A stretch of 64,000 bases of DNA from Actinopolyspora mzabensis (GTDB lineage Bacteria; Actinomycetota; Actinomycetes; Mycobacteriales; Pseudonocardiaceae), in NCBI RefSeq assembly GCF_900101095.1, contig NZ_FNFM01000003.1, positions 186,001 to 250,000 on the forward strand. Reading direction: 5' to 3'. Positions 1 through 64,000 of the stretch are shown piece by piece. The position numbers and the translations under genes were made by a program. Position 1 is the stretch's first letter, and every line of letters starts with the position of its first letter. Under the pieces are notes generated by a model. The model was not told the DNA's origin. It was given only the letters and a program-made list of their open reading frames with translations, and did no database searches.

Positions 1-607
1 CGAACACGAGGCTCGACCCCACCAGCCCGGTGAGCAGTGCCCAACGTGTTGCTGGCACCCAGGACGCGATCGCAGGCAGCATCGTGCCTCGGAAGATGAG
101 TTCCTCACCGGCGGCCTGCAGCGGCGTGGTCAGCACGATGACGAGGAGAAGCGCCCCCGTGGTACTGGTGATCCCGAAACCGGTCCAGCCGGTGTCGGCC
201 GGAGCGACGAGCGCCACCAGTGCGACACCCGCGGCGACCAGCAGAGTGGAGCTGCCGGAATACACTCTCCAACGTCGGGAGTCCAGCCGTCGCGAGGAGC
301 TCAGGAGGCTGCGCCAGGGCACCTCGGCGAGCCGTGCCACGAATGACACGGCCAACAAGCCTGTCACCGCTACGCTCAGGTTGTTCGCCAGAAGCGTCAG
401 TGGCGTCATCTCGTTCGTGAGCGGATCGTCCCTGCCCTCGATCATCGCAGCCACGTAGTAGAACACGATCTGCAGCAGGACCATGGCCACCGGTAGCAAC
501 GCGACGATCACCAGGGGTTTCCACCAGTTCATCCGGAGATGGGCGCCGAACGGCCGGGATGTGTCGATCGGCGCCGGAGTGGAGGTGTCGAGGGGACGAG
601 TAGGCAT
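1..607 (-). CDS. CPBP-family intramembrane metalloprotease (partial, C-terminus beyond window)
   Basis: The minus frame opens with ATG at 607 behind an AGGAG ribosome site about 6 bases upstream and runs off the left edge. The first ~200 residues are visible: a polar N-terminus followed by several hydrophobic segments. Near residue 168 stands AAGEELIFRG, the EExxxR motif of the CPBP (CAAX protease and bacteriocin-processing / Abi) family, followed by a second hydrophobic helix. Family members are membrane glutamyl proteases; their substrates are rarely known and none is indicated here. It lies 51 bp downstream of the membrane protein at 659-1318 on the same strand, so the two probably form one transcript. 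The later His motifs are outside the window. Confidence 0.85.
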   Translation of the reverse strand, partial: MPTRPLDTSTPAPIDTSRPFGAHLRMNWWKPLVIVALLPVAMVLLQIVFYYVAAMIEGRDDPLTNEMTPLTLLANNLSVAVTGLLAVSFVARLAEVPWRSLLSSSRRLDSRRWRVYSGSSTLLVAAGVALVALVAPADTGWTGFGITSTTGALLLVIVLTTPLQAAGEELIFRGTMLPAIASWVPATRWALLTGLVGSSLVF

Positions 608-658
608 CGCGCGCTCCTGGGGAGTTTGTGGTCGGCGAGAGAGGGCGGCGCTTCGAGA

Positions 659-1318
659 TCAGTTCGCCGCACCGTCGAGCAGCCAGTGGTATCGCAGGCG
701 GAGGGCTCGTTCCGTGCCGGCTACCGCGGCCGAGACGCCGAGCGTGAGGTTGAGCCACAGCGGCGGTCGGATCGGGGATTCGAAGCTTCCGAAGCGCTGG
801 GCTACGGGTGGGATCTGCGAAACCGGTTCGGCGATCTGCAGGAGGAGCAGGAAGGCGCCGATCAGGAGCAGGACCAGCGAGAGGAGACCGATACCGCGGC
901 TGATCACGGGATGTTTTCGGGCCAGGCGTGCTCGGCGTCCTTCTGCCGATCGGGGGTCGGGGACGAGTTGTCTCTCGGTGCCGTCGGCGCTCACGTAGTG
1001 ACAGCGCTTGATCCCGAAACCGCTCATCGCCACCTCGATCGTGCCGCCCTCGACGGGAAACGCGGCAGGGAGCTTCGAGACGGCGTACTGCCGATCGTCG
1101 AGGTAGAGCTGCGCCTCGACCTCCCCGGAACCCTGGTTCTGCCAGTGCCGCACGTCGACCGCGTAGTCCACGTGAGCTCCTGCGGGGCGCGGCAGACGGA
1201 CTCGGAACAGAGCGCGCCCCGGCAGCTGCCACCAGCGGAAGCGTTGCAGTGCTCGACCGTCACCCTCGCGCACACGTCTCGCGGCACGTCGACGTCGCCA
1301 CTCCTTGAACACGAACAC
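659..1318 (-). CDS. putative two-helix membrane protein of unknown function
   Basis: I do not recognise the family. The protein has a basic N-terminus, a soluble stretch with beta-like character, then a strong hydrophobic helix (GLLSLVLLLIGAFLLLL) and a second weaker one near the C-terminus. The start is uncertain: GTG at 1318 has an AGAGG-like site upstream, GTG at 1351 is the alternative, and an open frame continues to 1450. It is transcribed divergently from the TetR gene at 1420, and two palindromes between them (1345-1361 and 1377-1393) suggest that regulator controls it. The CPBP protease follows 51 bp downstream. Confidence 0.6.
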   Translation of the reverse strand: MFVFKEWRRRRAARRVREGDGRALQRFRWWQLPGRALFRVRLPRPAGAHVDYAVDVRHWQNQGSGEVEAQLYLDDRQYAVSKLPAAFPVEGGTIEVAMSGFGIKRCHYVSADGTERQLVPDPRSAEGRRARLARKHPVISRGIGLLSLVLLLIGAFLLLLQIAEPVSQIPPVAQRFGSFESPIRPPLWLNLTLGVSAAVAGTERALRLRYHWLLDGAAN

Positions 1319-1344
1319 CTCTCGAGTCCTCTTGGTGGGATGCT

Positions 1345-1361
1345 CCAACACACCGTGTTGG
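1345..1361. promoter_or_regulatory. putative TetR operator 1 (7-3-7 palindrome)
   Basis: CCAACAC-ACC-GTGTTGG is a perfect 7-bp inverted repeat with a 3-base spacer in the divergent interval between the membrane protein and the TetR gene. It shares the core CACNNNGTG with the second palindrome 32 bp away. If the membrane protein starts at 1351 this site would overlap its start codon. Confidence 0.6.
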
Positions 1362-1376
1362 TCTACCGAAGTCACG

Positions 1377-1393
1377 CTAGCACAGCGTGCTAG
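1377..1393. promoter_or_regulatory. putative TetR operator 2 (7-3-7 palindrome)
   Basis: CTAGCAC-AGC-GTGCTAG is a perfect 7-bp inverted repeat with a 3-base spacer, 27 bp before the TetR start. Centre-to-centre distance to operator 1 is 32 bp, about three helical turns, as expected for two dimers bound on one face. Confidence 0.65.
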
Positions 1394-1419
1394 TACAGTG
1401 TGTCGGAGGAGGTTGAACA

Positions 1420-2022
1420 GTGACAGCGGACGAGCAGAACATGAGTTCAAGGGACAGGATCATCGCGGCGGGCGCGGTGATGCTCGGTGAGGACGCGGGG
1501 GCACGGCTCAGCGTGCGCGCGGTGGCGGAGCGGGCCGGTGTCAGCACCGGCTCGCTCCGCCATCACTTTCCGACGCAGCGTGCGTTGCAGGACGCGGTGC
1601 TCGCACGCGTCTACGACGAGGTGGTCTCGGACGACCGGATCCACGACCGGACCGTCCCGGCCAGGGAACGGCTGATCGACTGCCTGCGGCTCGTGCTGAC
1701 CCCCACGGTCGGCGAACAGGCACGGCAGGCCTGGCTCACGGTCTTCCGGACATTCCTCGTCCCCGAGCAGACCGACGAGATCCGCGCGGCGTACCTGGGA
1801 ATGGAGCGTGAGGGTCAGCGTCGTGTGGAGTACTGGTTGAGCGTCCTGGTCGAGGAGGGCGCGCTCGCCGACGGCGACAACACTCGACGCGCCAGGTTTC
1901 TCTGCACCGTCCTCAATGGCCTGTCGGTCGAGCGGGCGTTCCCGGCCGAGGAATCGATTCTGCGGTCCGAGGCCGAGACGCTGCACACCGCGGTCGATTG
2001 CGTCCTGAGCTCTCCCGCTTGA
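1420..2022 (+). CDS. TetR/AcrR-family transcriptional regulator
   Basis: 200 residues, GTG start at 1420 behind a strong GGAGGAGG site. The N-terminal helix-turn-helix is clear at about residues 12-55 (VRAVAERAGVSTGSLRHHF, with the usual FP turn after it), followed by an all-helical ligand-binding domain of normal length. The ligand is unknown. It probably represses itself and the divergent membrane protein through the two palindromes at 1345-1393. Confidence 0.9.
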   Translation: MTADEQNMSSRDRIIAAGAVMLGEDAGARLSVRAVAERAGVSTGSLRHHFPTQRALQDAVLARVYDEVVSDDRIHDRTVPARERLIDCLRLVLTPTVGEQARQAWLTVFRTFLVPEQTDEIRAAYLGMEREGQRRVEYWLSVLVEEGALADGDNTRRARFLCTVLNGLSVERAFPAEESILRSEAETLHTAVDCVLSSPA

Positions 2023-2237
2023 TTCCGGACCAAAACCACCGGGGCCGGCTCGAACAGGGGCTGGAACGCCCGGTGCGGGCGAGGTCTACGGTCCACCGCG
2101 GTCGAGATGGCGGCCGAAGTTCGGCCATACGTGTTTCGTGGGGTGTGGCGAGGCCGGCTTGGTCCGACGGTCGACTCGCTCATCGACCGCCGGACACGAG
2201 ATCGACGGATCGCCGGAATCCCGCTCCACGGTGATTC

Positions 2238-3392
2238 TCACTTCAGCAGCGAGCGGGCCATCACCATGCGCTGGATCTGGTTGGTTCCCTCGTAGATCTG
2301 GGTGATCTTGGCGTCGCGCATCATGCGTTCGACCGGGAAGTCGCGGGTGTACCCCGCTCCGCCGAACAGCTGCACCGCGTTGGTGGTGACCTCCATGGCC
2401 ACGTCCGAGGCGTAGCACTTGGCCGCGGCGGAGATGAAACCGAGGTTGCCCTCCTCACGTTCGGCACGCGCCGCCGAGACGTAGATCATGTGTCGTGCCG
2501 CCTCGATCTTCATCGCCATGTCGGCGAGCATGAACTGCACGCCCTGGAAGTCGGCGATGGCCTGCCCGAACTGCTTGCGCTCCTTGACGTAGTCCACGGC
2601 GGCGTCGAGCGCTCCCTGCGCGATCCCCAGTGCCTGCGCCCCGATCGTGGGGCGGGTGTGGTCCAGGGTCCGCAGCGCGGTCTTGAAACCGGTGCCCGGC
2701 TCCCCGATGATGCGGTCCTCCGGGATGGTGCAGTCGTTGAAGTGGAGTTCGGCGGTCGGTGATCCCTTGATCCCGAGTTTTTTCTCCTTGCCCCCGACCT
2801 CGAACCCCGGATCGTCGGCGTGGACGACGAAAGCGCTGATTCCGTTCGGGCCCTTGTCCGGATCGGTGACCGCCATGACCGTGTACCAACTGGACTCCCC
2901 ACCGTTGGTGATCCAGCACTTGGTGCCGTTGAGTACCCAGTCGTTGCCGTCCCGGCGTGCCCGCGTCTTCATCGCGGCCGCGTCCGAGCCCGCCTCCCGC
3001 TCGGAAAGCGCGTAGGATGCGGTGTGCTCACCCGCCGCGATGGACGGCAGCACCTTGTGCTTGAGTTCCTCGGAGGCCGACAGCAGGATCGGCATCGTTC
3101 CGAGCTTGTTCACCGCCGGGATCAGTGAGGAAGAGGCACAGACCCTGGCCACTTCCTCGATGACGATGCAGGTGGCCACGGAGTCCGCTCCCTGCCCGCC
3201 GTAGGCCTCCGGAACGTGAACCCCGGCGAACCCCGACTTCGACAGCGCGTGGAAGGCCTCCCTCGGGTAGCGTTCCTGCTCGTCGCACTCCGCCGCGTAG
3301 GGTGCGATCTCCTTCTCCGAGAGCGAGCGGACAGCTTCCCGGAGCGCTTCGTGCTCTTCGGAGAGCTGGTAGGTGTCGAAGTTCGAATCCAC
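2238..3392 (-). CDS. fadE25: acyl-CoA dehydrogenase, FadE25 type
   Basis: 384 residues from GTG at 3392, chosen because AGGAGG lies 6 bases upstream; the frame stays open to 3494 without another good site. The sequence follows mycobacterial FadE25 closely: VATCIVIEEVARV, the FAD-binding YALSEREAGSDA, KCWITNGG, LGIKGSPT, and the C-terminal IYEGTNQIQRMV, whose Glu is the catalytic base in this family. It would oxidise acyl-CoA to trans-2-enoyl-CoA in beta-oxidation or branched-chain amino acid breakdown, passing electrons to ETF. The TetR gene at 3556 is divergent and is its likely regulator. Confidence 0.92.
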   Translation of the reverse strand: MDSNFDTYQLSEEHEALREAVRSLSEKEIAPYAAECDEQERYPREAFHALSKSGFAGVHVPEAYGGQGADSVATCIVIEEVARVCASSSLIPAVNKLGTMPILLSASEELKHKVLPSIAAGEHTASYALSEREAGSDAAAMKTRARRDGNDWVLNGTKCWITNGGESSWYTVMAVTDPDKGPNGISAFVVHADDPGFEVGGKEKKLGIKGSPTAELHFNDCTIPEDRIIGEPGTGFKTALRTLDHTRPTIGAQALGIAQGALDAAVDYVKERKQFGQAIADFQGVQFMLADMAMKIEAARHMIYVSAARAEREEGNLGFISAAAKCYASDVAMEVTTNAVQLFGGAGYTRDFPVERMMRDAKITQIYEGTNQIQRMVMARSLLK

Positions 3393-3555
3393 GAGAGAGT
3401 CCTCCTGGTACGTGCCACGGCCGTAGCCGGACTTCCTGCTGTTTCTGACTTGGGAACACACCCTAAACTGGCATCGCGTGCCACGGTGCGCCATGTTATC
3501 GCGATATTAACGGCACTGGGTGCCATCGGCAATCGTGGCCTGCTACATTTCCGGC

Positions 3556-4308
3556 ATGTCCGAGGGGAACTCCGGTGAGTCCAAGCCGCGCGCGGGCCGT
3601 ACGGCGGACGGACGCCGTCAACTGCGTGGTGCGCTGGCCGTGGCCGCGCTCGACCTGTTCGCCGCCAAGGGCTACGAGTCGACCACCGTCGAGGACATCG
3701 TGGCGGCTGTGGGGGTCGGGCGGCGCACGTTTTTCCGGCACTTCCGCTCCAAGGAGGAAGTGGTGTTCCCGGACCACGAGGAGCGTCTCGCCGGAGTCGT
3801 ACGCGAGCTCGACGACGCTGGTGACTCCGAGCCGCCGATGACGGTGGTGTGCCGTACCGCGGAGACGGTGCTGGACATGTACCTGGCAGACCCCGAGGTT
3901 TCGCTGAAGCGCTTCGAACTGACCAGGCAGGTTCCCTCGCTGCGCGACCGCGAGATCGTCAGCATCGATGGTTACCAGCGGGTCTTCGCCCGGTATCTCC
4001 GGCGGAGATTCTCGGAACGAGCCGACGCGAAGCTGCGGGCCGCTGTCACCGCCGCCACGGTCGTGGCCACGCACAACCACGTGCTGCGCCGTTGGTTGAA
4101 GAGCGGGGGAGGGTTCGACGCGCGTGCCGCCCTGCGGGAAGCGCTGCACGGGGTGACGGCCGACGACACTCGTGTCTCGGCTGCGGAGTCGACCGCCGAC
4201 ACCGACGAGGTCGTTGTCGGGGTCGTTCGCACCTCGACATCCGTGCACGCGGTGCGTGACCGGATCGAGGGTGTGCTGCGCGAGATGGGCGGGAACGACT
4301 CGGACTGA
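3556..4308 (+). CDS. TetR-family transcriptional regulator
   Basis: 250 residues from ATG at 3556. The helix-turn-helix is at about residues 25-68 (TVEDIVAAVGVGRRTFFRHF), then SKEEVVFPDHEE, typical of the TetR group with an FFRHF recognition helix. The C-terminal domain (VVATHNHVLRRWL) is that of regulators near lipid and acyl-CoA genes. It is divergent from FadE25 with 163 bp between the two starts, so it plausibly controls fatty-acid oxidation; that link rests on position only. Confidence 0.88.
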   Translation: MSEGNSGESKPRAGRTADGRRQLRGALAVAALDLFAAKGYESTTVEDIVAAVGVGRRTFFRHFRSKEEVVFPDHEERLAGVVRELDDAGDSEPPMTVVCRTAETVLDMYLADPEVSLKRFELTRQVPSLRDREIVSIDGYQRVFARYLRRRFSERADAKLRAAVTAATVVATHNHVLRRWLKSGGGFDARAALREALHGVTADDTRVSAAESTADTDEVVVGVVRTSTSVHAVRDRIEGVLREMGGNDSD

Positions 4309-4477
4309 GCAAGCCGCTCCGACGCTCGAGGTGTGCTCGGGACCGGGTAAGGGAATGTGTGCGAAATTCCTGCCACGAGACGGCACGGACCGCGTCAGTG
4401 CCCCAACTCCGCTGCTCGTCCACGAGGACTTCGGGGAATTGAGCCCGTGTCCTCCCGCTCGTCGATACTCTGCGGTT

Positions 4478-5332
4478 ATGCATGATCCAGCCGCTCGTGC
4501 TATCGCCCACGTGACCTCGTTGGCCACCGGCGAGCCGGTAAAGTCCTCGTTGCGGGTGACGCTGCATTTCCACCCCGACCGACTGGTGGACGGGGTACCG
4601 ATCCTGGAGCGCATGGCCCACGACGGGGTGTACCGGTCGCAGTTCGAGACCGGGACGAGCAACGGGGGACTGACCGCGCACCCCGGCGGTGACCGCTGGC
4701 GGTGGGAGAGCCGGATCTTCGCCGGGGTCTACGACGAGGCGCCGGCGGCTCACCGGCCGAAGTACGGCTCGCTGAACTTCCGTCACCGCCGGGTCGGCGG
4801 CTCACCACGCTTCGGCTCGGCTCACCTGCGACTGGCCCGACACGTCTTGGCCCGCACCACGTTCTGCTACCCGGACAGTGTGTTCGAACCGCGCCACTTC
4901 GGTGTCGCCTCGCGGATTTCGAAGCTGATCGCGCTGGCCGAGACCGACGGCAGGGATCCGCTCGACGACTACGTCGAGGCCCACGTGCACGGTGCGGTCG
5001 ACTTCGACCGGGATGTCGAAGCATTGGTGCTCGACCCCTGCTATCGCGGTACCCCCACGGAAACCGCGGCCGGTCGGCTGGCCTGTCCGATCGAATGGCA
5101 CGGTGGATTCACCCTGCCCACTGCCGAACTGCACGGCCACCCCGAGTATCGAGGCCCCGAGTTCGTGCGGCTCGGCGTGTCCCTGGCCCGGGACGGCCGT
5201 CTGGACCCGCGGATCATCGGCGACGCCTCGCGTGCCGGTCACCACGACGAACAGGCACTCAAACGTGTGTGGCACTGCGTCGCGAGGTTCGGCTCCGCCG
5301 AACTAACGGTCAGCGCCCCCAACAGTTCCTAA
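4478..5332 (+). CDS. DUF3626 domain protein
   Basis: 284 residues from ATG at 4478. Recognised by family-like stretches such as GVYRSQFETGTSNGGLTA, GDRWRWESRIF, KYGSLNFR, GSAHLRLA and TTFCYPDS, and a His/Asp-rich segment (DDYVEAHVHG). DUF3626 proteins are actinobacterial and lack an established function; the conserved charged and His residues suggest an enzyme, which is only a guess. The last 23 bp overlap the end of the convergent SRPBCC gene. Confidence 0.8.
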   Translation: MHDPAARAIAHVTSLATGEPVKSSLRVTLHFHPDRLVDGVPILERMAHDGVYRSQFETGTSNGGLTAHPGGDRWRWESRIFAGVYDEAPAAHRPKYGSLNFRHRRVGGSPRFGSAHLRLARHVLARTTFCYPDSVFEPRHFGVASRISKLIALAETDGRDPLDDYVEAHVHGAVDFDRDVEALVLDPCYRGTPTETAAGRLACPIEWHGGFTLPTAELHGHPEYRGPEFVRLGVSLARDGRLDPRIIGDASRAGHHDEQALKRVWHCVARFGSAELTVSAPNSS

Positions 5333-5852
5333 CCGCCGAGGGGTCAGCCTCGGGACGTCGGTGCGGGAGCTGGGCTAGATGATGGAGGGAGTTGGTCAGG
5401 TGCTCAGGGCCGAACGGCGGGAACCGGAGGTATTCCCGGATGGACTGCGGCACCGCCGACCAGTCATAGGTGAGCGTGACCTCGGTCCCGGACGGTCCGG
5501 ACGGCACAAGGTCGTAGCGCCAGAACCAGCCCCCGAACTCCAGGTGACCGTCGCCCTTGGGGTCGTAACCCGTCAGCCAGCCAATGGCTCGCGGCGGGTC
5601 GAGTACGTGGACCTTGTTGGCCACCTGGTAGTCACCGTCTTGAGCGTCAGGGTGATACATGTCCATCCGGAAGATCTGTCCCACCTCTCGCAGTGTCGCT
5701 CTGTCGACGGGTTCCTGAACCCAGCCGGTGCCATCGATCGCAGGATGCGTCCTCGGGTCCGCCAGCACTGCGAACACCTTCTCGGTGGGTACGTCGAGAG
5801 TCAGGGTGGCGCTCACGTTCTCCTGGTCCACGGTATGCACGCTCCTCGCCAT
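5310..5852 (-). CDS. SRPBCC-family (polyketide cyclase/START-like) protein
   Basis: 180 residues. The pattern ATLTLDVPTEKVFAVLADP at the N-terminus, the central GDYQVANKVHVLDPPRAIGW and the C-terminal TEVTLTYDWSAVP are typical of the helix-grip SRPBCC fold used for binding hydrophobic ligands or ring closure. ATG at 5852 has a weak ribosome site; GTG at 5840 (preceded by GAGGAG-like bases) is an alternative. It ends inside the last codons of the convergent DUF3626 gene. The ligand is unknown. Confidence 0.75.
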   Translation of the reverse strand: MARSVHTVDQENVSATLTLDVPTEKVFAVLADPRTHPAIDGTGWVQEPVDRATLREVGQIFRMDMYHPDAQDGDYQVANKVHVLDPPRAIGWLTGYDPKGDGHLEFGGWFWRYDLVPSGPSGTEVTLTYDWSAVPQSIREYLRFPPFGPEHLTNSLHHLAQLPHRRPEADPSAVRNCWGR

Positions 5853-5976
5853 GTCGTTTCGGCCCCGCGCAGGCGCGGAAGGGAAAGTCCATTATGCAGC
5901 CGAGGCGGCACTGCGGAACTCTTCAATTCTTCGACTTCTTAGGTAGTTCTGTGTTGTTCTGTGCTGAAATGTTCCG

Positions 5977-6730
5977 GTGAGGCTGAAGGAGTGGGCGCGG
6001 GAGCTGGAGGGGGCGTATCAGCTTGCCACCGGCACGATCCTGGTCGAATCGTCCGCAGCGGAGTCCGAGTTGAACGGCAACCGGCCGAAACTCCGCAAGG
6101 TGTTGTCGGGCCCGACCGTTACCGTGCTGGTCGTGGAACACCGCGACCGGCTGGCCCGCTTCGGCGTCGAATACCTTGATGCCGCGTTGTCCGCCCAGTC
6201 CCGCCGCATCGTCGTCCTCGACACCGCCGAAGTGGACGACGACCGGGCGCAGCGGAAACTGCGCCGACGGCAGCGCCCAGCCTATCGCCGGCGCGGGCCG
6301 GACCGTCGTACCGGGCGGCGGCCCTCAAACCGGTGGCGCACGACCCAGCAGCACACACAGGTCGCCAACGCCCGCCGCGACGCGCTGCACAAGCTGTCCA
6401 CCCGGCTGGTGGCCGACCGCTGGTATCCCAGCCCCCAGACCTGCTCAGACCGCGGCGCGGTGAAAGCCAAACTGTGCCTGTCCGAGCGGAACTTCACCTG
6501 CGATCACTGCGGCCACACTGCTGACCGTGACTACAACGCGGCCCGCAACCGCTTCCAGGGGCATAACTACCCGGATCCAACGGCCTGCTGGAGGCCCGCA
6601 GTTTGCTACCGCCACCGCGAGCCGAAGCCGTGGTCGAAGCCATGGAACCACCTCCGGAGGAGGACCTCCGGAAACTCAACGGCGAGGAATCTCGTCGTGG
6701 CTCCCAGCCTGTCTGCCCGTATCCGATCGA
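5977..6730 (+). mobile_element. decayed IS607-type element (tnpA serine recombinase plus tnpB remnants)
   Basis: The start (GTG AGG CTG AAG GAG TGG) gives RLKEWARELEGAYQ, the MerR-like head of IS607 TnpA. The sequence then jumps to TVLVVEHRDRLARFGVEYLD and VLDTAEVDDD, the late part of the same serine recombinase, so the catalytic Ser segment has been deleted. From about 6380 comes a TnpB tail: ADRWYPSPQTCSDRGAVKAK, TCDHCG and DRDYNAARN, that is the zinc ribbon and last RuvC motif. The first CxxC is broken (CSDR). Both genes are dead. The deletions preserve the frame, so an open frame runs on into the DHFR-family gene at 6751. Confidence 0.8.
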
Positions 6731-6750
6731 CCGCACTCTCGGAGAGCCTC

Positions 6751-7329
6751 ATGCCCGCTACTTACACCTTCGACGTTTTTTCCAGCCTCGACGGCTTCGG
6801 TGCCGCCGGCGGAAACTGGAGCGGCTACTGGGGTAAGCAAGGCCCCGAGCTTCTCGACCACCGCCTCGCCCGCTACAACGAGGAGCAGCGGATGGTCTTC
6901 GGGGCCAACACGTACCGGGCGTTCACGCAGCTGCTCGCCGCGAGCACTGAGGACTCCGATGTGCGTGACCCGTGGGTTACGCGGATGAGGAGCCTGCAGG
7001 CGACGGTCGTGTCGAGTACGCTGCAAGACCCCCTCGACTGGCCCGACGGAAAAGTTGTCAACGGTGATGCCGTCGAGGTCGTCACTCGGCTCAAGGAGGA
7101 GTCCGAGGTGCCGTTGCGCTCGCACGGCAGCCTGTCGATGAATCGGGCGCTGATGGCTGCCGGTCTGGTCGACCGCGTTCAGGTGACGCTGTTCCCGGTG
7201 ATCACCGGCCGAACCGGCCTGGACCCGATCTTCCGGGGCGCGGCAGACTTCGACCTCGAACTGCTCGAGCACCGGACGTTCGACGGCCACATCCAAGAGC
7301 TCATCTATCGCCCCAGCCTGCATGGCTGA
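6751..7329 (+). CDS. dihydrofolate reductase / RibD-C family protein
   Basis: 192 residues from ATG at 6751, with GGAGAG just upstream. TFDVFSSLDGFGA near the start and RMVFGANTYR are the hallmark strands of the RibD C-terminal/DHFR-like fold, and the last third (LMAAGLVDRVQVTLFPVITG) matches as well. Such proteins are NAD(P)H-dependent reductases whose substrates are seldom known. The upstream IS607 remnant is in frame but ends before this start. A second family member lies at 51465-52049. Confidence 0.82.
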   Translation: MPATYTFDVFSSLDGFGAAGGNWSGYWGKQGPELLDHRLARYNEEQRMVFGANTYRAFTQLLAASTEDSDVRDPWVTRMRSLQATVVSSTLQDPLDWPDGKVVNGDAVEVVTRLKEESEVPLRSHGSLSMNRALMAAGLVDRVQVTLFPVITGRTGLDPIFRGAADFDLELLEHRTFDGHIQELIYRPSLHG

Positions 7330-7503
7330 GTCCAGCCATAGTCCAGAGGGGATGCGCGTAGCCTCGTGATCGTAGCGCATGCTTTGTAAATTGCATCTGT
7401 TGTTTCAGTGTTCGCTAAAATAAATCGACAAAAACCGACGAACCAAAACAGACAACAAGACCGGCGGAGATCAGAGGACTCTGCCCTAAGTCAACAAAGG
7501 CAG

Positions 7504-7968
7504 TCAGAGCTCAAGCGTCATGTGGACACTGTTGGCGCCGGTTACAGGGTCCCCGAACGGTTCACAGGTTCGGAACCCGGCCGATTCGTACAGCAGGCGC
7601 GCGGGAGTGAAGGCCGCGTTGCTTCCGGTCTCCAGGCTTATTCGTGCGTAGCCGTTCGAGTCGGCCCATGCCACGAGTTGCCGCAGCATCGCGCGTCCCA
7701 CACCGCGTTCCCGGGCCGACTCGGCAGTGTGCATCGACTTGAGCTCCAGGTGGAACGATTCGATCCGTTTGAGCGCCCCGATGGCCAACAGTTCGGAGCC
7801 GTCGCGCAGGCCGAAGAGGGAGACGTTCTCCGCGTCGAGTGCGGTCTCGTCGAGCGCGTAGCACTCCTCGGCCGGGCTGTGGTCCCGGGTGAACCTCAGG
7901 TGCCGATCCAGCAGTGCTCGTACATCCTCGGAGCTGGGGTCCTCGGCTCGGAGTTCGAGATCACTCAT
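7504..7968 (-). CDS. GNAT-family N-acetyltransferase
   Basis: 154 residues from ATG at 7968. LKSMHTAESARERGVGRAML is the GNAT motif A with the acetyl-CoA pyrophosphate loop (R-x-x-G-V-G), followed by LVAWADSNGYARISLETGS and ARLLYESAGFRTCEPFGD (motif B). The closest known group is PanZ/YjgM-like small-molecule acetyltransferases; the substrate is unknown. The 174 bp on its 3' side (7330-7503) are unusually AT-rich for this genome and hold no gene that I can see. Confidence 0.87.
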   Translation of the reverse strand: MSDLELRAEDPSSEDVRALLDRHLRFTRDHSPAEECYALDETALDAENVSLFGLRDGSELLAIGALKRIESFHLELKSMHTAESARERGVGRAMLRQLVAWADSNGYARISLETGSNAAFTPARLLYESAGFRTCEPFGDPVTGANSVHMTLEL

Positions 7969-8180
7969 CAGGGGCGTTCTGCCATGTGTTTCCGCCGCCG
8001 ATGGCGTATCCGCACGGCCGTTCCGAGCTTCCCCTTGGCCGCGGACTCCGTTGCTCGAGGTATGCGGCATGATCGCGAGCGGTGTCCTCCTTCCCTGAGC
8101 GGCGGTACGGTCTCGGCAGTCGTGTGGCACCGGCAGTGATCGTGCTCGACCACAGCCCGCTGAACGCAAGGAACAACGGT

Positions 8181-8963
8181 ATGGACACGGCGATTTTCAC
8201 GGCTTTCGACGGCGCCGAGATCGCGTATCACACCTGGGAACCACGGGTAGCCGCCGAGGGGTTGCCTCCGGTGGTGCTGCAGCACGGTTTCGCGGCGAGC
8301 ACTGAGTCGAACTGGGTGGGACCGGGTGTGGTCGACGCGCTGCTCGAATCCGGTCGCCGGGTCATCGGTGTCGATGCACGTGGGCACGGTCGTTCGCAGC
8401 TGAGCGAGGATCCCGCCTTCTTCGGTGAGCGGAACATGTCCCGCGACCACCGGGCGTTGTTCGATCTTCTGGAGCTGCCCCAGGTCGATCTGGTCGGGTA
8501 CTCGATGGGAGCGGTCGTTTCGTTGCTCACGGCCAGTCGTGATGGTCGCGTTCGGCGCTTGGTGGTGGGTGGGGTAGGTGGGGCTGTCGTCGAGCTCGGA
8601 GGGGTCGACACCGGCGCGTTGGATGGTGGTGGGGCACTGGTTTCGGCACTGCGTACCGATGAACCCGCGAACCTGACCGGCCCGGCCGCGGAGTTCCGTA
8701 GGTTCGCCGAGGTCACCGGCGCCGATCTTCCCTCACTGGCGGCGCAGGCCGAGGCGGTCCACGACGAACCGATCGAGTTGGAGGCGATCAACGCCCCGAC
8801 CGTGCTGATCGCGGGTACCGAGGACCATTTGGCCCGAGATCCCGAACGGCTCGTCGCGGCACTTCCGCACGCCACCCTGTCCACCCTCGCCGGTGATCAC
8901 CTCGGGGTGGTGGGCAATGGTGCTTTCGCCTCCACCATCGTCGGTTTCCTGGACGTGGGCTGA
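8181..8963 (+). CDS. alpha/beta-fold hydrolase
   Basis: 260 residues from ATG at 8181 (AAGGAAC upstream). VVLQHGFAAST is the oxyanion-hole strand, VDARGHGRS the usual next turn, VGYSMGAVVS the nucleophile elbow with the catalytic Ser, GTEDHLA holds the acid and AGDHLGV the catalytic His. Family members are esterases, lipases or related hydrolases; specificity cannot be read. It ends 23 bp before the target-site duplication of the Tn3-type transposon, which inserted just behind it. Confidence 0.88.
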   Translation: MDTAIFTAFDGAEIAYHTWEPRVAAEGLPPVVLQHGFAASTESNWVGPGVVDALLESGRRVIGVDARGHGRSQLSEDPAFFGERNMSRDHRALFDLLELPQVDLVGYSMGAVVSLLTASRDGRVRRLVVGGVGGAVVELGGVDTGALDGGGALVSALRTDEPANLTGPAAEFRRFAEVTGADLPSLAAQAEAVHDEPIELEAINAPTVLIAGTEDHLARDPERLVAALPHATLSTLAGDHLGVVGNGAFASTIVGFLDVG

Positions 8964-8990
8964 CCATTCGTACTTGAGAGCGCTCGCCAC

Positions 8991-9028
8991 GGGGCTTGAG
9001 GAACATCCGAACGACAGACGGCGCTAAG
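8991..9028 (+). repeat. left terminal inverted repeat of the Tn3-type transposon
   Basis: 38 bp beginning GGGGCTTGAGGAACATCC and ending GGCGCTAAG. Positions 12-37 are identical to the inverted right end. Preceded directly by the target duplication GCCAC at 8986-8990. Confidence 0.93.
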
Positions 9029-9030
9029 CT

Positions 9031-9413
9031 TCAACCGGCGGTGCGGACCATCTTCGCTTGCGACTACCTCGTCGACGAAGATCTGCGTCGTGAGATCCAC
9101 GGCGGATTGCAGGTCGTGGAGAACGGGAATTCCGATAACGGGGGTCCCTTCTACGGCAAAAACAGCGAGCTCACCGCTCCCGAACGAGTCCGCCGAAGTC
9201 TCCGTGCTCGCCTTGTACTTACTCCAGTCGGCTTCGGTGCACGTCAACACCCTGCTACTGCAACACGCACTCCACAGCCCCGGCTGGGACGAACTCCTCG
9301 GCCCGGCCGAACGCAGGGCGCTGAGCCCGCTGTTCTGGTTCAACATCAACCCCTACGGGCGCTTCCGCCTGGACATGACCACACGCCTCGACTTCGGTCA
9401 CACACGTGCGTAA
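9031..9413 (+). pseudogene. Tn3-family transposase, C-terminal remnant (frameshifted)
   Basis: The first half reads [21 protein letters not shown] in one frame. After a shift near 9185 the next frame reads [19 protein letters not shown] and [18 protein letters not shown]. Together these are the end of the DDE Tn3 transposase family (LSPL..HINxxGRF). The fragment lacks everything before the last ~125 residues. It is on the plus strand although it sits just inside the left end, opposite to what an intact element reading from the right end would give, so an inversion or a second element is likely. Confidence 0.8.
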
Positions 9414-9546
9414 GCGGATCCTTATTCGGACAGGTGCCCCTCATGGACTTGACCGTCGAGGGAGGCACGGGAGAGGTCGGTGATGACGTCGATCACCCAC
9501 GGCGGGCCTTGGAGCGGCGAGGGGAGTAGGTTCTGCGCCTGGTGTC

Positions 9547-10965
9547 GTGACGGGTGTATCGCGGGATTCGGAAGGGACCGGGGTGCGGGAGCAATCGGTG
9601 CCGAGTCGTGTGCCGTCGGCGCGGGCGGTGATCAGGCGGGTAGCCGGCAAGCCCGCGCGGGTGGTGGCATCGGGGTTCGCTCTGGCGATCGCTGTGGGCA
9701 CGATCCTGTTGATGCTGCCGGTGGCCAGCGAGGAGGGAACGGCCACGGGCTGGGTTGCGGCGCTGTTCACCGCGACCTCGTCGATCTGTGTGACCGGCCT
9801 GATCGTGGTCGACACGCCGGGGCACTGGTCGATGTTCGGTGAGCTGGTCATTCTCGGGCTCATCCAGGTCGGCGGGTTCGGGATCATGACGCTGGCCTCG
9901 CTGCTGGGGCTGCTGGTCACGCGCAGGCTGGGGCTGCGGATGCAGCGCAGCGCGGCGACCGAAACGAAGACGTTCGGTATCGGCGCCGTGCGCCGTGTCG
10001 TGCTCGGTGTCCTCACCATCAGCCTCGTGGTCGAGGCGCTCACGGCACTGGCGTTGACCGCGCGCTTGGTGGCCGGTTACGGGGAACCGCTCGGAAGGGC
10101 CAGCTATCTGGGTGTGTTCCACGCGGTGTCGGCGTTCAACAACGCCGGGTTCGCGCTGTATTCCGACAGCCTGGTGGGTTTCGCCACCGATCCGTGGATC
10201 TGCCTGCCGATCGTGGTCGCCTTCATGCTCGGCGGGCTCGGGTTTCCGGTGTTGTTCGAGCTGGGCCGGCATGCGCGGCGGCAACAGCACCGGTGGTCGT
10301 TGCATCTGCGCATCACCCTCGGTGCTTACGCCGCCCTGGTCGTCGTCGGCGTGGTGGCCGTGATCGGTATCGAGTGGAACAACCCGGCCACGCTGGGCCA
10401 GTACGAGGCGCCGGGTAGGCTGCTGGCCGGGTTCTTCCAGGGGGTCACGCCCCGCACAGCGGGGTTCAACACCGTCGATGTCGGTGCCATGCAGCCGGCG
10501 AGCCTGCTGGTCACCGACGTGCTCATGTTCATCGGCGGCGGCAGCGCGGGCACCGCGGGTGGCATCAAGGTCACCACCTTCGCCCTGCTGGGTTTCGTGA
10601 TGCTGGCCGAGGCCCGCGGCGAACCGCACGTGCACGTGCTCGGACGCAAACTCCCCCGGGAGGTGCACCGCCAAGCCCTGACCGTGGTGCTGGCCGGGGT
10701 GGGCCTGGTGCTCGTCGCGACGCTGGCGCTGCTGCTGTTGAGCTCGTTCAAGCTCGACGCGGTGCTGTTCGAGGCGACCTCGGCGTTCGGCACCGTCGGG
10801 CTGTCCACCGGCATCACCGGCGAGTTGTCCCGGCCCGGCCAGCTCATCCTGGTGGTGCTGATGTTCGTCGGCCGCATCGGCCCCATCACCGTCGCCTCCG
10901 CGCTGGCGTTGCGCGAACGCGGCAAACGCTACGACCTACCGGAGGAGCGCCCCATTGTCGGCTAA
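9547..10965 (+). CDS. TrkH/KtrB-family potassium uptake channel subunit
   Basis: 472 residues, GTG at 9547 (GTG at 9583 is possible). The four selectivity-filter repeats of the Trk/Ktr superfamily can be read in order: SSICVTGLIV, SAFNNAGFAL, TPRTAGFNTVD and TSAFGTVGLSTG, each preceding a membrane pair, so the pore is complete. Also typical are the IQVGGFGIMT helix and the GGGSAGTAGGIKV loop. It would form a membrane K+ (Na+-driven or K+/H+) channel gated by the RCK protein encoded next, whose start overlaps its stop by 11 bp. It is the main passenger of the Tn3-type element. Confidence 0.92.
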   Translation: MTGVSRDSEGTGVREQSVPSRVPSARAVIRRVAGKPARVVASGFALAIAVGTILLMLPVASEEGTATGWVAALFTATSSICVTGLIVVDTPGHWSMFGELVILGLIQVGGFGIMTLASLLGLLVTRRLGLRMQRSAATETKTFGIGAVRRVVLGVLTISLVVEALTALALTARLVAGYGEPLGRASYLGVFHAVSAFNNAGFALYSDSLVGFATDPWICLPIVVAFMLGGLGFPVLFELGRHARRQQHRWSLHLRITLGAYAALVVVGVVAVIGIEWNNPATLGQYEAPGRLLAGFFQGVTPRTAGFNTVDVGAMQPASLLVTDVLMFIGGGSAGTAGGIKVTTFALLGFVMLAEARGEPHVHVLGRKLPREVHRQALTVVLAGVGLVLVATLALLLLSSFKLDAVLFEATSAFGTVGLSTGITGELSRPGQLILVVLMFVGRIGPITVASALALRERGKRYDLPEERPIVG

Positions 10966-11642
10966 CACCTCGGCCTCGTTACGCTCCGGAACACCCTCGC
11001 GCGTGGTCGTGATCGGTCTGGGCCGGTTCGGCGGCTCCCTGGCCCTGGAACTCACAAAACGCGGTTCCGATGTACTCGCCCTCGATACCCGGGCCCATCT
11101 GGTGCAGCAGTTCGCCGACGAGGTGACCCACGCCGCGGTGGCCGACACCACCGACCCCGAGACGCTGCGCCAGCTCGACGTGCCCGAGTTCCCCCCGCGC
11201 CGTGGTGGCCATCGGCGATGATCTCGAAGCCAGCATCCTGACCACCTCGCTGCTGGCCGATTTCGACATCCCCTACATCTGGGTCAAGGCGACCAACCGC
11301 CAGCACGGCCGCATCCTCGAACGCGTCGGCGCGACCCGTGTCGTCCTGCCCGAACACGACATGGGCGAACGGGTCGCACACCTGGTCACCGGGCGCATGC
11401 TGGACTACATCGAGTTCCAGGACGACTACGCCATGGTCAAGACCCGCGTGCCGGCCATGGCCGTGGGACAGCCCCTTGGCGAGAGCAGGATCCGCAGCAA
11501 ATGCGGCGTCACCGTGGTCGCCATCAAGCGCCCCAACGAGGGCTTCACCTACGCCACCCAGGACACCGTGCTGGCCCACGGCGACATCCTCATCGCCTCC
11601 GGACGCAACCGCGACGTCGAACGTTTCGCCGACCTCACTTGA
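10955..11642 (+). pseudogene. TrkA/KtrA-family RCK regulator, frameshifted
   Basis: The start (TTG at 10955, overlapping trkH) gives RVVVIGLGRFGGSLALEL, the Rossmann GxGxxG of a TrkA-N domain, up to QLDVPEFP. There a run of six C (about 11192) shifts the frame; removing one C rejoins RAVVAIGDDLEASILTTSLL and the rest of TrkA-N, followed by a TrkA-C domain ending NRDVERFADLT. Whole length would be about 228 residues, normal for KtrA. It may be a true mutation, a sequencing slip in the homopolymer, or, less likely, slippage in expression. If real, the neighbouring channel has no intact local gating subunit. Confidence 0.85.
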
Positions 11643-11760
11643 GACCTCACCAACCCGGTGCGGCCGCGCGTTCTGTCCCGACCCCCGTCGCGCGGTAAGC
11701 ACGGGAGATCTCGGGGGCGACACTGACCCCGTCAGGGACGTGGTGTCGGGGTGATCCGCC

Positions 11761-12042
11761 GTGATGGTGCTGCTGGGCTTCGGGGAATCCGCACGACACG
11801 CCTGTGCCCAGCTGGATACCACGGCATCGTCGAAACACAACGAGACGATCGTGCTCGATCACGATGCGGACGCCATCACCGACGCGGCCGCAGCTGGCTA
11901 CACCGCCGTAGGGGGCGACGCCACCAGTGCACACCACCTGGCCCACGTCAGGGTCGCCGATGCCGAGCACGTGGTCATCGTCCTCGGAACCGATACCGAC
12001 AGCGCGGGGACCGTGCTGGCGGTACGACAGCTGAACACTAGG
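11761..12042 (+). pseudogene. second RCK/TrkA-N domain fragment (truncated)
   Basis: MMVLLGFGESARHACAQL carries a GxGxxxR nucleotide-binding turn. It is followed by TIVLDHDADAITDAAAAGYT, the GDAT turn and VVIVLGTDTDSAGTVLAVRQL, a full Rossmann half-domain like those of potassium-channel RCK proteins. It is cut at about 12042, where Tn3 transposase sequence on the other strand begins, so the C-terminal half is lost. The open frame continues to 12405 but the later residues are the reverse of transposase and are not RCK-like. Confidence 0.7.
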
Positions 12043-12300
12043 TGGCATCGAGCTGCTCGGCAAGGTAGTCCACCAGTACAGCCGGCACATCCAGCGGTCC
12101 TCCAGGAATGTACCGAGATAGCGCACCGTGACCAGCTGCATGGCAAACCCCAACTTGTTGTGCTCGCGGCGCTTCGAGGTCACCGACTCCCGGTCCACGT
12201 CCTCGAGGAGAAATGGGCGCTCCAGCTCAGCTCGCGTGAACTCACCCCGGAACCGGACATAGGCCGACGCCTGCTCATCCGAGAGGAACTCGAGCGGCAC
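12043..12300 (-). pseudogene. Tn3-family transposase, N-terminal remnant
   Basis: From GTG at 12300 the minus strand reads VPLEFLSDEQASAY, RFRGEFTRAELERPF, DRESVTSKRREHNKLGFAMQ and VRYLGTFLED, the N-terminal DUF4158 domain typical of Tn3-family transposases. A single-base loss near 12112 changes frame; the other frame resumes with LDVPAVLVDYLAEQLD. Only about 85 residues of a ~1,000-residue enzyme remain. Its start is 100 bp inside the right terminal repeat and it reads inward, as a native tnpA would. Confidence 0.8.
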
Positions 12301-12400
12301 GACACGTCTCCTGCTGCTCCATCCGCCCACCGTGGCGGAACCGCAACGAACCACAGCAGCCGACCACATCATCGTCAACGAACAGAATGGCGGCTCACCA

Positions 12401-12438
12401 GTTAGCGCCGTCTGTCGTTCGGATGTTTCCCAAACCTC
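12401..12438 (-). repeat. right terminal inverted repeat of the Tn3-type transposon
   Basis: Reverse complement of 12401-12438 matches 8991-9028 at 33 of 38 bases, with 26 consecutive identities. The outer side is followed by GCCAC (12439-12443), the same five bases that precede the left end. Confidence 0.92.
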
Positions 12439-12942
12439 GCCACGGCACGGTGTAGTAGGTTTATTCATACTATTGTTTCAGTGCTGAATGAAATAAAACC
12501 AAAAAAAGCAACCAGACACCAAACGGAATAAATACTCAGTCATAACCGCGAACGAAGTGGGAGTCCTCAAGATCATCCGACTCCCACATGGTCGTGGTAT
12601 CGCTGAAATGGTAGGCGCTCTGCCTCGGTATCCGCAGCGCCGCCGTCCGCATCGCGTCCTGATCGAGGGAAGTGGTGCTGCCGGGGTGTCTGGCTTCGTT
12701 CTGTTCGGAGTGCACGGGGTGCTCCTTAGTGGGAGAGAGCTGTATCCACCCATCATGCGGCTCCCACGTTGCGTGCGCATTCCGATTGGCGTGTCCTCGG
12801 GGTAAACGTACTCGGATTGAGGAATGTCCCCGCGACTCGTTCCGCATCTCACAACTTCGCGGCGTTCCCGCGGACTCGTGGATCGCGCTGCCTAGAGTTG
12901 ATTCCCGGACCGATGACGCATCGCTGGGAGTGAGGTGCACGG
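12439..12942. other. intergenic stretch right of the transposon, no supported gene
   Basis: Starts with the target duplication GCCAC, then about 90 AT-rich bases (12465-12540). A minus-strand open frame ending at 12536 has fair codon bias over its last ~80 codons but matches nothing I know, has no convincing start, and may be chance. Confidence 0.4.
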
Positions 12943-13992
12943 GTGCACGGTGACTACAAGGTTCCGGACGGCAAGCTGGTTTCGGCCGACGTGGAGGTGG
13001 TGGATCAGCGGTTGAGTCGGGTGCGGATCAGCGGGGACTTCTTCCTGGAGCCCGATGAGGCGTTGGAGGATCTCAATCGCTCGATACAGGGCGCATCCGT
13101 GACCGCGGACACCGAGACGTTGACCGGGATGATCCGGCAGGGACTTGATCCCGACACCCGGCTGGTTGGGTTCACCGTCGAGTCCGTGGCCGTGGCGGTG
13201 CGGCGCGCGGTGACCGGCTCGACGGGGTGGCTCGATCACGAGTGGCGGATGGTGCGGGAACAGGCTCGCTCGCCGCTGATGCACATGGCGTTGGACCAGG
13301 TGCTGGCCGAGGAGGTGGCTGCGGGCACCCGTCCTCCCACGTTGCGTTTCTGGGAGTGGGCCGCTCCGTCGGTGATCATCGGCAGTTTCCAGTCGGTGCG
13401 CAACGAGGTGGACATGCCCAGCGCCGAACGGTACGGGGTCGAGGTGGTTCGACGTATCACCGGTGGCGGTGCGATGTTCGTCGAACCGGGCAACACGGTG
13501 ACCTACTCGTTGTACGCCCCGAGTTCGCTGGTGGCGGGGATGTCGTTCGCCGCCTCCTACGCCTTTCTCGACGACTGGGTGTTGCAGGTGCTGCGGGAGT
13601 TGGGGCTGAACGTGTGGTACCAGCCGCTCAACGACATCACTTCCGACGGCGGCAAGATCGGTGGTGCGGCGCAGAAGCGGGTGGCGGCGGGGTCTGTGCT
13701 GCATCACGTGACGATGTCCTACGACGTGGATGCGGAGAAGCTGGGGCAGGTGCTGCGGGTCGGTGGGGTGAAGCTCTCGGACAAGGGGGTCGGCAGTGTC
13801 GTCAAGCGGGTGGATCCGCTGCGTCGTCAGACCGGGTTGGAGCGGCAGGTGGTGATCGATCGGTTGGTGGGCGGCTTCGGTGCCCGATACGGACTTGTCG
13901 AGGACCGCATCACCGAGGACGAGCAGCGCCGTGCCGAGGAGCTGATCTCCGAGAAGTTCGCCACCGAGGAGTGGTTGCACCGGGTTCCGTGA
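12943..13992 (+). CDS. lipoate-protein ligase A-family protein with N-terminal accessory domain
   Basis: 349 residues from GTG at 12943. The first ~85 residues (HGDYKVPDGKLVSADVEV ... ISGDFFLEPDEALEDLN) look like the small accessory domain that in E. coli LplA stands at the C-terminus; the catalytic domain follows. In it are LRFWEWAAPSVIIGSFQS, RRITGGGAMFVEPGNTVTYS and the lysine-containing GGKIGGAAQKR expected of lipoate/octanoate ligases. It would adenylate and attach lipoyl or a related acid to carrier domains of 2-oxoacid dehydrogenases or the glycine cleavage system. No lipoyl-protein genes lie near, and the right flank carries Tn3 debris. Confidence 0.82.
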   Translation: MHGDYKVPDGKLVSADVEVVDQRLSRVRISGDFFLEPDEALEDLNRSIQGASVTADTETLTGMIRQGLDPDTRLVGFTVESVAVAVRRAVTGSTGWLDHEWRMVREQARSPLMHMALDQVLAEEVAAGTRPPTLRFWEWAAPSVIIGSFQSVRNEVDMPSAERYGVEVVRRITGGGAMFVEPGNTVTYSLYAPSSLVAGMSFAASYAFLDDWVLQVLRELGLNVWYQPLNDITSDGGKIGGAAQKRVAAGSVLHHVTMSYDVDAEKLGQVLRVGGVKLSDKGVGSVVKRVDPLRRQTGLERQVVIDRLVGGFGARYGLVEDRITEDEQRRAEELISEKFATEEWLHRVP

Positions 13993-14075
13993 GCCGTGGT
14001 TTCCCGGCTCGGGCCGTCGGGTTCGGGGCGGGGGTGGGGGGTGTCCGTTACCAAAGGCGACTCGCTGCACCAGCT

Positions 14076-14240
14076 CGACGTGCTGCTCGACTTCGTGGTG
14101 CTGTGAACAGCACCTGGCTCAAGGTTGCCTTCGGTCGGCTGCGCGCCCAGGGGTAGGTCGACGTTGCCGATGCCGCTCGGCTGTCCGCGCTGATCGATCC
14201 CGACTCCAACGTCCACGGTGCGTGCACCTTTCACCGGTCG
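14076..14240 (+). pseudogene. Tn3-family transposase, extreme C-terminal remnant
   Basis: Readable pieces are LHQLDVLLDFVVL, then after a stop NSTWLKVAFGRLRAQG, another stop and VADAARLSALIDPDSNVHG. This is the order seen at the end of Tn3 transposases (VVLxNTxYLxxALxxLRAxG...VARLSPLxxxHINxxG). It has two internal stops. The rest of 13993-14425 shows no gene. Confidence 0.6.
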
Positions 14241-14425
14241 TAATCGGCCGGGCTGCGTCCACCGCGTGACTCCGCCGAGGTCACCGAGCCGGACGAGGTC
14301 ACCGAGCCGGACGAGTGGGAGATCCTCGGGCGAGCAGTGTCGCCCTGAGCGATGCTCTCGATTCCGTCCTGTGACCGGGCGCGCCCGGTCCGGTGGGATC
14401 TCGGCGGGATTTGCCACATGTGGTT

Positions 14426-14442
14426 GTAACGATTGGCGTTAC
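14426..14442. promoter_or_regulatory. inverted repeat before the Rrf2-type fragment (possible operator)
   Basis: GTAACG-ATTGG-CGTTAC is a perfect 6-bp inverted repeat with a 5-base spacer, 36 bp before the likely GTG start at 14478. Rrf2-type regulators commonly bind short dyads at their own promoters; here the regulator is truncated, so the site may be an orphan. Confidence 0.45.
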
Positions 14443-14477
14443 GACCAGGAGTGAGGGTCAAGGTGGTGGATTCCGAG

Positions 14478-14723
14478 GTGAGCGCCAACAGCAGATTGAC
14501 CGTCGCGGCGCACGCCCTGACCTGGATCGGGCTGTATCAGCGGCGCGGTCATGAGGTCGCCACTTCCGAGCAGATCGCGACGAGTGTCAACACCAACCCG
14601 GTGGTGATCCGCCGCCTGCTGGCCGAGCTGCGCAAGTCTGAGGCGGTACGCGGAACGTTGAACACACCAAAGAACAGTGAAGACACCTCTACTGAGGCTC
14701 CAACGGGTTACCGGACGGTGTAG
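14478..14723 (+). pseudogene. Rrf2-family transcriptional regulator, truncated
   Basis: SANSRLTVAAHALTWIGLY, then EVATSEQIATSVNTNPVVIR and RLLAELRKS, is the complete N-terminal winged helix of an Rrf2/YwgB-type regulator. After about residue 57 the sequence departs (EAVRGTLNTPKNSEDTS) and stops at 14723, so the wing, the cysteine/ligand helix and the dimerisation part are missing. The start is probably GTG at 14478, with GTG at 14466 an alternative. Its 3' end overlaps the convergent epimerase gene by 16 bp, which suggests a deletion joined the two. Confidence 0.7.
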
Positions 14724-15694
14724 ACCCCCGTGGACACGGAGTGGTAGCCCTTGGCGCCCACCGCGCGGGCGAGTGGGCTGCGGGGATCGTCGTCGGCGGC
14801 GATGCGGTCGAGGACGTGGCGGAAGTCGTAGCGGGGCCTCCAGGCCAGTTCCACGCGGGCGCGCTCGTTGATGTAGACGCGATCGAGCCGCGGGAACAGT
14901 GTCCAGCCCCGCTGCGCGTACACCTCGTCCACCTCCGGAAGCAGACGACGTACTACGGCAGCCGCGTCCTGGCCGAGTTCGGCGAGATCATCGGGGTCGA
15001 ACGGGGTGGTGGCGCTGATGATGTAGCGCCCGAAGCCGAGCTGCGGCGCTCGTTGCGCCGCAGCCAGGTGGGCATCGGCGACGTCGGCGACGTCGACGCG
15101 GCGGTAGAGGAACTCGTTGGCTTTGACGTTCGCGTCGGTGTAGCGGGCGCGGACGTCGTCGCGGTCATCGAGTTCGGGGAAAAACCGCGAGGTGCGCAGC
15201 ACGACCACGGGCAGGCCGTGCTCGCGGTGAACGAGTTCGCAGAGGTTCTCGGCCGCGGTCTTGGTCACGCCGTAGATGTTCTTCGGGATCGAGGTGACGT
15301 CCTCAGTGATCCAGGCAGCCGGTTCTCCCGCGTCAGGGGTCAGCGCATGTCCGAAGGTGCTCGTGGTGCTGGTGAACACGAAGCGTGCGACACCGGCGGC
15401 GACGGCCTCCTCGAGCAGCACCAGCGTGCCGGTGATGTTCGTGTCGACAAACGCCTGCTGGTCGTGCGAGCCGACATGGGGCTTGTGCAGCGTTGCGGCA
15501 TGCAGGACGGTGTCGACACCGCGCAGGCACTCCCGAACCACCTCACGGTCGGTGATCGACCCGACTACGGCAGTGAACTGTGAGCTGTTGACGTCGAGGC
15601 CCACGACCTCGCGGCCCTGATCGCGCAGGACTCGAACCAGGGCCTCACCGAGATGTCCAGCACTGCCGGTCACGAGAACTTTCTGACCAGGCAC
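14708..15694 (-). CDS. NAD(P)-dependent epimerase/dehydratase (extended SDR)
   Basis: 328 residues from GTG at 15694. KVLVTGSAGHLGEALVRVL is the N-terminal dinucleotide-binding GxxGxxG, GVDTVLHAATLHKPH the NmrA/epimerase strand, TSTTSTFGHA the Ser region and YGVTKTAAENLCE the catalytic YxxxK. The C-terminal half binds the substrate sugar or other nucleotide partner (RRVDVADVADAHLAA). The real substrate is unknown. The frame remains open upstream through the adenosine-deaminase remnant to 16981, but that is a chance fusion. Confidence 0.85.
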   Translation of the reverse strand: MPGQKVLVTGSAGHLGEALVRVLRDQGREVVGLDVNSSQFTAVVGSITDREVVRECLRGVDTVLHAATLHKPHVGSHDQQAFVDTNITGTLVLLEEAVAAGVARFVFTSTTSTFGHALTPDAGEPAAWITEDVTSIPKNIYGVTKTAAENLCELVHREHGLPVVVLRTSRFFPELDDRDDVRARYTDANVKANEFLYRRVDVADVADAHLAAAQRAPQLGFGRYIISATTPFDPDDLAELGQDAAAVVRRLLPEVDEVYAQRGWTLFPRLDRVYINERARVELAWRPRYDFRHVLDRIAADDDPRSPLARAVGAKGYHSVSTGVYTVR

Positions 15695-15719
15695 AGCATG
15701 ATCGTAGTGTCCATTTGTA

Positions 15720-16559
15720 GGTGGGATCAAGGGTCGCGCGGTCGAGTCCCATCCGCGCTGCGGTGCGGTATTCGCCGGTGAGGTCGGTGCCGAACATCGG
15801 GGGTCGTCGGAGTCGAGGGTGACCAGTAACCCGGCGTCGAGCATGTGCGGTAGCGGATGCTCCTGCAGCGAGGTCACCGAGCGGGTGCACAGGTTGGAGG
15901 TCGGTGGGACGTCCAGCGGCAGCTGCTGCTCGCGCAGGTAGTCGACCAGAGCCGGGTCGCGCATGCTGCCGATCCCGTGCCCGATGCGGTCCGCACCGAG
16001 GGCGTGGATCGCCGACCACACGCGGTCGGGTCCTTCGGTTTCGCCGGCGTGCGGCAGGCTGCGCAAGCCGTGCGCGCGGGCGCGGGTAAAGAGGTCGGCG
16101 AACGGGTCGCGCTCGACTTCCAGCCCGCCGACGGAAAAGCCCAGCACGCTGGCCGGCCCGTGCGCCAGCACCGCCTCCAGGGTGGCCTGACCGGCTGCGA
16201 CACCGAAGTCGCCGGCGAAGTCCGGCACCCACCGGATCGTGATGTCGTGTTCGGCCTCGACCTGTTCGCGGCCCTGCTCGAGGCCGGCGAAGACGACCTC
16301 GGCGGGGATACCGCGGGTGAGATGATTGCTGAGGCTGAAGTTCACCTCGGCGTAGCCCACGTTCTGCCGCGCCAGGGTGCGGATCGTTTCGGCGGCCAGC
16401 ACAGCGAAGTCCTCCTCGTCGCGCAACACGTCGACCGCCTGCCGGTACACCTCGAGGAAATGGGGAAAGTCGCGGAACTCGTACCAGGAGCGGATCTCGG
16501 CCAGCGAGCGTTGCAGGTCGCTGATCCGGTGCTTGTCGGCCAGAGCCAGCAGCGTGGTC
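15720..16559 (-). pseudogene. adenosine deaminase-family protein, truncated and frameshifted
   Basis: The body is clearly ADA-like: SWYEFRDFPHFLEVYRQAVD, LARQNVGYAEVNFSLSNH, LPHAGETEGPDRVW (catalytic His and Glu), DRIGHGIGSMRD, DVPPTSNLCTRSV and LLVTLDSDDP. The N-terminal strand with the HxH zinc ligands is missing, replaced at about 16560 by Tn3 transposase sequence. A missing C in the run at 15799-15803 shifts the frame; the alternative frame continues PPMFGTDLTGEYRTAARM. The C-terminal helix is also lost near 15720. It should be inactive. Confidence 0.82.
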
Positions 16560-16690
16560 GGGTCAGCGTACCGGCGTGAACCAGGCACCCAGATATCGCC
16601 CGAGCGCAACGCCTCCCGCAATCCCAACAGCGTGGCCAGTGTGGACGGGCTGCGTTTCGTCGTACCCGTGGGAACCGTGCACGCCGGAGC
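16560..16690 (-). pseudogene. Tn3-family transposase internal fragment (minus)
   Basis: The minus strand reads LREALRSGDIWVPGSRRYADP, close to the segment of DUF4158-type Tn3 transposases that normally reads LRSGDxxVxGSRRYxDP. It is fused directly to the truncated adenosine deaminase. Confidence 0.6.
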
Positions 16691-16702
16691 GAAGCCGAAG
16701 AT

Positions 16703-16798
16703 TTCAACCGGCGCCGCGGAGCGACCTGGCTGAACATGCTCAACGACCAGGCCAACGGGCTGGGCGGCACCGGCGTGGCGGGTACCCCGCGGGAGCGG
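16703..16798 (+). pseudogene. Tn3-family transposase internal fragment (plus)
   Basis: The plus strand reads RGATWLNMLNDQANGLGG and VAGTPRE, matching the Tn3 transposase segment xxLNDQxxGLGGxVVxGTxRDSL. It is in the opposite orientation to the adjoining piece at 16560-16690, so the remnants derive from rearrangement or from two elements. Confidence 0.6.
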
Positions 16799-16847
16799 AA
16801 TAGGACATCCACCGGTGTGTGTCCTGTGCTTTCCGCCGCTGCGGTAG

Positions 16848-16990
16848 TTAGCCAGAAGTGGGACCAGATGGGCAGTGGCACGTCCGACCCGGTCCAGACG
16901 GGTACACACGAGCACCTCGCCGGTGCGCAGCACTTCCCACTGCGGTCGGCTGCTCTTGGCGCCGCCGAGTGGGTGGCCCATCTTGTCCCC
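16848..16990 (-). pseudogene. serine resolvase fragment (Tn3 resolvase type)
   Basis: The minus strand reads GAKSSRPQWEVLRTGEVLV, CTRLDRVGRATAHLVPLL, the RPQxxxxxxxLRxGDxLVVxxLDRLGRSxxxL core of resolvases/invertases. The catalytic Ser region (N-terminal) and the DNA-binding end are missing. Confidence 0.65.
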
Positions 16991-17085
16991 CGATATCTCG
17001 GGCCAGACAGCGCCGCCCGGTCACCCTTCCTCGCTGTGAGCATCGGAGGTGTTGACCGAAATCCACGTGTTTCAAGGAGTGACAG

Positions 17086-17835
17086 TTGAGCGATTCCTCT
17101 GAGCTGGCCGGTAAGACCGCGATCGTCACCGGGGCGGCGAGTGGGATCGGCCGGGCGGTCACGCTTCTCCTGCACGCCCGGGGCGCCAAGGTCGCCGCCG
17201 AGGATCGTGATCCCGCGGTCGAGCAGTTGGCACAGCCGGGCATTGTCCCGCTGGTGGCCGACGTTGCGCGGGAAGACAGCGCCGCGCGCGCCGTCGCGCT
17301 GGCCCGGGATGAGTTCGGGTCGTTGGACGTGCTGGTCAACAACGCCGGGATCATCATGTTCAAGCCCGTTGCCGAGATGAGCCTGCAGGACTGGGAGTCG
17401 ATCCTGTCGGTGAACGCCACCGGCGCCTTCCTGCACTCCCGGGAGGCGTTGCGGGTCATGTCCGAGCAGGGCTCGGGCGCGATCGTCAACGTTGCCTCCT
17501 ATGCGTCCTTCCAGGTGTTTCCCACGATCGCGGCCTACGCCGCGTCCAAGGGAGCACTGGCCCAGCTCACCCGCACCCTCGCGGTGGAGGCCATCGAGCA
17601 TGGCGTGCGCGTCAACGCGGTGGGCTCCGGGGACGTAGTCACCAACATCCTCAACGACGTGCGCTCCGACGGGCAGGAGTTCCTGGCCGAACACGGCCGG
17701 GGCACCCCGATCGGCCGGGCCGCGCGGCCGGAGGAGCTCGCCGAAGTGATTGCGTTTCTGGCCTCCGAACGCGCCAGCTACCTGGTCGGCTCCGTTGTGA
17801 TGGCCGATGGGGGAATGAGCATCTCGCTGTCATAA
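17086..17835 (+). CDS. SDR-family NAD(P)-dependent oxidoreductase
   Basis: 249 residues from TTG at 17086, chosen for AAGGAG seven bases upstream. All classical SDR landmarks are present: AIVTGAASGIGRAV (cofactor), LVNNAGIIMF, catalytic VNVASYAS (Ser) and YAASKGALAQL (Tyr, Lys), and the tail VGSVVMADGGM. Such enzymes reduce or oxidise ketone/alcohol pairs in the cytosol; substrate unknown. It lies beside a resolvase scar and has no obvious operon partner. Confidence 0.9.
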   Translation: MSDSSELAGKTAIVTGAASGIGRAVTLLLHARGAKVAAEDRDPAVEQLAQPGIVPLVADVAREDSAARAVALARDEFGSLDVLVNNAGIIMFKPVAEMSLQDWESILSVNATGAFLHSREALRVMSEQGSGAIVNVASYASFQVFPTIAAYAASKGALAQLTRTLAVEAIEHGVRVNAVGSGDVVTNILNDVRSDGQEFLAEHGRGTPIGRAARPEELAEVIAFLASERASYLVGSVVMADGGMSISLS

Positions 17836-18037
17836 GTACGTCCCCGTTCGAACCGAGCTCGTGGCGCCATCCGGCGGCTGCCAGCCGTCGGATCATCGGG
17901 AAACGCGGTTCCCGCCGGCCCCAACCGACCTCGCTGCCAGCCGCTCCCGTTGACGCCTGTCGCCGGATCGCAGTCGACGACCGCACGGGCCCTGCGGACT
18001 TCGGACGGTGATCCGCAGCGGATCCGGCTCCCCGTCG

Positions 18038-18925
18038 TTATTTGTCGGCGGGTGAGCTCTCTTCGGTAGGAGTGGAGTGTTCCCAGTTGGCGAGCAGCTG
18101 CAAGGCCGCCTCGGACGAGCTTCCTGGCGGGGTGCTGTAGACGAACAACGTCTGGTCCGAGTCATCACCGGGGGCCAGCGCCTGGTAGGTGATGGTCAGA
18201 TCGCCGACCAAGGGGTGGTGGTAGTCCTTGGTGCCGGTGGTGCGCTGGTGGACCTTGTTGGCCGACCAGTGGTGGCGGAAGTCCTCGCTGTGGATGGACA
18301 GCTCCCCGATCAGGCTGCTGAGCGCGGGATCGTCGGGGTGGCGGCCGGTATCCAGGCGGAGCATGGCAGCGGTGTCGGCGGCCACGGTGGTCCAGTCGAG
18401 GTAGAGCTCGCGGGCGTGCGGGTCGAGGAACACGAACCGCGCCTGGTTACGCTCGGCCGCGGGCAGGGCCTGGAAGTCGGTGATCAACCGCCCGGCAAGT
18501 CGGTTGTGGGCGAGCATGTCGAGGCGGCGCCCGAGGACGAAGGCTGGTCGGCAGGCCCGGTCGAGGACATCGAGCAGGTCGAATGTGGCCCGGTGGACCT
18601 GCTGCGGCTTGGGCCGGCGCTTGCGCTGGGTGCGGGGCCGTTGGGCGAGGGTGTGCAGGTGGGCGCGTTCGGCATGGTCGAGCTCCAGTGCGCTGGCCAG
18701 CGCGTCGAGGACCTCGGCCGAGGCGCTGCGGCTACGGCCCTGTTCCAGACGCGTGTAGTAGTCCACGCTGACCCCGGCCAGCCGGGCGAGCTCTTCGCGG
18801 CGCAGCCCGGGTACCCGGCGGTGTCCTGCGCCCGGCTCGTCGAGTCCGGCCTGCTGTGGGCTCAGCCGGGCGCGGGCTGAGCGCAGAAACTCCGCCAGCC
18901 CGGAGCTTGTCTCGTCGCGGCTCAT
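18038..18925 (-). CDS. XRE-type regulator with MmyB-like (MLTR) ligand-binding domain
   Basis: 295 residues from ATG at 18925 (GGAGG just before). The N-terminus has the helix-turn-helix VPGLRREELARLAGVSVDYY, TRLEQGR, then from about residue 100 the MmyB-like domain (DLLDVLDRACRPAFVLGRRL, VFLDPHARELYLDW, HHWSANKVHQRTTG). Related actinobacterial proteins control neighbouring short-chain dehydrogenases and may bind fatty-acid ligands. It is divergent from the SDR gene at 19120 and is its most likely regulator. Confidence 0.9.
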   Translation of the reverse strand: MSRDETSSGLAEFLRSARARLSPQQAGLDEPGAGHRRVPGLRREELARLAGVSVDYYTRLEQGRSRSASAEVLDALASALELDHAERAHLHTLAQRPRTQRKRRPKPQQVHRATFDLLDVLDRACRPAFVLGRRLDMLAHNRLAGRLITDFQALPAAERNQARFVFLDPHARELYLDWTTVAADTAAMLRLDTGRHPDDPALSSLIGELSIHSEDFRHHWSANKVHQRTTGTKDYHHPLVGDLTITYQALAPGDDSDQTLFVYSTPPGSSSEAALQLLANWEHSTPTEESSPADK

Positions 18926-19119
18926 GCCTCCAGTATCCCGCCTGCACAGCCGGGTCACGCCGGGCGAGGGTGGCCCCGTTTGTCCCCCGAACGACAGGAC
19001 CCTTTTCAGCCGCCATTGCGCTGCTCATGGCTGGTTCAGTTGGTCATGAGGCGCACACCGACACGCCTGATGGCTGGTTCTGCGCCGTCCCCCCCCCCTG
19101 ACACGAGAAGGAGTTATTC

Positions 19120-19962
19120 ATGTCGACGTGGTTGATCACCGGTGCTGGCCGTGGGTTCGGCCTGCAGATCGCGCGTGCGGCGGTGGCCGGCGGCGACGCG
19201 GTCGTGGCCGCCTCCCGACGCCCGGAGGATCTGCCGGATGAGCTGACGCAATCCGACCGAGTGCTCGGTGTTGCGCTCGACGTGACCTGCGGCGAGGACA
19301 TCACGCGGGCCGTGGACACGGCCGTCGAGCACTTCGGCGGCATCGACGTGCTGGTCAACAACGCAGGCCGTGGTCTGCTCGGGGCGCTGGAGGAGATCGG
19401 TGACGCCGAAGCCCGCTCGCTGTTTGACCTCAACGTGTTCGGGCTGATCAACATGACCCGGGCTGTACTGCCGGTCATGCGTGCGGCCGGGCACGGCAAG
19501 ATCGTCAACATCGGGTCGCGCGGGGGATTCGAGGGCGAGCCGGGGGTGAGCATGTACAACGCCTCCAAGTTCGCCGTCGCCGGGATCAGCGAGGCCCTCG
19601 CCGCCGAGATGGCGCCTTTCGGTATTGAGAGCATGGTCGTCGAACCCGGTGTGTTCCGCACCGACTTCCTCGACGCCAGTTCGTTGTCGATGCCTGCGCA
19701 CCGCATCCCGGCCTACGACGGAACTCCAGCCCACGACACGCTCGACTGGAGCGGCGAGGCCAACCACACCCAGCTCGGCGACCCGGCCAAGGCAGCCGCG
19801 TTGATCTACGAGGTCACCAGCCAGCAGGACAAGCTGCCCGGCCACCTCCCCCTGGGACGCGACGCCATCGAGCGACAGCAAATCAAGATCCAAGAGATTC
19901 AAGATGTCCTGGCGGCGTGGCAGGAGAAGTCCATCGCCACTGCCTGCGACGACGCCAGCTGA
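19120..19962 (+). CDS. SDR-family oxidoreductase
   Basis: 280 residues from ATG at 19120 behind AAGGAG. LITGAGRGFGLQIARAA is the cofactor turn, DVLVNNAGRGLLG the NNAG motif, VNIGSRGG the Ser and MYNASKFAVAG the Tyr and Lys. The form (TGAGRGFG, long C-terminal end) matches retinol-dehydrogenase/3-ketoreductase-like SDRs frequent in actinomycetes beside MmyB-like regulators. The divergent XRE gene at 18038-18925 is the probable repressor or activator. Confidence 0.9.
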   Translation: MSTWLITGAGRGFGLQIARAAVAGGDAVVAASRRPEDLPDELTQSDRVLGVALDVTCGEDITRAVDTAVEHFGGIDVLVNNAGRGLLGALEEIGDAEARSLFDLNVFGLINMTRAVLPVMRAAGHGKIVNIGSRGGFEGEPGVSMYNASKFAVAGISEALAAEMAPFGIESMVVEPGVFRTDFLDASSLSMPAHRIPAYDGTPAHDTLDWSGEANHTQLGDPAKAAALIYEVTSQQDKLPGHLPLGRDAIERQQIKIQEIQDVLAAWQEKSIATACDDAS

Positions 19963-20119
19963 CCACACCCAGAGCACGCTGACGGAGAGCGCAGAGAGCC
20001 GCGGGACACGGCGTCGGTGGCGGGTGAGTCACCACCTTGTCCGCACACCCACCGGCCCAGCGCACCAGCCCCGAACCCAACTGAGGCTGCCGCACGACAG
20101 GGTCCATTCCACCCCCACG

Positions 20120-20460
20120 TCACCGACGACGAGCGGCAGGGTCGCGAGCCTGCCGCCAACGGAACAGGGCCTCGGCCCAGACCTTCGAATATCGGGCCGG
20201 AGTGGCCACCGACGTGTGTCCGGAAAACCCCAGCAGGGTGGAGGTGTTGGATCCGTCCTCGGCGGCGTGGGTCAGCACGGAGTTCCGCAGCTGGTGCAAT
20301 GTGTAGGGACCACCGGTCAGGCGCGTGGTGGCTTGCTGGAAGGTTAGGGCCAGGATCTCCTCTGCGCGGGCGGCGGTCTCATACAGCATCCGTCGCAGCG
20401 TTCGTTCCCGAATCGGCAGGTGCGTCCGAGTCAGCAGGTTTGCGACTTCGGCCCGGCCTG
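20120..20460 (-). pseudogene. tyrosine recombinase (phage-type integrase) remnant
   Basis: The minus strand reads LPIRERTLRRMLYETAARAE, EILAL, then abruptly TGGPYTLHQLRNSVLTHAAE, LGFSGHTSVATPARYSKVWA and ALFRWRQARDPAARRR. This is the start and end of an integrase catalytic domain (Arg, then HxxR, His, and Tyr in ARYS) with about 60-90 residues deleted between. The N-terminal DNA-binding part is missing. It is inactive. No attachment site could be identified. Confidence 0.72.
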
Positions 20461-20592
20461 TCGCTCGGGTGCGGTCCGGGCTGCGCGGCCGTCGGCGGGG
20501 TCGACGGGTCGAGCGGAAACCGGGCTCAGCGCCGGGGCTGTACCTCTGCTCAGACCTCGTCGGGCAGGGGTGGTGTCGGGTTCGTCCCGCTT

Positions 20593-20814
20593 TCAGGGCA
20601 GTGGGGTGGGCAGACCGGGGGTGGTGCGTCGGCGGCGTAGCCATACCTTGCGGGTGCCGTCGGAGTACAGCAGCACGCGGGAGAGTTCCCAACCGGCGAA
20701 TTCGGCGTGGATGCTGAGTCTGGTCGCCGCGCTGAGCCGGGACACTCCGGCCGGTAGGCGCAGCGGTTGGTACTCCCAGTCGGGATCTGCTCCCGTGGAG
20801 CCGGTGTCGGTCAA
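20593..20814 (-). CDS. DUF5703-family small protein
   Basis: 73 residues from ATG at 20814. WEYQPLRLPAGVSRLSAATR followed by HAEFAGWELSRVLLYSDGTR is the DUF5703 signature. The start codon overlaps the stop of the LppL-like lipoprotein upstream (20811-20814, ATGA), so the two are co-translated. In mycobacteria a homologue (Rv2137c) stands between the UppP and LppL genes, the same neighbours as here. Function unknown. Confidence 0.82.
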   Translation of the reverse strand: MTDTGSTGADPDWEYQPLRLPAGVSRLSAATRLSIHAEFAGWELSRVLLYSDGTRKVWLRRRRTTPGLPTPLP

Positions 20815-21812
20815 TTTCGTACCACCTGTAGGCCGTCCCCGGTCGCCGAGGCGATGTAGATCGTCCCGGTGTGGGGGTTCACCGCCACCGAGTTCGGTTG
20901 CCGGACCGTCGGTAGGCGGTGGGCTTCACGCGGTTGCCCGCCTGCCGTGTCGTAGCCGACGAGTTGGTTGCGTGCGGTCAGTGTCACCCAGGCTAGGTCG
21001 CGGCGGGGCGCGAACGCGAGTCCGTAGGGCGAGCCGGGGACGGGGTAGCGCTGTTTCATGATCAGGGGGTCGGTGGCGAAGGCCATGATCTCCTCGCCGC
21101 GGGTGTCGATCGCCAGTACGCGGCCGAACGCGTCGGCGGTCGCGTTGGTGGCGCCTTCACCGGCGCGCAGTGCTGGTTGCTTGTCGCCGGTGCTGATCTC
21201 GATCGGGGTCAGCGAGGTGGTGAGCCGGTCGAGCACCATGACCGTGGAGCCGCGGCGTACGAGGTCGTCGGCGCCGGGGAATCCGTCGACGCGTTGTTGG
21301 ATCTCGCCGCCGCGCAGGATGGCGACGTCCCCGGTTTGGGGGCGGCTGACGAAGAGTTTGTCGCCGACGTCGAGCGCGTCGGCGGGGGAGCCCGGCACGT
21401 CGGTGCGTTGGGTGATCCGTGCGGTTTTCGGATCGATGCGGGCGACGGTGTTGGCCTCGGGCAGTGCTGCCAGCAGGGTGGTGCCGTCGGGGCCGAGGCG
21501 GAGGGAGCTCGCCGGGGCGGGAAGTTCGACGGTGCGGGGTGTCTGGCGTGGTGCGTTGGTGTCGAACAGGCTGATTCGGGCGGTGTCGGTGTGGGCCAGG
21601 GCGAGGGTGTGTCGTCGTGGGACGAGTGTGATGTGTTCGGCGGCGGGGGCTGGGACGACCGTGCCTGCCGGTTGGGTTCGTGTCTGGGGGGCGGGGGCTG
21701 GGGTGGCCGAGGTGAGTTGCTCGGTGACCTGCAGTGGGCGGGAGGTGTTGTCGCCGGAGCATGCGGTCAGTAGTGCTACTGCGGCCAGACATGTGGTGAT
21801 CAGGCGACGCAA
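20811..21812 (-). CDS. lppL: LppL-like lipoprotein with beta-propeller fold
   Basis: 333 residues from ATG at 21812. A short basic n-region and hydrophobic stretch lead to the lipobox LLTAC (Cys18), so it should be a diacylated membrane lipoprotein facing outward. The rest repeats 40-residue beta blades (LALAHTDTARISLFD, LLAALPEANTVARIDP, LAWVTLTARNQLVGYD, VNPHTGTIYIAS), as in YncE-like propellers. Its place next to DUF5703, UppP and a histidine phosphatase matches mycobacterial lppL (Rv2138). Role unknown; an envelope or cell-wall link is inferred from the uppP neighbour. Confidence 0.82.
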   Translation of the reverse strand: MRRLITTCLAAVALLTACSGDNTSRPLQVTEQLTSATPAPAPQTRTQPAGTVVPAPAAEHITLVPRRHTLALAHTDTARISLFDTNAPRQTPRTVELPAPASSLRLGPDGTTLLAALPEANTVARIDPKTARITQRTDVPGSPADALDVGDKLFVSRPQTGDVAILRGGEIQQRVDGFPGADDLVRRGSTVMVLDRLTTSLTPIEISTGDKQPALRAGEGATNATADAFGRVLAIDTRGEEIMAFATDPLIMKQRYPVPGSPYGLAFAPRRDLAWVTLTARNQLVGYDTAGGQPREAHRLPTVRQPNSVAVNPHTGTIYIASATGDGLQVVRN

Positions 21813-22210
21813 CGACGATCTCCCCTGGTTGTTGCGGGAACGGGCTGGTTCCAGGATCCCGCATCCGGTTGTGGGGTTTTGACAGGGTTGCTTGGCGCGG
21901 TGCGCTGTGGCGGGGTGTTCTTCGGTGGTTCAGTGGTCGGGGTGCCGGGGGCGCTCGGGGACGCGGCGTGTTCGTTGTGTGTCGATCTGGAAGCAATTCG
22001 TGTTTTTGGTGGTGCGCATCACGGTACTGCTGTGGTGGTGGGCGGTGGCACGGGTGTGGAGTGGTGGCCCGTTCCTTTCGGAAAGCGGGTTTGCCCTGGG
22101 GTTGTGGGCGATGGGGGGAGTCCTGAGCTGGTTCGGGGTATGCTGCAAGATCTTCGGGGCGGGAGGGGTTGTAGTGATGGCGCTCCGGTGGGTGGGCGCG
22201 AAATTCGACT
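21813..22210. other. divergent intergenic region lppL/uppP
   Basis: 398 bp between divergent starts. It should hold promoters for both genes. I see no gene and no clear operator; reading frames in it have no natural codon bias. Confidence 0.5.
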
Positions 22211-23059
22211 GTGCTGGAGTGGGTTTCGTTGACGTGGTTGCAGGCCGTGGTGCTTGCGGTGGTTCAAGGGCTGACTGAATTTCTGCCCGTCTCGTCGTCG
22301 GGGCATTTGCGGATCGTGTCGCAGTTGCTGTTCGACACCGATGCCGGGGCTTCGTTCACGGCGGTTACCCAGATCGGCACGGAGCTGGCTGTGGTGATCT
22401 ATTTCTTCGGCGATATCGTGCGATTGATCGGAACGTGGTTTCGTGGGATGGTCAACGCCGAGATCCGCCGGACGCAGGATTACCGGTTGGCGTGGTACGT
22501 CATCGTGGGCAGTATTCCTATCGGGATTTTGGGGTTCTTTTTTCAGGACCTCATTCGTGGTGCGTTGCGCAGTTTGTGGATCACCGCCACGACGTTGATC
22601 GTGTTCGGTCTGCTGTTGGGGTTGGCCGAGCGGTACGGCCCGCAGTTGCGTAAGCAGGCTGAGCTGCGGCTCAGCGACGGTGTGCTGATGGGGCTGGCGC
22701 AGTCGTTGGCGTTGGTGCCGGGTGTTTCCCGGTCCGGTGGCACGATCACGGCGGGGTTGACGTTGGGGTTGGACCGGCCCACGGCGGTGCGGTTCTCCTT
22801 CCTGCTGGCGATTCCGGCGGTGTTCGCCGCGGGGCTGTTGGAGCTGGGCCATGTGTTCAATCCGGAAGGGCCGGGTGTGCAGCCCAGCCCGCCGCAGATG
22901 CTGGTGGCCACGATCCTGGCCGGCGCGGTCGGCTACGCCTGCATCGCGTGGTTGTTGCGGTATGTGGAAAAGCACAGCGTCTACCTGTTCGTCTGGTGGC
23001 GTGTGATCGTCGGTGTGGCGGTGTACGCGCTGTTGACGTTCGGGGTGCTGCAGGCCTGA
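22211..23059 (+). CDS. uppP: undecaprenyl-diphosphatase UppP (BacA)
   Basis: 282 residues if started at GTG 22211; TTG at 22229 ([11 protein letters not shown]) agrees better with the usual UppP start. The two hallmark motifs are intact: [16 protein letters not shown] and [13 protein letters not shown], with the eight-helix hydrophobic pattern expected. UppP removes a phosphate from undecaprenyl diphosphate at the outer face of the membrane so the carrier can be reused for peptidoglycan and other polymers, and confers bacitracin tolerance. Histidine phosphatase follows 35 bp downstream. Confidence 0.94.
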
Positions 23060-23094
23060 CTCCGTGGGGGCCGAGCGGCACGTATGCTGGCGCC

Positions 23095-23781
23095 GTGGCG
23101 ACGGTGATTTTGCTGCGACATGCCCGTTCGGCGGCCAACGGCGCCGGTACGCTCGCCGGTCGCACGCCTGGCGTGGGGTTGGACGAGCGGGGGAGGGCAC
23201 AGGCTGCGGGGCTCGCCGAGCGGCTTGCGCCCGTCCCGTTGCGAGCTTTGGTGGCTTCGCCGCTGCGGCGTTGTGTCGACACGCTGTCCGGGCTTTCCGG
23301 GCAGCGTGGTCTGGCGGTGGAGACCGAGCAGGATCTGGCCGAGGTCGACTACGGTGACTGGACCGGGCGTTCGGTGCGGGAGTTGAGTGAGGAGCCGCAG
23401 TGGAAGGTGGTGCAGCAGCACCCTTCGGCCGCGGTGTTTCCCGGTGGTGAAGGATTGGCCGGGGTGCAGGCCAGGGCGGTGGCCGCGGTACGTGCGCACG
23501 ACGCGCGGCTGGCGGCCGAGCACGGCGACGAAGCGGTGTGGCTGGCGTGCACGCACGGCGATGTGATCAAGGGCGTTCTGGCCGACGCGTTGGGGCTGCA
23601 TCTGGACGGTTTCCAGCGGATCGTGGTCGAGCCGTGCTCGTTCAGCGTGGTGCGCTACACCGAGACGAGGCCGTTCGTGCTGCGGATCAACGACACCGGA
23701 ACCGACCTGTCGGGGCTGCTGCCCGCCGAGCGGAAAGACACCTCGGGCGATGCCGTGGTTGGGGGGTCGACGGGCGGTTGA
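23095..23781 (+). CDS. histidine-phosphatase-family protein (MSMEG_4193/Rv2135c type)
   Basis: 228 residues from GTG at 23095. VILLRHARSAANG contains the catalytic His in RHG-like form (RHA), RTPGVGLDERGRAQAAGLAE follows, and ACTHGDVIKGVLADALG holds the second His. This is the phosphoglycerate-mutase-like fold used by acid phosphatases. The uppP neighbour matches the mycobacterial order. The substrate is unknown. Its TGA overlaps the TTG start of the next gene. Confidence 0.9.
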   Translation: MATVILLRHARSAANGAGTLAGRTPGVGLDERGRAQAAGLAERLAPVPLRALVASPLRRCVDTLSGLSGQRGLAVETEQDLAEVDYGDWTGRSVRELSEEPQWKVVQQHPSAAVFPGGEGLAGVQARAVAAVRAHDARLAAEHGDEAVWLACTHGDVIKGVLADALGLHLDGFQRIVVEPCSFSVVRYTETRPFVLRINDTGTDLSGLLPAERKDTSGDAVVGGSTGG

Positions 23782-24239
23782 CTGGTTCGCACCGTTATCC
23801 CGTGCTCGATTTGAGCGCGTTTCTGGTGGGCTCCTGGTCGTTGCACCGAACGATTCTCTCGCCGGAGGGGGAGCGGCGGGGTGAGTTCACCGGTTCGGCG
23901 TCGTTCACACCCGCGGGTGAAGTGTTGACCTATCGGGAGCAGGGCACGCTGCGGCTCGGTGGTTATCGGGGATCGGCTTTTCGGCAACTGCGGTATCAGC
24001 CGACCGGGCCGGGCCGAGCCGAGGTGTATTTCGACTACGGGGATTTCTTTCACGAGTTGGATCTGCGGGAAGGCTACTGGAACACGAGCCACCCGTGTCG
24101 GGACGATCTCTATCGCGGTGAGTTCGAGGTGCTCGACGCCGACACGTGGTGGCAGTGCTGGGAGGTCGTCGGGCCGACGAAGAACCACACGCTGCGCACC
24201 GAGTTCCGCCGCGGCGAGCCCGGAGGACGGGACACGTGA
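23778..24239 (+). CDS. DUF6314-family protein
   Basis: 153 residues from TTG at 23778, overlapping the stop before it; GTG at 23802 is an alternative. FLVGSWSLHRTILSPEGERR, TGSASFTPAG, YREQGTLRLGG and YFDYGDFFHELDL, then HPCRDDLYRGEFEV, form a lipocalin-like beta-barrel series seen in DUF6314 proteins. Function is unknown. It is translationally coupled on both sides, so belongs to the uppP operon. Confidence 0.75.
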   Translation: MTGSHRYPVLDLSAFLVGSWSLHRTILSPEGERRGEFTGSASFTPAGEVLTYREQGTLRLGGYRGSAFRQLRYQPTGPGRAEVYFDYGDFFHELDLREGYWNTSHPCRDDLYRGEFEVLDADTWWQCWEVVGPTKNHTLRTEFRRGEPGGRDT

Positions 24240-24992
24240 ATGCGACACCGTGTGGAACTCCGCGGTGAGGACGAGCTCGAACTGCTGAGCTCGGCGGGCG
24301 GCGCCGTGGCCGCCACCTTGACGAGCGTGGGCGAGCGGATACGGCCCGGGGTGTTTCCCGCCGACCTCGAGCGGCACGCGGTGGCTTCGTTGGCCGAGTG
24401 CGGCGCGGCGCCGGCGGTACCGATCACCGCCGGTGGCGCACGCGCGTTGTCGCTCTCGCGTGACGACGTGGTATGTGGTGGCTCACCCGTGGGGGAGCGG
24501 CTGGAAACCGGTGAACTGGTGACTGTGGAGTGTGCCGCGAGCGTGGCCGGATGGTGTGCGTGGTCGGCGTTCGGGACGTCGGTGGGAGTTCCCACCGAGT
24601 CGGACCTGCGGTTGACCGACACGGCCGGCGAGGCACTGCGCAACGGCATCGCGGCCGCTTCGGCGGGCCACCGGCTGGGGGAGGTCGCGCACGCGATCGG
24701 GGTGGTCGCGCGGGGTGCCGGTTGCGGCATGCCGGTGGGGTGTGGATACGGGATCGGCCGCGGGGTGCGCGAGGGGCCTGTCCTTCCGGCGCCCGGGAAG
24801 CGGTCGACGGGCGTGACGTCGCGTCCGGGACTGGTGTTCACGGTCGTGGCCGGGGTTTGCGCCAGCGGCGGTGACGAGGTGGTGCGCGGGCAGGACGGTG
24901 TCGTGGTCACCGGCGACGGCAGTCGGGCGTGCGTGTTCGGCCACACCGTGGCGGTCACCCGCTGGGGGCCGCGGGTGCTGACCAGCTCGTGA
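24240..24992 (+). CDS. M24 (methionine-aminopeptidase-like) protein lacking metal ligands
   Basis: 250 residues starting with ATG directly after the previous stop. The pita-bread fold of methionine aminopeptidase can be followed to the end (GERIRPGVFPADLERHAVAS, GELVTVECAASV, GCGYGIGRGVREGP, LVFTVVAGV, CVFGHTVAVT). All five metal-binding residues appear replaced: the VDV Asp is Glu97, the HGD Asp becomes Trp/Ala, HGIG His is Tyr170, the EP Glu is gone, and the final Glu is Gly. It should therefore not hydrolyse peptides by the usual mechanism and may be a binding protein. Confidence 0.75.
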   Translation: MRHRVELRGEDELELLSSAGGAVAATLTSVGERIRPGVFPADLERHAVASLAECGAAPAVPITAGGARALSLSRDDVVCGGSPVGERLETGELVTVECAASVAGWCAWSAFGTSVGVPTESDLRLTDTAGEALRNGIAAASAGHRLGEVAHAIGVVARGAGCGMPVGCGYGIGRGVREGPVLPAPGKRSTGVTSRPGLVFTVVAGVCASGGDEVVRGQDGVVVTGDGSRACVFGHTVAVTRWGPRVLTSS

Positions 24993-25142
24993 TCACCCGC
25001 TTTTCCCGCAACTGGTGGGCGGCAGGGAGGTTCTCACCGGTGCCGACGCGGTGGTGGTACTGGCCGGGGCTGCTGACTGCCCTGGACGGACTGGGTAGTT
25101 TCACGGATGTCCGATCACGGGTGCGCTCGTCACCGTGGGGGC

Positions 25143-25556
25143 ATGAACGGACAGCGACCGACGAGACGGATCCACCGCGATCTGATCGGTGGCGTGGTGC
25201 TTGCGCTGTTGACCGCCTCGTGCTGGTGGGTCTGGATGGCGTGGGACAACGGCTATCACACCGACCCGGCGACGGGAGCGACCAGCGGCCCGTACCAGGC
25301 GTGGCAGGTGATCGGCTGCGTCGTGTGCCTGATCGGGTTGGGGGTGCTCGCCACTGCCAGAATGCCCTGGTGGCTGGTGCTTGCGATCATGCCGCTGTCG
25401 TTCACCGCGGCGTGGTCGTGGACGGCCGCCGGCACTGACGGCACCGGACTGTGGGCTGTCGGCGCGGTGCTGATCCTTGCCGGCATGCTGGCCGGAACGG
25501 GGCTGGTCACCGGCCTGACCACCGTCGTTCGTTCCAGCAGGACGCGAATTGGGTGA
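25143..25556 (+). CDS. small four-helix membrane protein, unknown family
   Basis: 137 residues from ATG at 25143. Hydrophobic segments lie at about residues 14-34, 54-72, 75-93 and 103-126, separated by short polar loops, so an integral membrane protein is likely. I do not recognise the family. It follows the M24-like gene by 150 bp on the same strand. Confidence 0.6.
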   Translation: MNGQRPTRRIHRDLIGGVVLALLTASCWWVWMAWDNGYHTDPATGATSGPYQAWQVIGCVVCLIGLGVLATARMPWWLVLAIMPLSFTAAWSWTAAGTDGTGLWAVGAVLILAGMLAGTGLVTGLTTVVRSSRTRIG

Positions 25557-25614
25557 CACTCAGCGCGTTCGGCCCGGTGCTGAACGTCGACGACGAGCTC
25601 TGCGCCGGTAGAGC

Positions 25615-26853
25615 TCATCGAGTTGGGTGAAGCAGCCGTGCGGGGGTGAACGATCGGCGTAGCAGCAGCACGGTCGTCACTGTCAGGCCGCCCGCCGCGG
25701 TGATGGCCAATGCCGGCCCGACGGCGGAGGCCAGGGCCCCGACGAGCGCGGTGCCGAGGCCCTGGGCCGTCATGAGTCCACTACTGAACAGACCGAAACC
25801 TCGTCCGCGCAGCTGTTCGGGAACGAGTTCGGCGAAAGCCGCCTGCAACGGCAGCGAATAGGCAACGCATGTTCCTTCGGCGACGAGCAGGACCATCGCG
25901 ACAACGGGTCCGGGGCGTGCGGCGAAGGCAAGCAGGGGTGTACCGGCCAGCAGGGCGAGCGGCAGGGCCAGGCGTGCGCGTGTGGCGGGGCGGAACAGCC
26001 GGGCGATCCCCAGATCTCCGAGCACCATGCCCACCGGCAGCGCCGCGAGGAGATAGCCGGCAGTTCCCTCCGGGAGGCCGGCGCGTGCGGCATAGGCGAC
26101 CAGCGTTGCCTCGGCCCCGGCCAGGGCCGCGATCGGCAGCCACAACCCCAGCAGCAGGCCCCGCGTGTTGCGGTTGCTGCGCAGTAGACGCACATTGGTG
26201 CGCCACGTCTCGAGGGCGGTCGTGCCCAGCGCGAGCTCGGGTGTTCGGGCTGCGCGGTGGTGCAGACCGATCCGCCAGAGTGCCGCGGCCAGCAGGTAAC
26301 CGCCGGCGGCCAGCAGCAAGGCGACCTGCGGACTCAGCAGGGCCAGCAACACTCCTCCTACCGCGTAGCCGCCGATTTGCGTGGTCGAGGAGAGCGTCTG
26401 CACGAGCGAGCGCCCGAGCACGTAGCGCTCCCCGGCCAGGATTTCCGGCAGCAGGGCCCCGGTCGAGGCTGACCGAAGTGGGGCGAGGGTTCCGGCTACG
26501 GCCAACACCAGCAGCGCTGCCCAGACGGGAAGCCATGCCGCGGCGAGGAGCCCGGTGACCGCGGTTTGCAGCAGGTCGTAGGCCACGAGCAGCCGTCGTG
26601 GGCGTAGCCGATCGGCCAGGGCCGTCAGCGTGCTGCCGCCGATCGCCTGCGGGATGAATCCGGCGCCGAAAGTCACCGCGCTCAGCAGAGCCGAGTCGGT
26701 CGCGTCGAAGACCAGCACCGACAGTGCGAGGGTTCGCAGTGTCTCGGCCAGCAGCATGAGCAGGTTGCCCACCAGGACAATCCGGAACTCGGGTTCGGCC
26801 AGAATCTCGCCGTACGTCGTACGCCCGCGTTCCGTTCGGGGCTGCGCAGCCAT
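25615..26853 (-). CDS. MFS-type transporter
   Basis: 412 residues with twelve hydrophobic segments and short loops; the motif-A-like loop GGSTLTALADRLRPRRLLV stands after helix two. The ends EPEFRIVLVGNLLMLLA and VTTVLLLRRSFTP are typical of the MFS_3/enterobactin-exporter-like group, which exports drugs or siderophores. The substrate is unknown. It is divergent from the SDR at 27211, with a palindrome between them. Confidence 0.85.
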   Translation of the reverse strand: MAAQPRTERGRTTYGEILAEPEFRIVLVGNLLMLLAETLRTLALSVLVFDATDSALLSAVTFGAGFIPQAIGGSTLTALADRLRPRRLLVAYDLLQTAVTGLLAAAWLPVWAALLVLAVAGTLAPLRSASTGALLPEILAGERYVLGRSLVQTLSSTTQIGGYAVGGVLLALLSPQVALLLAAGGYLLAAALWRIGLHHRAARTPELALGTTALETWRTNVRLLRSNRNTRGLLLGLWLPIAALAGAEATLVAYAARAGLPEGTAGYLLAALPVGMVLGDLGIARLFRPATRARLALPLALLAGTPLLAFAARPGPVVAMVLLVAEGTCVAYSLPLQAAFAELVPEQLRGRGFGLFSSGLMTAQGLGTALVGALASAVGPALAITAAGGLTVTTVLLLRRSFTPARLLHPTR

Positions 26854-26963
26854 TGCGCCAGCCTCGGCCGAAAAGAAACGGCGCGCAAAGCCTTTTTCGT
26901 GTTCGATCAGCTACCCGATCTCGTGATCGTGCTCGGTTACGACGGCTCGGGAACACTTTTGCG

Positions 26964-26982
26964 TGTTTCCTGAACGGAAACA
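26964..26982. promoter_or_regulatory. palindrome between MFS transporter and SDR (possible operator)
   Basis: TGTTTCC-TGAAC-GGAAACA is a perfect 7-bp inverted repeat with a 5-base spacer in the 357-bp divergent interval 26854-27210. No regulator gene lies adjacent. The rest of the interval has no gene I can support. Confidence 0.5.
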
Positions 26983-27210
26983 GGACGGGGCAGGTGGGGT
27001 GGGTGGCGCAGGCGAGCGAGGTCGTCCTCATCGCACAGTCCTATCCGGTGCGGCAATCTCGCCTCGCACGCGGTGCCTCGCCACAGCCCTGGTCAGCGTT
27101 TCGCCTGAGCGAGGTCGGTCACCGGTCCATGATCAATCCGTGTGGATGGGGTTCCTGCGACGAGATGAGATTCGAAGGGGATTGTCGTGGGTATTTGCTA
27201 AGTCTGGATC

Positions 27211-28149
27211 ATGAACTTTCCCTTGGCAGGACATGTTGCCCTCGTTGCCGGCGGCACCCGTGGCGGTGGCCGTGGTATCGCGATCGAACTCGGCGCGGCC
27301 GGTGCCACGGTCTACGTCACCGGCCGCAGCACCCGCGCCGTCAAATCCGATCTGGGCCGTCCCGAAACGATCGAGGACACCGCCGAGTACGTCACCGCCG
27401 CCGGCGGCGCGGGTATCGCTGTGCAGTGCGACCACACGGATGCCCACCAGGTGAAGAACCTGATCAACCGCATCACCGCCGAACAGGATGGTCGCCTGGA
27501 TATCCTGGTCAACGATGTGTGGGGCGGCGACGCACTGGTGCATTGGGCACCACTGTGGCAACACCCGCTCGAAGACGGTCTAACCCTACTGCACCGCGCG
27601 GTCGACACACACCTGATCACCAGCCACTTCGCGCTGCCGCTGCTGACCGCCGGCCGCGCCGGCCTGGTCGTCGAGGTCACCGACGGCGACGAAGCCACCA
27701 ACGCGCTGTTTCCCGACGGCTACCGCGGCAGCCCGTTCTTCGACCTCGCCAAAACAAGCGTGATCCGACTGGCCCGAATCCAGGCCGCGGAACTACGCAG
27801 GCATGATGTCGCCGCTGTCGCGCTGACCCCCGGTTTCCTGCGCTCGGAAGCCGTGCTCGAGCACCTCGGCGTTACCGAGGAGACCTGGCGTGACGGGATC
27901 GGCGAAGACCCGCATTTCGCCTATTCGGAAACACCGGCCTTCCTCGGACGCGCCGTGGTCGCCCTCGCCACGGATCCCGACGTGCTGTCCAAGACCGGGC
28001 AGTCATTGGCAACGTGGAATCTGGCGGAGGAATACGGCTTCACCGACACAGACGGCAGCCAACCACACTGGGGACGCTACTTCCGCCACACCCTCGCGCC
28101 CCAACTCGACACCATCGTCGACGAACTCACCCAAGACCCCGTCCGATAA
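27211..28149 (+). CDS. SDR-family oxidoreductase with Phe in place of the catalytic Tyr
   Basis: 312 residues from ATG at 27211. VALVAGGTRGGGRGIAIEL is the cofactor turn, DILVNDVWGGD the NNAG equivalent, and FFDLAKTSVIRLARIQAAEL the active-site helix. Relatives read YYDLAK there, so the usual catalytic Tyr is Phe while Lys is kept. A C-terminal 60-residue extension (SETPAFLGRAVVALATDP, WNLAEEYGFTDTDG) is normal for this group. It may be impaired or use a neighbouring residue. A nearby MFS transporter gene is divergent. Confidence 0.82.
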   Translation: MNFPLAGHVALVAGGTRGGGRGIAIELGAAGATVYVTGRSTRAVKSDLGRPETIEDTAEYVTAAGGAGIAVQCDHTDAHQVKNLINRITAEQDGRLDILVNDVWGGDALVHWAPLWQHPLEDGLTLLHRAVDTHLITSHFALPLLTAGRAGLVVEVTDGDEATNALFPDGYRGSPFFDLAKTSVIRLARIQAAELRRHDVAAVALTPGFLRSEAVLEHLGVTEETWRDGIGEDPHFAYSETPAFLGRAVVALATDPDVLSKTGQSLATWNLAEEYGFTDTDGSQPHWGRYFRHTLAPQLDTIVDELTQDPVR

Positions 28150-28293
28150 GAAGTCCCCTCGGGGGATTCTCGGCCCTGTACTTTCGCGGCGGCGCGCCAC
28201 TCCTTCGTCGACCAACACCGCCTGGTCGGTGTCCGGAGCGGTCGCAGAACCACGTCGAACCGCGCGTTGATCACGAGCGGTGGCACCCGCTCT

Positions 28294-28432
28294 CTACTGC
28301 GGCCTCCGGAGTTCCGTGATTCGACAAGCCTGGTCGGCGGTGGAGATGAGCACGTCGGTGGTGTGCTCGCTGTGCTCGATGTTGAACCCGGCTGCTCCGG
28401 TCTCGACCAGGCGTGTCACTAGTTCTACAGCC
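28294..28432 (-). pseudogene. isocitrate lyase/PEP-mutase-family fragment
   Basis: The minus strand reads VELVTRLVETGAAGFNIEHS, EHTTDVLISTADQACRITEL before a stop. This resembles the GAxGxNIEDxxxxxxxL..xxExxxRIxA segment of the PEP mutase/isocitrate lyase superfamily, with the catalytic ED changed to EH. Only ~45 residues remain. The rest of 28150-28586 holds nothing I recognise. Confidence 0.45.
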
Positions 28433-28586
28433 GCCCCACTCCAAGGGAGCGTCCTGCCTGCTCATCGGCCCAGCTATCTCAAACTCGCCCGATATTCGGC
28501 GAGTACCACGGCGCCCCCGCTCGACAGCCCCGGCTGGCGCCAGGCCGCTGCTGCGGCGGCACGGCCGCGACCACGCCGAAAGCGGG

Positions 28587-29387
28587 TCACCGCTTGTCGT
28601 CCTCGTGGCCACAGCAGCCGTCGCCTTCGGCAGGGTCGCCGACGAGGCCGGTGGTGGGAGCGCAGCAGCCGTCGCCACGCCAGGCTTCGCGGCCTTCCTT
28701 GACCGCGACGGCGGCGATGACCAGCGCCACGATCGGGTCCGCCCAGGACCATCCGAACACGGCGTTGAGAACCAGCCCCACCAGCAGCACCCCGGAGAGG
28801 TAGCTGCACAGCAGCGTCTGCTTGGAATCGGCCACCGCACTGGCCGACCCCAGTTGACGTCCGGTGCGCCGCTGGGCCAACGACAAACCGGGCATGATCA
28901 CCACCGACAGGGCCGCCAGCACGATCCCCACCGTGGAGGACTCGGCCTCGGCACCACCGGCGAGGGAGCGAACCGCCTCGACGGAGACGTAGGCCGCCAA
29001 CACGAAGAACGACACCGCGATGATCCGCAACGCGGTGCGCTCCCGGGCCTGCCGCACAGCGACCTCACGGGCCGAGAACTGCCAGGCCACCGCCGCGGCC
29101 GAGGCCACCTCGATCGTCGAATCCAGCCCGAACCCGAGCAACGCCGCCGACGAGGCCAACGCCCCCGCCGTGATCGCCACGATCGCCTCGATCACGTTGT
29201 AGCTGATCGTGGCCGCCACCAACAGTCGGATCCGACGGGACAGCACCGCCTGCCGCCGCGGATCCGGGGGATCCGCGGCGGCCCCTGCGGAGGCCGCAGC
29301 CGGCTGCGGAGCGCAGCAGCCATCGGCACACCCGACCTCACTCGTGCTTTCGACCTGCAGCTCGTGCCGCGAGGAATCCGCCGCCAT
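28587..29387 (-). CDS. cation transporter (CDF-like) with Cys-rich ends
   Basis: 266 residues from ATG at 29387. There are six hydrophobic segments, including LLGFGLDSTIEVASAAAVAW and VADSKQTLLCSYLSGVLLVG, where acidic and polar residues inside helices form the likely transport site, as in cation diffusion facilitators. Both ends carry thiol motifs (GCADGCCAP near residue 20, GDGCCAP and GDGCCGH at the C-terminus), suited to binding soft metals. It overlaps the CmtR gene (TGATG at the junction), so it is co-expressed and co-regulated with the sensor, probably for Cd/Pb export. Confidence 0.82.
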   Translation of the reverse strand: MAADSSRHELQVESTSEVGCADGCCAPQPAAASAGAAADPPDPRRQAVLSRRIRLLVAATISYNVIEAIVAITAGALASSAALLGFGLDSTIEVASAAAVAWQFSAREVAVRQARERTALRIIAVSFFVLAAYVSVEAVRSLAGGAEAESSTVGIVLAALSVVIMPGLSLAQRRTGRQLGSASAVADSKQTLLCSYLSGVLLVGLVLNAVFGWSWADPIVALVIAAVAVKEGREAWRGDGCCAPTTGLVGDPAEGDGCCGHEDDKR

Positions 29388-29743
29388 CAGGCCGTCACCC
29401 CCCGGACTTCGCCGTCGGTGGGCGTGTCCTCGGCAGCGCACGCATCGCTCGGCTCCACCGCCAACACCACCTGCACCAGCTCGCGCAACGCCTGCGCCAA
29501 ATGCTCATCGGCCAGCGCGTAGTGCACCTGCCGACCCTGATACGTGGCCACCACCAGCCCACAACCACGCAGACAGGCCAGGTGGTTGGACACATTCGAC
29601 CGCGACAACTCCAGCTGCTCGGCCAACTGGCCCGGATAGTGCGCCCCGTCCAGCAGCCGCACCAAGATCCGGCACCGCGTCGGGTCGGCCAGCGCCCGCC
29701 CCAACCGTGCCAGCACCGCCTCCCGCGTCTCACACGTCAACAT
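29387..29743 (-). CDS. cmtR: CmtR-type ArsR-family metal sensor (Cd/Pb)
   Basis: 118 residues from ATG at 29743. MLTCETREAVLARLGRALAD, PTRCRILVRLLDG, SNVSNHLACLRGCGLVVATY and ELVQVVLAV follow M. tuberculosis CmtR nearly position by position. The two cysteines in HLACLRGC match Cys57/Cys61 of that protein, which with Cys102 bind Cd(II) or Pb(II) and release DNA; a third Cys occurs near residue 101 (DACAAED). It is the first gene of the operon with the cation transporter, so it likely represses both until metal appears. Confidence 0.92.
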   Translation of the reverse strand: MLTCETREAVLARLGRALADPTRCRILVRLLDGAHYPGQLAEQLELSRSNVSNHLACLRGCGLVVATYQGRQVHYALADEHLAQALRELVQVVLAVEPSDACAAEDTPTDGEVRGVTA

Positions 29744-29961
29744 ATGCGCAACAGTACATCGAATACTGAACTACAGTCCAGAATGAACTGTTCACGATAT
29801 TCTGTACGAAGGTGCGGCACCAAACGCTCGTTGGCCAGGCAGCCACGTTCGTGGGAACGTTTTCGCAGGTCACCGAACTCTGATTTCGAACGGGCCGTCC
29901 GCCCCCTGCTGTGCTGGAATGATCGTGCGGGCGTGCGACGTGTGCCGGTAGGCTCGGTGGT

Positions 29962-30843
29962 ATGGCCCAGATCGACTTCGTCTCTCGCGTCGGCGTGTGG
30001 TGGACCAGCGACCTGTGGTCGATCAACGATGTGATCACCCGTGCCCGCGAGATCGAGTGGCTCGGCTACGGTTCGCTGTTCTACGGCGAAGCCGGCGGTA
30101 AGGAGACCTTCACCCAGGCCGCCGCGCTGTTGGGCGGCACCGAACGGCTGGTGGTCGGCACCGGCATCGCCAACATCCACGCTCGCAGCGCGGCGGCCTC
30201 CGAGTCCGGTGCCCGCACCCTCGCCGCGCTGCACCCGGGCCGTTTCGTGCTCGGGCTGGGCGTCAGTCACGCCCCGCTGGTGGAACACAGCTACGCGGGT
30301 TCCTACTCCCAGCCACTGAGCACCATGCGCGACTACCTGCGAACCATGGACTCGGTCCCTGCCGAGATCGAACCGGGCGCGCAGCGCCCGGCCCGGCTGC
30401 TGGCCGCGCTCGGGCCGAAGATGATCGAGTTGTCCGGCACCGCCGCCGACGGGGCGCACCCGTACCTGGTGACCCCGGAGCACACCGCGCACACTCGCGA
30501 GCGGCTCGGTCCCGACAAGTGGGTGGTCAGCGAGCAGGCCGTCGCGCTCACCACCGATCGGGAAAACGCTCTGCGGCGTGCGCACCAGCACCTGCACATG
30601 TACTCGCAGCTGCCGAACTACCAGAATTCGTGGCTGCGGCAGCGATTCGACGAATCCGACCTGGTCGTCGGCGGTTCGGACAGGCTGGCCGAAGGCATGG
30701 TCGCCATGGGCGACGCCGGGACGGTCGCCGCGCACGTGCGGCGGCACCTGGACGCCGGCGCCGACCACGTGCTCGTGCAAGTCCTCGACGAGGACCCGCT
30801 GCCCGCACTGCGCGAACTCGCCCCCGCCCTCGGGCTCAGCTGA
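29962..30843 (+). CDS. LLM-class F420-dependent oxidoreductase (TIGR03620-like)
   Basis: 293 residues from ATG at 29962. GYGSLFYGEAGGKETFTQAA, LVVGTGIANIHARSA, LHPGRFVLGLGVSHAPLVE and the C-terminal HVRRHLDAGADHVLVQVL are standard luciferase-like TIM-barrel stretches of the F420-using subgroup. Such enzymes pass hydride between F420 and an alcohol, ketone or alkene; substrate unknown. It stands alone, 327 bp before the glycosyltransferase. Confidence 0.88.
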   Translation: MAQIDFVSRVGVWWTSDLWSINDVITRAREIEWLGYGSLFYGEAGGKETFTQAAALLGGTERLVVGTGIANIHARSAAASESGARTLAALHPGRFVLGLGVSHAPLVEHSYAGSYSQPLSTMRDYLRTMDSVPAEIEPGAQRPARLLAALGPKMIELSGTAADGAHPYLVTPEHTAHTRERLGPDKWVVSEQAVALTTDRENALRRAHQHLHMYSQLPNYQNSWLRQRFDESDLVVGGSDRLAEGMVAMGDAGTVAAHVRRHLDAGADHVLVQVLDEDPLPALRELAPALGLS

Positions 30844-31170
30844 ACACGCACGATCCAGCGGCTGGGCCTCGCACGGACCAGCACCGATACCTAACCGCGT
30901 CCCTTTTCCGGCGTCTCAGGTTTCCGACCCACGAATTGTGCCTCCTCGTAGCGGCGCCCCGTGGGCGGCGCTCGGGGTGGGAGCTATGGAACGAGAACCA
31001 CGTCCAGCCGCGGATCCGACTGCCCGTTTTGGCGTATTCGCACCACACGGCGATGTTGATGATGTCACGTTTGGGTGGATGTACGGGCGTGGGCGGAGTC
31101 GGCGGGGAATAATCGAACGGCGGAAACCGGCAGTCGTGCCATTATTTCTCCCGAAACGCTGTGAGGAAGT
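30844..31170. other. intergenic stretch before the glycosyltransferase
   Basis: 327 bp. No gene, repeat or clear operator seen. It presumably carries the promoter for the glycosyltransferase, whose ribosome site (GAGGAAGT) is at its end. Confidence 0.5.
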
Positions 31171-32361
31171 ATGTCCCGCCATTTCGCGTTCGTCGCCCCC
31201 CCACTCGACGGGCACGTGAATCCGACCCTGCCGCTGGTGGAGGAACTGTGCCGCCGGGGCCATCGGGTCAGCTACGCCACCGGGCAGCGCAGGCTGCAGA
31301 CAGTGGAGGGCAGCGGCGCCCGGGGGGTCGACGTGGGGGTGGACCCGCCCATGCCGCCGACGCAGTCGTTCGACGAGATCACCGTGGAGATGCTCTCCTA
31401 CATGATGCACATGATGCTCGATCACACCCGGGACAGCCTGCCGGTGTTGCGCGAGCACTTCGCGGCGGACCCGCCGGAAGCCGTGTGCTACGACATGATG
31501 AGCCTGGGCGGGCCCATGCTGGCCGAAGCACTGGGGGCGCCCGCCGTGGCGCTGCTTCCCAGCTTCGCCGCCAACGAGCGGTTCTCGCTGATGCGGTACT
31601 TCCTGCCCGAGGACTTCGACCCGGACCACCCGGCGCTGCGGGAAGTGGCTGCCCGTCACCACGAACTGGCCGAGCAGTTCGGCGTCTCGGCCCCGGAGTC
31701 GTTGCTCTCGCCCACCCCGGCCGGGTTGAACCTGGTTTTCGTGCCCCACCAGTTCCAGCCCGCCGCCGAGACCTTCGACGAACGCTTCCGGTTCCTGGGA
31801 CCGTCGATGGGCAACAGGGCCCGGGGGGATTCCTTCACGCCCCGCGACGAACAGGCCCCGTTGCTGTTCATCTCGTTGGGGACCGCGTTCAACGAGCGTC
31901 CCGACTTCTACCGCGACTGCCTGCGGGCCTTCGGTGACAGCGGTTGGCAGGTGGCGATGTCCATCGGCGACCGAATCGATCCCGACGAGCTGGGCGCGTT
32001 GCCCGACAACTTCGACGTTCGCCCCCGGTTCCCGCAGGTCGAAGTGCTGCGGCACGCCGACGTGTTCGTCTCCCACGCGGGGATGAACTCCACGATGGAG
32101 TCGCTGTATCACGGGGTGCCGCTGGTGACCTATCCGCAGATGGTCGAACAGCGCGCCAACGCCGAGCAGGCCGAGAAGCTGGGGCTGGCCCGACGGTTGC
32201 CCGACGATGCCGACGCCGCCACATTGCGCAAGACCGTCGACGAGGCAGCCGGTGACGAGTACCTGCGCGCCACGGTCACCGCCACCGCGGCGGGCATGCG
32301 CGGCTGCGGCGGCGCCGTGGCCGGTGTCGACGCGCTGGAGGCCCACCTGGCGCGGTCCTGA
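31171..32361 (+). CDS. MGT-family (macrolide-type) GT1 glycosyltransferase
   Basis: 396 residues from ATG at 31171 behind GAGGAAGT. FAFVAPPLDGHVNPTLPLVE is the N-terminal acceptor-domain start with the catalytic His; LLFISLGTAFNERPDFY begins the donor domain; DVFVSHAGMNSTMESLYHGV and PLVTYPQMVEQRANAEQ are the nucleotide-sugar signature. This group includes OleD-type enzymes that glucosylate and inactivate macrolides and other aglycones. No biosynthetic genes adjoin it, so a self-protection or detoxifying role is possible but unproven. Confidence 0.9.
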   Translation: MSRHFAFVAPPLDGHVNPTLPLVEELCRRGHRVSYATGQRRLQTVEGSGARGVDVGVDPPMPPTQSFDEITVEMLSYMMHMMLDHTRDSLPVLREHFAADPPEAVCYDMMSLGGPMLAEALGAPAVALLPSFAANERFSLMRYFLPEDFDPDHPALREVAARHHELAEQFGVSAPESLLSPTPAGLNLVFVPHQFQPAAETFDERFRFLGPSMGNRARGDSFTPRDEQAPLLFISLGTAFNERPDFYRDCLRAFGDSGWQVAMSIGDRIDPDELGALPDNFDVRPRFPQVEVLRHADVFVSHAGMNSTMESLYHGVPLVTYPQMVEQRANAEQAEKLGLARRLPDDADAATLRKTVDEAAGDEYLRATVTATAAGMRGCGGAVAGVDALEAHLARS

Positions 32362-32457
32362 TTTCCTGCCCCGCTCGGGGAGGAGCTCGGCGCCGCTCGT
32401 CGGCTTGCCTGTTCGTCCGCACCGGGGAAGACGGGGGGCGACCCGCGGCGATGGTGG

Positions 32458-33873
32458 CTATGCCCAGCCCGCCAGGCGCGCCACGGTCGCGGTCAACGCG
32501 GTGACGGCGAAGCCCAGCGCGATCGGCAGCAGTGTGGCCACCGTGGTCCATTTCGGGCTTTTGGTTTCGTTCCAGATGGTGAGCACGGTGGTGCTGCAGG
32601 GGTTGTGCAGCAGACTGAACAGCATCAGGTTCACCGCGGTCAGCAGGGTCCATCCTCCGGCCTGGGTCAGCACCGTGTGGGTCTGGGCGGTGCCGAGCTC
32701 GAGCATCACGCCCTGCTGCGCGTCGAACAGGTTGGGCCCCAGCGTCGTCGTCAGCATCAGGATGGTGGGGATGATGATCTCGTTGGCCGGGATCGCCACG
32801 AGGTAGGCCAGCAGGATGATGCCGTTGAGGCCGAGCACCCACCCCAACGGGTCGAGCACACCCACCAGGTGCGCGGCGATGCTCGCCTCGGCGACGGTGA
32901 CGTTGCTGATCAGCCAGACCACCGCTCCGGCGGGGGCGGCCATGACCACCGCGCGGCGCAGCACTTTCAGCGTGCGGTCGATGAGGCTGGTGTAGAGGGT
33001 GCGCCACACCTTCGGCGGGCGGTAGGGGGGTAGTTCCAGGGAGTAGGTCGAACTGTGACCACGCAGTACCGTCTTCGACAGCGCCCAGGACACCAGAAGG
33101 GTGACCAGCACACCGAGAAACGCCACGGTGACCACGCTGGCCGCGGCGATCACTCCCGCCAGGGCGGGTGGGGCGAGCGCCCCGATGAAGATCGTGCCCA
33201 TCAGGATGAGGGTGGGCCAGCGCCCGTTGCAGACGCTGAAGTTGTTGGTGATGATGGCGATCAGCCGTTCCCGACGGCTGTCGATGATTCTGGTGGCGGT
33301 CACCCCGGCCGCGTTGCAGCCGTAGCCCATCATCATCGACAGGGACTGTTTGCCGTGCGCGCCCGCCTTGGCGAACAGCCGGTCGAGGTTGAACGCCACC
33401 CTCGGCAGATAACCGAAGTCCTCCAGCAGGGTGAACAGCGGGAAGAAGATGGCCATGGGGGGCAGCATCACCGCCACCACCCAGGCGGTGGACAGATACA
33501 CTCCGTCCAGCAGCAGCCCGCTCACCCAGTCCGGCAGCGGCAGCGGGGCGGCCACCGCGTGCAGCCTGCTGTGGCCGTGGTCGACCAGCACACTCGACAA
33601 CAGTCCCGAGGGGCCCGCGGCGCCGGAGATGGTGAACCAGAACACGGCGAAGAACAACAGGCCCATCGTCGCGAAGCCCCACACCCGGTGGGTCAGTGCC
33701 CGGTCGAGCAAGCGGTCGAGGGGCGGTCTCGTTCCGTGGTCGCGTTCGGTGACGCTGGTTTCGGTGATGCGCGCGGCGTCGCTGTAGAGGGATTCGACGA
33801 CTTCGTCGCGGAATCCCTCGGGTAGGCCGTCGCGCAGCCGTGCCGCGCGGTCGAGGATCGAGAAGCCGGTCAT
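32458..33873 (-). CDS. feoB: FeoB membrane (Gate/permease) half, encoded separately
   Basis: 471 residues, ATG at 33873 overlapping the GTPase gene by four bases (ATGA). SMMMGYGCNAAGVTATRIID is the first Gate motif; a second Gate repeat follows after VVMAAPAGAVVWLISN with PANEIIIPTILML. About ten membrane segments are visible, as in the C-terminal part of FeoB. There is no G domain; that is the preceding gene. Together they would take up Fe(II). Confidence 0.88.
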   Translation of the reverse strand: MTGFSILDRAARLRDGLPEGFRDEVVESLYSDAARITETSVTERDHGTRPPLDRLLDRALTHRVWGFATMGLLFFAVFWFTISGAAGPSGLLSSVLVDHGHSRLHAVAAPLPLPDWVSGLLLDGVYLSTAWVVAVMLPPMAIFFPLFTLLEDFGYLPRVAFNLDRLFAKAGAHGKQSLSMMMGYGCNAAGVTATRIIDSRRERLIAIITNNFSVCNGRWPTLILMGTIFIGALAPPALAGVIAAASVVTVAFLGVLVTLLVSWALSKTVLRGHSSTYSLELPPYRPPKVWRTLYTSLIDRTLKVLRRAVVMAAPAGAVVWLISNVTVAEASIAAHLVGVLDPLGWVLGLNGIILLAYLVAIPANEIIIPTILMLTTTLGPNLFDAQQGVMLELGTAQTHTVLTQAGGWTLLTAVNLMLFSLLHNPCSTTVLTIWNETKSPKWTTVATLLPIALGFAVTALTATVARLAGWA

Positions 33874-34733
33874 GTCCCTGGCGTTTCGGAAGAGACGGCG
33901 TGTGGTGTCGGGCTGCTCAGCCGGTCCAGGGTGCCGTCGGTGACGGCGCGTTCAATGCCCGGATCACCCTCTAGCAGGCGTAACGCGATCCATCTGGTGT
34001 TGGCCAGGCCGGGGTACTCCCGGAGCAGTTGTGCTGCCAGTTCGCGGACGGCACGTTCGGTGCGGGCGTCGCCGTGGTGGACGCGCCGTGCCCGGGTGGC
34101 CACCGTACCCAGCGCGACCTGTTCGATCGCCTCCAGCAGCGCGTCCAGTCCCCGGCGACTGCGTGCCGCCATGGGCACCACCGGCACCCCGAGCTCGCGT
34201 GCGAGGTGGCGTTGGTCGAGCGAGAGGCCGTGCCGGTGCGCCTCGTCGATCAGGTTGAGGGCGACCACCACCCGCCCGGTGATCTGCAGGATCTGCAGCA
34301 CGAGGTTGAGGTTGCGTTGCAGGCGGGTGGCGTCGACGACGACCACCGTCACGTCCGGTTGGCCGAACAGCAGGAAGTCCCGTGCGACGTCCTCGTCCTG
34401 ACTGTCGGACAGCAGCGAGTACGTGCCGGGAAGATCGACGAGCTTGTAGCGTCGTCGGCGATACCCGAATCCCCCTTCGGCGCCGGTGACGGTCTTGCCG
34501 GGCCAGTTGCCGACGTGTTGGCGCAACCCGGTCAGCGCGTTGAACACCGTGCTTTTGCCGGTGTTCGGATTACCCGCCAGCGCCACCACGTGGTCGTGGC
34601 CGGAGACGTCCACGCCGAGCGCGCGCAGCTGGGCGGCGTGGTTGAACACGCAGGTTCCGCATGCCGCGCTCGCGGCGGGAGGTGGGCTCGCGTTCGCGTT
34701 CGGGGTCGGTAGGTCTGCTGCCACGGTGCTCAC
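33870..34733 (-). CDS. feoB: FeoB GTPase half, encoded separately
   Basis: 287 residues from ATG at 34733. The G-protein motifs are GNPNTGKST (G1, residues 54-62), DLPG (G3, 100-103) and NLID (G4, 160-163). They are preceded by a CGTC pair at residues 25-28 that may bind iron. The rest of the region is the helical insertion domain. In most bacteria this is fused to the permease half; here a stop/start overlap separates them, and the start overlaps the FeoA stop as well, so FeoA, G domain and permease are made together. Confidence 0.88.
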   Translation of the reverse strand: MSTVAADLPTPNANASPPPAASAACGTCVFNHAAQLRALGVDVSGHDHVVALAGNPNTGKSTVFNALTGLRQHVGNWPGKTVTGAEGGFGYRRRRYKLVDLPGTYSLLSDSQDEDVARDFLLFGQPDVTVVVVDATRLQRNLNLVLQILQITGRVVVALNLIDEAHRHGLSLDQRHLARELGVPVVPMAARSRRGLDALLEAIEQVALGTVATRARRVHHGDARTERAVRELAAQLLREYPGLANTRWIALRLLEGDPGIERAVTDGTLDRLSSPTPHAVSSETPGT

Positions 34734-35005
34734 TCCTGTTCGACGGTGATGTGAATACCGCGGGCCTGTTCGCGGCGCAGCGCGATCACGCTGCCCCGCA
34801 CCAGATAGGCGGTGGGGTCGCCGAGCGGGCTGACGCGATCGATGTGGATGCGGCTGCCGGGCAGCACTCCCAGATCCATCAGGCGCCGTCGCTGGGGCCC
34901 GTGGATGTCCACCGCTGTCACCGTGGCGATCTGGCCCCGTCTGAGCCGGTCCAGCGTCGTGGCCGTGCTCGCCCCCGCAGGGGACCCCTTGTGTACGTTG
35001 CGCAC
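34730..35005 (-). CDS. feoA: FeoA-family protein
   Basis: 91 residues from ATG at 35005. TLDRLRRGQIATVTAVDIHG and RLMDLGVLPGSRIHIDRVSP, then GDPTAYLVRGSVIALRREQA, is the SH3-like FeoA fold, which assists FeoB. It is the first gene of the feo operon, overlapping the GTPase gene by four bases. A likely iron box lies 11 bases upstream. Confidence 0.9.
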   Translation of the reverse strand: MRNVHKGSPAGASTATTLDRLRRGQIATVTAVDIHGPQRRRLMDLGVLPGSRIHIDRVSPLGDPTAYLVRGSVIALRREQARGIHITVEQE

Positions 35006-35015
35006 AATCGAAATT

Positions 35016-35034
35016 TTAGGCGAGCCGAAAACTC
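35016..35034 (-). promoter_or_regulatory. putative DtxR/IdeR-type iron box upstream of feoA
   Basis: TTAGGCGAGCCGAA here agrees at 11 of 14 positions with the start of the DtxR/IdeR consensus (TTAGGTTAGGCTAA as usually written, allowing G/C at position 10). It lies 11 bp before feoA, where bound repressor would block transcription. A further AGCCGAA half (inverted, TTCGGCT) lies at 35056-35062, forming an inverted repeat with 35023-35029. The match was made by eye. Confidence 0.45.
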
Positions 35035-35519
35035 TTGTTAAGTCGAGGCGTAAAATTCGGCTAGGCGTGCTGAAAACGGTTCGTGGCAGCGGATGTGCCC
35101 ACGGCGGGCACGGACGGCGGCAACATCGGCACGTCTTCGGGGCGGCTACGCGCGGCCGACGAGACCCGGGTGCTGCTACGGCCGGGGCGGGTAGGTCTCG
35201 ACGCTCACGAGCGGCTCAGCCCCCGGCGAAGAGGGAGGGTGCACCGCCTCGTGCAAGACCGCGACCACGCGAGGTGACCGCCGCTGCGGATGGTGTGCCC
35301 TGCTGGTTCGGCACCGCAAGCGGCAGCTGCCTCCACGGTGAGCTCGAGGAGCACCACGTGTGGCCACGAAGCGAGGGCGAGTTCGGCCGGCGGCTGCGCG
35401 GAACGAGCTGGCGGTCACTGAGGTGCCGACCCGGGCGGCCGCGCGTCACCTCCGCAGGTACGAGTCCCGCGAAGACCGGAACGGGTGATCGGCAGTGCGG
35501 CACCCGCGAACCACGGTGT
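35035..35519. other. intergenic stretch upstream of feo and 3' of the GT39 gene
   Basis: 485 bp. It contains the feo promoter end and an inverted half-site. Short open frames (for instance 35083-35277) lack any recognisable match. I call no gene. Confidence 0.45.
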
Positions 35520-37145
35520 TCACCACAGACTCATGTGATGCAGCCGGGGCCAGATTTGCGACCAGGGCAGTTTCGGGTCCCGCAGCACCCAGATACGCAT
35601 GTTGTCGTAGTAGGTCCGAAAAGCCGGATCCGTCTCGATCGCCCCCGCCTTGCGGACCGTGCCGAACAGTCGGCGCAGCCGCTGTGGATCACCACCCAGA
35701 TACACCACGCGGCGCACCGCCTCGTCGGGTCTGCCGAAGTACCAGAAGCCGCGGCTGGGACTGTAGACCTCGGAAACACCGCGCTCCGGTCCGTAATGAT
35801 GCAGCGCCCCCGCCGACCAGTAGTCATGGGTGACCACAGCGGAGGGAACACTGTCGTCGGGCAGTTCGCGGTAGACCCGGGCCACCTGCTCGGTGATGCC
35901 GGGCCAGCCGAGACTGGCCGTGACGACCACATTGCGAGGACTGACCCGGGAAACCGGGGTCAACGGCAGCGTGTTCACGGCCGTGCTCAGGCTCAACGCA
36001 CAGCACCCCAGCGCCACCAACGGCAGTGACCACCGACTCCACCGGTGCCGTGAAGCGTCGAGACGCCACCACCACTGTTGCACCACCACGGCACCCGCCC
36101 CGAACAGCACGGCGTAGAGCCCGGCGGTGTAGTAGGAACGACCGCTGATCAGTATGAACACCAGTGTGACCACCAGCGCGGTCACGCCGAGGAACCGGTA
36201 CGGTCGCAACTTCGGGCTGACCAGTAGCCCGCACAACCCCAGCAACGCCAATACCGTGCCCGCCGGGCCGAGCTGATTGACCGAGGCGTTGAGAAACGTC
36301 CACGCGTTGCCGGTCTCGCTGTCGATGACGCGGCCCATGGCCAACTGGGGCCAGCCGTGCCGTGCCTGCCACCACACTCCCGGCAGGACGGAGAGGACCG
36401 CGATCGCACCGCCTGCCCACAGCCCGGGACGAAGCGGTAATCGACGAGGGCCGAACAGTATCGCCACCGGAAGTACGACCAGCCACAGCACGGGAATGAG
36501 GAGTTTGAACTGGACCGCGACGGCGGTGACCACGCCCGCGGCCACCAACGTCGAATTCGCGGGCTCTCCGGCGTGGTGGCGGCGTGCCCAGCGGAGCAAC
36601 AGCCATACGACCCAGGCCCACATCGTCTGGTCGAACGAGTAGGTCACCAGCAGGTGCGCCGACGCCACCAGATGTGGGGTCAACGCGGCCACCCCGGCCA
36701 CGCACGCCTGGGTCAGGCGGGTGGCACCCAGTTCGCGGGCACTCAACGCGCTCAGCACGATGTAACCGACCGCGGCCAGCAGTGACGGTGCCCGCAGCGC
36801 GTTCAGTGATTCGGGGAACAAGGCCTGCATGGCGGCTGCCAGCAGTGGCACGCCGGGGGGCTGGTCGACGTAGCCGAACGCCGGGTGATGGCCCGCGGCC
36901 AAAAAGTAGAGCTCGTCCCCGAAGTAACCGTAGCGGCCCGTGGTCAGCGCGCACGCCACGGCGAAGACGACGGCGATCACTCCGACGGAGACCGCGGCGA
37001 ACGGCACCCCTGCGGTGGCTCGGGGCCCGGGAGCGGGCAGGGTATCGACTCTGCCGGCCGTGGCCGGTGGTGCTGTGGACAATGCGCTCCCTGGCGACAG
37101 AAAAATCGGTCGATTGTGGACCGTTCCGATTATGCCCGATCCCAA
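35520..37145 (-). CDS. GT39/ArnT-like membrane glycosyltransferase
   Basis: 541 residues, start uncertain (ATG 37145 or the GTG nine codons later). About eleven hydrophobic segments; the first periplasmic loop carries YGYFGDELYFLAAGHHPAFG and GYVDQPP, the acidic DE and following motif typical of the PMT/ArnT glycosyltransferase group (GT-C fold) that uses polyprenyl-phosphate sugars. The C-terminal ~140 residues form a soluble outside domain (VYSPSRGFWYFGRP). It would add a sugar to a lipid or protein on the outer face of the membrane. The unknown gene at 37157 precedes it by 11 bp, so they form an operon. Confidence 0.82.
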   Translation of the reverse strand: MGSGIIGTVHNRPIFLSPGSALSTAPPATAGRVDTLPAPGPRATAGVPFAAVSVGVIAVVFAVACALTTGRYGYFGDELYFLAAGHHPAFGYVDQPPGVPLLAAAMQALFPESLNALRAPSLLAAVGYIVLSALSARELGATRLTQACVAGVAALTPHLVASAHLLVTYSFDQTMWAWVVWLLLRWARRHHAGEPANSTLVAAGVVTAVAVQFKLLIPVLWLVVLPVAILFGPRRLPLRPGLWAGGAIAVLSVLPGVWWQARHGWPQLAMGRVIDSETGNAWTFLNASVNQLGPAGTVLALLGLCGLLVSPKLRPYRFLGVTALVVTLVFILISGRSYYTAGLYAVLFGAGAVVVQQWWWRLDASRHRWSRWSLPLVALGCCALSLSTAVNTLPLTPVSRVSPRNVVVTASLGWPGITEQVARVYRELPDDSVPSAVVTHDYWSAGALHHYGPERGVSEVYSPSRGFWYFGRPDEAVRRVVYLGGDPQRLRRLFGTVRKAGAIETDPAFRTYYDNMRIWVLRDPKLPWSQIWPRLHHMSLW

Positions 37146-37156
37146 CCGAAGACGAT

Positions 37157-37624
37157 TCAGCGTTTCTTCGGAGCCGGATCCTTACGAAGCAGGTCCGGGC
37201 CGAGGATCCGCCGCACGACGCGGCGAGCGAGGCTGCGTCGTTTCTGCGGTTGTGCGGCCGCGGATCCGCTCGACGAGCCCGAGGACTGGGTGGGCTCGCC
37301 GGGCGCGGACGACTGGGGTTCTCCTGCGGGCGCGGTGCCGAGGGTGGGCGAGTCGTCCGGCGGGTGGGGAGCGGCGGCCACCGGTTCGGCGGTCAGCCGT
37401 TTGGCGAACTCCGGAGTTTGGTCACGGATGGCGGGTATGAACGGCTGGGTGACTTCGAGCCGTTCCGCCCAGGGCGCCGGGGTCGGTGGTTGCTCCGGGA
37501 AGACGAGTTCTCCCTCGATCCGGGTGGTCAGCGGCCCCGCGTCGCCTACGGCATCCCTGTGCGGTTGTTCGGTTGGCACCATGGGCTGGAACCAGGTCCG
37601 AGCACGGTCGTCTTGAAGTGTCAT
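37157..37624 (-). CDS. hypothetical protein, Pro/Ser-rich with basic C-terminus
   Basis: 155 residues from ATG at 37624. The middle (about residues 75-125) is low complexity (Pro, Ala, Ser, Gly) and the end RRSLARRVVRRILGPDLLRK, KDPAPKKR is strongly basic, like a membrane- or polyanion-binding tail. No family is recognised and there is no signal peptide. It ends 11 bp before the GT39-like gene. A natural coding sequence is supported by codon bias and by this spacing. Confidence 0.6.
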   Translation of the reverse strand: MTLQDDRARTWFQPMVPTEQPHRDAVGDAGPLTTRIEGELVFPEQPPTPAPWAERLEVTQPFIPAIRDQTPEFAKRLTAEPVAAAPHPPDDSPTLGTAPAGEPQSSAPGEPTQSSGSSSGSAAAQPQKRRSLARRVVRRILGPDLLRKDPAPKKR

Positions 37625-38039
37625 CCGTCTTGACTCGTGATAGGAGCAACGGTCAGTAACACCGGTGGGTGATCCCGTCCGGTGTGCCAGAGCCTACCGG
37701 TAACACTGCGATAAAGCACCACCCGTCTGTGCTGGACAACGACATTACAAGATCACAGCGGTGCCGCGACCCCCTTCGGCGCCCCGCTGAGCTGGTGTTG
37801 CGCGGTTCGAAGCGGGGAAGTGTGGCACTTGTTACCTCTTGGTGCCCACGTGGCGGCCGGGCATGTTCCGTGGCCGTCTCGCGACTTTCGGTGTTCGCTC
37901 GACAGCGCCGCCACATTCGGCGGGGCCTGCGGTGCCGAGGTGCGTAACAGTGGCGCTCACGACCCGCGGCGCCCCCGTTTCCACCGGGGCGAAGCTATCC
38001 CGTGGCCGAGCGAGTGAGCAACGGCTTCCCTCCTTCGGG
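37625..38039. other. intergenic region behind the encapsulin operon
   Basis: 415 bp between the polyprenyl synthase stop and the start of the hypothetical gene, both minus strand. I see no gene or obvious rho-independent terminator; a promoter for the downstream pair should be here. Confidence 0.5.
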
Positions 38040-39089
38040 TCAACGATCCCGCCGAGTGATCACCCGCGCCAGTTCCGCCAGTTCCGAACCGGCTTTCCGG
38101 TCCGTGCCCGCCGTGGTCAGCGCTGCCAACGCCAGCGACAACAACCGATCGGCCTCGTCGAGACTGTACTGCTTACCGCCGGCCGCCTCGACGAGTTCGG
38201 CCACTCGGGCCAGTTCCGGAGCCGACAGGGGACGGCCGCGGTAGTACAACGTGCGCAACTGCTCGGCGGCGGAGGTGGCGGTGCTCAGTGCGGCCAACAC
38301 CGGCAGGGTCTTCTTCCTGGCCCGCAGATCGGAGTGGACGGGTTTTCCGGTGTGTTGCGGATCGCCCCAGATACCGAGCAGGTCGTCGACGTGCTGGAAG
38401 GCCAGCCCGAGGTACTCGCCGAAAGCCCGCAGGTCGTCCACATGCGATCCTGTGGCACCTCCGAACGAGGCACCGAGCGCACACGCGCATCCCAACAGCG
38501 AACCGGTTTTGGCGGTGGCCATGCTTTCGCACTCGGCCAGGGTGACGTCGCGGCGACGTTCGAAGTCCATGTCGGCGCTCTGCCCCTGTATCAGCGTGTG
38601 TACCGCGTTGCTGAGGGTGTGTACGGCTTCGGTGGCCGCGGGGTGTTCGCTGGCCACGAGCACGTCGGTGGCCGTGGCCAGCAAGGCGTCTCCGGCGAGG
38701 ATCGCCTCTCCGGACCCGAACACGCTCCAGGCGGTACGGCGGTGTCGGCGGGTTTCGTCGCCGTCGATGACGTCGTCGTGCAGCAACGAGAAATTGTGCA
38801 CCAGCTCCACGGCCACCGCCGCGGGCACCGCCGCCTCGGCAGAGCCGCCCACCGCTTCGGCGGTGAGCAGCACCAGCGCCGAACGCAGCGTCTTGCCGCT
38901 CTGGCCGTTGGCGGGAGCGCCGTGTTCGTCCCGCCACCCCAGGTGATAAGTGGCCACGGCACGGGCTGCCGGAGACAGTTGGTCGACGGTGGCGCGCAGG
39001 GTGGGAAGCACCAGTTCACGGGTGGAATCGAGTATCTCGGCGCCGGATCGGACGTTGCCGGTGTCTTCGACGGTGGCCAAGGTGATCAT
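38040..39089 (-). CDS. polyprenyl diphosphate synthase (class 1 isoprenoid synthase)
   Basis: 349 residues from ATG at 39089 (a GTG at codon 7 is possible). The first Asp-rich motif is LLHDDVIDGDETRRHR (DDVID, residues 105-109) and the second FQHVDDLLGIWGD (235-243). The first motif lacks the two-residue insertion of common bacterial FPP synthases, so chain length cannot be read simply. It would make farnesyl or geranylgeranyl diphosphate from IPP and DMAPP. It stands 195 bp behind shell gene 1 on the same strand, so it is the obvious source of substrate for the terpene cyclase, and could be a second cargo or act just outside the shell. Confidence 0.9.
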   Translation of the reverse strand: MITLATVEDTGNVRSGAEILDSTRELVLPTLRATVDQLSPAARAVATYHLGWRDEHGAPANGQSGKTLRSALVLLTAEAVGGSAEAAVPAAVAVELVHNFSLLHDDVIDGDETRRHRRTAWSVFGSGEAILAGDALLATATDVLVASEHPAATEAVHTLSNAVHTLIQGQSADMDFERRRDVTLAECESMATAKTGSLLGCACALGASFGGATGSHVDDLRAFGEYLGLAFQHVDDLLGIWGDPQHTGKPVHSDLRARKKTLPVLAALSTATSAAEQLRTLYYRGRPLSAPELARVAELVEAAGGKQYSLDEADRLLSLALAALTTAGTDRKAGSELAELARVITRRDR

Positions 39090-39284
39090 CCCTTGTGAGG
39101 AGGGCTCGCGTGCCGGTGGTGAAACGAGTGGTCGTGGCGACGGCCGAGTTCGCAGCGAGGCTCGGGCGGTCGCGCTCGGTGACGCGAGAGGGCGGGAGGT
39201 GGAACTGCTCGTCGGGCGGTCGGGAAAATCGAGGTTCGGTCTCGGCGACTTTCCGGGAGTTTCCGGGAAGTCGTGCCGAAGGGA

Positions 39285-40682
39285 TCAGCGTCCGATCTCG
39301 ACGTGTTCGAGGACGCCGAGGGCGTCGGGCACCAGCACGGCCGCGGAGTAGTAGGCACTGACGAGGTAGGAGATGATGGCCTTGTCGTCGATCCCCATGA
39401 ACCGTGCGTTGAGGCTGGGGGCGCACTCGTGGGGTATGCCGGTCTGGTGCAGCCCGACGACACCCTGACTGTCCTCACCGGTGCGCATCACCAGCACCGA
39501 GCTGGTCCCCGTGTCACTGATCGGGATCTTGTCGCAGGGCAGCAGCGGCACGTCGCGCCAGGAAAGCAGGGTGACACCGTCACGTTGTGTCGTCGCGGGA
39601 CAGACGCCCCGTCGGTTGCATTCCCTGCCGAACGCGGCGATAGCGCGGGGATGCGCCAGGAAGAATTCGGATTTGCGGCGGCGGGAGAGTAGTTCGTCGA
39701 GGTCGTCGGGGGTGGGCGGGCCGGTCCGAGTGTGAATCCGCTGCGACAGATCCGCATTGTGCAACAACCCGAACTCACGATTATTGACCAGCTCCTCCTC
39801 CTGCCGCTCCCGCAACGCCTCAATCGTCAACCGCAACTGCTGCTCAGTCTGATTCATCGGCTGGTTGTACAAATCAGCCACCCGACTGTGCACCCGCAAC
39901 ACCGTCTGCGCCACACTCAACTCATACTCCCGCGGCGCCACCTCATAATCCACATACGTCCCCGCCAACAACGGCTCACCCCAATGACCCGACACCACAT
40001 CAATCGCCGCCTCACCGTGTTTGTTGTGTGGTGGGATCGGCTGGGACTCGGTTCGTCGTAGGTGTCGGGACAGGTTCTCGAAGCGTTCGGTGATCTCCCG
40101 CGCCTCCTGCCGGGACAGGGTGAGCACAGTGCAGGGGGTGATGGCCTTGACGGTGTGTGGCCAGCGGACCTCGTCGTCGGCGAGGATTCGTTGCCCGAGG
40201 TGTTCCCCGTCTGCGAGTACGTCGAGGACGCTGTCGTCACCGTACTCACCGGGGCCGATCTTGTTGGCCTTACCGTGCGCCAACAGCACCACCCGATCAG
40301 CGGTCTCCCCCTGTTCGGTGATCAGTTGACCGGGGGCGTAGTGGTGTTGCGTGAACCGGTCGGCCAACACGGCCAGGGTCGACTCGTCGTCGAACCCGCG
40401 CAGCAACGGCAACTCCCGCAACTCCTGCGGAATCACCCGCACCTGCGCACCCGTGTTGGTAAACGTCAACCGCCCATCACCCAGCTGATACGTCAACCGC
40501 CGGTTGACGCGGTAGGTGCCTGCTTCCACTTGCACCCAGGGCAGCATCCGCAGCAACCACCGCGAGGTGATGCCCTGCATCTGCGGCGTCGACTTCGTGG
40601 TGGTCGACAGCTTGCGGGCGGCTTCGACAGAAAGGCTGGAGTGTTCGGGGGAAACGCCGGTGTCCGGGTCGGAAACAGTCAC
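39285..40682 (-). CDS. family 2B encapsulin-type shell protein 1 (cNMP-binding-like domain plus HK97-like shell)
   Basis: 465 residues from GTG at 40682. A variable N-arm (1-56) precedes a cyclic-nucleotide-binding-like domain at about 86-205 ([40 protein letters not shown]), whose phosphate cassette is atypical ([18 protein letters not shown], lacking the usual Glu/Arg pair). The shell part runs from about 225 to the end ([56 protein letters not shown]). Shells of this type assemble into icosahedral compartments around a cargo enzyme. The gene is downstream of the cyclase and identical to shell 2 from residue 57 on. Its stop precedes the polyprenyl synthase by 195 bp. Confidence 0.9.
39289..40515 (-). 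repeat. 1,227-bp direct repeat, copy 1 (shell gene 1)
   Basis: Identical to 42947-44173 at an offset of 3,658 bp, as judged from the two sequences and from identical translations in several frames of both strands. It covers the codons for residues 57 to the last residues. The first difference on the 5' side is at 40516/44174. Confidence 0.93.
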
Positions 40683-40778
40683 GATGTGCGGTTACCAATC
40701 TGGTCGAGTGCGGCGAAATGCGCGTGGTGGTTCCGGCCGCGCCACACGATGAGCTCGCGGCCGGGGTGGCAGTGGTGG

Positions 40779-42932
40779 TCATGTGGGGAAGGCCTCCACG
40801 GTTGGGGTGTGGGGGCCGGTGGTGGGCAGCGGATGCTGTGTCGCCTGGTTCGCGGGAGTGGGGGTGTGGCTGTGCCGTTCGGGTTCCAGCAGCCAACTCA
40901 ACTCGCCGGTGATCCAGTGGTCGAGATCGTCGAGGTAGTTGTCGAGTTGCCTGCCGGCGGTGGGCGAGAGCCGATACTCGGCACGAGCTTCGGCCATGTC
41001 CCGGTTCAGCAGGGAGTCGAATCGTTGCCGTCGGGTGCGCAGCAGATCGCTCAGTATGCGCACCGCGTGGTGTCTTCGCTCGTCGTGGGATCGTCTCGCT
41101 GTCGGTATCGCTCCATGCGGGGCTTCACACATGCTGTGGCGGTGCGCGAGCACGAGGTCTTCGTGCAGTGCTGTGATCTCGGCGAAGACCTGTCGGAGTG
41201 CACGCATCGCGGGGCTGCGTAGCAATCCGGGGGGTATGTCCGGCCCCAACCGCAGCTCGGTCAGTGCCAGCCGGAGATGGGAGCGGCCGGTTCGGTGTGG
41301 CGTTTCCAGCGGAGCGAGGAAGTCGACGGGATCGCTCCCGACGGGTTCGACCGGTTCCCCCGTCGCGTGGCGCAGGAATTTCCGGATGCGTTGGCGGAAA
41401 CGACGCTGCGCCCGTACCGGGACGCTCGCGGTGGTGCGGGTCCACAGCTCGGCCAGTGTCTGTTCGACCGGTTCGGTGGTGGTGGGCATCTCGTCGGGGT
41501 TCGAGGTGAGGAATTCGGTCAGCCGTGGCCACGGCCGATACTGCTGTAGGGAGGCACCGTCGTTTGCGAACCGTGCCCACAGACTCCAGTCGGCGATCAG
41601 AGCCAGCTCGGTCTCGTCCGCGTGGGGGAGCACTCTGGCCGCGAGTAGGGCGTAATCGGTGTGGGTGCGTCTCGTGCTCGGAAGTGCTTTCTCGTGGATG
41701 CCGTGTCGTTGGGCCCAGGCCGCTGTCCGGGATCGCAACCGTGGCAGCAGCGGGTTCGTGGCGATTTGGTTCGTGTCGTGGATCCGGGGGAACCACTTGG
41801 CGAGTTCCCACCGTGCTCGGGAGTGGCCGGACGTCACCGGTGGGCCGGTGTTGCCCCCCGGCCGGGGATTGTGGACAGTGCTGGTGAAACCGAGGCCGAC
41901 GGGTTGCCGTATCCGGGTGGTGTGGATCGGCCCGGTGTTCATGTAGCGAGTGGATATCGAGTGCCACTCGTGTGCTCCCGCCAACCAGTCACGCAGCCCG
42001 TTGACATAGGACCACACGGTCGTGCGCCGCTGTTCGGGCAGTGCGTGTTCGGTGAGCAGGGTCGGCAGACCATGGTGCAGCGTGGCTTCGAAAAGATGCA
42101 TCCGCCGGGTCAACACCGCGTTGGCGATCTCGGCGGCTCGCCGGGGTGAGCATTCCAGGAAACGTTCGATACCCAGAACCGCGTTGTCGCCTTTTCGTTC
42201 CAGCCGGGTTTCGCGTTGGTAGGAGAACAGGTCGTTGCACAGCCGCAGCGCGTCGGCGAAGCACTCCCGCAACAGCCGTAACGGCCCGCTGCGGGACACG
42301 GCCGGTGGCAGCGAGCTGCCGAGGGTGCATTCGAGCAGTGTGGTTACCCAGTGGGCGCCGCTCGAATAACGGCTGTCGCGAAGGCGAGCCACGGGGTTGG
42401 GTATGGGTGCGAAAGTGCCGGACGATGGCCGTGCTCGCGCTCTCAGCAGGACACGGGTCTCGGCGGCTAGACGTCGCAGCAGGCGGGGAGTGGCCGTTGC
42501 GGCGGTACGCTGCAACAACTCTGCCAGCCCGCCTTCGAGTGGCGTGCACGGCACTTGGTCGGAAGCTGTGGGGGTGCGCAGGAACCCGAAAAGGCGCTGT
42601 ACGTCTCGTCGTGCTTCCGGGGTTGAGTCGGTGCGCTCGCCGTGAGGCGGAAGCTGATCGTCGAGGAGGAACATCCACGCGTACCAGTCGGCGAGCAGGT
42701 TCAGGGTCGCTGCCGAGACGTCCGGATGGGTGTAGCCGGCCAACAGGGCGTAGTCGTGGTCGTCGAATTCGGTTTCGTCGGGAATCGTCGGCGCCGAGGG
42801 CGCGGTTGGGGATAGGCGGAGCAGTCCGTTTTCCCGGGCCCATCGTGTGGTGTGTGACCTGGCGGAGTCGACGTGTGGATTCAGGCGGGCGGGGTGGGGC
42901 GTGTAGAAGTCCGGGAGTTCGAAGGGACGCAT
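40779..42932 (-). CDS. two-domain geosmin-synthase-like terpene cyclase with degenerate second domain (encapsulin cargo candidate)
   Basis: 717 residues from ATG at 42932, where MRPFELPDFYTPHPARLNPH matches the start of geosmin synthases; the open frame extends further but inside shell gene 2. Domain 1 has the Asp motif DDQLP (91-95) and the NSE motif NDLFSYQRE (233-241), so it should ionise farnesyl diphosphate. A 50-residue Pro/Gly/Thr-rich linker (about 331-370) follows. Domain 2 (about 375-690) keeps the fold but not the motifs: WARFANDGASLQQ replaces the DDYYP site and HEDLVLAHRHSM the NSE site, so the germacradienol-to-geosmin step is unlikely. The last ~35 residues are rich in Pro, Thr and His. 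It starts 4 bp after shell 2 stops. The product is probably a sesquiterpene, not certainly geosmin. Confidence 0.88.
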   Translation of the reverse strand: MRPFELPDFYTPHPARLNPHVDSARSHTTRWARENGLLRLSPTAPSAPTIPDETEFDDHDYALLAGYTHPDVSAATLNLLADWYAWMFLLDDQLPPHGERTDSTPEARRDVQRLFGFLRTPTASDQVPCTPLEGGLAELLQRTAATATPRLLRRLAAETRVLLRARARPSSGTFAPIPNPVARLRDSRYSSGAHWVTTLLECTLGSSLPPAVSRSGPLRLLRECFADALRLCNDLFSYQRETRLERKGDNAVLGIERFLECSPRRAAEIANAVLTRRMHLFEATLHHGLPTLLTEHALPEQRRTTVWSYVNGLRDWLAGAHEWHSISTRYMNTGPIHTTRIRQPVGLGFTSTVHNPRPGGNTGPPVTSGHSRARWELAKWFPRIHDTNQIATNPLLPRLRSRTAAWAQRHGIHEKALPSTRRTHTDYALLAARVLPHADETELALIADWSLWARFANDGASLQQYRPWPRLTEFLTSNPDEMPTTTEPVEQTLAELWTRTTASVPVRAQRRFRQRIRKFLRHATGEPVEPVGSDPVDFLAPLETPHRTGRSHLRLALTELRLGPDIPPGLLRSPAMRALRQVFAEITALHEDLVLAHRHSMCEAPHGAIPTARRSHDERRHHAVRILSDLLRTRRQRFDSLLNRDMAEARAEYRLSPTAGRQLDNYLDDLDHWITGELSWLLEPERHSHTPTPANQATQHPLPTTGPHTPTVEAFPT

Positions 42933-42936
42933 ACGA

Positions 42937-44346
42937 TCAGTCCTGACGTCCGATCTCGACGTGTTCGAGGACGCCGAGGGCGTCGGGCACCAGCACGGCC
43001 GCGGAGTAGTAGGCACTGACGAGGTAGGAGATGATGGCCTTGTCGTCGATCCCCATGAACCGTGCGTTGAGGCTGGGGGCGCACTCGTGGGGTATGCCGG
43101 TCTGGTGCAGCCCGACGACACCCTGACTGTCCTCACCGGTGCGCATCACCAGCACCGAGCTGGTCCCCGTGTCACTGATCGGGATCTTGTCGCAGGGCAG
43201 CAGCGGCACGTCGCGCCAGGAAAGCAGGGTGACACCGTCACGTTGTGTCGTCGCGGGACAGACGCCCCGTCGGTTGCATTCCCTGCCGAACGCGGCGATA
43301 GCGCGGGGATGCGCCAGGAAGAATTCGGATTTGCGGCGGCGGGAGAGTAGTTCGTCGAGGTCGTCGGGGGTGGGCGGGCCGGTCCGAGTGTGAATCCGCT
43401 GCGACAGATCCGCATTGTGCAACAACCCGAACTCACGATTATTGACCAGCTCCTCCTCCTGCCGCTCCCGCAACGCCTCAATCGTCAACCGCAACTGCTG
43501 CTCAGTCTGATTCATCGGCTGGTTGTACAAATCAGCCACCCGACTGTGCACCCGCAACACCGTCTGCGCCACACTCAACTCATACTCCCGCGGCGCCACC
43601 TCATAATCCACATACGTCCCCGCCAACAACGGCTCACCCCAATGACCCGACACCACATCAATCGCCGCCTCACCGTGTTTGTTGTGTGGTGGGATCGGCT
43701 GGGACTCGGTTCGTCGTAGGTGTCGGGACAGGTTCTCGAAGCGTTCGGTGATCTCCCGCGCCTCCTGCCGGGACAGGGTGAGCACAGTGCAGGGGGTGAT
43801 GGCCTTGACGGTGTGTGGCCAGCGGACCTCGTCGTCGGCGAGGATTCGTTGCCCGAGGTGTTCCCCGTCTGCGAGTACGTCGAGGACGCTGTCGTCACCG
43901 TACTCACCGGGGCCGATCTTGTTGGCCTTACCGTGCGCCAACAGCACCACCCGATCAGCGGTCTCCCCCTGTTCGGTGATCAGTTGACCGGGGGCGTAGT
44001 GGTGTTGCGTGAACCGGTCGGCCAACACGGCCAGGGTCGACTCGTCGTCGAACCCGCGCAGCAACGGCAACTCCCGCAACTCCTGCGGAATCACCCGCAC
44101 CTGCGCACCCGTGTTGGTAAACGTCAACCGCCCATCACCCAGCTGATACGTCAACCGCCGGTTGACGCGGTAGACACCACCGTTGGCCTGGGTCCAGGGC
44201 AGCATCCGCAGCAACCACCGCGAGGTGATGCCCTGCATCTGCGGCGTCGACTTCGTCGTCGTCGCCAAATTGCGAGCCGCCTCGGTTCCCAGACTCAGCT
44301 GCGAATACGTGTCTGTTCCGGCCGGATCCACCGTGGTCACGTTCAT
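42937..44346 (-). CDS. family 2B encapsulin-type shell protein 2
   Basis: 469 residues from ATG at 44346 (GTG at 44340 has better spacing from GGTGGA). The N-arm ([20 protein letters not shown]) differs from shell 1. From [18 protein letters not shown] onward it appears identical to shell 1, including the cNMP-binding-like domain and the whole HK97-like part, and then ends with two extra residues (GRQD). It is the first gene of the operon and its stop is 4 bp from the cyclase start, so shell 2 and cyclase are translationally coupled. Confidence 0.9.
42947..44173 (-). repeat. 1,227-bp direct repeat, copy 2 (shell gene 2)
   Basis: Second copy of 39289-40515. The two copies are in the same orientation, so recombination between them would delete the cyclase and one shell gene as a 3,658-bp unit. 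Confidence 0.93.
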
Positions 44347-44902
44347 TCCACCAATCTTGTCGCGCACACAGCGTCGAAACAGTATTGAGAAAAACCGAAA
44401 ATACGGATCCGGTGTTCGTCTCGACCTGCCTGTCGTTCCTGCACGCCCGGAAGAGAACCCATCGGATATGGAAACTTTTTTCAAAGCCGGACGATCACGA
44501 GATTAGCAGCATCCACGAGCAGCTAAAAGTCACTCGAAAGTGGAAAGCTCCGCTGCCTTTCCGTGTTCTACGATGTTATCCGTATCTCACCGAATCAGCC
44601 GCTTGATCAGTACACAGTGTAGCCAACAATCCGCCGAACGCGGGTTCGTGTCGAGTTCGATTGTGATTCATAACATCGAACGTCGCGACACACATCATCC
44701 GGAGAGCCGGCATAATGCTCCGTCCGAGGGAGGAAAACCTCGTTGCGCCTTCCGGGGGAGCGCTTGCCAACAGCGGGATCAGTCGCTATTAATGTCTGAC
44801 GATGTTCGACATTTCCTCGGCGTGGGGTTCTCGGGATTTTCGAGATTTCCTCTGGTGTTGCGAACAGGGTCGTACTGCCGTGGTCCGGCGAAGGAGTGAC
44901 AG
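44347..44902. promoter_or_regulatory. 556-bp divergent regulatory region of the encapsulin operon
   Basis: AT-rich by the standard of this genome and without a convincing gene. It holds at least two inverted repeats: GTTCGAT-N13-ATCGAAC at 44655-44681 (perfect 7-bp arms) and AATGTC-N11-GACATT at 44791-44813 (perfect 6-bp arms). Promoters for both the shell/cyclase operon (minus) and the XRE operon (plus) should lie here. The XRE protein is a candidate binder; nothing proves it. Confidence 0.55.
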
Positions 44903-45193
44903 GTGAAGTGGAATCTGCGGCTGGTGGCCGCGCATCGCGGTATCTGGAAAGCGGGGGAGCTGCAGAACAGGCTGGCCGAGTACGGGCTGGCCGTCTCGGC
45001 GGGCAAGATGTCGGGACTGTGGTCCGGCACGCCGGTCAGCCTGAAACTGTCCGACCTCGACATCATCTGCGCCGCGCTCGACTGCGAGATCGGTGAACTG
45101 CTCGTGCCGGAAACAGCGGCGGTTCCGGTCAACGAGCTCGCCGGACGCACCGCCGCGGCAGCACCCCGCGACGACCAACGTACGGGAATGTGA
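44903..45193 (+). CDS. small XRE-type helix-turn-helix regulator
   Basis: 96 residues from GTG at 44903 behind GAAGGAGTGACAG. RLVAAHRGIWKAGELQNRLA, EYGLAVSAGKMSGLWSGTPV and LSDLDIICAALDCEIGELL form the Xre/HTH_26 fold seen in short actinobacterial regulators. The C-terminal 30 residues are Ala-rich and loose. It is divergent from the encapsulin operon and is first of three plus-strand genes (stop TGA directly followed by the next ATG). Confidence 0.82.
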   Translation: MKWNLRLVAAHRGIWKAGELQNRLAEYGLAVSAGKMSGLWSGTPVSLKLSDLDIICAALDCEIGELLVPETAAVPVNELAGRTAAAAPRDDQRTGM

Positions 45194-45964
45194 ATGAACA
45201 CCTACTTCAGCGGTTTGCTGTGGGTCATCGCAGCGGCGGTCTCTGCCGGGCTGATCGGGTACGCGGTACGCCGGTTCGGGCTGGACGAGGGCAGGCCCGG
45301 AAACAACGACGCGGCCGGGCAGGTTTTCGTCATCGTCAGCGGCATGCACGCCGTCGTGTTGGCTTTTGTCATGGTGACTCTTTTCGACGCGGTGGGTGTT
45401 GCTCGGGAAGGGGCGTACCGAGAAGCTCAGAGTCTGGTGGCCGTTTCCTGGGCGGCCGAGGCGCTTTCCGACGAAACCGCCCAGCGCGTCCGCACTCTCA
45501 GCCGGGCCTATGCCCACACGGTCATAGCGCAGGAATGGCCCGGCATGCGGCGGGACCGCGGCCTCTCGGGCAACGGCTGGAGCCAGCTCGACCGGATACG
45601 TGAGGCCGTGCTCGTCGCGCCAGCCAGTGGTGAGTGGCAGGAGGGGCGCAAAGCAGCGGCGATGGATCGTCTCCGCTCGGTCTACCAGCAGCGCCAGGAC
45701 AGGCTGAACATGGCCTTCCACCGGGACGTGTCCACGGTGGTCTGGTTCGTCCTCATCCTCGGAAGCGTGCTCGTGGTGCTGCTGCCGAACCTGTTCGGAG
45801 GAACGCGATTGATGCCGCACGTCATGATCGTGTCCACCCTGGCGGGCACACTCGCACTGCTGGTGTTCGCGGTCTATCATCTGCAGAACCCGTTCGCCGG
45901 GGACTCCCGAATCGATCCCGCCGCGTTCCGCTGGGCCCTGGAACGACTCGGCTCCGATCGATGA
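45194..45964 (+). CDS. DUF4239-like membrane protein
   Basis: 256 residues from ATG at 45194. Two hydrophobic helices at the N-terminus (about 7-27, 46-66), a long charged middle part (EAQSLVAVSWAAEALSDETA, RVRTLSRAYAHTVIAQEWPG) and two more helices near 170-215, ending HLQNPFAGDSRIDPAAFRWA. This layout is that of DUF4239 (bestrophin-like) membrane proteins. The function is unknown. It is translationally coupled to the XRE gene before it and to the propeller protein after it (ATGA overlap). Confidence 0.75.
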   Translation: MNTYFSGLLWVIAAAVSAGLIGYAVRRFGLDEGRPGNNDAAGQVFVIVSGMHAVVLAFVMVTLFDAVGVAREGAYREAQSLVAVSWAAEALSDETAQRVRTLSRAYAHTVIAQEWPGMRRDRGLSGNGWSQLDRIREAVLVAPASGEWQEGRKAAAMDRLRSVYQQRQDRLNMAFHRDVSTVVWFVLILGSVLVVLLPNLFGGTRLMPHVMIVSTLAGTLALLVFAVYHLQNPFAGDSRIDPAAFRWALERLGSDR

Positions 45965-47157
45965 GGGTGGGCCGTCGCAGCTTGCGGGCGATCTCGGCGC
46001 TGCTGACCGCGCTGGCACTGCTCGGCTTGTCCACGCCGGTCGTGGTGGCACGAGAGCGGGCGGTGGCACCGGGCTGCTCACTGCTGCACGTCACGAGTAC
46101 ACCCGGAACGCCCCCCGCGCTACGGCGCGTCACGCTGCCCGGGATGACAATCGAGGCGCTGCCGCCACCTCCCGGATCCGTCGAGGCACTGGGCTATTCC
46201 GCCGCGCAGGGAAAGGCCTACGGGCTCAGCAACACCGGCACATTCCCCTTCCGGGAGTCGCGCGTGATAACCGTCGAACCCCAGGGGAGCACGCACGACC
46301 TCGGTCCGCTACGCCACCGTGCTGCGCGGATGCCACCACCGTGGGCGGTCGACATCCGGGCGGGAGCCATCGACGGGGACGAGTGGTATCTCGTCGCCGG
46401 GCATCGGCTCTACACCGTCGACATCGATCCCGACAGCGCCACCTATCTGGCCATAACCCACGTTACGTGGTTAGCACCGTGGCTCGTTCCGCTGTCGGTC
46501 GGCGATCTCGCCGTCACCTCCGACGGAACACTGCTCACCGTGACGACCAACTATCAGCACGAAACGGTGCTGCTCGAAATCGCCGTGGACGACGGAACGG
46601 TCGTCGGTACCGAGCCGGCGGCACTCCCGCCAGCCCGGTACGGAGCAGTCGTCATCACCGACGACGGCAGCCGCTACGCCGTCGCCGACAACGTCGCAGG
46701 CCACAGTAGGTTCTATCAGGTCGGGGCCGATGCCGCCGGGACTGTCGAACTGGCTCGGGGCAGGCCGTTGCACCACAACGACGCGGCAGGGTGCCTTCGC
46801 TCCGAACCCCAACCACCACCCACACCCCCACCGTCCCCCACGAGGTCCCGCTCCCCGTCGAGACCACCGGAAACAACCACCACACCGTCCTCGCCCACCG
46901 AACCCCCTCCGGTAGCGACCACACCATCGCCCCCCACCAACACCTCGAAGTGGAGCAGTACGCCGCGCCAGCCCCACTCCCCGCGGCCACCGGACACATC
47001 TGCACCACAGTCCCGCGCACCGAACGCACCCGCACTTCCCACACCGCCACGGCCCCGACCCGTGCGCCCCGTAGCCACGGAAACCAAACGACAATGGGTG
47101 CTGGCCACGCTACTGCTGATCATCGGAGCCGGGGTGGTACTGCGGCGACTCCGTTGA
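45961..47157 (+). CDS. secreted/anchored beta-propeller protein with Pro-rich stalk
   Basis: 398 residues from ATG at 45961, overlapping the DUF4239 stop. The N-terminal 33 residues form a signal peptide (RRSLRAISALLTALALLGLS). Blades follow (LGYSAAQGKAYGLSNTGT, WYLVAGHRLYTVDID, DLAVTSDGTLLTVTTNY, AVVITDDGSRYAVADN). From about residue 278 the chain is Pro/Ser/Thr-rich for ~90 residues, then a C-terminal hydrophobic helix and RRLR end. It is likely anchored in the membrane with the propeller outside the wall. Function unknown; similar DUF6923-like propellers are cell-surface proteins. Confidence 0.72.
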   Translation: MRVGRRSLRAISALLTALALLGLSTPVVVARERAVAPGCSLLHVTSTPGTPPALRRVTLPGMTIEALPPPPGSVEALGYSAAQGKAYGLSNTGTFPFRESRVITVEPQGSTHDLGPLRHRAARMPPPWAVDIRAGAIDGDEWYLVAGHRLYTVDIDPDSATYLAITHVTWLAPWLVPLSVGDLAVTSDGTLLTVTTNYQHETVLLEIAVDDGTVVGTEPAALPPARYGAVVITDDGSRYAVADNVAGHSRFYQVGADAAGTVELARGRPLHHNDAAGCLRSEPQPPPTPPPSPTRSRSPSRPPETTTTPSSPTEPPPVATTPSPPTNTSKWSSTPRQPHSPRPPDTSAPQSRAPNAPALPTPPRPRPVRPVATETKRQWVLATLLLIIGAGVVLRRLR

Positions 47158-47194
47158 GCCGGCCGCGTTCGAGTGCCACCCGTGAGAGCTGGAA

Positions 47195-48010
47195 TCAGGC
47201 CGGTGCCGTCAACAGTGTGGTCAGAGTGGGCCAGGCCACGAATGCCGCCACCACCAGACATCCGGACTCGACGAACTTCTCGATACCCGCACCGGCGGGA
47301 AACCGCAGCGATTCGGGAAGCACGTGTTGTCGGTCCCACCGGGCCCCCGGGCAACCGGTGCCGCCCCGGCACCGATCACAGGCACGTTTGAACGGCCACA
47401 CGAACGGGATCCCCGAATTGGTGGCCCCGTCCCCGACACTGTGCACGATCATCCCCAGCGCCACGATCGCCCCCAGCCACACACCGGCGTCGGCGACGGC
47501 ATGGGCATACACCAACAGGCCGGTGACCAGCAGCGCGTACAGCGGTGGTGCGGCACGACGCTGCAACTGCAGCGTACCGCGCACCTGGGTGGGTAACGAC
47601 CAACGCAGCGAACGCAGCGCGGCGCTGGTGAGCACGTACACCGCTACGATGCCCACCCATTTCGACGCCAGGGTGGCACCGGCCAACGCCGCCCCCACCA
47701 GCAGCGCGAAAACCGGTGTGTGGATGAGTCCTCGGTGTTCGCCGGCCTTACCGGAAGCCCTGGGGTCGTGGGGTAAACGGGTACGGCGATAGGCCCACCT
47801 GGCCAGCGTCTGCAACAGTTCCGCCGCCCCTCGGGTGATCGGCCCGGCTGATTTGGTGATGGTGGACTGGTCGTGGTCGATATCGGGCAGTAAGGCCGCC
47901 CCCGCCCCGGCCAGCGCCCCCAGGGCGATGCCCGGTGGGGTGGGTTGGGCGAAGCTGGCCACCGTGGTGCCGCTCAACAGGCCCGTGGCGGCGTGCGCAC
48001 CGTTCATCAT
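47195..48010 (-). CDS. DUF457-like membrane-bound metal-dependent hydrolase (YdjM/LexA-binding type)
   Basis: 271 residues from ATG at 48010 (ATG 48007 also possible). The first motif MNGAHAATGLLSG and the acidic LLPDIDHDQS, then HRGLIHTPVFALL, are the His/Asp clusters of this family. About six hydrophobic segments complete it. A zinc-like CRGGTGCPG pair is near residue 230. Family members are membrane proteins of uncertain reaction. It converges on the propeller gene and is divergent from the MFS gene at 48265. Confidence 0.82.
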   Translation of the reverse strand: MMNGAHAATGLLSGTTVASFAQPTPPGIALGALAGAGAALLPDIDHDQSTITKSAGPITRGAAELLQTLARWAYRRTRLPHDPRASGKAGEHRGLIHTPVFALLVGAALAGATLASKWVGIVAVYVLTSAALRSLRWSLPTQVRGTLQLQRRAAPPLYALLVTGLLVYAHAVADAGVWLGAIVALGMIVHSVGDGATNSGIPFVWPFKRACDRCRGGTGCPGARWDRQHVLPESLRFPAGAGIEKFVESGCLVVAAFVAWPTLTTLLTAPA

Positions 48011-48264
48011 CGCAGAAAGACCCCTCTGTCTCGTTCGGAAGTGAACCAGCGCCCGAGCAGCGGGCCGCCGGTCGGGCCTGGATCGGCCCGGCCGAAACAA
48101 GATCACACCTGCGGTGGAGGCACTCGAAGGGGAGCCACGACGTGCTGGACCACTGTGGAAAGTGCTATTGTGTCGCGCCGCGTGTCATCGCGGAGTCCTT
48201 CGACGACGCTGCCGGACGTGGTGGCGACTCGGGGATTCGCCGAGTCCGTCGAGAGCGAACTTCC

Positions 48265-49524
48265 ATGAAGGTCTGCGACAGGCTGCTCGACACTCGTCCG
48301 ATGCGGTCCAGCACCGCTTTCCGTCGCTGGTGGGCAGGCAGCACACTGTCCGTATTCGGTGGGCAGCTGACGACCGTGGCCGTGCTCTACCAGACCTGGG
48401 AAACCACGGGCAGCTCGCTGGCGGTGGGCAGCGTGGGAATCGCGCGTGCCGTGCCCGCGGTGCTGTTCGGGCTGCTCGGCGGGTCGGTGGCCGACACCGT
48501 CGATCGAAGGCGACTGGTGCTGTTGACCACGTCGGGACAGTTCGCCTGCGCCGGAGCGCTGACCCTACAGGCACTGGCAGGTCTCGGCTCGTGGTGGTTG
48601 CTGCTGATGCTGGTCGCCGCGCAGGAGAGCTGCAGTGCCACCGGTGCCCCCGCCCGCAGGAGTTTCACCGCCCGACTGCTGCCGGACAGGCAACTCCCCG
48701 CCGGGATGGCGCTGAACCACCTCGGCATGCAGACGGCCGTGCTCTCAGGACCTGCTCTCGCTGGAGTGGTCATCGCCGCGCGGGGAGTGGAGGGCTGCTA
48801 CCTGCTGAACGCGATGACCTTCGCGGCAGCGTTCCACGCCGTGCTGCGCCTGCCGAGCATGCCCCCGGTTTCCGGCGGTACCCGCCGGAAACCGGGGGCG
48901 ATCGGCGCGGGACTGCGTTTCGTGGCGAGCAGACCCGAGTTGCACGGGGCGTTTCTCACCGATGTCCTGGCCACCGTCCTCGCCATGCCCACCGTGTTGT
49001 TCCCGATGATCAATGAACAGCGGTTCGGCGGAAGCCCGGAGACGCTCGGCCTGTTCTGGTCCGCCCTGTCGCTGGGAGGTATCGCGGCGGGCTTGGCTTC
49101 CGGCCTGATCACACGCCTCTACCGTCCAGGAGTGGTCATGCTGGCCGCGGCGGGAGTGTGGGCGGTGGCCCTGACCGGATTCGGCGTGGCTCAGCAGCTG
49201 TGGCTGCTGCTCGGATGTCTCACCCTCGGTGGGGCCGCCGACACGATCTCGGTGATCTCACGGGGCACGCTGGTGCAACTGGCGATCCCGGACTCCCATC
49301 GCGGCAGGATCAGTTCCGTGGACCACATCGTTGGTTCCGCCGGGCCGGATCTCGGCGAGTTCCGGGGCGGTCTGGTGGCGGGGGCCACCTCGGCCACGTT
49401 CGCCGCGGTCTCCGGGGCGCTCTGCTGCGGTCTGGGGATCCTAACTCTCGCGGTGACGAACCGACCGTTGCGACGGTTCACCCTCCCGAACCATCCGAAC
49501 GGGCGAGCACTCGAACACGGCTGA
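48265..49524 (+). CDS. MFS-type transporter (MFS_3 / enterobactin-exporter-like)
   Basis: 419 residues from ATG at 48265 (ATG at 48301 is an alternative). Twelve hydrophobic segments, with the loop-2-3 motif GGSVADTVDRRRLVLLTTSG and the SATGAPARRSFTARLLP stretch of this group. It probably exports a small molecule. The 254 bp before it hold only the divergent promoters. Confidence 0.85.
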   Translation: MKVCDRLLDTRPMRSSTAFRRWWAGSTLSVFGGQLTTVAVLYQTWETTGSSLAVGSVGIARAVPAVLFGLLGGSVADTVDRRRLVLLTTSGQFACAGALTLQALAGLGSWWLLLMLVAAQESCSATGAPARRSFTARLLPDRQLPAGMALNHLGMQTAVLSGPALAGVVIAARGVEGCYLLNAMTFAAAFHAVLRLPSMPPVSGGTRRKPGAIGAGLRFVASRPELHGAFLTDVLATVLAMPTVLFPMINEQRFGGSPETLGLFWSALSLGGIAAGLASGLITRLYRPGVVMLAAAGVWAVALTGFGVAQQLWLLLGCLTLGGAADTISVISRGTLVQLAIPDSHRGRISSVDHIVGSAGPDLGEFRGGLVAGATSATFAAVSGALCCGLGILTLAVTNRPLRRFTLPNHPNGRALEHG

Positions 49525-49565
49525 CGGTGGTAGCAGGTTCTCCGCGTCCCACGAACTACGGTGGA

Positions 49566-49820
49566 TCAACGCTGATCCGATTCGAGGGCGGCACGGATGT
49601 CGTTGAGCCAACCGGTGAACTCGAACACCGACAGCCCGGCCTGCTCGCAAACCAGGTCGGTGGCCGTTTCGGTGGTGTGGTTCGTCGAATCCAGCCACGA
49701 GCGGTCGCGCAGCACCAGCGCCACCGCCAGCTGTTGACCCGTCGGCCACTGCTGTGAGGGATGGTTCTCGTTGTGGTCGCGTGCCCATCGGCACCGTTCG
49801 GTGATCTCGTCCTTGGTCAT
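49566..49820 (-). CDS. small hypothetical protein
   Basis: 84 residues from ATG at 49820 behind GGAAAGGAACGTCGGT. The composition is that of a soluble helical protein (DEITERCRWARDHNENHPSQ, WPTGQQLAVALVLRD, AGLSVFEFTGWLNDIRAALE). I do not recognise the family. The strong ribosome site and codon bias support a real gene. Confidence 0.65.
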   Translation of the reverse strand: MTKDEITERCRWARDHNENHPSQQWPTGQQLAVALVLRDRSWLDSTNHTTETATDLVCEQAGLSVFEFTGWLNDIRAALESDQR

Positions 49821-50127
49821 ACCGACGTTCCTTTCCGCTCGTTCTACCGCTCCCGTGTCGCCCCGGTCGGGAACCATCGGAGGCGACCGACCGAGCAGGC
49901 GGCAACGTACCACCGAGCAACGCCGGATTCCGCACACCGCTCGACTCGCCTCGGGAAGCCACCAGTCACCGTTCTTCGCCCTCTCCCGCACGGGGTAACG
50001 CGGCCACAGCTGGTCGGTTATCCGACGGTGCTCGGTCAAACTTCATTCAGCGAAACGTGTCCCGTCCGTCCCCTAAGGGGATTACGATCACTACTCGTCG
50101 CCACCGCAACGAACCGAAAGGGATCGT
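49821..50127. other. divergent intergenic region
   Basis: 307 bp between the small hypothetical gene (minus) and the NPP1-like gene (plus). Nothing recognisable beyond the expected promoters. Confidence 0.45.
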
Positions 50128-50985
50128 ATGCACCGCAGCGCACCAGCGACGAGTACGAGTACCCCCTCGAGCCCGCCGGAGCCACGCCGGCGAACCCGGT
50201 TTCCGATCGACCGGGGAGGAGTGGGCAGGCGAGTGTCCAAGCTGTTCTCCGCCGTTGGCGGAACGGTTCTGCTGTTGCTCGCTCTGCCGGGCACCGCACT
50301 CGCCGAGGAGGTTCCGCCCGAGATCCCCGCCGACTTCGCCGCCGAGGACGCCAAGTGGGCGCCCGCCTTCGACTACGACGGCGACGGGTGCTACCCCAGC
50401 GTGGCCATCGGGGTGAACGGAACCCTCAACGGTGGACTGAACAATTCCGGGGCGCTGGACGGTCAGTGCCACGATCCGTCCGACCTGGAAAACTCCAACG
50501 TCTACGCCCGAGCCAAGCGCAACAACGGGTGGCAGGCCTACCTCTACGACATGTACTTCCAGAAGGACCAGGCCGTGCCGGGGCTCGACGCCTTCGGCCA
50601 CCGGCACGACATCGAGCACGTCGTGGTGTGGGTGCACGAGGGCAGTGCCCGCTACGTCGCCACCTCCGCACACGGTGACTACAACGTGCACCCCGCCTCC
50701 GAGGTCGGCTGGGACGACGGCACCCACGCCAAAGTCGTCTACCACAAGGATGGGCTCGGCACCCACGCCTTTCGCACGGCAGGCATGGACGAACAACCGG
50801 AGAATCACTGGAACGACTGGCACTACCCGGACCTGGTGAGCTGGAACCGTTTTCCCGGTGACACGCGTTCGATCCTGACCGGTGCCGACTTCGGCAGTGC
50901 CAGTCTCGCGATCAGCGACGGCGCCTTCGAGGACAATCTCAGCAACGCCAAACCGGAGGGGATCCCCTTCGAGCCCTATGCGTGA
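50128..50985 (+). CDS. secreted NPP1-family (necrosis-inducing-like) protein
   Basis: 285 residues from ATG at 50128 (AAAGGGATCGT before it), or from GTG at 50233, which gives a cleaner signal peptide (LFSAVGGTVLLLLALPGTALA). The mature part contains the NLP heptapeptide in the form GHRHDIE (157-163; usual GHRHDWE), preceded by YMYFQKD-like AYLYDMYFQKDQ and followed by VVVWV. The family is secreted cytolysins of plant-associated microbes, also present in saprophytic actinomycetes with unknown role. The Trp-to-Ile change may affect membrane damage. Confidence 0.85.
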   Translation: MHRSAPATSTSTPSSPPEPRRRTRFPIDRGGVGRRVSKLFSAVGGTVLLLLALPGTALAEEVPPEIPADFAAEDAKWAPAFDYDGDGCYPSVAIGVNGTLNGGLNNSGALDGQCHDPSDLENSNVYARAKRNNGWQAYLYDMYFQKDQAVPGLDAFGHRHDIEHVVVWVHEGSARYVATSAHGDYNVHPASEVGWDDGTHAKVVYHKDGLGTHAFRTAGMDEQPENHWNDWHYPDLVSWNRFPGDTRSILTGADFGSASLAISDGAFEDNLSNAKPEGIPFEPYA

Positions 50986-51464
50986 CCCGAGCGTTGCAGC
51001 GGCGGAGCTGGTTGCATCGTCACCGTGTCGCTCGCGACAGCTCCGCTGCCGGGGACTCCCACCGCGCAGCCTCGACAGCAGCGAGTGCTCGATGGCCGAT
51101 GCCGACGAAATCGACGAGGTGCCGGTCAAGAACGTGATCCGCCGGGAACATCGGCAGGACTTGTTGAAGCGCTGTCCAGCACAAAACGCGCCACGGCCCG
51201 GAGCTCGTGCATGGTTGACTCGAACGCTGCCGAGCCGGACAGGACAATCCGTGAGCCAACGTTGGCACCGAGCGGACACTCATGTGACGGGCTCACTTGT
51301 CGGTGCTCGGCCGTACACTCATCCGACACGAGCGAGACGCTCATAGGCTGCGTTCGCTGTCACACCACGAACGGACTCGAGCAGGCAGCCGACGAGTCTT
51401 AGCTCACCAGCCCTTCGCACACCCGTGAAGATCCGTCACGGCTCGCAACGAACGGAACACGCTC
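50986..51464. other. intergenic stretch, no supported gene
   Basis: 479 bp. Several short open frames occur on both strands but none has a match or a good start. The end carries a weak ribosome site for the DHFR-family gene. Confidence 0.45.
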
Positions 51465-52049
51465 ATGAGTACCTCTCGTCGCATCGTCGCCTGGGCAGGC
51501 CTGAGCCTGGACGGTTACACCAGTGGTCCCGACGGCCCGGCCGGTGACAGCTGGTTGCACGAACGGGCGTTGCATCCGCAGACGGCCGAGTACTTCGAAG
51601 GTATCTGGCGCGGTGCCGACACGCTCCTGCTCGGACGCACCAACTACGAGGGTTTCCACTCCGTCTGGCCCGGTATCACCCGGGACGAGGAGACCGATCC
51701 ACGGACCCGCGAGCTGGGACGCTGGCTCGACGCCACCGAGAAGGTGGTGGTCTCGCGCACGTTGACCGAAGCGCGGTGGGAGAACTCGCGCATCGCCCGC
51801 GACCTCGTCTCCGAGGTCGAAGAGCTACGTGACCAGCCGGGACGCGATGTGCTGGTGGCCAACAGTGCCAGCGTCATCGCCGAGCTGCTGCGCCTGGACC
51901 TCATCGACGACCTGCGGCTGTTCGTGATTCCCGTGCTGGTCGGCGGCGGACTACGCCTGTTCCCCGACGGTGTGGACATCCGCTTCACTACGGCAGGCGT
52001 CGCCGCGCTGGGGAACGGTGTGGTCGGCCTTCACCTCCCCCGCTGCTGA
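51465..52049 (+). CDS. dihydrofolate reductase / RibD-C family protein
   Basis: 194 residues from ATG at 51465. RIVAWAGLSLDGYTSGPDGP, RGADTLLLGRTNYEGFHSVW, KVVVSRTLTEARWENSRIA and RDVLVANSASVIAELLRLDL are standard for the family. It is presumably an NAD(P)H-dependent reductase of unknown substrate. A second member lies at 6751-7329; the two are only distantly similar. Confidence 0.88.
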   Translation: MSTSRRIVAWAGLSLDGYTSGPDGPAGDSWLHERALHPQTAEYFEGIWRGADTLLLGRTNYEGFHSVWPGITRDEETDPRTRELGRWLDATEKVVVSRTLTEARWENSRIARDLVSEVEELRDQPGRDVLVANSASVIAELLRLDLIDDLRLFVIPVLVGGGLRLFPDGVDIRFTTAGVAALGNGVVGLHLPRC

Positions 52050-52100
52050 CCAGCACTCGAACTCGTTCCGTGCGAACCGGTGACTACGTTCTGACCTTCG

Positions 52101-53153
52101 TCACCGGGAACCCCGAACCACGGCAACAGTGCGCTCGTTCTCGGGGCTGTACCGGCGTGACCTCGTCATGCGATAGAACACGACGGTCAGCAGCAGCAGC
52201 AGAGTTCCAGCTATGAACATGGTCGTGTTGGATATCGGTATGAAGAGCAGGGTGCTGACGAACTCGACGGCTATCAAGAATATCAACAACAGTCGAATGG
52301 ATTTTCGTGACATCTTTGAACAGATCACGGCTCCCAGTGGTGCCCCGAAAACGACGATAGGAACCGCGGCGAGCCAGTATCCCACCACTGGCTCCGTGAA
52401 GTCACGCAGCACGAATAGATGAGTCAAAAATGCCGCCACGGATACGATCGTCATCACGATGACCGTTGTAGGAGTGGCAACCTTTTCCGATATTCGAAAA
52501 AGCAGAACCATCATGATGAAGAGGGCCGTGTTTTCACCGACCCCCACGAGCCCGCTTATTATCCCTCCGAAAAGTCCAGCGAAAAGGATGATCGCGATCT
52601 CGCGCTTACCGAACACGACCAGTTCGCGGTTGCGGTCGTTGACCTTTCTGACGTGGAGCACGAGCAACGCCAGTGCCAACCCGGTCATGAGCACGGTGAA
52701 GTATATGCGGATCATTCGGGGGTCCATCGACGGAGCGAGCAGGGTGGCGCTCAGAATCACGCCTGCCACGCCTGCCGGTCCGCCCAGCAGCAGTACACGA
52801 CGCTCGATGGGAACCTTCATGTAGAGTATGCAGATGGAGGCTGCGGTCATTCCCACACTTTGAATGGCGTAGGTGAAGAGCCGCGCGTCATCGGCAGGTA
52901 GCTGAAGAACTTTCGTGAACATCGGGAAAGCGACCGCACCGCCTCCCTCGCTTGTCCCGCCGCCGATCAATGATCCGAATATCATCGTGACCGATATCGA
53001 CCAGTAGTTTTGAATGCTTTCCAGTGCTTTTTCGCCACCGAAGACGAGCCATCCGAGTACCACGACGGCACCGATGGCGATATTCACTCTGAAAACGCGT
53101 CCATCCGGTCGGACATGAGAATTATCGGTTTCAGTTCGATCCATCAGGCCCAC
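52101..53153 (-). CDS. TauE/SafE-family (sulfite exporter-like) membrane permease
   Basis: 350 residues from GTG at 53153 (ATG at 53144 possible). Two homologous halves of membrane helices carry the family glycine motifs: GGGTSEGGGAVAFPMFTKVL and FGGIISGLVGVGENTALFIM, about 190 residues apart. About nine helices are visible. The family exports sulfite, sulfoacetate or other anions. The gene has visibly more A/T in third codon positions than its left neighbours, suggesting different origin. It lies beside the putative biosynthetic region. Confidence 0.85.
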   Translation of the reverse strand: MGLMDRTETDNSHVRPDGRVFRVNIAIGAVVVLGWLVFGGEKALESIQNYWSISVTMIFGSLIGGGTSEGGGAVAFPMFTKVLQLPADDARLFTYAIQSVGMTAASICILYMKVPIERRVLLLGGPAGVAGVILSATLLAPSMDPRMIRIYFTVLMTGLALALLVLHVRKVNDRNRELVVFGKREIAIILFAGLFGGIISGLVGVGENTALFIMMVLLFRISEKVATPTTVIVMTIVSVAAFLTHLFVLRDFTEPVVGYWLAAVPIVVFGAPLGAVICSKMSRKSIRLLLIFLIAVEFVSTLLFIPISNTTMFIAGTLLLLLTVVFYRMTRSRRYSPENERTVAVVRGSR

Positions 53154-53355
53154 TGGCCAACTCCGTAGGAAAATTTAGGGATAAGTACGGTGACACGTTG
53201 TCCTGTCACAGCGTCGTTGAACCGGTCCGGGAATAGTGTGAACGAGGCTGTTGGTGTGGATCGAATCTCGCGAAGAAACTTACGTGACCGGGGCCTCTGC
53301 TAGCTCCGCGCGGGCGTGAGTAGCACGAGCGGCGAACAACTCGGACCGTACAAGC

Positions 53356-54054
53356 TCACCTGAAAGTCCATCCGGAGGGATGCGGTTCCACATCGACAAC
53401 GGGCGGGGAGAAGGCCTTCCACGTGAAAGCCGGCAGCCAGGAGACGGGATCGGAACCCCATGACAGGGCGTTGATCTGGCGGTTGCTGCGCCTTCCCGCG
53501 AACGAGCGGTACAGGTCGTAGTGCCCGCCGGTGACCGTGTTGCGCGGCTCGCCGTTACCCAGCTTCCATTCCCGTCGCTCGAGTTGGACGATCACGGCGG
53601 GGAGCTCGTGCTCCGCCACCGACTCGGACACCCCGGAGACCAGCACCTCGAACGACCTGAAGAAGGCCGGATGGTCTTCCCGCGGTGAGGTTCCGAGCGC
53701 GTGATGCAGGTCGAGCTCGTGGGTAAAGGCGTCCATGACCATCAGCGCCGAATTTCCGTGATCATCACGCATCATGTTTTCGACTTGTGTGCCCACGCTT
53801 TCCCAGATCCCCATTAACCGCGTGATGTCGTCTGTGTCCTTGCTCGCCAAATGGGGAGTGTCTCCGGAGATCCTCTCGATGACCAACCCGCAAATATCGA
53901 CCAGATGCGAAATGAGGTCGCGTACGGTCCAGTCCGGACAGGAGGGAACGACGCGATCACATGCCTCCGGGAAGGACCTGACCAGCTGTGAGATGTTGCG
54001 CCGCACCTCGCGATAGAGCGTCTCGTTGTCGTGCTCTTGGGTTGCGTAGTTCAC
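53356..54054 (-). CDS. maleylpyruvate isomerase-family (MDMPI/DinB-fold) mycothiol-dependent protein
   Basis: 232 residues from GTG at 54054. VVPSCPDWTVRDLISHLVDI is the N-terminal motif with the first metal His, and MDAFTHELDLHHALGT holds the HxxxDxxH-like second set, as in MDMPI_N proteins, which use mycothiol or bind a metal. The C-terminal part (EWKLGNGEPRNTVTGGHYDL) is the small extra domain of that group. It is 42 bp downstream of a second MDMPI protein on the same strand. The thiol chemistry and neighbouring cluster make a detoxifying role possible; this is inference. Confidence 0.82.
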   Translation of the reverse strand: MNYATQEHDNETLYREVRRNISQLVRSFPEACDRVVPSCPDWTVRDLISHLVDICGLVIERISGDTPHLASKDTDDITRLMGIWESVGTQVENMMRDDHGNSALMVMDAFTHELDLHHALGTSPREDHPAFFRSFEVLVSGVSESVAEHELPAVIVQLERREWKLGNGEPRNTVTGGHYDLYRSFAGRRSNRQINALSWGSDPVSWLPAFTWKAFSPPVVDVEPHPSGWTFR

Positions 54055-54096
54055 TTTTCCCGCTTTCCGGTCGTCGAAAGGCCTCGTTCGGCGCGA

Positions 54097-54897
54097 TCAG
54101 TGGGATGTGGCGAACTGGCCCGGACTCCGCCCCTGTCCGGCAGGGCCCCGATAAGCCTGAGCGATCTCGAGCCAGTGTCGTGCTTCGGCTCCCTCCGCGG
54201 ACAACGCGAGATCCGCCGGATGGCGTCTGCGGGTGACCAGCAGGCAGAAATCCTCGGCAGGTCCGCTGATCCGTTGCGCTGCTCGTTCTGGACCGAACGT
54301 CCACAGGTCGCCGGAAACACCGGTGATTTCGAACCTGAATTCGACATCCGGCGGTGTCAGACCCCGGGACTGGTAACCGAACTCCCAGGTGAGTACCGCG
54401 AACTCCACCAGATAGCGAAGCCGGTCCGTCGCCTCCCGCTTCGTGCCGAGCGCGTCGGCGATGTCCTGGCCGTGCCCGAAGAGTTCCATGATACCCGCAC
54501 GGGCCAACACCTCCGGAGGAATCGGGCGTACCAGCCATGGGAGTGGTCGCTCCGGAACTGTCTCCGAGAGCGCATGGAGCGCGAAATCGCGCTCACGTCG
54601 CCACAACTGAAGAGTGTCACCCGGAGTTTCACCCAGATATTGGTGCAGTGCGGCGTTGATCGCGGCGTTCATGTCGTTACCAGCAGACTCCGCGATGGTG
54701 TTGAAGGTCTTCTCGTCCGAGGCGGATACACCCGCCAGATTGAAGATGAAAGCCAGATGAGCGATCTGATGTGCGATCGTCCACCTGGGGGCTGGTGTTG
54801 GTCGATCCCATTCGGATCGCTCGAGGTCGGCCACCAGCAAATCGACTCTTTCCGATTCCTCGTGAAGTGCCTCGAGAGCATCGTTCAAATCAGACAC
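54097..54897 (-). CDS. TIGR03084-family (MDMPI/DinB-like) metal-binding protein
   Basis: 266 residues from GTG at 54897, with AAAGGA 8 bases before. WDRPTPAPRWTIAHQIAHLA opens with the metal His, AGIMELFGHGQDIADALGTK gives the second set. The C-terminal half has VEFRFEITGVSGDLWTFGPE and a DFCLLVTRRRHPADLAL segment as in TIGR03084 proteins. It forms a tandem with the MDMPI protein downstream. Function unknown; the family is thought to bind a metal and thiol cofactor. Confidence 0.82.
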   Translation of the reverse strand: MSDLNDALEALHEESERVDLLVADLERSEWDRPTPAPRWTIAHQIAHLAFIFNLAGVSASDEKTFNTIAESAGNDMNAAINAALHQYLGETPGDTLQLWRRERDFALHALSETVPERPLPWLVRPIPPEVLARAGIMELFGHGQDIADALGTKREATDRLRYLVEFAVLTWEFGYQSRGLTPPDVEFRFEITGVSGDLWTFGPERAAQRISGPAEDFCLLVTRRRHPADLALSAEGAEARHWLEIAQAYRGPAGQGRSPGQFATSH

Positions 54898-55203
54898 GTA
54901 GTACTTCCTTTCAACCAGACGCGGTAACCTGGAACAGCGACCGATTCAGAATCCCGGCTTCGGTGAGCACTTGTCTTCTTCCGGTGTGCTCGTCAGTGGT
55001 GGATCTTTTAACTCTGTCCCCGCGAGGTCACAGCAATCCGCGAACACCGGTGCACGATTTCCCCGAGGGGCTTTCGAACGCTTCCGAGGAAAGGACTGAG
55101 CAACTCCGTTGTCGGTTGCGAACCCCGTGTTCCGCACTCGGTCGGAACTTGGGGTGCCATCAGCCCCGTATGTGACTCCCCCTTCAGCGATGCGACGGAC
55201 GCG
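54898..55203. other. intergenic stretch, no supported gene
   Basis: 306 bp between DUF1702 and the TIGR03084 gene, same strand. Only short frames without match are visible. Confidence 0.45.
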
Positions 55204-56181
55204 TCAAGTCTCGTGTTCGTGTACGAGTTGCGACCGAATCCTTCTGCGCCACGACTCGTAGGCGGGGATCTCCGCGGATTCAGCGTCGTGAGTCTCGGTG
55301 CTGTCTGCGAGCCGCACCGCCTCGGGAACCGAAAGACTCGTCAATGCGGTGGTGGCAGTCCTCGTGTGCTCCGGTACGTATCCCGCATGGCTGTGTGCCT
55401 TGGCCGCGAAGATCGCACCGACCCCGAGTTGTCCGCGGTGGCGGCCCGCTGTGATGCAGAGCTGGTTGAGATCGGTTCCGTCGGAACCACCCGCGTAGGC
55501 AGCTGCCAATCCCACACCACTCCACAGATCGGCGTGCCGTGCTTCGGCGAAATCACGTACGGCTGAGGCGACTTCCTCCTCATGACCACCGTGGATGAAC
55601 CACAGGGCACGACCTATGCCCTGGTCCACTGCTCGGTGGAAGTACCCCGGAGCATCCAACCACGGATAGGGACGGGGAACGCGCTGCCGCTTGATCCATC
55701 TCCGGGTATCGAAAAAGGCACGATCGAATCCGTAACCGTCCACGGCGAGCCAGCTCATCGTCGGGTGATACGGCGAGCCGGTCAGATCGGGGACCGCCCT
55801 TTGCCACAGCGCGCGTGGCAGGCGTGCCAGCGCGAACCCGACACCGATGTAGGAGGGGAACAGTTGCGGATACCCCGGTCCGAGCAGAAACCTCCGTGTG
55901 CGCCCGCTGTTTCTCATGGCGTCACGTATCACGTAGGCCATCGTCGTTCCTTCGCAGGCGAATCCCCGCAGCGACGGCTCGATCATTTCGAGGCGATGTA
56001 CGCACTCGTCGTCGCCGAATTCCACGCCCCATTCGAATCCGCACACCACAGTCCGCGAGACTTTGTCCAATCGATGTGTGCCTACCATGTCGGCCGATGG
56101 AAACCCCCTTCGAGCGAAGCCGACCTCTTCAATCGAAGGAGAGAGCAGATACTTGCGGAGACAACCGAGTGCACTGGGCAT
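55204..56181 (-). CDS. DUF1702-family protein (enediyne-associated)
   Basis: 325 residues from ATG at 56181 behind AGGAG. FARRGFPSADMVGTHRLDKV, EPSLRGFACEGTTMAYVIRD, LLGPGYPQLFPSYIGVGFAL, HPTMSWLAVDGYGFDRAFF and FIHGGHEEEVASAVRDFAEA are the conserved blocks of DUF1702. Proteins of this family are usual members of enediyne clusters (UnbL type) and occur in some other polyketide clusters; the reaction is unknown. It is divergent from the FAD monooxygenase and is the strongest hint to the class of the product. Confidence 0.85.
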   Translation of the reverse strand: MPSALGCLRKYLLSPSIEEVGFARRGFPSADMVGTHRLDKVSRTVVCGFEWGVEFGDDECVHRLEMIEPSLRGFACEGTTMAYVIRDAMRNSGRTRRFLLGPGYPQLFPSYIGVGFALARLPRALWQRAVPDLTGSPYHPTMSWLAVDGYGFDRAFFDTRRWIKRQRVPRPYPWLDAPGYFHRAVDQGIGRALWFIHGGHEEEVASAVRDFAEARHADLWSGVGLAAAYAGGSDGTDLNQLCITAGRHRGQLGVGAIFAAKAHSHAGYVPEHTRTATTALTSLSVPEAVRLADSTETHDAESAEIPAYESWRRRIRSQLVHEHET

Positions 56182-56564
56182 GAATCTCCTGCCGATCGGG
56201 CTCGTGGGGCTGGGACAAGCATCATCGTGGTCGCGAACGCGCTCGATCGCCTCCTGCGTTGTGCGGACTCACAAGATCTCGGCACGCACCAGGGAAGCCC
56301 GCTACACCGGTAGCTCTACCGAGCAGGTCGCGCACTCGGGAAAGCCGCTGGGGCACTCCTCCCGTGTCAGCCGGTCGAGCGGTAGGGATGGTTCTCCCCG
56401 TGTGCTGGCGAGGTTGTGGTGAAACGCTCGACGCAACAAGGAAGACGCCGACCCCGCATGCTGATAGTGATCCTCGTTGCGGTCGTGGTCACAACTTTTC
56501 GTCATACGACCACCGGTATCCGACGGTGTCGGTTTCGGAGCACCTAGCCAGAGGGGCCTTGCGC
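56182..56564. promoter_or_regulatory. divergent promoter region of the biosynthetic genes
   Basis: 383 bp between DUF1702 (minus) and the FAD monooxygenase (plus). It contains the short palindrome CGGTAG-CT-CTACCG at 56308-56321. No gene is seen. The two transcription units presumably start here. Confidence 0.5.
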
Positions 56565-57971
56565 ATGAGTGGCGACTTGGGAGAACGCGCCGTAGTACTG
56601 GGAGGAAGCATAGCCGGGGTGCTCGCTGCCCGTGTTCTTGCGGAAAGTTACCGAGAGGTGGTGGTGGTGGATCGTGACCTTGTCCTCGATTCGTGCGGAC
56701 CCCGCAGGGGAACGCCACAGGCACGCCACGCCCATGGTCTGCACGCCCGCGGCCAGTTGATTTTTGAGGAACTCTTTCCCGGATTGACCGCGGAACTCGC
56801 CGACGAAGGATATCCCGTCGGCGATCTCGGCGAGATGCGGTGGTACTTCAACGCGCGCAGGCTTCGTCCCGCGCGGACGGGGCTGCGTTCGGTCACCCCG
56901 CCACGTCCCGTCCTGGAACATCGTGTCCGCTCACGTCTGACGCGGATGCCCAACGTGTTCTTCCGTGAAGAGCACGACATCATCGAGCCGGTGGCCGACG
57001 GTGGGCTTTCGAGGATCATCGGAGTACGCATCTCCTCCCGCCGGTCCGAGGAAGGCCACGCTGGCGAACCGGAAATGCTCCCCGCCGATCTGGTGGTGGA
57101 CGCGACGGGACGAGGATCCCGGACCCCCACGTGGCTAGCTCGGCTGGGGTACCCACGTCCCGCCGAGGAAAGGGTCAAGATCGGACTCGCGTACACTACG
57201 CGTTTCTATCGCCCACCGTCCGGTGTCTTCGACGACACGTGGTCGATAAACCCGGTCGCCTCACCCGCACATCCGCGTGGAGCGTTTTTCGGGCTGTCCA
57301 CTCCTGACAGCTGCGTCCTCTCGTTGACCGGAATGTTGGGTGATCATCCACCGACCGATCACGTCGAGTTCACCGAGTTCGCCCGCTCGCTGCCGGTTCC
57401 CGACGTCTACGAGGGCATCAAAGACGCGGAACCGATCGACGAACCGGTGACCTTCGGTTTCCCAGCCAGTGTTCGACGACGTTACGAGCGTCTCAAGCGC
57501 TTCCCGGAGGGCCTGATCGTGATCGGGGATGCGGTGTGCAGCTTCAATCCCGTCTACGGCCAGGGGATGAGTGTGGCCGCCTGGCAGGTGAGCACCCTTC
57601 GCGAGCAGCTGCGGGCGGGCAAGATCGACCCCGGTCGGCTCATGCGGGAAGTGGGTCGAGTAGTGGACAACCCATGGGAGATATCAGCGGGCGGCGATCT
57701 CGCCTTCCCCGGTGTCGAAGGCCGGCGTACGGCAAAGTCCTCCCTCGGCAACGCCTACATGTCCAGAGTACAACACGCGGCTACCATGGATACCTCGGTG
57801 GCCGACGGATTCATGCGGGTCGCAGGCCTTATGGACCCGCCCTCCTCGCTCATGCGTCCCCGGATGATGTCGCGGGTGCTGCGTTCCGCTCGGCAGAGAC
57901 CTCGGGTTGACGATCCGAGACGTGGCGACGAAATACCGCATGAGATGAAAACGGGGAAACCGGAGAGTTGA
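56565..57971 (+). CDS. FAD-dependent monooxygenase
   Basis: 468 residues from ATG at 56565 behind GAGGGG. VVLGGSIAGVLAARVLAESY is the FAD-binding GxGxxG variant, VVVDRDLV its end; PQARHAHGLHARGQLIFEEL follows and GLIVIGDAVCSFNPVYGQGM is the second FAD motif (GDA). The domain layout fits the class of single-component aromatic/terpenoid hydroxylases and epoxidases found in natural-product clusters. It could oxidise the aryl unit or the core. DUF1702 is divergent from it. Confidence 0.87.
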   Translation: MSGDLGERAVVLGGSIAGVLAARVLAESYREVVVVDRDLVLDSCGPRRGTPQARHAHGLHARGQLIFEELFPGLTAELADEGYPVGDLGEMRWYFNARRLRPARTGLRSVTPPRPVLEHRVRSRLTRMPNVFFREEHDIIEPVADGGLSRIIGVRISSRRSEEGHAGEPEMLPADLVVDATGRGSRTPTWLARLGYPRPAEERVKIGLAYTTRFYRPPSGVFDDTWSINPVASPAHPRGAFFGLSTPDSCVLSLTGMLGDHPPTDHVEFTEFARSLPVPDVYEGIKDAEPIDEPVTFGFPASVRRRYERLKRFPEGLIVIGDAVCSFNPVYGQGMSVAAWQVSTLREQLRAGKIDPGRLMREVGRVVDNPWEISAGGDLAFPGVEGRRTAKSSLGNAYMSRVQHAATMDTSVADGFMRVAGLMDPPSSLMRPRMMSRVLRSARQRPRVDDPRRGDEIPHEMKTGKPES

Positions 57972-58172
57972 GTCCCCGCATCGAATCGTGCAGCAGCGGA
58001 ACGAGTTTTCACGAAAAGTTGATCCTATGCGCCGATAAATGCGTACGACCTGTTGAGGATATCTCCGCCGCACCTTCTCGTGGCATCAGCAGCCATGAAG
58101 AAGAGATGTCACGTTGAGCTGGTTAAGCTCGCAGAAATTCGGTCTCCGAGTTCAACAATTGGAGTGGTGAGC

Positions 58173-59900
58173 GTGACCGAATCCGTTCACGAGTGCTTTA
58201 GCGCGCAGGTCGCGCGAACCCCCGATGCCAAGGCCGTCTCCGGTGACGGGGGAGCACTGTCTTACCGGGAGCTGGACGAACGGGCGAACCGTCTGGCCAG
58301 GAAGCTGCGAGAGTTCGATGTGCAGCGCGACGTGCCGGTCGCCGTGTTCATGCGTCGTTCGCCGAACGTGGTGATCGCTTTTCTTGCCGCGTTGAAGGCC
58401 GGTGGATTCTATCAACCGTTGCATTCCGCGTACCCCGCGGAGCTACGACAACGCATCATCGATCATTCTAACGCGCGAATTCTGGTCACGGACGATTCCG
58501 TGCCGAGCTCAGAGTTGCCGGCGGTAGACGCGGTAATCGATCTTTCGGAGGAACACGGCCCCGTATCCGAGTCTGCCCCCGAGGTGACCGCGGAGGGCGA
58601 TGCGACCGCCTATGTGATGTACACATCCGGGTCGACCGGTGAACCGAAAGGTGTCGCTGTACGTCACCGTGACGTATTGGACCTCGTCCTCGATTCGATG
58701 TGGGACACCGGCAATCACGAGCGGGTGCTGATGCTCGCCCCGCACGCCTTCAACGTCTCAACTTACGAGATCTGGGTACCGCTGCTGCGCGGCGGTCAGG
58801 TGATCGTTGCCCCCGAGGACGCTCTCGATGTCACCAGCCTGTCCGAAAGAATCTCGGCCAACGCGATCACGGCGCTACACCTCACGGCCGGCTTGTTCCG
58901 AGTCGTCGCCGAGGAGGAACCGCAGAGCCTCTCAGGTGTACGCGAGGTACTCACCGGCGGTGACGTGATACCTCCCAACGCGGTCGAACGAGTGCTGAAA
59001 CACTGCGGGCAAACAGTCGTACGGGCCATGTACGGTGCCACCGAGGCCACGGTGTTCAGCACTAACAATCCGCTGACCGCTCCGTACACCGCCTCCACGA
59101 GGGTGCCGGTAGGTAGTGGGCGGGACGGCGTCGAAGCACATGTACTCGACGAACGGTTGGATCCGCTGCCGGACGGAGCCGTCGGTGAGCTCTATCTGGC
59201 GGGAAGTGGAATCGCACTCGGCTACGTTGGTCGTCCGGATCTCACCAGCGCGAGATTCGTCGCGAATCCGTTCGCGACGGACGGCACTCGGATGTATAGA
59301 ACGGGAGACCTGGTACGGCGCAATCCGGAAGGCATGCTCGAGTACGTCGGCCGTGCGAGCGAGCAGGTGAAGATTCTCGGTTTCCGAGCCGATCTCGGTG
59401 AGATCGAGTCAGTGCTGGGGGAGCACCCGGGACTGACCCAGGTCACTGTCGTGGCGCGCGCGGCGAACGATGATGAGGACAAACGGTTGATCGCTTATGT
59501 CGTCGCTGGCTCCAAGCTCCCCGATGAAGCCGAGATGCGGGATTTTCTGCGCACGCGCCTTCCCCCGTACCTGATTCCATCGGCCTTCGTCCCGATCGAG
59601 GCACTCCCGATGACCGCCAACGGAAAGCTCGATCGAAGTCGGCTGCCGCTTCCCGAGTTCAAACCGCAACCGGATCACCGGCAACCGGAAGGGCCGAAGG
59701 AGCAGGCCTTGTGCGCGGCGTTCGCCGAGATCCTCGGCCTGGCCGAGGTGGGACCCGACGACAGTTTCTTCGATCTGGGCGGGCACTCCCTGCTCGCTAT
59801 GCGACTGATCAACCGCATCAGATCGGAGTTGGGGGTCACGCTGCGCATAACCACGCTGTTCGACACTCCCACCGCGGCCGGCCTGGCAAGCGCGATCTGA
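58173..59900 (+). CDS. NRPS-type adenylation-carrier (A-T) didomain
   Basis: 575 residues from GTG at 58173 (GGAG at 58161; earlier in-frame codons lack a site). Adenylation motifs are YVMYTSGSTGEPKGV (A3), FNVSTYEIWVPLL (A4), MYGATEATVF (A5), YRTGDLVRRNPEGMLEYVGR (A7/A8) and TANGKLDR (A10, the catalytic Lys). The position that binds the amino group (Asp235 of PheA) is Asn194. By eye the pocket is N-V-Y-H-L-G-M-V-F-K. A carrier domain follows with DDSFFDLGGHSLLAMRL (Ser539 carries phosphopantetheine). No condensation domain is attached. It probably activates an aryl acid, perhaps not an alpha-amino acid. Confidence 0.92.
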   Translation: MTESVHECFSAQVARTPDAKAVSGDGGALSYRELDERANRLARKLREFDVQRDVPVAVFMRRSPNVVIAFLAALKAGGFYQPLHSAYPAELRQRIIDHSNARILVTDDSVPSSELPAVDAVIDLSEEHGPVSESAPEVTAEGDATAYVMYTSGSTGEPKGVAVRHRDVLDLVLDSMWDTGNHERVLMLAPHAFNVSTYEIWVPLLRGGQVIVAPEDALDVTSLSERISANAITALHLTAGLFRVVAEEEPQSLSGVREVLTGGDVIPPNAVERVLKHCGQTVVRAMYGATEATVFSTNNPLTAPYTASTRVPVGSGRDGVEAHVLDERLDPLPDGAVGELYLAGSGIALGYVGRPDLTSARFVANPFATDGTRMYRTGDLVRRNPEGMLEYVGRASEQVKILGFRADLGEIESVLGEHPGLTQVTVVARAANDDEDKRLIAYVVAGSKLPDEAEMRDFLRTRLPPYLIPSAFVPIEALPMTANGKLDRSRLPLPEFKPQPDHRQPEGPKEQALCAAFAEILGLAEVGPDDSFFDLGGHSLLAMRLINRIRSELGVTLRITTLFDTPTAAGLASAI

Positions 59901-59914
59901 TTGGAACCCCGACG

Positions 59915-60124
59915 ATGACCAATCCCTTCGACGATCCGGACACCAATTACACGGTTTTGGCGAACGAGGAGGGCGAGCACTCGCTCTGGCCCGCTTCGCT
60001 CCCGGTCCCACCACGCTGGATGACCGTTCACGGTCCCTCGACGCGAGAGGACTGTTTGTCCCGGGTCAACGAGCTCTGGCACGGCCTCCGACCACGAGTG
60101 GGACGTCGTGCCCAATCCGACTGA
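59915..60124 (+). CDS. MbtH-like protein
   Basis: 69 residues from ATG at 59915, 14 bp after the A-T gene. TNPFDDPDTNYTVLANEEGE, HSLWPASLPVPPRWMTVHGP and REDCLSRVNELWHGLRPR contain the conserved Ser and the three Trp of the family (N-E-E-x-Q-x-S-L-W-P). MbtH proteins bind and activate adenylation domains, so it should serve the A domain just before it. Confidence 0.93.
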   Translation: MTNPFDDPDTNYTVLANEEGEHSLWPASLPVPPRWMTVHGPSTREDCLSRVNELWHGLRPRVGRRAQSD

Positions 60125-60176
60125 TCGCACCGTCGATCGGCGACACCATCCATCAAGTACCGAACGAGGGAGCGCC

Positions 60177-61244
60177 ATGGTTTCTTCGGAGCACCGAGTC
60201 TTCGAGGACATTCAGCTGGACCACATCCTGTTCTACGTCGGTAACACCGACAGGGCGGAGCGGTACTTCACAGAAGAGCTCGGTTTCGAACGTGGTCCGT
60301 TCACACGGCCGACACCGACAGACGAAGGCGTCAGAACCGTTGAACTCGGTGACGACCGTGTTCGGTTGGTGCTGAGCGAGCCTCTCGTTCGGGATCACCC
60401 GGCCACGACCTACGTCGATCACCACGGTGACGGTGTCGCCGACATCGCGTTGCGGGTTCCCGACACCACTGCGGCTTTCGCCGAGGCCGTTCGCCGCGGT
60501 GCCCGACCTCTCGCGGAGCCCGCAACCGCGGAAGGCATGACCACCGCGAGCATCGCAGGAATCGGCGACGTTACGCACACGTTCGTGGCGCACGCGAAGG
60601 GCCCAGACGAGGTTTCGGTACCTTTCTCCGCCGAGCACGGCAAGCTGTTGAGCGTCGATCACTTCGCGGTATGCGTCGAGCACGGTCACATCGACGCGAC
60701 AGTAGATTTCTATCGGCAGGTACTGGACTTCGAGCTGCTGTTCTCCGAGAAGGTCGTAGTCGGCGACCAGGCGATGACGACGAAGGTCGTGCAAAGCCGT
60801 TCCGGCTCGGTCACCCTGACACTCGTCGAGCCCGACACATCAAGAGAGCCCGGGCACATCGACGACTTCCTCAAGCAGCACGATGGTCCGGGTGTCCAGC
60901 ACATCGCCTTCGGAACCGAAGATATCGTCGAGGCGATTTCTGCTTTGCGGGAACGTGGCGTGGAATTCATGGCTACACCTGATTCCTACTACGACGAACT
61001 TCCCGCCCGCATCCGGCCGCACAGGTATTCGGTCGAGGAGATGCGCGATCACGGAGTGCTCGTCGACGAGGACCACGACGGACAATTGTATCAAATTTTC
61101 ACCCGTTCCGCCCACCCGAGAGGGACGCTCTTCCTGGAGATTATCGAGCGTTTCGGGGCCCGCTCGTTCGGAAGTGGCAACATCACCGCTCTCTACGAGG
61201 CGGCGGAACGCCAGCGAGATGACGCACCGGCAGCGTCCGGCTAA
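60177..61244 (+). CDS. hmaS: 4-hydroxymandelate synthase-like dioxygenase (HmaS/HPPD family)
   Basis: 355 residues from ATG at 60177 with GAGGGAG five bases before. Two glyoxalase-type halves hold the iron ligands His162 (VDHFAVC), His242 (GVQHIAFG) and Glu321 (FLEIIERFG). The central strand reads SGSVTLTLVEPDTSREPGHI, agreeing with the HmaS form (VTLTLIEP) instead of the VKFPINEP of 4-hydroxyphenylpyruvate dioxygenases, and AMTTKVVQSRSG also fits HmaS. It would turn 4-hydroxyphenylpyruvate and O2 into 4-hydroxymandelate, the start of 4-hydroxyphenylglycine and related units. No hydroxymandelate oxidase or aminotransferase is in the window. Confidence 0.85.
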   Translation: MVSSEHRVFEDIQLDHILFYVGNTDRAERYFTEELGFERGPFTRPTPTDEGVRTVELGDDRVRLVLSEPLVRDHPATTYVDHHGDGVADIALRVPDTTAAFAEAVRRGARPLAEPATAEGMTTASIAGIGDVTHTFVAHAKGPDEVSVPFSAEHGKLLSVDHFAVCVEHGHIDATVDFYRQVLDFELLFSEKVVVGDQAMTTKVVQSRSGSVTLTLVEPDTSREPGHIDDFLKQHDGPGVQHIAFGTEDIVEAISALRERGVEFMATPDSYYDELPARIRPHRYSVEEMRDHGVLVDEDHDGQLYQIFTRSAHPRGTLFLEIIERFGARSFGSGNITALYEAAERQRDDAPAASG

Positions 61245-61296
61245 TCGGATCGACTGTGCTCGACAACGGCCGTGACGATCAGGAAAGGCGGGGCAG

Positions 61297-62676
61297 ATGA
61301 CTACCTCCGACAGATCCGCGGACTCGCATGCAGCGGTGGATCGCATTCCACTTTCCTCGAACCTGAAGTTGTTGACCCTGTTCGACAAGGGAAGTTCGGA
61401 GGGAGCGTTCGGTCCTCGACATCTGGTGGTGCACGGATGGCGGGTACGTGGCCCCCTCGACCTCGATGCGCTGCGTGGCGCTCTGGGGGATGTGGTGACT
61501 CGTCACGAGATGCTGCGCACCGAGATCGTTCGTGATGAGGGAGAGATCCACCAGCGGATTCATTCGCCGGAAAGGCCGGAAGTGCGAGTTCACGACCTGG
61601 AACCGGATGTGAACCGCTCCAGGGAAGAGCAGGTGGACGATTTCGTCAACGAGGTGGAAGCCGGTTCGCTCGAGGTGAGCGTTCTGCCGCACCTGCGAGT
61701 CGAGGTCGGCAGATTCGACGAGAACGACGCAGTGCTCGTACTGGTCACGCACCACACCGCCAGCGACGGCTGGTCGTTGCACGTGATCGTCCGTGATCTC
61801 GCGGCGTATTACGCCCGGCGGTGCGAGGGCGAGACGGTCGAGCTGCCGTCCAGGGAACAGTACCGCGACTTCGTGTACTGGCAGCAGGAGATGCTGGCCG
61901 GCCCGGAGGCGGAGAGCGCACGTGAGTACTGGCGGGAAAAACTGGCCGGATCACGCATCCTCGACATCGATGCCGACAAACACGTAACCGACGAGATCGC
62001 CAGCGTCTATTCGGTGCGACGCTTCATAATGGATCAAGAACTGACCAAATCAATTCTTGATTTCTCCAGGATGATGCGGTGCTCGCCGTTCATGACGCTA
62101 CTGGCGACCTTGAAGCTTTATCTGCACCGCAAGACATCATTCGACGACCTCGTGGTGCCGGTAATAACCTCCGGGCGCACTGAATCGTCCTTCCATGAAT
62201 CCGTAGGGCCCTTTTTCAACATGGTCCCACTCCGCACGAGCATCGAGGGGTGTCGGAGCTTTTTCGACTTTATGTTGCGCGTTCGCGCGACGTGTCTGGA
62301 AGGGTATTCCCACGAGCTTCCCTTCAGCGAGGTGGTCGCCCAGGCACCGGAGATCATCAGCACGTACGAACGCCCCGACAACGCGGTGGTGGCGATCCAG
62401 GTGCTTCAGTTCCCCGCCATGACCGAATCCGAGGTTATAGGTGGCCTGGAGTACACAGAGGTTCGCAGAAGAACGAAATCGTACCCGGAGACCTCGGACA
62501 TCCCGAACGGGATACTGCTGGGTATGGACATACTTCCCGACGACGAGATCGCGGGAACGCTGAGATTTGACAGCAATCAGTTTCACGACGAAACCATTAT
62601 CGAAATGATCGATTCTTACAAGGATCTGCTCCGTTCGGTACTGATCGACCCCAACAGGCCCCTCGGGTCGCTGTGA
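61297..62676 (+). CDS. free-standing NRPS condensation enzyme
   Basis: 459 residues from ATG at 61297 with AGGAAAGGCGGGG before it. The active-site motif is THHTASDGWSLHV (HHxxxDG, residues 152-158). Other condensation-domain segments are VVTRHEMLRTEIV, YRDFVYWQQEML, REYWREKLAGS, GPFFNMVPLRT and LPFSEVVAQ. It has no adenylation or carrier domain. In enediyne clusters a comparable stand-alone condensation enzyme (SgcC5) transfers the carrier-bound aryl acid to a hydroxyl of the core, and this is the likely role. Its stop overlaps the halogenase start by 4 bp. Confidence 0.9.
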   Translation: MTTSDRSADSHAAVDRIPLSSNLKLLTLFDKGSSEGAFGPRHLVVHGWRVRGPLDLDALRGALGDVVTRHEMLRTEIVRDEGEIHQRIHSPERPEVRVHDLEPDVNRSREEQVDDFVNEVEAGSLEVSVLPHLRVEVGRFDENDAVLVLVTHHTASDGWSLHVIVRDLAAYYARRCEGETVELPSREQYRDFVYWQQEMLAGPEAESAREYWREKLAGSRILDIDADKHVTDEIASVYSVRRFIMDQELTKSILDFSRMMRCSPFMTLLATLKLYLHRKTSFDDLVVPVITSGRTESSFHESVGPFFNMVPLRTSIEGCRSFFDFMLRVRATCLEGYSHELPFSEVVAQAPEIISTYERPDNAVVAIQVLQFPAMTESEVIGGLEYTEVRRRTKSYPETSDIPNGILLGMDILPDDEIAGTLRFDSNQFHDETIIEMIDSYKDLLRSVLIDPNRPLGSL

Positions 62677-63923
62677 CGAGCGGAGGAAGAGGGATTGCGG
62701 TGAACGTGGCGAAGCCGTACTACGACGTCGTGACAGTGGGTGGCGGTCCAGCTGGATCGGCTACGGCTGCTTTGCTCGCGATGCGTGGGCACCGGGTGCT
62801 TCTGCTGGAACGTGAGAAATTCCCCCGGTATCACATCGGGGAGTCGTTGATCACCGGAGCTCTGCCCACGCTCGAAGAACTGGGTTTGTTGTCCCGCATG
62901 GATGCCATGGGGTTCACCAGAAAATACGGTGGCACACTGCTTTGGGGAAAGAACCAGGGCACATGGGGATTTCGCTTCGCCGAGTCCGCGTTGTACGACT
63001 ACGCTTACCAGGTCCACCGCGCGGACTTCGACGCTCTGCTGCTGGAACGCGCCCGTGAACTCGGTGTGTCGGTGGTGGAGGAGGCCACGGTCAAAGAACC
63101 CGTACTCGACGGGGAACGCGTCGTCGGTGTCGACTACGTCGACAGCGACGGACGGGACGTGACAGTGAACTGCCGGATGTTGCTCGACGCATCCGGGCAG
63201 CATCGCCTGATCGGACGACACTTCGATTTGGTCGAGTGGTACGACGATCTGCGCAACATCGCGATGTGGTCGTATTTTCAGGGTTGTAACCTGTACAGCG
63301 GGACAAGAGCAGGAGACATCGTATCGGAGAACCGCCCTTCGGGCTGGTTCTGGTTCATTCCGCTTGCTGACGGGACGTCCAGTGTCGGATACGTGACACC
63401 GATCGACGAGTACAAGTCCTCTGGACTGTCGCCGAAGAGCCTGTTCCTGCGTGAGTTGGAGAGTACGCAGGAGATCCGCAGTCTCACCGAATCGGCTCGT
63501 CGTGTCAGCGACTTTCGTGTAACTCGCGACTGGTCCTACACCTGTGACCGGTTCCACGGTCCTGGATGGGCGCTGGTCGGTGATGCGGCGGCATTCGTCG
63601 ATCCTCTGCTGTCGACGGGGGTCACGCTCGCGTTGCGCGGTGCCCGAGCACTCGCCGACGCCGTGCACGAGTCCGTAGCGGATCCCGGGGCCGAACAAGA
63701 AGCACTGGACCACTACGAGTCCAACTACAGGAAATTCCTGGAATCCATCCTGGAATTTGTCCGGTTCTTTTACGATCGTACCAAGCACAAGGAGGAATAC
63801 TGGGAAAAGGCTCAATCTACCATAGACCCCCAGAGACTTCGCCCGAGCGACATGGACTTCGCGACACTGTTGTCGGGATTGACCGGGATCAACGAAATAT
63901 TTCCCGATCGGCGTCCGATCTGA
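62673..63923 (+). CDS. FAD-dependent halogenase (carrier-tethered substrate type)
   Basis: 416 residues from GTG at 62673, overlapping the condensation gene. VTVGGGPAGSATAALLA is the FAD-binding motif (23-28), FPRYHIGESLITGALPTLEE follows, Lys84 in GFTRKYGG is placed like the chlorinating Lys of PrnA, and GWFWFIPLADG gives the halogenase WxWxIP signature (225-230). The C-terminal segments GWALVGDAAAFVDPLLSTGV, and the helical tail, resemble halogenases acting on carrier-bound tyrosine derivatives such as SgcC3. It would use FADH2 from a separate flavin reductase to chlorinate the aryl acid on the A-T protein. Confidence 0.9.
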   Translation: MTSGGRGIAVNVAKPYYDVVTVGGGPAGSATAALLAMRGHRVLLLEREKFPRYHIGESLITGALPTLEELGLLSRMDAMGFTRKYGGTLLWGKNQGTWGFRFAESALYDYAYQVHRADFDALLLERARELGVSVVEEATVKEPVLDGERVVGVDYVDSDGRDVTVNCRMLLDASGQHRLIGRHFDLVEWYDDLRNIAMWSYFQGCNLYSGTRAGDIVSENRPSGWFWFIPLADGTSSVGYVTPIDEYKSSGLSPKSLFLRELESTQEIRSLTESARRVSDFRVTRDWSYTCDRFHGPGWALVGDAAAFVDPLLSTGVTLALRGARALADAVHESVADPGAEQEALDHYESNYRKFLESILEFVRFFYDRTKHKEEYWEKAQSTIDPQRLRPSDMDFATLLSGLTGINEIFPDRRPI

Positions 63924-63962
63924 CCAAGCGTTCTCGTGCTTCGGCAAACGGAAAGGAAAATC

Positions 63963-64000
63963 ATGGCACAAGCGAATCGCAGCCTCGTTTATCGCGGTGT
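63963..64000 (+). CDS. start of a further gene (partial, 12 codons)
   Basis: ATG at 63963 stands behind GGAAAGGAAAATC. Only MAQANRSLVYRG is visible, too short to name. It is 39 bp after the halogenase, so belongs to the same operon and the cluster continues past the window. Confidence 0.55.
   Translation, partial: MAQANRSLVYRG

Follow-up and report, generated by a model that had tools for sequence, protein, structure and literature searches.

The operon described here is, we are inclined to think, a two-component encapsulin whose terpene cyclase possesses at most one active site and which, judging from motifs, would make a one-step sesquiterpene rather than geosmin. It is found in what can be called the window, i.e., the whole 64,000-nucleotide stretch of Actinopolyspora mzabensis DNA that was analyzed, as four consecutive minus-strand genes, those for a shell protein (Enc1), a two-domain terpene cyclase, a second shell protein (Enc2), and a prenyl synthase. 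An initial, sequence-only reading had named these four genes, along with a 4-bp shell-to-cyclase gap, and both the positions and the gap (from Enc1 stop to cyclase ATG) are as it gave them:

42937..44346, minus strand: Enc1, Family 2B encapsulin shell gene, 469 aa, ATG at 44346 (Pfam SrpI-like and cNMP_binding; NF041163)
42947..44173, minus strand: Enc1 copy of a 1227-bp exact repeat, with a further exact 63 bp at 44194-44256
40779..42932, minus strand: two-domain terpene cyclase of geosmin-synthase lineage, 717 aa (Terpene_syn_C_2; NF041168)
41928..42932, minus strand: cyclase N-domain, residues 1-335, class I motifs retained, predicted competent
41766..41927, minus strand: cyclase linker, residues 336-389, in which the loading motif is degraded to PVGLGFTS (motif comparison; pLDDT <50 at residues 335-389)
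40887..41765, minus strand: cyclase C-domain, residues 390-682, predicted to have a class I fold; lacks the NSE triad, Asp-rich motif broken
39285..40682, minus strand: Enc2, Family 2B encapsulin shell gene, 465 aa, GTG start (Pfam, NCBIfam)
39289..40515, minus strand: Enc2 copy of the 1227-bp exact repeat, with a further exact 63 bp at 40536-40598
38040..39089, minus strand: polyprenyl diphosphate synthase, 349 aa (PF00348; NF041169; DDVID motif intact)

The locus has two shell genes within 10 kb accompanied by genes of cargo type, as expected of a two-component encapsulin. Assignment of the shells to Family 2B, with HK97-like and cNMP-binding domains, had been anticipated as well and is borne out by profile searches: the SrpI-like HK97-fold domain PF19307 is found in both (E 1.3e-136 and 1.6e-136), as is the cNMP-binding domain PF00027, and both score 776 bits on NF041163, the NCBIfam Family 2B shell model (cut-off 400). 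In Enc2 the cNMP-binding domain (residues 113-200) lies ahead of the SrpI-like domain (217-465), with the same order seen in Enc1, and the nearest solved chain to Enc2 is 9bix_A (E 1.7e-198). A divergent HTH_26 gene (44903-45193, plus strand) was considered as an operon-specific regulator but is not tied to the operon, since it is present also in three genomes of the genus, G004, G007 and G008, which lack the operon. A consensus scan for promoters and terminators gave nothing above shuffled sequence (0 promoters; 3 terminators versus 4.8 expected).

The arrangement had been presented as unusual, which it is not. Published work (PMC8346489, PMC12407261) already describes cargo resembling geosmin synthase, operons that combine a cyclase with a prenyltransferase, and the order in which the cyclase is flanked by Enc1 and Enc2 and the prenyltransferase follows Enc2. 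The published two-component Family 2B operons, which are likewise actinobacterial, share with the window this gene order as well as an HK97-like domain with inserted cNMP-binding domain. The operon type itself, that is, is known, and the window's departures from it include loss of motifs from the cyclase C-domain and the near identity of its two shells.

The cyclase matches Terpene_syn_C_2 over two stretches (Pfam, E 1.1e-39), and both domains model as class I folds. With geosmin-synthase-like Family 2B cargo (PMC8346489; NF041168) it shares lineage, two terpene-synthase domains, and operon position. It nevertheless scores only 482 bits on NF041168, versus a cut-off of 1200, while a second cyclase of the same genome, that of locus A (L005), scores 1209. 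The best solved match to the N-domain, in both sequence and fold, is the N-domain of the Streptomyces coelicolor germacradienol/geosmin synthase (5dw7, 5dz2), to which it is 40-42% identical in the aligned part, although with an altered Asp-rich motif. That motif reads DDQLPPH rather than the usual DDHFLEH, with the later acid lost, but D91 and D92, N233, D234, S237 and E241 (NSE motif NDLFSYQRE), and R329 and Y330 are retained. The N-domain possesses, in other words, the motifs of a geosmin-synthase N-domain, and is predicted to be catalytically competent.

The C-domain does not possess those of a geosmin-synthase C-domain. In place of GDDYFP and NDLFSYQKE are FANDGASL and HEDLVLAHRH, the first Asp of the Asp-rich motif having become Asn with the second kept, the sensor Arg is replaced, and the RY pair reads RH. 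Because the NSE triad is thereby lost and the Asp-rich motif broken, the cyclase is, by its motifs, not a bifunctional enzyme of geosmin type, and of the earlier description as geosmin-synthase-like only the ancestry and the two domains stand. That the C-domain is catalytically dead we infer, rather than assert, since the second Asp is still there, as is the Arg of the RY pair. The same combination of broken C-domain and kept N-domain motifs is seen in all four close orthologues (G000, G001, G005, G006), and partly in G002, with the cyclase reading frame open in all five. Matches to the cyclase were present in 267 of 390 family genomes, and among the 25 best of these (L051-L075) no cyclase with a dead C-domain was found, DD and ND..S...E being kept in both domains in every one, including two that are the genus's own locus A. 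As for the five named matches from outside, both motif sets are intact in L078-L080, the second NSE motif of L081 deviates at its end, and L082 has a single domain; two named Actinopolyspora matches are window-type cyclases.

Loss extends as well to the loading motif, GPTGLGTSAAR, which in such cargo cyclases would be expected both between domains and at the C-terminus. The linker copy is degraded to PVGLGFTS and there is no C-terminal copy, and loading of the cyclase into the shell therefore is doubtful. A prenyl synthase does lie behind the shells (PF00348, E 2.3e-58; 463.6 bits on NF041169, the encapsulin cargo prenyltransferase model, cut-off 450), but it may not supply a sesquiterpene precursor specifically, as the best functionally named NCBIfam model is a GGPP synthase, itself below cut-off; the product would be a C15 or instead a C20 diphosphate. 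The 2-methylisoborneol pathway, already set aside by the sequence-only reading, can be rejected: no methyltransferase family was detected by Pfam among 18 distinct window ORFs scanned (a subset of those between 32461 and 49521), and the single-domain cargo model NF041167 gave only 42.5 bits versus a cut-off of 400.

Locus A is a separate, canonical encapsulated geosmin synthase, present in all ten genomes of the genus examined. It has the gene order and families of the window locus (locus B), but the two cyclases are only about 32% identical, with motifs intact in that of locus A. Locus B appears from sequence comparison to be an older paralogue that is eroding within the genus. Its origin by recent duplication of locus A was considered but is not supported: in the tree the Enc1 rows and the Enc2 rows split into separate starred groups, each holding members from both loci, and locus B prenyl synthases form their own starred clade, albeit with several deep forks open or weak.

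This erosion is uneven. Over six pairs (omitting G009, G002, and every Enc1 of the window locus), dN/dS for the window-type cyclase is 0.45-0.57 (N-domain 0.37-0.58, C-domain 0.40-0.46), versus 0.10-0.24 for the canonical geosmin synthase (C-domain 0.08-0.13), and at the window locus is 0.13-0.31 for Enc2 and 0.06-0.35 for the prenyl synthase. Across the genus, that is, constraint on the cyclase looks to be relaxed, with Enc2 and prenyl synthase held more tightly, and the locus would for that reason be drifting from a geosmin-type system towards one of shell plus prenyltransferase. Operons of the latter sort are found in genus g35 (L124-L129, L132, L133), which supplies the closest Enc2 relatives outside of the genus (68-73%): these consist of shell, shell, and prenyl synthase, with no cyclase detected in any of the eight loci fetched, as 16-kb stretches.

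As preferred here, then, the prenyl synthase would supply a C15 or C20 diphosphate, and Enc1 and Enc2 would, by analogy with S. lydicus, assemble together into a mixed T=1 shell some 28 nm in size. The N-domain, as the sole possible working site, would convert FPP to a simple sesquiterpene, of germacradienol type or otherwise. The C-domain, given its motif loss and predicted fold, would be a folded but catalytically dead partner, with no geosmin resulting. Points against are the lost or altered loading motif, the N-domain's missing later acid, the G009 remnant (below), and the NF041168 score far below cut-off.

A serious rival, though one we consider appreciably less probable, is that the cyclase is a non-functional relic, with the locus, where surviving, serving as a shell-plus-prenyltransferase encapsulin on its way out of the genus. 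Relaxed dN/dS in both domains, very long cyclase branches, lost loading motifs, and the g35 loci all are consistent with such decay, as are various losses. The G009 cyclase is a 183-aa remnant beside a whole prenyl synthase, so that this genome can do without a working cyclase. The Enc1 frame in G006 is broken by a 5-base net insertion. G003, G004, G007 and G008 have as shell genes only locus A's two, with a deletion scar in G003 retaining just 141 C-terminal prenyl-synthase residues, and no operon gene at the conserved flank in the other three. In these four genomes, however, the prenyl synthase and the shells have gone too, such that the cyclase is not the sole loss, and against decay also are the open cyclase frames, dN/dS well under 1 in both domains, and the kept N-domain catalytic residues. 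An enclosed geosmin-like factory employing both cyclase domains has architecture and ancestry in its favor but is highly improbable given the C-domain's many replacements and the canonical geosmin synthases found elsewhere in the same genome.

The shells pose a question of their own. The Enc1 and Enc2 genes share the exact 1227-bp tract, versus a longest exact run of 16 bp in the locus A pair, which is about 70% identical as DNA. Enc1 retains an N-arm and last two residues of Enc1 type, but its body is of Enc2 type, with 12 of 15 diagnostic columns showing the Enc2 state. (Left out of these columns and of the shell tree were Enc1 of G001, for its N run, Enc1 of G006, for its broken frame, and both shells of G009, for N runs.) Published Enc1/Enc2 pairs differ in two conserved motifs, whereas both window shells read RRRK, the Enc2 motif, as follows from their common tract; assembly error may account for this. 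The tract's source would be gene conversion or misassembly, between which the present sequence does not discriminate.

Misassembly, with the Enc2 path written into both copies and a real Enc1 that, like the one in G005, has a cNMP domain and VWK motif of its own, is to us an even proposition. In two other draft genomes of the genus, runs of N interrupt the corresponding stretch of the shell genes: A. alba (G001, and likewise its public record L077) has 855 N in Enc1, and the two shells of G009 have 935 and 1010 N. Enc1 and Enc2 remain distinct in the single-contig genome G005. In addition, the exact tract starts where G005's first shared block starts and ends inside of a 3' block nearly shared in G005, but conversion through the same blocks would yield identical ends. 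Conversion is indeed indicated in the G005 pair, whose two genes match exactly over blocks of 127 and 329 bp, within which the window has 2 and 9 differences from G005. Also against artefact, the window has no N whatsoever, and only the four known shell genes, with no stray Enc1-specific contig, match in the assembly searched, from which short contigs may be absent.

A bolder and rather unlikely possibility is that gene conversion made this two-component encapsulin nearly one-component in nature, Enc1 keeping its own N-arm but being Enc2 in body, cNMP domain, and luminal loop, with the cyclase minus its loading motif and half its catalysis, and the dead cyclase domain retained for a structural or loading role. 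If so, then the locus would provide a natural series showing how a two-component shell separates from its cargo.

Why some encapsulins use two shell proteins is an open question upon which this genus bears. It offers a natural comparison, that is, of a constrained encapsulated geosmin operon beside a paralogue in which the cyclase, the loading motif, and, in one assembly, the Enc1/Enc2 difference have eroded while Enc2 and prenyl synthase are more constrained. Roles in loading are thereby suggested, testably, for the Enc1 luminal loop and GPTGLGT motif. By way of caution, architecture alone is insufficient for annotating such cyclases as geosmin synthases, and draft assemblies may be in error where shell genes are paired, as here. 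Cargo prenyltransferases of encapsulins, lastly, carry 50-100 disordered residues at the N-terminus; in the window's prenyl synthase 62 residues precede the Pfam match, yet solved chain 3nf2 aligns from residue 19, and most of the 62 may be ordered.

The four genes of the operon proposed by the sequence-only reading do exist, and at the positions claimed, with their families as assigned by Pfam and NCBIfam:

42937-44346, minus strand: Enc1, a Family 2B shell (Pfam SrpI-like plus cNMP-binding; NCBIfam)
40779-42932, minus strand: terpene cyclase (Pfam terpene synthase, two stretches)
39285-40682, minus strand: Enc2, a Family 2B shell (Pfam SrpI-like plus cNMP-binding; NCBIfam)
38040-39089, minus strand: prenyl synthase (Pfam polyprenyl synthase)

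The Pfam search suggested by that reading finds a SrpI-like and a cNMP-binding domain in each shell, and both shells score 776 bits versus a cut-off of 400 for the NCBIfam Family 2B shell family. The prenyl synthase exceeds the cut-off of an encapsulin cargo family (463.6 versus 450), and the cyclase falls far below that of the geosmin-synthase-like cargo family (482 bits versus 1200). The solved chains nearest to Enc2, 9bix and 9bje, are two-component shells of S. lydicus (PMC12407261). As a type this operon is not new, since both the kind of cargo and the gene order are already described in two papers. Geosmin-synthase-like cyclases are Family 2B cargo, cyclase and prenyltransferase occur together in 165 systems, and GPTGLGTSAAR sits between the cyclase domains as well as at the C-terminus (PMC8346489); in two-component operons, for which mixed shells have been demonstrated, the cyclase can stand between Enc1 and Enc2, with the prenyltransferase directly after Enc2 (PMC12407261). 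Among the literature matches listed, consisting of titles and abstract openings and with most subscription papers and preprints lying outside, none describes a cargo of geosmin lineage whose second domain is dead, or conversion between shell genes.

Selection on this cyclase was gauged as dN/dS (Nei-Gojobori-type, own script) over the six pairs of the window genome, A. alba, A. righensis and the single-contig genome G005. Values are 0.45-0.57 for the whole gene (N-domain 0.37-0.58, C-domain 0.40-0.46) versus 0.10-0.24 for the canonical geosmin synthase of locus A, the genome's second encapsulin operon (N-domain 0.08-0.26, C-domain 0.08-0.13). The window cyclase, that is, is roughly two- to five-fold relaxed relative to locus A, yet not neutral. 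Its linker, of only 50 codons, gives 0.83-0.88 in the three pairs involving the window genome and 0.35-1.13 in the others. Enc2 and the prenyl synthase of the window locus stand at 0.13-0.31 and 0.06-0.35, respectively.

Gene families, gene order, motif state, selection and predicted folds are here matters of observation. As to how the locus might work, Enc1 and Enc2 would form a mixed T=1 shell, the prenyl synthase would make FPP or GGPP, and the cyclase's N-domain would perform a one-step cyclisation, with geosmin presumably not made. Germacradienol remains as product when C-domain activity is lost. The best functionally named model for the prenyl synthase is the GGPP synthase IdsB (335 bits, under the cut-off of 475), and its FARM is DDVID with F at -5, a residue that fits C15 as well as C20. 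In the main rival reading the cyclase is dead, and shell and prenyl synthase are all that matters. Beyond the genus, Enc2's nearest relatives (68-73% identical) are found in another genus, g35, in which all eight loci fetched carry shell, shell and prenyl synthase, with a cyclase detected in none.

Within Actinopolyspora a whole window-type cyclase is found in four of ten genomes, and that of G002 is divergent. In G009 an in-frame 183-aa remnant, retaining the cyclase's first residues and its C-domain end plus tail, lies between the two shell genes (L044 9006-9557), with the prenyl synthase whole. In G003 the prenyl synthase is reduced to 141 C-terminal residues, adjoining a gene found past the end of the operon in the window. 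The A. righensis Enc1 frame is broken by a net 5-base insertion, possibly a draft error. Flanks are syntenic in all six genomes with the locus; in G004, G007 and G008 the flank is present but the 17-kb stretches read there contain none of the operon's genes, and the only shell genes genome-wide are the two of locus A. Where the operon could lie in G004 there are two copies of a 136-aa ORF, identical at their starts and transposase-like in look (L089 10513-10923 and 12600-13010).

The window's Enc1 and Enc2 are identical over 1227 bp, differing only in part of the first 58 codons and in Enc1's last two residues; the longest exact run in the locus A pair of this genome is 16 bp. Fifteen columns distinguish Enc1 from Enc2 among the genus's other shells (9 and 11, respectively); at 12 of them the Enc1 of the window shows the Enc2 state, including RRRK, the published Enc2 motif (PMC12407261). 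In G005 the two shells match exactly over blocks of 127 and 329 bp, but 113 of 369 sites differ between them in the cNMP part, as do 85 of 310 sites in the motif part. As the G005 shells within these blocks differ at 0 sites from each other versus 2 and 9 from the window, gene conversion between these genes seems to happen. The window's full-length identity may reflect that same process or, just as well, an assembly fault: N runs fall in just this shell part in A. alba (two collections) and G009, but a search of the window's 24-contig assembly found no stray Enc1-type sequence. In the trees, many of whose deep forks are weak, the window locus (locus B) does not resemble a young copy of locus A.

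Locus A, on contig C12 (Enc1, a 781-aa canonical geosmin synthase, Enc2, prenyl synthase), is present in all ten genomes. A third geosmin synthase, canonical and two-domain, lies on C15 (L087 6616-8838, minus) with no shell gene nearby, the genome's four shell genes found being all on C9 and C12; it nonetheless has GPNGLGTSAS within the linker and GPTGLGTAAARIA at the C-terminus. Because these motifs persist without a nearby shell gene, the shell of locus A may take up the enzyme in trans; alternatively, the motif may serve another use. Elsewhere in the family, two genomes from a different genus (loci L130 and L131) carry four shell genes apiece. One of the pairs encloses a divergent cyclase with its motifs complete, which shares about 49% identity with the geosmin synthase of locus A.

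Among neighbouring genes, FeoB is split into two minus-strand ORFs overlapping by 4 bases, the GTPase part (32458-33873) and then the Gate and FeoB_C part (33870-34733). Divergent from the operon, at 44903-45964 on the plus strand, stands a Cro/C1-type HTH gene, then directly a gene for a bestrophin-like membrane protein, the latter being whole only in the six operon-bearing genomes and a short fragment in G008.
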